Positions 1-10,000 of a stretch of 10,000 nucleotides of DNA are shown piece after piece. The notes beneath the pieces were generated by a model. It ran no database searches and was not told the DNA's origin. It saw nothing but the letters and a program-made list of their open reading frames with translations. Made by a program: the position numbers and the translations under genes. Each line of letters opens with the position of its first letter. Position 1 is the stretch's first letter. The stretch comes from Magnetospirillum sp. (GTDB lineage: Bacteria; Pseudomonadota; Alphaproteobacteria; Rhodospirillales; Magnetospirillaceae), in the NCBI GenBank assembly GCA_020217035.1, contig JAIWOG010000272.1, forward strand, positions 1-10,000. Direction: 5' to 3'.

Positions 1-2432
1 GCCTCGGCGGTGGCCGGCGGGGCGCTGGCCGGCGGGGCGCTTGCTGGTGGGGCGCTGGCTGGTGGGGCGCTGGCCGGAGACTGGCCGCCGCGCAAGGCGC
101 GGGCCTCGACCAGACAATGGCTCCAGCGCGACAGAATGGCGGCCAGGCGGCGGCGGTCGATGGGTTTGGCCAGGAAGTCGTCCATGCCGGCCGCCAGGCA
201 AGCCTGGCGGTCGCTTTCCATGGCGTTGGCGGTCATGGCGATGATGGCGACTTGCGCCTTCGGCCCCGCCAGTTCCCGAATGGCGCGGGTGGCCGCCAGG
301 CCGTCGACCACCGGCATCTGCATGTCCATCAAGATCAGGTCGTAATCGCCGTGGCGCACCAGTTCCAACGCTTCTGCGCCATTGTCGGCGACATCGGCGC
401 GGTGCCCCAGCTTGGCCAGCAACCCCACCGCCACCTGCTGGTTGACGGAATTGTCCTCGGCCACCAGCACCCGCAGCGGCGGACCTTGCCGAGGCTCGTC
501 CTCGACCGCCACCAAGGCGGGCTCGGCCGCGCCGTCGCCCCGCCCCAGCAAGGATTTCAGCACCGCCAGCAGCGAGCTTTGCCGGGCGGGTTTCATCATC
601 ACCGCGTCGATCCCCAAACCCCGCGCCACAGCTTCGACATCCGCCGAATGGGCCGACGACGCCAGCAGGATGGGCAGGGCGGCGAAGCCGGGATCGGCCC
701 GCAACAGCGCCGCCATGTCCAGCCCGGTGACCCCCGGCATCAAATGGTCCAGCACCAGAAGCTGGAACGGAGGACGGGCGGCCTTCAACGCCGCGAACCC
801 CGCCTCGGCGTCGGCGGCGCACTCGACGTCGGCGCCCCAGACCTGGAACTGGCGCTGGAAAATCTCGGCGTTGACCGGATTGTCGTCGACCACCAGGATC
901 CGCGCCCCCTGCAACGGCCGCAGGGATCCCATGGGGGCGGCGGGCAAGGCGGAACGGATCATCGGCACCCGGAACCAGAACGTGCTGCCCTGCCCCTCGG
1001 TGCTGTCGAAGCCGATCCCGCCCCCCATCAGGGTGACGATGCGTTTGCAGATGGCCAAGCCCAGCCCCGAACCGCCGAACCGCCGGGCGGTCGAGGATTC
1101 GGCCTGGACGAAGGTGCCGAACAGCTTGGCCTGGGCGGCTTTGGGAATGCCGATACCGGTGTCCGAGACGTTGATCCGCAGCCAAGCCTTGTCGCCATCG
1201 TCGTCCTCGACCGCCACCTCGATGGCGATGCCGCCCTTTTCGGTGAACTTGACGGCGTTGCCGGCCAGGTTCAGCAGGACTTGGCGGATGCGACCGGCGT
1301 CGGCCTTGAACACCCCTTCCGCCTCGGGGGGGATGAAGCACGACAAATCCACGTCCTTGTCGCGCAAGCGCGGCCCCAGGATGTCGATCACGCCTTCGAC
1401 CAAGGGGGCGATCTCGAACGAACTTTCCTCGAATTCCAGCCGTCCGGCCTCCATCTTCGAGAAGTCCAAGATGTCGTTGATGACGGTCAGCAGACTTTCC
1501 GCCGACGCCCTGACGGTGTTGGCGAAATGGCGCTGGTCGGTGGAAAGATTGGTGTCCAGCAACAGCGAGGTCATGCCGATGATGCCGTTCATCGGCGTCC
1601 TGATCTCGTGGCTCATGGTGGCCAGGAACTCTGACTTGGCTTGGTTGGCGGCCTCGGCGGCGGTCTTGGCGCCCTCCAGGTCCTCCACCATGCGGCTTAA
1701 CAGCCTGGATCCGGACAGGATCTGCCGCGCCACCAACACCCCCAAGGCCAGCACCGCCAGAACGGTGGAGACCGCCAACGCCCCGCCCATGATCACGTAA
1801 TCACGTTTGCGGGTGGCGATCTGCTGCTCCAAATCCTTCCGCCTTTGGTCGGCACGCAGGAACAGGCGGCCGCTTTGCTTGCGCAGCAGGACGGTCAGCG
1901 CGGAAAACTCGCTCAGTTGGGATTGCAGTTCCTCGTGGCGGTGAACGTCTTCCGCCTCGCCCTGGCCGCTCATGTGAAGCCGCACCAGGGCGTTCAGTTT
2001 GTTGATGCGCAGATCAAGGTCGAACAGCCGCGCCCGCATGGCGGCGATGTCGGGGCGAAAATCGTGGTCGGCGCCGCCGGGGGTGAAGGCGTGGGTGCGG
2101 GAAAACTCGGCTTGCCCGCCCAAGCCCAGCACCATCACCTCCTGGACGACGCCGCCGGATTCCAAAACCTCCAATCCGTGGCCCAGGTCCAGGACATGGG
2201 CCTTGGCCTCGTCCCGCATGCGTTCCAGCCCCATCTGGCTTTGCGCCGCCGCCATGCGGTAGACGGCTGCCTCCATGCCGGCGACGTCCTGCAACAGCAC
2301 GCCGACGATGTCGAGTCGCGCGGTTTCGTTGTCGGTGGAGCGTTCGGCTTCATCGATCAGATGGGCGAACAACAGGTAAAGCCCGACCAGCGCCAGGAAA
2401 CCCAGCAGGAACGACGCCAGCAACAGGCCCAT
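1..2432 (-). CDS. Hybrid sensor histidine kinase with two receiver domains (C-terminus cut off by window edge)
   Basis: Membrane-bound hybrid kinase: it would autophosphorylate on His and relay phosphate to its own receiver domains. The frame is open from 2432 to position 1, at least 810 residues. In order, numbered from the ATG at 2432: TM1 (about 2-22); a mostly helical sensor region with no recognised domain (about 23-210), presumably periplasmic; TM2 (about 213-235, with M215); a HisKA domain with the H-box [11 protein letters not shown] and phospho-acceptor H275; an HATPase with the N-box around N392, DTGIGIP starting at D424 and [11 protein letters not shown]1 (phospho-Asp D562 in VLDHLMP); REC2 (D703 in ILMDMQMP). 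It ends in a repetitive Ala/Pro linker, after which an HPt domain would be usual but is outside the window. An in-frame TTG at 2483 with GGGGG seven bases upstream would add 17 residues including a basic stretch before TM1, and would overlap the upstream gene; this start is a real alternative. Ligand and output are unknown. Confidence 0.93.
11..70 (-). repeat. 15-bp tandem repeat encoding an APPAS-type linker
   Basis: Four consecutive 15-bp units (11-25, 26-40, 41-55, 56-70) with a partial fifth. The first two are identical, and the other two differ at two or three positions. On the minus strand they encode repeated Ala-Pro-Pro-Ala-Ser in the kinase, directly after REC2. This is a flexible low-complexity linker, and its copy number is likely to vary between strains. 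Confidence 0.85.
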
Positions 2433-2473
2433 GCGGGCCAGGGGTTGCAGCCCCCGGGGACGGTGACCGGAAT

Positions 2474-2761
2474 CTACTTGCAAATGCTGACCCCCGACCG
2501 GGGATCGGTGTGGCAGAACAGCTTGTCCTTGCCGACCTTGCCGATGGTGTTGCCCTTGCCGTCGTTGTGCAGGATCACCTTGTCCTTGCCCATCTTGCCC
2601 ACCATCCCGGTAGGGGTCTGCTTCAGCACCGAGGTTTCGGCCCCGTCCTTGATGACGGTGGTGCCCGATCCCGGCGGCGAGACCACGACCAAAGGTTTGT
2701 CGTCGGCCAGGGCGGCAACCGGAAGCAGCAGAACAACGGCGAGCAAGGCCAGCGAACGCAT
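2474..2761 (-). CDS. Small exported protein of unknown function with internal GKxGKDK duplication
   Basis: 95 residues, not recognised as a named family. The N-terminus is a clear Sec signal peptide: MRS, a hydrophobic run of Leu, Ala and Val, then an ALA|DD cleavage site near residue 19-20. The mature protein of about 76 residues is rich in Gly, Lys and Asp. It contains a duplicated motif, [13 protein letters not shown] at 55-67 and [13 protein letters not shown] at 74-86. It has two cysteines (C83, C94), which could form a disulfide in the periplasm. The start is supported by AGGGAG eight bases upstream. It lies directly upstream of the hybrid kinase on the same strand, 41 nt from the kinase ATG or overlapping its alternative TTG start, so the two are probably one transcript. 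A sensory partnership is possible but is inference only. Confidence 0.82.
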
Positions 2762-2769
2762 GTCGCGAA

Positions 2770-2775
2770 CTCCCT
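2770..2775 (-). promoter_or_regulatory. Ribosome binding site of the small exported protein
   Basis: AGGGAG on the minus strand, eight bases before the ATG at 2761. It is a good Shine-Dalgarno match and fixes the start just ahead of the signal peptide. The rest of the 92-bp divergent intergenic region (2762-2853) shows no clear sigma-70 pair for this gene. Confidence 0.7.
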
Positions 2776-2841
2776 AACAAGGTGTCGGCCATTCAAGCAT
2801 TGGCGGCGTGAAAAGTCCATGCGGACGCTCTTTGTTCCGCC

Positions 2842-2847
2842 TATACT
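2842..2847 (+). promoter_or_regulatory. Possible -10 box giving a leaderless helicase mRNA
   Basis: TATACT matches the sigma-70 -10 consensus at five of six positions. It ends six bases before the helicase ATG at 2854, so transcription would begin at or next to the A of the start codon. There is no Shine-Dalgarno sequence before that ATG, which fits leaderless translation. No good -35 box is visible about 17 bp upstream, so this remains weak. Confidence 0.3.
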
Positions 2848-2853
2848 CCGCCC

Positions 2854-5649
2854 ATGTCCGCGCCACCCGCCCCCTCCCGCATCCTGCTGCCCCACGCCCC
2901 CGCCTTGGTGGTGGCGTTGCGCGGCGCCGTGCTGCTGGACACCGACGGCGAGTTCCATCACCTGGACCTGCCCGAGGCCGCCCGCCGCGCCAAGGCCGAA
3001 TGCCCGCTGGTCTGCCATGCGCCAGCCACCGCCGCCCGCCTGGGGTTGGACGACTTCGCCAGCCTGGATTTGCTGGAACTGTTCGCCTTCGTCCGCCCCG
3101 CCCGCTTCTGCCTGCCCACCGTGCGCGGCTTGGCCGAGGCTTTGGGGCTGGTCCGCCCCGCCGACCTGGAAGACCAGGCGGAAGCCCTGATCCGTTGCAC
3201 CCGGGCGCTGTTGCAGGAACTGGCGGAACGCACCCAAGCTGACACCGCCGCCCGCGCTTCCGACACCAGATCCGCGGCCTGGGCCATGGCGCGGGCCGGC
3301 TGGGGCTGGGGCAACGCCGTGCTGGCCGCCTTGGGAGTGACCGGCGACAACGCCCGCGGTTCGGGGCTGCGGGTCTGGGAGCGCCTGCCCGAATGGTCGG
3401 AACACTCGCCCGAACCGCCCAGCGGCAGCCTTCCCGTGGACCCCGCCGAGGCCCGCCAACGCCTGGACCGCCTGCTGGGCAGCGATTCAGAACAACGCCC
3501 GGCCCAGGCCGATTACGCGTCGGCCGCCGCCGCCGCCTTCCAGCCGCGCCAGATGGAGGGCGAACCGCATCTGGTGCTGGCCGAGGCCGGCACCGGCACC
3601 GGCAAGACCTTGGGCTACATCGCCCCGGCATCCGTCTGGGCGGAAAAGAACGGGGCGCCGGTCTGGCTGTCCACCTATACCCGCAACCTTCAGCGCCAGT
3701 TGGACACCGAACTGGACCGGCTTTACCCCGATCCCGGCACCAAATCGCGCAAGGTGGTGGTGCGCAAGGGGCGCGAGAATTACCTGTGCCTGCTGAACCT
3801 GGAAGAACAGGTGTCGCGCAACCGGGTGCAAGAGGCGGTGGCGTCCGGCCTGATGGCCCGGTGGGCGCTGGCGACGCGCGACGGCGACATGGTGGGCGGC
3901 GACTTCCCCGCCTGGCTGGGCGACCTGCTGGGCCGCGCCCGCACCCTGGGACTGGCCGACCGCCGGGGCGAGTGCATCTTTTCCGCCTGCCCGCATTATT
4001 CCAAATGCTTCATCGAACGCGCGGTACGCAAGGCACGCCGCGCCGACATCGTCATCGCCAACCACGCTTTGGTGATGGTGCAAGCCGCCATGGGCGGGCT
4101 GGATGACGGCGCCACCCCCACCCGCTATGTGTTCGACGAGGGCCATCACGTCTTCGACGCCGCCGATGGCGCCTTTTCCGCCCATCTGTCGGGACTGGAA
4201 GGTATCGAGGTGCGGCGCTGGCTGCTGGGGGCCGAGGAACAGGGCACAAGATCCCGCGCCCGCGGCCTGAAGCGCCGGGCCGAGGACCTGTTGGGACTGG
4301 CGGCCGAGGCACCGGCCGCCCTGGATGCCGCCTTGGCCGGCGCCCACGCCCTGCCGGCCACCGGCTGGCAGAACCGCTTGGCCGACGGTGCGCCCTTGAA
4401 CGCCGCCGAGCGCTTCCTGGCCCTGGTGCGCCAACAGGTTTATGCCCGCACCCAAGGCGCCGATTCGCCCTATAGCCTGGAAACCGAATGCCAGCCGCCG
4501 GTGGACGGCCTGCTGGAAGCCGCCGGCGAACTGGCCCACGCCCTGGGCAAGCTGGGCGCCCCCTTGCAGACCCTGGCCCGGGTGCTGGCGCAAGCGCTCG
4601 ATGACGAATCAGCCGAGTTGGAAACCGCCACGCGGTCGCGCATCGAGGGATTGGTGCGCTCCATCGAACGCCGGGCGCTTTTGCCCATCGCCGGCTGGAA
4701 AAGCATGCTGGAGGAGTTGATCGAAAGCGCCCCCAAACCCTTACGCCCGGAAAGCGGGGCTGGCGGGGCGGCCGCTTTCGGGGCGGACAAATACGTCGAT
4801 TGGTTTTCCGTCGAACGCATCGAGGGCCGGGATTTCGACGTCGGCATGCACCGCCACTGGATCGACCCCACCCTGCCCTTCGCCAAAACCGTGGCCGAGC
4901 CGGCCCATGGTTTGCTGATCACCTCGGCCACCCTGCGCGACGGCGAGTCCGACATGGGCTGGTCCGCCGCCGAACGGCGCAGCGGCGCCGTGCATTTGCC
5001 CACCCCACCCATCCGCGCCGCCATGGCCTCGCCCTTCGACTATCCGGCGCAAACCAGGGTTCTGGTGGTGTCCGACGTGCGCAAGGACGATCTGAATCAG
5101 GTGGCGGCGGCGTACCGCGAATTGTTCCTGGCGGCCGCCGGCGGCGGGCTGGGCCTGTTCACCGCCATCTCGCGGCTGAAGGCGGTGCACAAGCGCATCG
5201 CCGAGGCCATGGACCACGCCAACCTGCCGCTTTACGCCCAGCACGTGGACAATCTGGACACCGGCACCCTGGTGGACATCTTCCGCGCCGAGGAGGAATC
5301 CTGCCTGCTGGGTACCGACGCGGTCAGGGACGGCGTCGACGTGCCGGGCCGGTCGTTGCGGCTGATCGTCTTCGACCGGGTGCCGTGGCCGCGCCCCGAC
5401 ATCCTGCACAAGCACCGCCGCGCCGCTTTCGGCGGCAAGTCCTATGACGACATGCTGGCGCGTCTGCGACTGAAACAAGCCTTCGGCCGCTTGGTGCGCC
5501 GGGCCGGCGACCACGGTGTGTTCGTACTGCTGGACCCGATGATGCCGTCGCGCCTGCATTCCGCCTTTCCCCGTGGGGTGGCGGTGCAAAAGGTCGGCTT
5601 GGCCGAGGCGGTGGCGATGACGCGGGACTTCCTGAAGGACGTTCCCTAA
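2854..5649 (+). CDS. DinG/XPD-family ATP-dependent DNA helicase with iron-sulfur cluster
   Basis: Superfamily 2 helicase, 931 residues. The family unwinds DNA 5' to 3' using ATP and serves in repair or in removing R-loops and stalled replication intermediates. Visible motifs: Walker A AEAGTGTGKT (243-252), four cysteines placed as in the XPD/DinG 4Fe-4S domain (C312, C374, C379, C385), ANHALVM after the cluster, the Walker B variant DEGH (428-431), TSATL motif III (690-694), and motif VI QAFGRLVRR (Q875, G878, R879, R882). The first 230 residues look like a decayed DEDD exonuclease fold: LLDTDGEF near the start, then LVCHAPATAARL and LDLLELFAF, which sit where LVAHNAxFD and DTLELAR occur in DinG-type exonucleases; the catalytic acids are mostly missing. 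It is longer than E. coli DinG (about 716 aa), mainly because of this N-terminus. It stands alone, and I see no link to the cas genes beyond adjacency. Confidence 0.92.
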   Translation: MSAPPAPSRILLPHAPALVVALRGAVLLDTDGEFHHLDLPEAARRAKAECPLVCHAPATAARLGLDDFASLDLLELFAFVRPARFCLPTVRGLAEALGLVRPADLEDQAEALIRCTRALLQELAERTQADTAARASDTRSAAWAMARAGWGWGNAVLAALGVTGDNARGSGLRVWERLPEWSEHSPEPPSGSLPVDPAEARQRLDRLLGSDSEQRPAQADYASAAAAAFQPRQMEGEPHLVLAEAGTGTGKTLGYIAPASVWAEKNGAPVWLSTYTRNLQRQLDTELDRLYPDPGTKSRKVVVRKGRENYLCLLNLEEQVSRNRVQEAVASGLMARWALATRDGDMVGGDFPAWLGDLLGRARTLGLADRRGECIFSACPHYSKCFIERAVRKARRADIVIANHALVMVQAAMGGLDDGATPTRYVFDEGHHVFDAADGAFSAHLSGLEGIEVRRWLLGAEEQGTRSRARGLKRRAEDLLGLAAEAPAALDAALAGAHALPATGWQNRLADGAPLNAAERFLALVRQQVYARTQGADSPYSLETECQPPVDGLLEAAGELAHALGKLGAPLQTLARVLAQALDDESAELETATRSRIEGLVRSIERRALLPIAGWKSMLEELIESAPKPLRPESGAGGAAAFGADKYVDWFSVERIEGRDFDVGMHRHWIDPTLPFAKTVAEPAHGLLITSATLRDGESDMGWSAAERRSGAVHLPTPPIRAAMASPFDYPAQTRVLVVSDVRKDDLNQVAAAYRELFLAAAGGGLGLFTAISRLKAVHKRIAEAMDHANLPLYAQHVDNLDTGTLVDIFRAEEESCLLGTDAVRDGVDVPGRSLRLIVFDRVPWPRPDILHKHRRAAFGGKSYDDMLARLRLKQAFGRLVRRAGDHGVFVLLDPMMPSRLHSAFPRGVAVQKVGLAEAVAMTRDFLKDVP

Positions 5650-5687
5650 AAAGGAATCCCCCCCACCCGGCAAAGCCGGATGGAGGG
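5648..5687 (-). terminator. Rho-independent terminator for a minus-strand transcript
   Basis: The arms 5687-5675 and 5671-5659 form a 13-bp stem around a UUU loop in minus-strand RNA. Two of the pairs are G-U wobbles, at 5662/5684 and 5666/5680. On the plus strand these same positions are C-A mismatches, leaving only a 5-bp CCGGC/GCCGG core without a following T-run. On the minus strand the stem is followed by GATTCC and then five T (5652-5648), which overlaps the helicase stop codon. The element is therefore directional for minus-strand RNA. Confidence 0.65.
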
Positions 5688-5757
5688 TCAAAGGCACGTC
5701 ATTTCGTGCATCCTGCGATTGGAAAACCAACTTACCGTGGCTTCCCTACCGACTCCC
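5648..5757 (-). ncRNA. Candidate tracrRNA, divergent from cas9
   Basis: A minus-strand terminator at 5687-5648 lies between two plus-strand genes and needs a minus-strand transcript to act on. No minus-strand gene is plausible here. Type II Cas9 requires a tracrRNA, and these are often encoded next to cas9. Upstream of the terminator, in transcript order, are a weak TTGG-TTTT-CCAA hairpin (5730-5719), a GCACG/CGTGC hairpin with a six-base loop (5709-5694), and then the terminator stem, in keeping with the string of hairpins that follows the anti-repeat in known tracrRNAs. The anti-repeat would fall in about 5757-5725. The 5' end is set by a weak promoter guess and may lie further upstream. 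The repeat sequence is outside the window, so pairing cannot be tested here. tracrRNA genes elsewhere in the locus remain possible. Confidence 0.5.
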
Positions 5758-5812
5758 GCAACCAACTTTTCATTTTCCGACGCGTGAGTCAAGATCGACG
5801 CATTCAACTTTT
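5757..5812. repeat. Two near-identical 14-mers 42 bp apart before cas9
   Basis: CGCAACCAACTTTT (5757-5770) and CGCATTCAACTTTT (5799-5812) agree at 12 of 14 positions and are offset by 42 bp, four helical turns. A shorter relative, AACCAACTT, occurs at 5725-5733 and within the first copy at 5760-5768. They could be binding sites for a regulator or the remains of a local duplication. No protein is known to me for this motif. Confidence 0.45.
5764..5792 (-). promoter_or_regulatory. Possible promoter for the minus-strand RNA
   Basis: On the minus strand TTGACT (5792-5787) matches the -35 consensus at five of six positions. At 17-bp spacing the -10 position reads AAAGTT (5769-5764), a poor match. 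It would give a transcript starting near 5757 and about 110 nt long, a normal tracrRNA size. The good -35 and the product length support it; the -10 does not. Confidence 0.28.
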
Positions 5813-5819
5813 GAATGCG
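5799..5819. promoter_or_regulatory. Perfect 9-bp inverted repeat touching the cas9 ribosome binding site
   Basis: CGCATTCAA (5799-5807) and TTGAATGCG (5811-5819) are exact reverse complements around a CTT loop. The right arm includes the first G of the cas9 Shine-Dalgarno GGGGAG. In DNA it could be an operator. In cas9 mRNA it would be a hairpin just before, and partly including, the ribosome binding site. It is too weak in following T bases to be a terminator. Confidence 0.55.
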
Positions 5820-5824
5820 GGGAG
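5819..5824 (+). promoter_or_regulatory. Ribosome binding site of cas9
   Basis: GGGGAG, four bases before the ATG at 5829. This spacing is a little short but acceptable. It selects the 1021-residue start over the longer in-frame opening at 5706. No convincing sigma-70 promoter for cas9 is visible in 5650-5820. Confidence 0.65.
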
Positions 5825-5828
5825 TTCC

Positions 5829-8800
5829 ATGGGCGGCAATCTGTATTTGGGCATCGACCTGGGCATCGGGTCGTGCGGCTGGGCGTTGTGCACCGATACC
5901 GAAATCATCGGCATGGGGACGCGGACCTTCGACGTCCCCGAGACCGACAAGGAACGCACGCCCACCAACCAGTTGCGCCGTCAGGCCCGCGGCATGCGCC
6001 GGATGATCGACCGCCGCCGCCAGCGCATGAACGCCGTCCGCGCCCTGCTGCACCGCCATGGCTTGTTGGACAATGACGGCAAGACCGCCCTGGCCAGCTG
6101 CGCCGACGCACCGTGGCGGGCCCGCGCCGAGGGGCTGGAACGAAAGCTTACGCCCCGCGAACTGGCCTTGGCCTTGGGGCATATGGCCAAGCATCGCGGC
6201 TTCAAGTCCAATTCCAAACGCGACCGGGGCAACGACCCGGAATCCGGCAAGGTGTTGTCCGCCGTCGCCAAGACCCAGGAAAGGCTGGCGCAGTATCGCA
6301 GCGTCGGAGAGTTGTTTTGGAAACACCCCGATTACCAGGACCGCAAGCGTAACCGCGACGGCGATTATCAGCACACGGTCCCCCGTGACGCGCTGATCGC
6401 CGAAACCCGCCTGTTGCTGCGGACGCAACGCCACCTGGGCAACGCGCTGGCCGGTCAGGACTTGGAAGACGCCTTCGTCGATCTGGCCTTCACCCAGCGC
6501 CCGTTGCAGGATTCCTGGGCCATGCTGGGCGACTGTCCCTTCGTGCCGGGCCAGAAACGCGCCGCCAAGCATGCGCCGTCCTTCGAACGCTTCCGCCTGT
6601 TGTCGCGGCTGAACACCCTGCGCGTCGATGGCGAGGCGCTGAACGCCGAGCAAATCCACGCCGCCATGGCCGATTTCGGCCATCAGCAGAAACTGAGCTT
6701 CAAGACCCTGCGCAGCAAGCTGGGTCTGGGCGCCGGCCAACGCTTCGACACCGTCGCCGAGGCCGAGGAAGGCCGCGATGTGGTCGCCCGTTCCGGGGCG
6801 GCGATGACCGGCGCCAACGCCCTTTACAAGGTGCTGGGCGAGGCCGGCTGGCAGTCGCTGCTCAAGACGCCCGCGCTTTTGGACGACATCGCCGCCGTGC
6901 TGACCTTTTGCGAATCCGACGACAGCATTCGCCGTCACCTGGAAGACTTGGGCCTGGACCCGCTGATCCTGGCCGCGCTGATGGATGGCGTCACCAATGG
7001 TTCTTTTGCCAAGTTCAAGGGTGCCGGCCACATCTCGGCCCAGGCGGCACGGGCCATCAACGAACATCTGGCCCAGGCCATGACATATGACCAAGCCTGC
7101 GAAAAACTGGGCTGGAACCATGCCCAGCGCATGGAAGGCGACATCGACGACATCCGCAACCCCATCGCCAAGAAAGCGCTTCTGGAAGGCTGGAAACAGA
7201 TCAAGGCGGTGGTCGAGGCCCATCGCCGCCCCTATGGCCTGCCCACCCACATCCATGTGGAAATGGCCCGCGACATGGGGAAAAGCCTGGAGGAACGCCA
7301 GGAAATCGAACGCGGCATCGACAAGCGTACCAAGCAGCGCGACAAGCTGCGGGCCGAGTTCGAGGAATTGTTCGCCCGCCCGCCGCGCGGCGACGACATG
7401 CTTCGCTTCGAATTGTGGAAGGAACAACGAAACGAAAGCGTCTATTCCGGCAAGCCCATTCTGGCCGAGATGCTGGTGTCGGATCAAAACCTGGTGGAAA
7501 TCGACCACATCCTGCCGTGGAGCCGTTCAGGCGACGATTCGCCGGTCAACAAAACCCTGTGCTTCACCGACGAGAACCGCGAGAAAAAGGGCCGCACGCC
7601 GTTTCAATGGATGCAGGAAGGCGGCCCGGATTGGGATTCCTTCGTCGCCCGCGTCGAAACCAACCCCAATTTCAAGGGCCGCAAGAAGCGCAATTACCTG
7701 CTGCACGATCTGGACAGCCGCAAGGATTTCGTCAGCCGCAACCTGAACGACACCCGTTACGCCTGCCGGTTGCTGTTGAACAAGCTGAAGGCCGAGTTCA
7801 AGGGCATCGACCCGGTCAACATCCGCGCCCGCCCCGGCGCCCTGACCGACCGCCTGCGCCGGGCCTGGGACTTGCAGAACCTGAAAAAGCACGACGACGG
7901 CCAACGCAAGGCCGATGACCGCCACCACGCGGTGGACGCGCTGATCGTGGCACTCACCAGCGAATCCCGTCTGCAACAATTGACCACCTTGTTCCAGCAG
8001 GCGGAAAACCTGGGCCTGTCCACCAATTGGCGCCGCATCCGCCACGTGGCCGAAGTGTTCGCCGAGCACGGCCTGCCGCCCAAGGAACTGGCCGCCCTGC
8101 AACCGCCATGGCCGGAATTCCGCGCCGACACCGAAGCGGCCTTTGACCGCATCACCGTGTCCCGCGCCGAACGCCGCCGGGCACGGGGCAAAGCGCATAA
8201 GGACACCATTCGGCAGGTCGATGAAGTTGATGGCGAGGCCGTCGTCTACGAACGCAAAGCCATCGAGGCATTAGCCGAAAAAGACCTGGAGCGGGTCAAG
8301 GACGCCGAACGCAATCAAAGCGTCGTTGAATCTTTACGCGGCTGGATCAGGGCGGGGAAACCCAAAGGTAGCCTTCCACTTGACCACCAGAACCAACCCA
8401 TCCGCAAGGTTCGCCTGTCCACCGATAAGAAGGCCGACATTCTGGTCCGTGGAGGTGCGGCAAACCGAGGAGAGATGGCCCGTATCGATGTTTTCCGTAA
8501 AGCCAACAAAAGAGGCAAATGGGAATTCTATCTTGTGCCGGTCTATCCACATGAAGTGGCGACCCTTAGCTCACCTCCGATGAGAGCCGTATCACAAACC
8601 GACGAATGGCCAGAAATGAATGAGGGCTATGAATTCATCTGGAGCCTTTACCCGCTGTCATGGGTGCGAGCCGTCAAACCTAATGGTGAAATCACCGAGG
8701 GGTATTTCCGTGGGCTGGATATATCAAACGGCAAAATCAAGATCACGCCTCACCATACCAAAAGCGAGTCGGAGAAAACCCAATTAGGAACGAGGACCTT

Positions 8801-8894
8801 GTCCGAGTTCCGCAAATTCGCCATCGACCGCCTGGGCAACTTGACCGAAATCCAACGGGAGAAACGCACATGGCGTGGCGCGGAGTGCACTTAA
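5829..8894 (+). CDS. cas9: Cas9 RNA-guided DNA endonuclease, type II-C
   Basis: Cuts both strands of DNA that matches the crRNA next to a PAM, guided by crRNA:tracrRNA. 1021 residues, within the usual compact II-C range. RuvC-I has D10 in YLGIDLGIGS. An Arg-rich bridge helix occupies about 44-75. The REC lobe spans about 80-460. RuvC-II has E478 in HIHVEMARD. HNH has D559-H560 in VEIDHILPW, then N574 and N583 (DENREKKG). RuvC-III has H700 and D703 in RHHAVDALIVAL. The WED and PAM-interacting region is about 780-1021. All catalytic residues are present, so the nuclease should be active. The start at 5829 has a GGGGAG site and puts the RuvC-I Asp at position 10. From about residue 790 to 997 the DNA drops to about 53 percent GC and uses TTA, AGA and ATA codons not seen earlier in the gene, suggesting that the PAM-interacting domain was acquired by recombination. 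The last 25 nt overlap cas1. Confidence 0.97.
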   Translation: MGGNLYLGIDLGIGSCGWALCTDTEIIGMGTRTFDVPETDKERTPTNQLRRQARGMRRMIDRRRQRMNAVRALLHRHGLLDNDGKTALASCADAPWRARAEGLERKLTPRELALALGHMAKHRGFKSNSKRDRGNDPESGKVLSAVAKTQERLAQYRSVGELFWKHPDYQDRKRNRDGDYQHTVPRDALIAETRLLLRTQRHLGNALAGQDLEDAFVDLAFTQRPLQDSWAMLGDCPFVPGQKRAAKHAPSFERFRLLSRLNTLRVDGEALNAEQIHAAMADFGHQQKLSFKTLRSKLGLGAGQRFDTVAEAEEGRDVVARSGAAMTGANALYKVLGEAGWQSLLKTPALLDDIAAVLTFCESDDSIRRHLEDLGLDPLILAALMDGVTNGSFAKFKGAGHISAQAARAINEHLAQAMTYDQACEKLGWNHAQRMEGDIDDIRNPIAKKALLEGWKQIKAVVEAHRRPYGLPTHIHVEMARDMGKSLEERQEIERGIDKRTKQRDKLRAEFEELFARPPRGDDMLRFELWKEQRNESVYSGKPILAEMLVSDQNLVEIDHILPWSRSGDDSPVNKTLCFTDENREKKGRTPFQWMQEGGPDWDSFVARVETNPNFKGRKKRNYLLHDLDSRKDFVSRNLNDTRYACRLLLNKLKAEFKGIDPVNIRARPGALTDRLRRAWDLQNLKKHDDGQRKADDRHHAVDALIVALTSESRLQQLTTLFQQAENLGLSTNWRRIRHVAEVFAEHGLPPKELAALQPPWPEFRADTEAAFDRITVSRAERRRARGKAHKDTIRQVDEVDGEAVVYERKAIEALAEKDLERVKDAERNQSVVESLRGWIRAGKPKGSLPLDHQNQPIRKVRLSTDKKADILVRGGAANRGEMARIDVFRKANKRGKWEFYLVPVYPHEVATLSSPPMRAVSQTDEWPEMNEGYEFIWSLYPLSWVRAVKPNGEITEGYFRGLDISNGKIKITPHHTKSESEKTQLGTRTLSEFRKFAIDRLGNLTEIQREKRTWRGAECT
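8857..8861 (+). promoter_or_regulatory. Ribosome binding site of cas1
   Basis: GGGAG inside the 3' end of cas9, eight bases before the cas1 ATG at 8870. It supports a start that overlaps cas9 by 25 nt, and so translation of cas1 from the cas9 message. Confidence 0.65.
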
Positions 8895-9754
8895 GCCAAA
8901 AAGCCCGCCTGTCTTTGGCCGACGGCCAGATGGTGGTGGACCAAGACGACGGCAGCGTGCGTCTGGCGCTGGAGGATTTGGCCTGGCTGGTGCTGGACAC
9001 CCCCCAAGTCAGCCTGTCCGCCAACCTGTTGTCGGCCTGCATGGAGGCCGGCATGGTGGTGGTGACCACCGATGCCAGCCACCTGCCCAACGGCATCCTG
9101 CTGCCTTTCCACGGCCATCACCGGCAGGCCGGCATGGCGGAAAAGCAGGTGGCGATGACCGTGCCGCTGAAAAAGCGGCTGTGGCAGGGGATCGTCAAGG
9201 CCAAGATCGCCAACCAAGCCGCCGTCCTGGACAGGTTGGGCCGCGACGGCGGCAAGGTGGTGGCGGAAATGGCCCGCCATGTGGGGTCGGGCGATCCCGA
9301 CAACGTGGAAGCCCGCGCCGCCCGCCAATATTGGCAATGCCTGTTCAGCGATTTCCGCCGCGACGACGACGACGACCGCCGCAACAAGTTGTTGAATTAC
9401 GGTTACGCGGTGGTCCGCGCCATCATCGCCCGCGCCCTGGCGGCCAGCGGCTTGCTGCCGGCCTTCGGCCTGCATCACGCCAGCATCGGCAACGCCTTCA
9501 ACCTGGCCGACGACCTGATCGAACCGTTCCGCCCCTTCGTCGACCGGCTGGCCCACGCCCAGGGCGGCGGCAAGGACGGCGACTTAAGTTTGGCCGAACG
9601 CCGCGCCATGGTCGCCGTCTTGCTGGCCGAGGTTCGCCTGGACGGCGACACCCTGACGCTGTCGGCCGCCGCCGAACAGATGGCGGCGTCTTTGGTTCGC
9701 GCCATCGTCGCCGCCGATCCCTGCGAACTGATCCTGCCGGCCGTGCCGCCATGA
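8870..9754 (+). CDS. cas1: Cas1 spacer integrase, type II
   Basis: Metal-dependent integrase that, with Cas2, inserts new spacers at the leader end of the CRISPR array. 294 residues, normal for type II Cas1. The N-terminal beta domain begins MAWRGVHLSQKARLSLADGQ, which resembles the MAGWR opening of S. pyogenes Cas1 and supports this start. The C-terminal helical domain carries the active site: E147 in DNVEARAARQYW, H203 in GLHHASIGNAFNLADDL, and E218 in LIEPFRP. The spacing of 15 residues between the His and the second Glu matches the streptococcal protein. A run of five Asp (165-169, five GAC codons) precedes the conserved LLNYGYAVVRA helix; this loop is variable in the family. It overlaps cas9 by 25 nt and cas2 by 4 nt, so the three genes form one operon. 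GC content is back to that of the neighbours. Confidence 0.96.
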   Translation: MAWRGVHLSQKARLSLADGQMVVDQDDGSVRLALEDLAWLVLDTPQVSLSANLLSACMEAGMVVVTTDASHLPNGILLPFHGHHRQAGMAEKQVAMTVPLKKRLWQGIVKAKIANQAAVLDRLGRDGGKVVAEMARHVGSGDPDNVEARAARQYWQCLFSDFRRDDDDDRRNKLLNYGYAVVRAIIARALAASGLLPAFGLHHASIGNAFNLADDLIEPFRPFVDRLAHAQGGGKDGDLSLAERRAMVAVLLAEVRLDGDTLTLSAAAEQMAASLVRAIVAADPCELILPAVPP

Positions 9755-10000
9755 AAAGCCAAGAGGTGCGCATCTTGTGGCTGTTCGTCTTTTTCGACCT
9801 GCCTGTCGGCACCAAGGCGCAACGCCGCGCCGCCACCCGTTTCCGCAACTTTCTGAAGGACGACGGCTACATGATGCTGCAATATTCCGTATACGCGCGC
9901 GTCTGCCGGGGCGAGGACGCGGTGGACAAGCACATGGCCCGAATCTGCAAGCAACTGCCCGCCAAGGGCAGCATCCGCGCCCTGCAAGTGACGGAAAGAC
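9751..10000 (+). CDS. cas2: Cas2 (C-terminus cut off by window end)
   Basis: Small ferredoxin-fold protein that bridges two Cas1 dimers in the spacer-integration complex. 83 residues are visible, and the family is usually about 95-110. The first beta strand, ILWLFVFFDLPVGTK, holds the conserved Asp (D16). It is followed by FRNFLKDDGYMMLQYSVYARVC, a signature of type II Cas2 proteins. Its ATG shares the bases ATGA with the cas1 stop codon (9751-9754), which indicates translational coupling and equal supply of the two proteins. The end of the gene and any CRISPR array after it are outside the window. Confidence 0.95.
   Translation, partial: MKSQEVRILWLFVFFDLPVGTKAQRRAATRFRNFLKDDGYMMLQYSVYARVCRGEDAVDKHMARICKQLPAKGSIRALQVTER

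Follow-up and report, generated by a model that had tools for sequence, protein, structure and literature searches.

The window analysed here, a stretch of 10,000 nt, is contig C46 in a draft assembly that comprises 334 contigs and 3.54 Mb. It carries the gene set cas9-cas1-cas2 of a CRISPR-Cas9 locus, probably of type II-C, and stops inside cas2. The original prediction had placed a divergent tracrRNA gene between two plus-strand genes, which are a helicase gene and cas9 (Table 1). The minus strand from 5757 to 5648 lies inside the cas9 locus, 72 nt ahead of cas9, and has the sequence features, conservation, covariation, predicted pairing and position of a tracrRNA gene. We conclude, with a probability of roughly 0.96, that it is the tracrRNA gene of this locus, with a product of about 110 nt. 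The nearest named Cas9 in a protein search, from a Magnetospirillum gryphiswaldense MAG, is 81% identical to that of the window, and one further Cas9 reached 87% identity; the top NCBIfam match of the helicase, NF053712, scored 230 bits, under its cut-off of 680.

Table 1. Positions of the genes and of the parts of the highly probable tracrRNA gene in the window.
Feature	Position	Strand	Basis or remark
DinG/YoaA-like helicase	2854-5649	+	converges on tracrRNA gene; PF13307
tracrRNA gene (highly probable), about 110 nt	5648-5757	-	54.9 bits with a covariance model from which the window was held out
T-run	5648-5652	-	overlaps helicase stop codon 5647-5649
UCCU, 3' side of long-range helix	5652-5655	-	covariation, fold
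Terminator hairpin, 13 bp	5659-5687	-	terminator scan, fold; stem covaries (helices 3 and 4)
Extra hairpin, 5 bp	5694-5709	-	fold; read by eye
AGGA, 5' side of long-range helix closing 3' domain	5711-5714	-	helix 2 covariation
Nexus hairpin GUUGG-UUUU-CCAAU	5718-5731	-	covariation; forms in co-fold with crRNA repeat
Anti-repeat GGGAGTCGGTAGGGAAGCCACGG	5735-5757	-	pairs with repeats of 14 relatives
Weak -10 position AAAGTT	5764-5769	-	17-nt spacing; 2 of 6 letters of TATAAT by eye
-35 box TTGACT	5787-5792	-	TTGAC conserved in 16 of 18 loci
cas9, 1021 aa	5829-8894	+	TIGR01865, 626.4 bits
cas1, type II	8870-9754	+	TIGR03639, 292.5 bits
cas2, cut by contig end	9751-10000	+	TIGR01573

No tRNA was found in the window, no family of Rfam 15 matched it at or above the gathering score, and the sole Rfam match of 5600-5850, mir-2057, had an E-value of 1.5 and stood far under its gathering score. 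This lack of a match fits the remark made at the outset that the sequence does not obviously resemble known tracrRNAs.

A terminator scan of 5500-6000 returned one site, on the minus strand, with 13 pairs and a 3-nt loop. The stem has a folding energy of -25.5 kcal/mol as minus-strand RNA, two of its pairs being U-G, versus -17.6 kcal/mol on the plus strand, where both of these positions become C-A and no T-run follows the stem; the claim of a terminator sound only in minus-strand RNA was therefore borne out. The fold of the wider region 5640-5800 gave a z of -3.53 on the minus strand versus -1.92 on the plus strand, and the second hairpin predicted just ahead of the terminator is present. The terminator hairpin stands directly after the helicase stop codon, as it would if it merely terminated the helicase transcript, but the two C-A mismatches of the plus-strand stem and its missing T-run make that explanation extremely improbable. 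Shuffles of the 501 bases scanned averaged 0.7 terminator-like sites, meaning that the hairpin alone is not beyond chance; therefore, the evidence for a tracrRNA gene must come from conservation in relatives.

Cas9 relatives were found at E <= 1e-3 in 21 of 99 genomes; at E <= 1e-60 the order yielded 13 out of 317 genomes and the class 12 out of 385, the window's own genome being counted each time. A search for related loci among genome contigs returned no relative. Every other locus at E <= 1e-60, 23 in total, was analysed together with its flanks, and 13 genomes with weaker matches were left out. Second Cas9 loci occur in G014 and G089. A CRISPR array is present in 20 of the 23 relatives, none being found in the stretch examined in G026, G099 and G547. 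In 19 of the 20 it lies 4.2-4.5 kb past the point where the cas9 match starts, a distance into which cas1 and cas2 fit, and at 3.6 kb in G445, whose cas9 match starts at residue 304. The array of G009 begins about 1.25 kb past the cas9 match, which would leave little space beyond cas1 and cas2; subtype II-C is marked by cas9, cas1 and cas2 with neither csn2 nor cas4. Read on the minus strand, the 36-nt repeat found in most of the relatives near the window has GCCGTGGTTTCCCTACCGACTCCC at its start, and a repeat of the window's own locus would be expected to begin like GCCGTGG(T/C)TTCCCTACCGACTCCC.

No array was found in the window, nor in the first 10,000 bases of contigs C45 (16,593) and C47 (15,079), picked on the guess that contigs of neighbouring number adjoin. 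Across the assembly, the first 16 nt of the repeat, with at most one mismatch, gave a single match, the anti-repeat itself. Since the contig ends in cas2 and the assembly search gave only this element, the organism's own array is unread, and the complementarity between repeat and RNA, predicted to span 20 or more bases, was tested with relatives' repeats.

Plus-strand positions 5735-5757 copy the CRISPR repeat of the related loci, and therefore the minus-strand RNA pairs with the repeat of G009. When the window was tested with the repeats of two relatives, the G009 repeat matched this site with a score of 42 and its next match elsewhere scored 23, leaving no other anti-repeat in the window. 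The G009 repeat showed the predicted complementarity: 24 contiguous pairs are followed by a bulge of 1 nt and another 4 pairs, and the duplex reaches -55.8 kcal/mol. Across the repeats of 14 relatives, serving as a proxy for the own repeat, the window anti-repeat gave -40.5 to -55.8 kcal/mol.

Each related locus was also searched with its own repeat on both strands, the array being masked together with 120 bases per side. In 19 of the 20 relatives with arrays, the best non-array match was a plus-strand site located upstream of cas9; no good anti-repeat was found upstream of cas9 in G445. The distance from the element to the cas9 match is 65-202 nt, and 518 nt in G009. Own-repeat duplexes, tested in 14 of the 20, reached -46.0 to -63.7 kcal/mol and in all 14 were stronger than every one of 200 shuffles and than the wrong-strand repeat (-13.2 to -25.2 kcal/mol); among 11 distinct repeats, the own repeat ranked first in 7 of the 14 loci, second or third in 6 and seventh in G210. 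The three relatives in which no array was seen were tested, like the window, with the repeats of other loci. In G026 the element ranks first, and in G099 it comes behind a copy at the end of the contig that is probably the first array repeat. The element of G547 is not distinct by repeat match (22-24) and is identified by the covariance model.

The covariance model R1 was built from 7 relatives with the window excluded, using an alignment (A2) of 7 loci that have no extra hairpin; a MAFFT alignment of 7 loci (A1) was dropped because its tail was misaligned. R1 recovered 5757-5649 on the minus strand of the window with an E-value of 1.5e-12, and gave one match at E <= 0.001 across the whole window assembly. 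Over 26 sources, the 18 loci with this repeat type ranked first, 11 of them, including the window, having been held out of the model; among the 233 matches at E <= 1, those outside the 18 scored at most 30.2 bits, and these lower matches seem to consist largely of array repeats and of the same elements read on the reverse strand. Under strict filters, R1 gave 12 matches at E <= 1e-6 in the 317 genomes of the order, of which 11 adjoin Cas9 genes found at E <= 1e-60 and the twelfth, in G198, has a Cas9 piece (residues 163-239) nearby, where the contig ends. R1 misses G122, G159, G344, G506 and G354, which have other repeat families, yet the element is present there; G122 and G159 are the 2 of the 13 Cas9 genomes of the order with other repeats and no R1 match.

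A second model, R2, describes the tail alone, after the anti-repeat, and found the window tail with 28.3 bits, at an E-value of 1.7e-4 in a search of 333,875 bases. The top 18 of its 25 matches are the 18 tails and the other 7 are the opposite strand of the same elements; 8 other sources gave no match. In the alignment of 18 rows (17 distinct), 97.7% of 262 cells were paired versus 50.3-66.7% for slid partners, 14 of 18 pairs had changed on both sides, and no shuffle out of 500 attained any of five measures, a contrast that is somewhat overstated because the alignment was fitted to the model. All 4 modelled nexus pairs changed on both sides with 100% of cells paired, and in helix 2 (AGGA/UCCU) 95.6% of cells were paired and 2 of 4 pairs had changed on both sides. 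The covariance search also showed the terminator stem to be kept across related loci, as had been anticipated. By eye, the extra hairpin is shared by the window, G009, G025 and G033 and absent from the other 14 of the 18 loci. The architecture consists of an anti-repeat, a nexus hairpin and a short AGGA/UCCU helix around the terminator, and a conserved, structured tail with nexus and terminator is what marks a tracrRNA.

Therefore, the repeat copy, together with conservation and covariation in relatives, upholds the tracrRNA reading of the original prediction. An element that copies a repeat and is followed by a hairpin that chance could supply might also be an orphan, decaying CRISPR repeat upstream of cas9 beside an unrelated terminator, in which case the tracrRNA would not be functional. 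We consider this very unlikely, since 18 loci share a conserved and covarying tail past the anti-repeat, which the tail-only model finds, and the position of TTGAC is near-fixed in 16 of them.

The predicted -35 box is present, and its position agrees with a product of about 110 nt. TTGAC lies 52-57 nt 5' of CCACGG in 16 of the 18 loci, with a per-locus chance of 0.024, and is missing from G089 and G547. A promoter scan of the window region reported no sigma-70 match, probably because the hexamer at 17-nt spacing is poor; transcription is expected to start near 5757-5759. On the minus strand, all 20 repeats, as trimmed by us, end in TAnnnT and 13 of the 20 in TGnTAnnnT, a candidate promoter motif. 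These repeat ends would fit the promoters inside repeats that the accessible parts of two reports describe for II-C systems (PMC12080349, PMC8616872). Altered repeats occur in 4 of 17 arrays, and each of these 4 has an alteration in its repeat farthest from cas9 (3 of the 20 arrays were left out, and 3 of the 17 reach the end of a contig); according to the accessible part of one report, new spacers enter II-C arrays at the last repeat, and the end far from cas9 would be old (PMC12080349). The repeat ends and the altered far repeats fit crRNA and tracrRNA read from the same strand. Repeat/anti-repeat pairing should be symmetric between strands, and the functional RNA might accordingly come from the plus strand, as a cas9 leader pairing with a plus-strand crRNA; but the terminator and T-run are sound on the minus strand only, which is also the strand of TTGAC in 16 of 18 loci and of the TAnnnT repeat ends in 20 of 20, so that we give a plus-strand RNA almost no chance.

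Cas9 of type II systems is loaded with a dual RNA of this kind. For the minus-strand tracrRNA of the window, RNA polymerase would start near 5757 from the TTGAC promoter and stop at 5648; the first 23 nt of the transcript would form a duplex with the 5' two thirds of every CRISPR repeat, and the nexus hairpin and the closed terminator hairpin would form a handle bound by Cas9, the dual RNA then directing DNA cleavage. The array, which in relatives lies just beyond the expected place of cas1 and cas2, would be transcribed on the minus strand, with each repeat probably providing a promoter. Judged from sequence, the window tracrRNA is presumably transcribed, bound by Cas9 and functional, and it is probably the guide-RNA partner of this alphaproteobacterial Cas9, a compact protein of 1021 aa. 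Its structure and covariance model also find 17 relatives (7 of which built the model), and Rfam matched nothing in the window.

The predicted folds suggest a further property of this RNA. By eye, the nexus sequence, UUGGUUUUCC in the window and GUGGUUUUCC in some relatives, is like the 5' end of the repeat, GUGGUUUCCC. In the free window RNA, the anti-repeat is predicted to pair with the nexus (-55.8 versus -49.3 kcal/mol with the nexus hairpin forced), and co-folding with 24 nt of the relatives' repeats gives a 24-bp duplex along with the nexus, extra and terminator hairpins. The tracrRNA might thus be a two-state RNA, whose nexus hides the anti-repeat in the free form until a true crRNA repeat, as a far stronger pairing partner, displaces it and frees the nexus hairpin for reading by Cas9, a model that we regard as conceivable but unlikely.

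The statistics of self-occlusion are mixed, and the two-state reading is therefore held tentative. Pairing of the 12-nt arm with the 32 nt that follow it has a probability of 0.74-0.99 in 13 of the 18 loci, where 0-8 of 100 tail shuffles reach it, and 0.00-0.41 in the other 5; such locus counts are not independent, since the sequences are related. Nexus-preserving nulls, run on 12 loci (leaving out the near-duplicates G009, G033, G402 and G477, and G089 and G547 with another kind of nexus), reached the observed value in 0-10 of 300 cases in 9 loci and in 17, 56 and 259 cases in G397, G099 and G223, respectively. The cost of opening the arm was weakly above shuffles (mean z 1.22 over 18 loci), with a chance level of <=0.015 in G682, G402, G574 and G477, 0.105 in the window and 0.34-0.82 in five loci of other repeat families, and it fell under the null mean in G223, G099 and G397. 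The GG...CC core of the nexus may be kept for Cas9 alone. If true, the two-state gate would control how the dual RNA assembles and restrict pairing to other RNAs of the cell, and crRNA selection would have a gate that can be tested. This would be relevant to noncanonical crRNAs, which, as the accessible part of one report states, form when tracrRNA pairs with cellular RNAs (PMC8224270). A literature search whose coverage excluded most subscription papers returned no paper on a tracrRNA anti-repeat sequestered intramolecularly by a nexus or hairpin.

The type II-C systems of C. jejuni and N. meningitidis presumably differ from the window in repeat and tracrRNA tail. As far as the accessible parts of two reports describe them, they use a dual RNA and promoters inside repeats, as the locus of the window probably does (PMC12080349, PMC8616872). 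The tracrRNA layout found here resembles that already known from the EH CRISPR-Cas9, a type II-C system of clade IX with closest relatives in the Alphaproteobacteria, and the window element is an ordinary part of such a system; in the accessible part of the EH report (PMC10281378), a tracrRNA gene about 100 bp long likewise lies upstream of cas9 with a predicted promoter, an anti-repeat and a terminator, the order is likewise cas9-cas1-cas2-array, the contig also ends, at the array, and the array is inferred to be transcribed in the tracrRNA direction, as here. This likeness is one of layout, and the EH tracrRNA was tested in E. coli (PMC10281378), whereas that of the window is predicted from sequence. 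Literature searches, with most subscription journals outside their coverage, returned no paper on a tracrRNA in Magnetospirillum, and none was found on a type II-C tracrRNA anti-repeat in Rhodospirillum. A natural single-guide RNA, the tracr-L of S. pyogenes, has been described for some II-A systems (Workman 2021, as cited in the accessible part of PMC8616872). No repeat-like segment was found 5' of the window anti-repeat on the same strand, the score of 12 being reached by half of 300 shuffles. Among the relatives, only G009 has a repeat-like copy 5' of the tracrRNA together with a short match before cas9, and G009 is a candidate carrier of a natural single-guide RNA.

In the relative G009, the strand that carries the tracrRNA anti-repeat also has a repeat-like copy, which lies 120 nt 5' of it. 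This copy is complementary to the anti-repeat over 17 nt, with a score that was reached by none of 300 shuffles, and the 10 nt immediately 5' of it have a single other match in the 17-kb locus, located between the tracrRNA and cas9. This arrangement is a candidate natural single-guide RNA (tracr-L), which would act on cas9 in a II-C-like system. PMC8616872 (2021) describes tracr-L as restricted to some II-A systems and absent from other subtypes.

In two other relatives, G089 and G547, a CCGUGG...CCACGG hairpin lies inside the anti-repeat itself, so the predicted occlusion of its last arm takes another form there than in the window.

Coordinates of the features in the window and its relatives
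Feature	Sequence	Position	Strand
Repeat-like copy, G009	L038	10432-10452	+
Element with anti-repeat hairpin, G089	L043	5402-5492	
Element with anti-repeat hairpin, G547	L073	5086-5192	
Perfect inverted repeat	window	5799-5819	
Tandem repeat	window	1-90	

The Cas9 matches of G402 (L074) and G026 (L044) are in pieces, reflecting either decay or assembly errors; their tracrRNAs still fit the covariance model, both loci being among those from which it was built. In G198 (L085), a tracrRNA match lies close to a short Cas9 piece at the contig end.

In the window, the sequence CGCATTCAA-CTT-TTGAATGCG, directly 5' of the presumed cas9 ribosome site, forms a perfect inverted repeat of 9 bp around a 3-nt loop and is possibly an operator or leader hairpin. 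At the start of the window, a 15-nt tandem repeat codes for Ala-Pro-rich repeats. These lie at the end of an open frame on the minus strand, which by its motifs looks like a sensor kinase.
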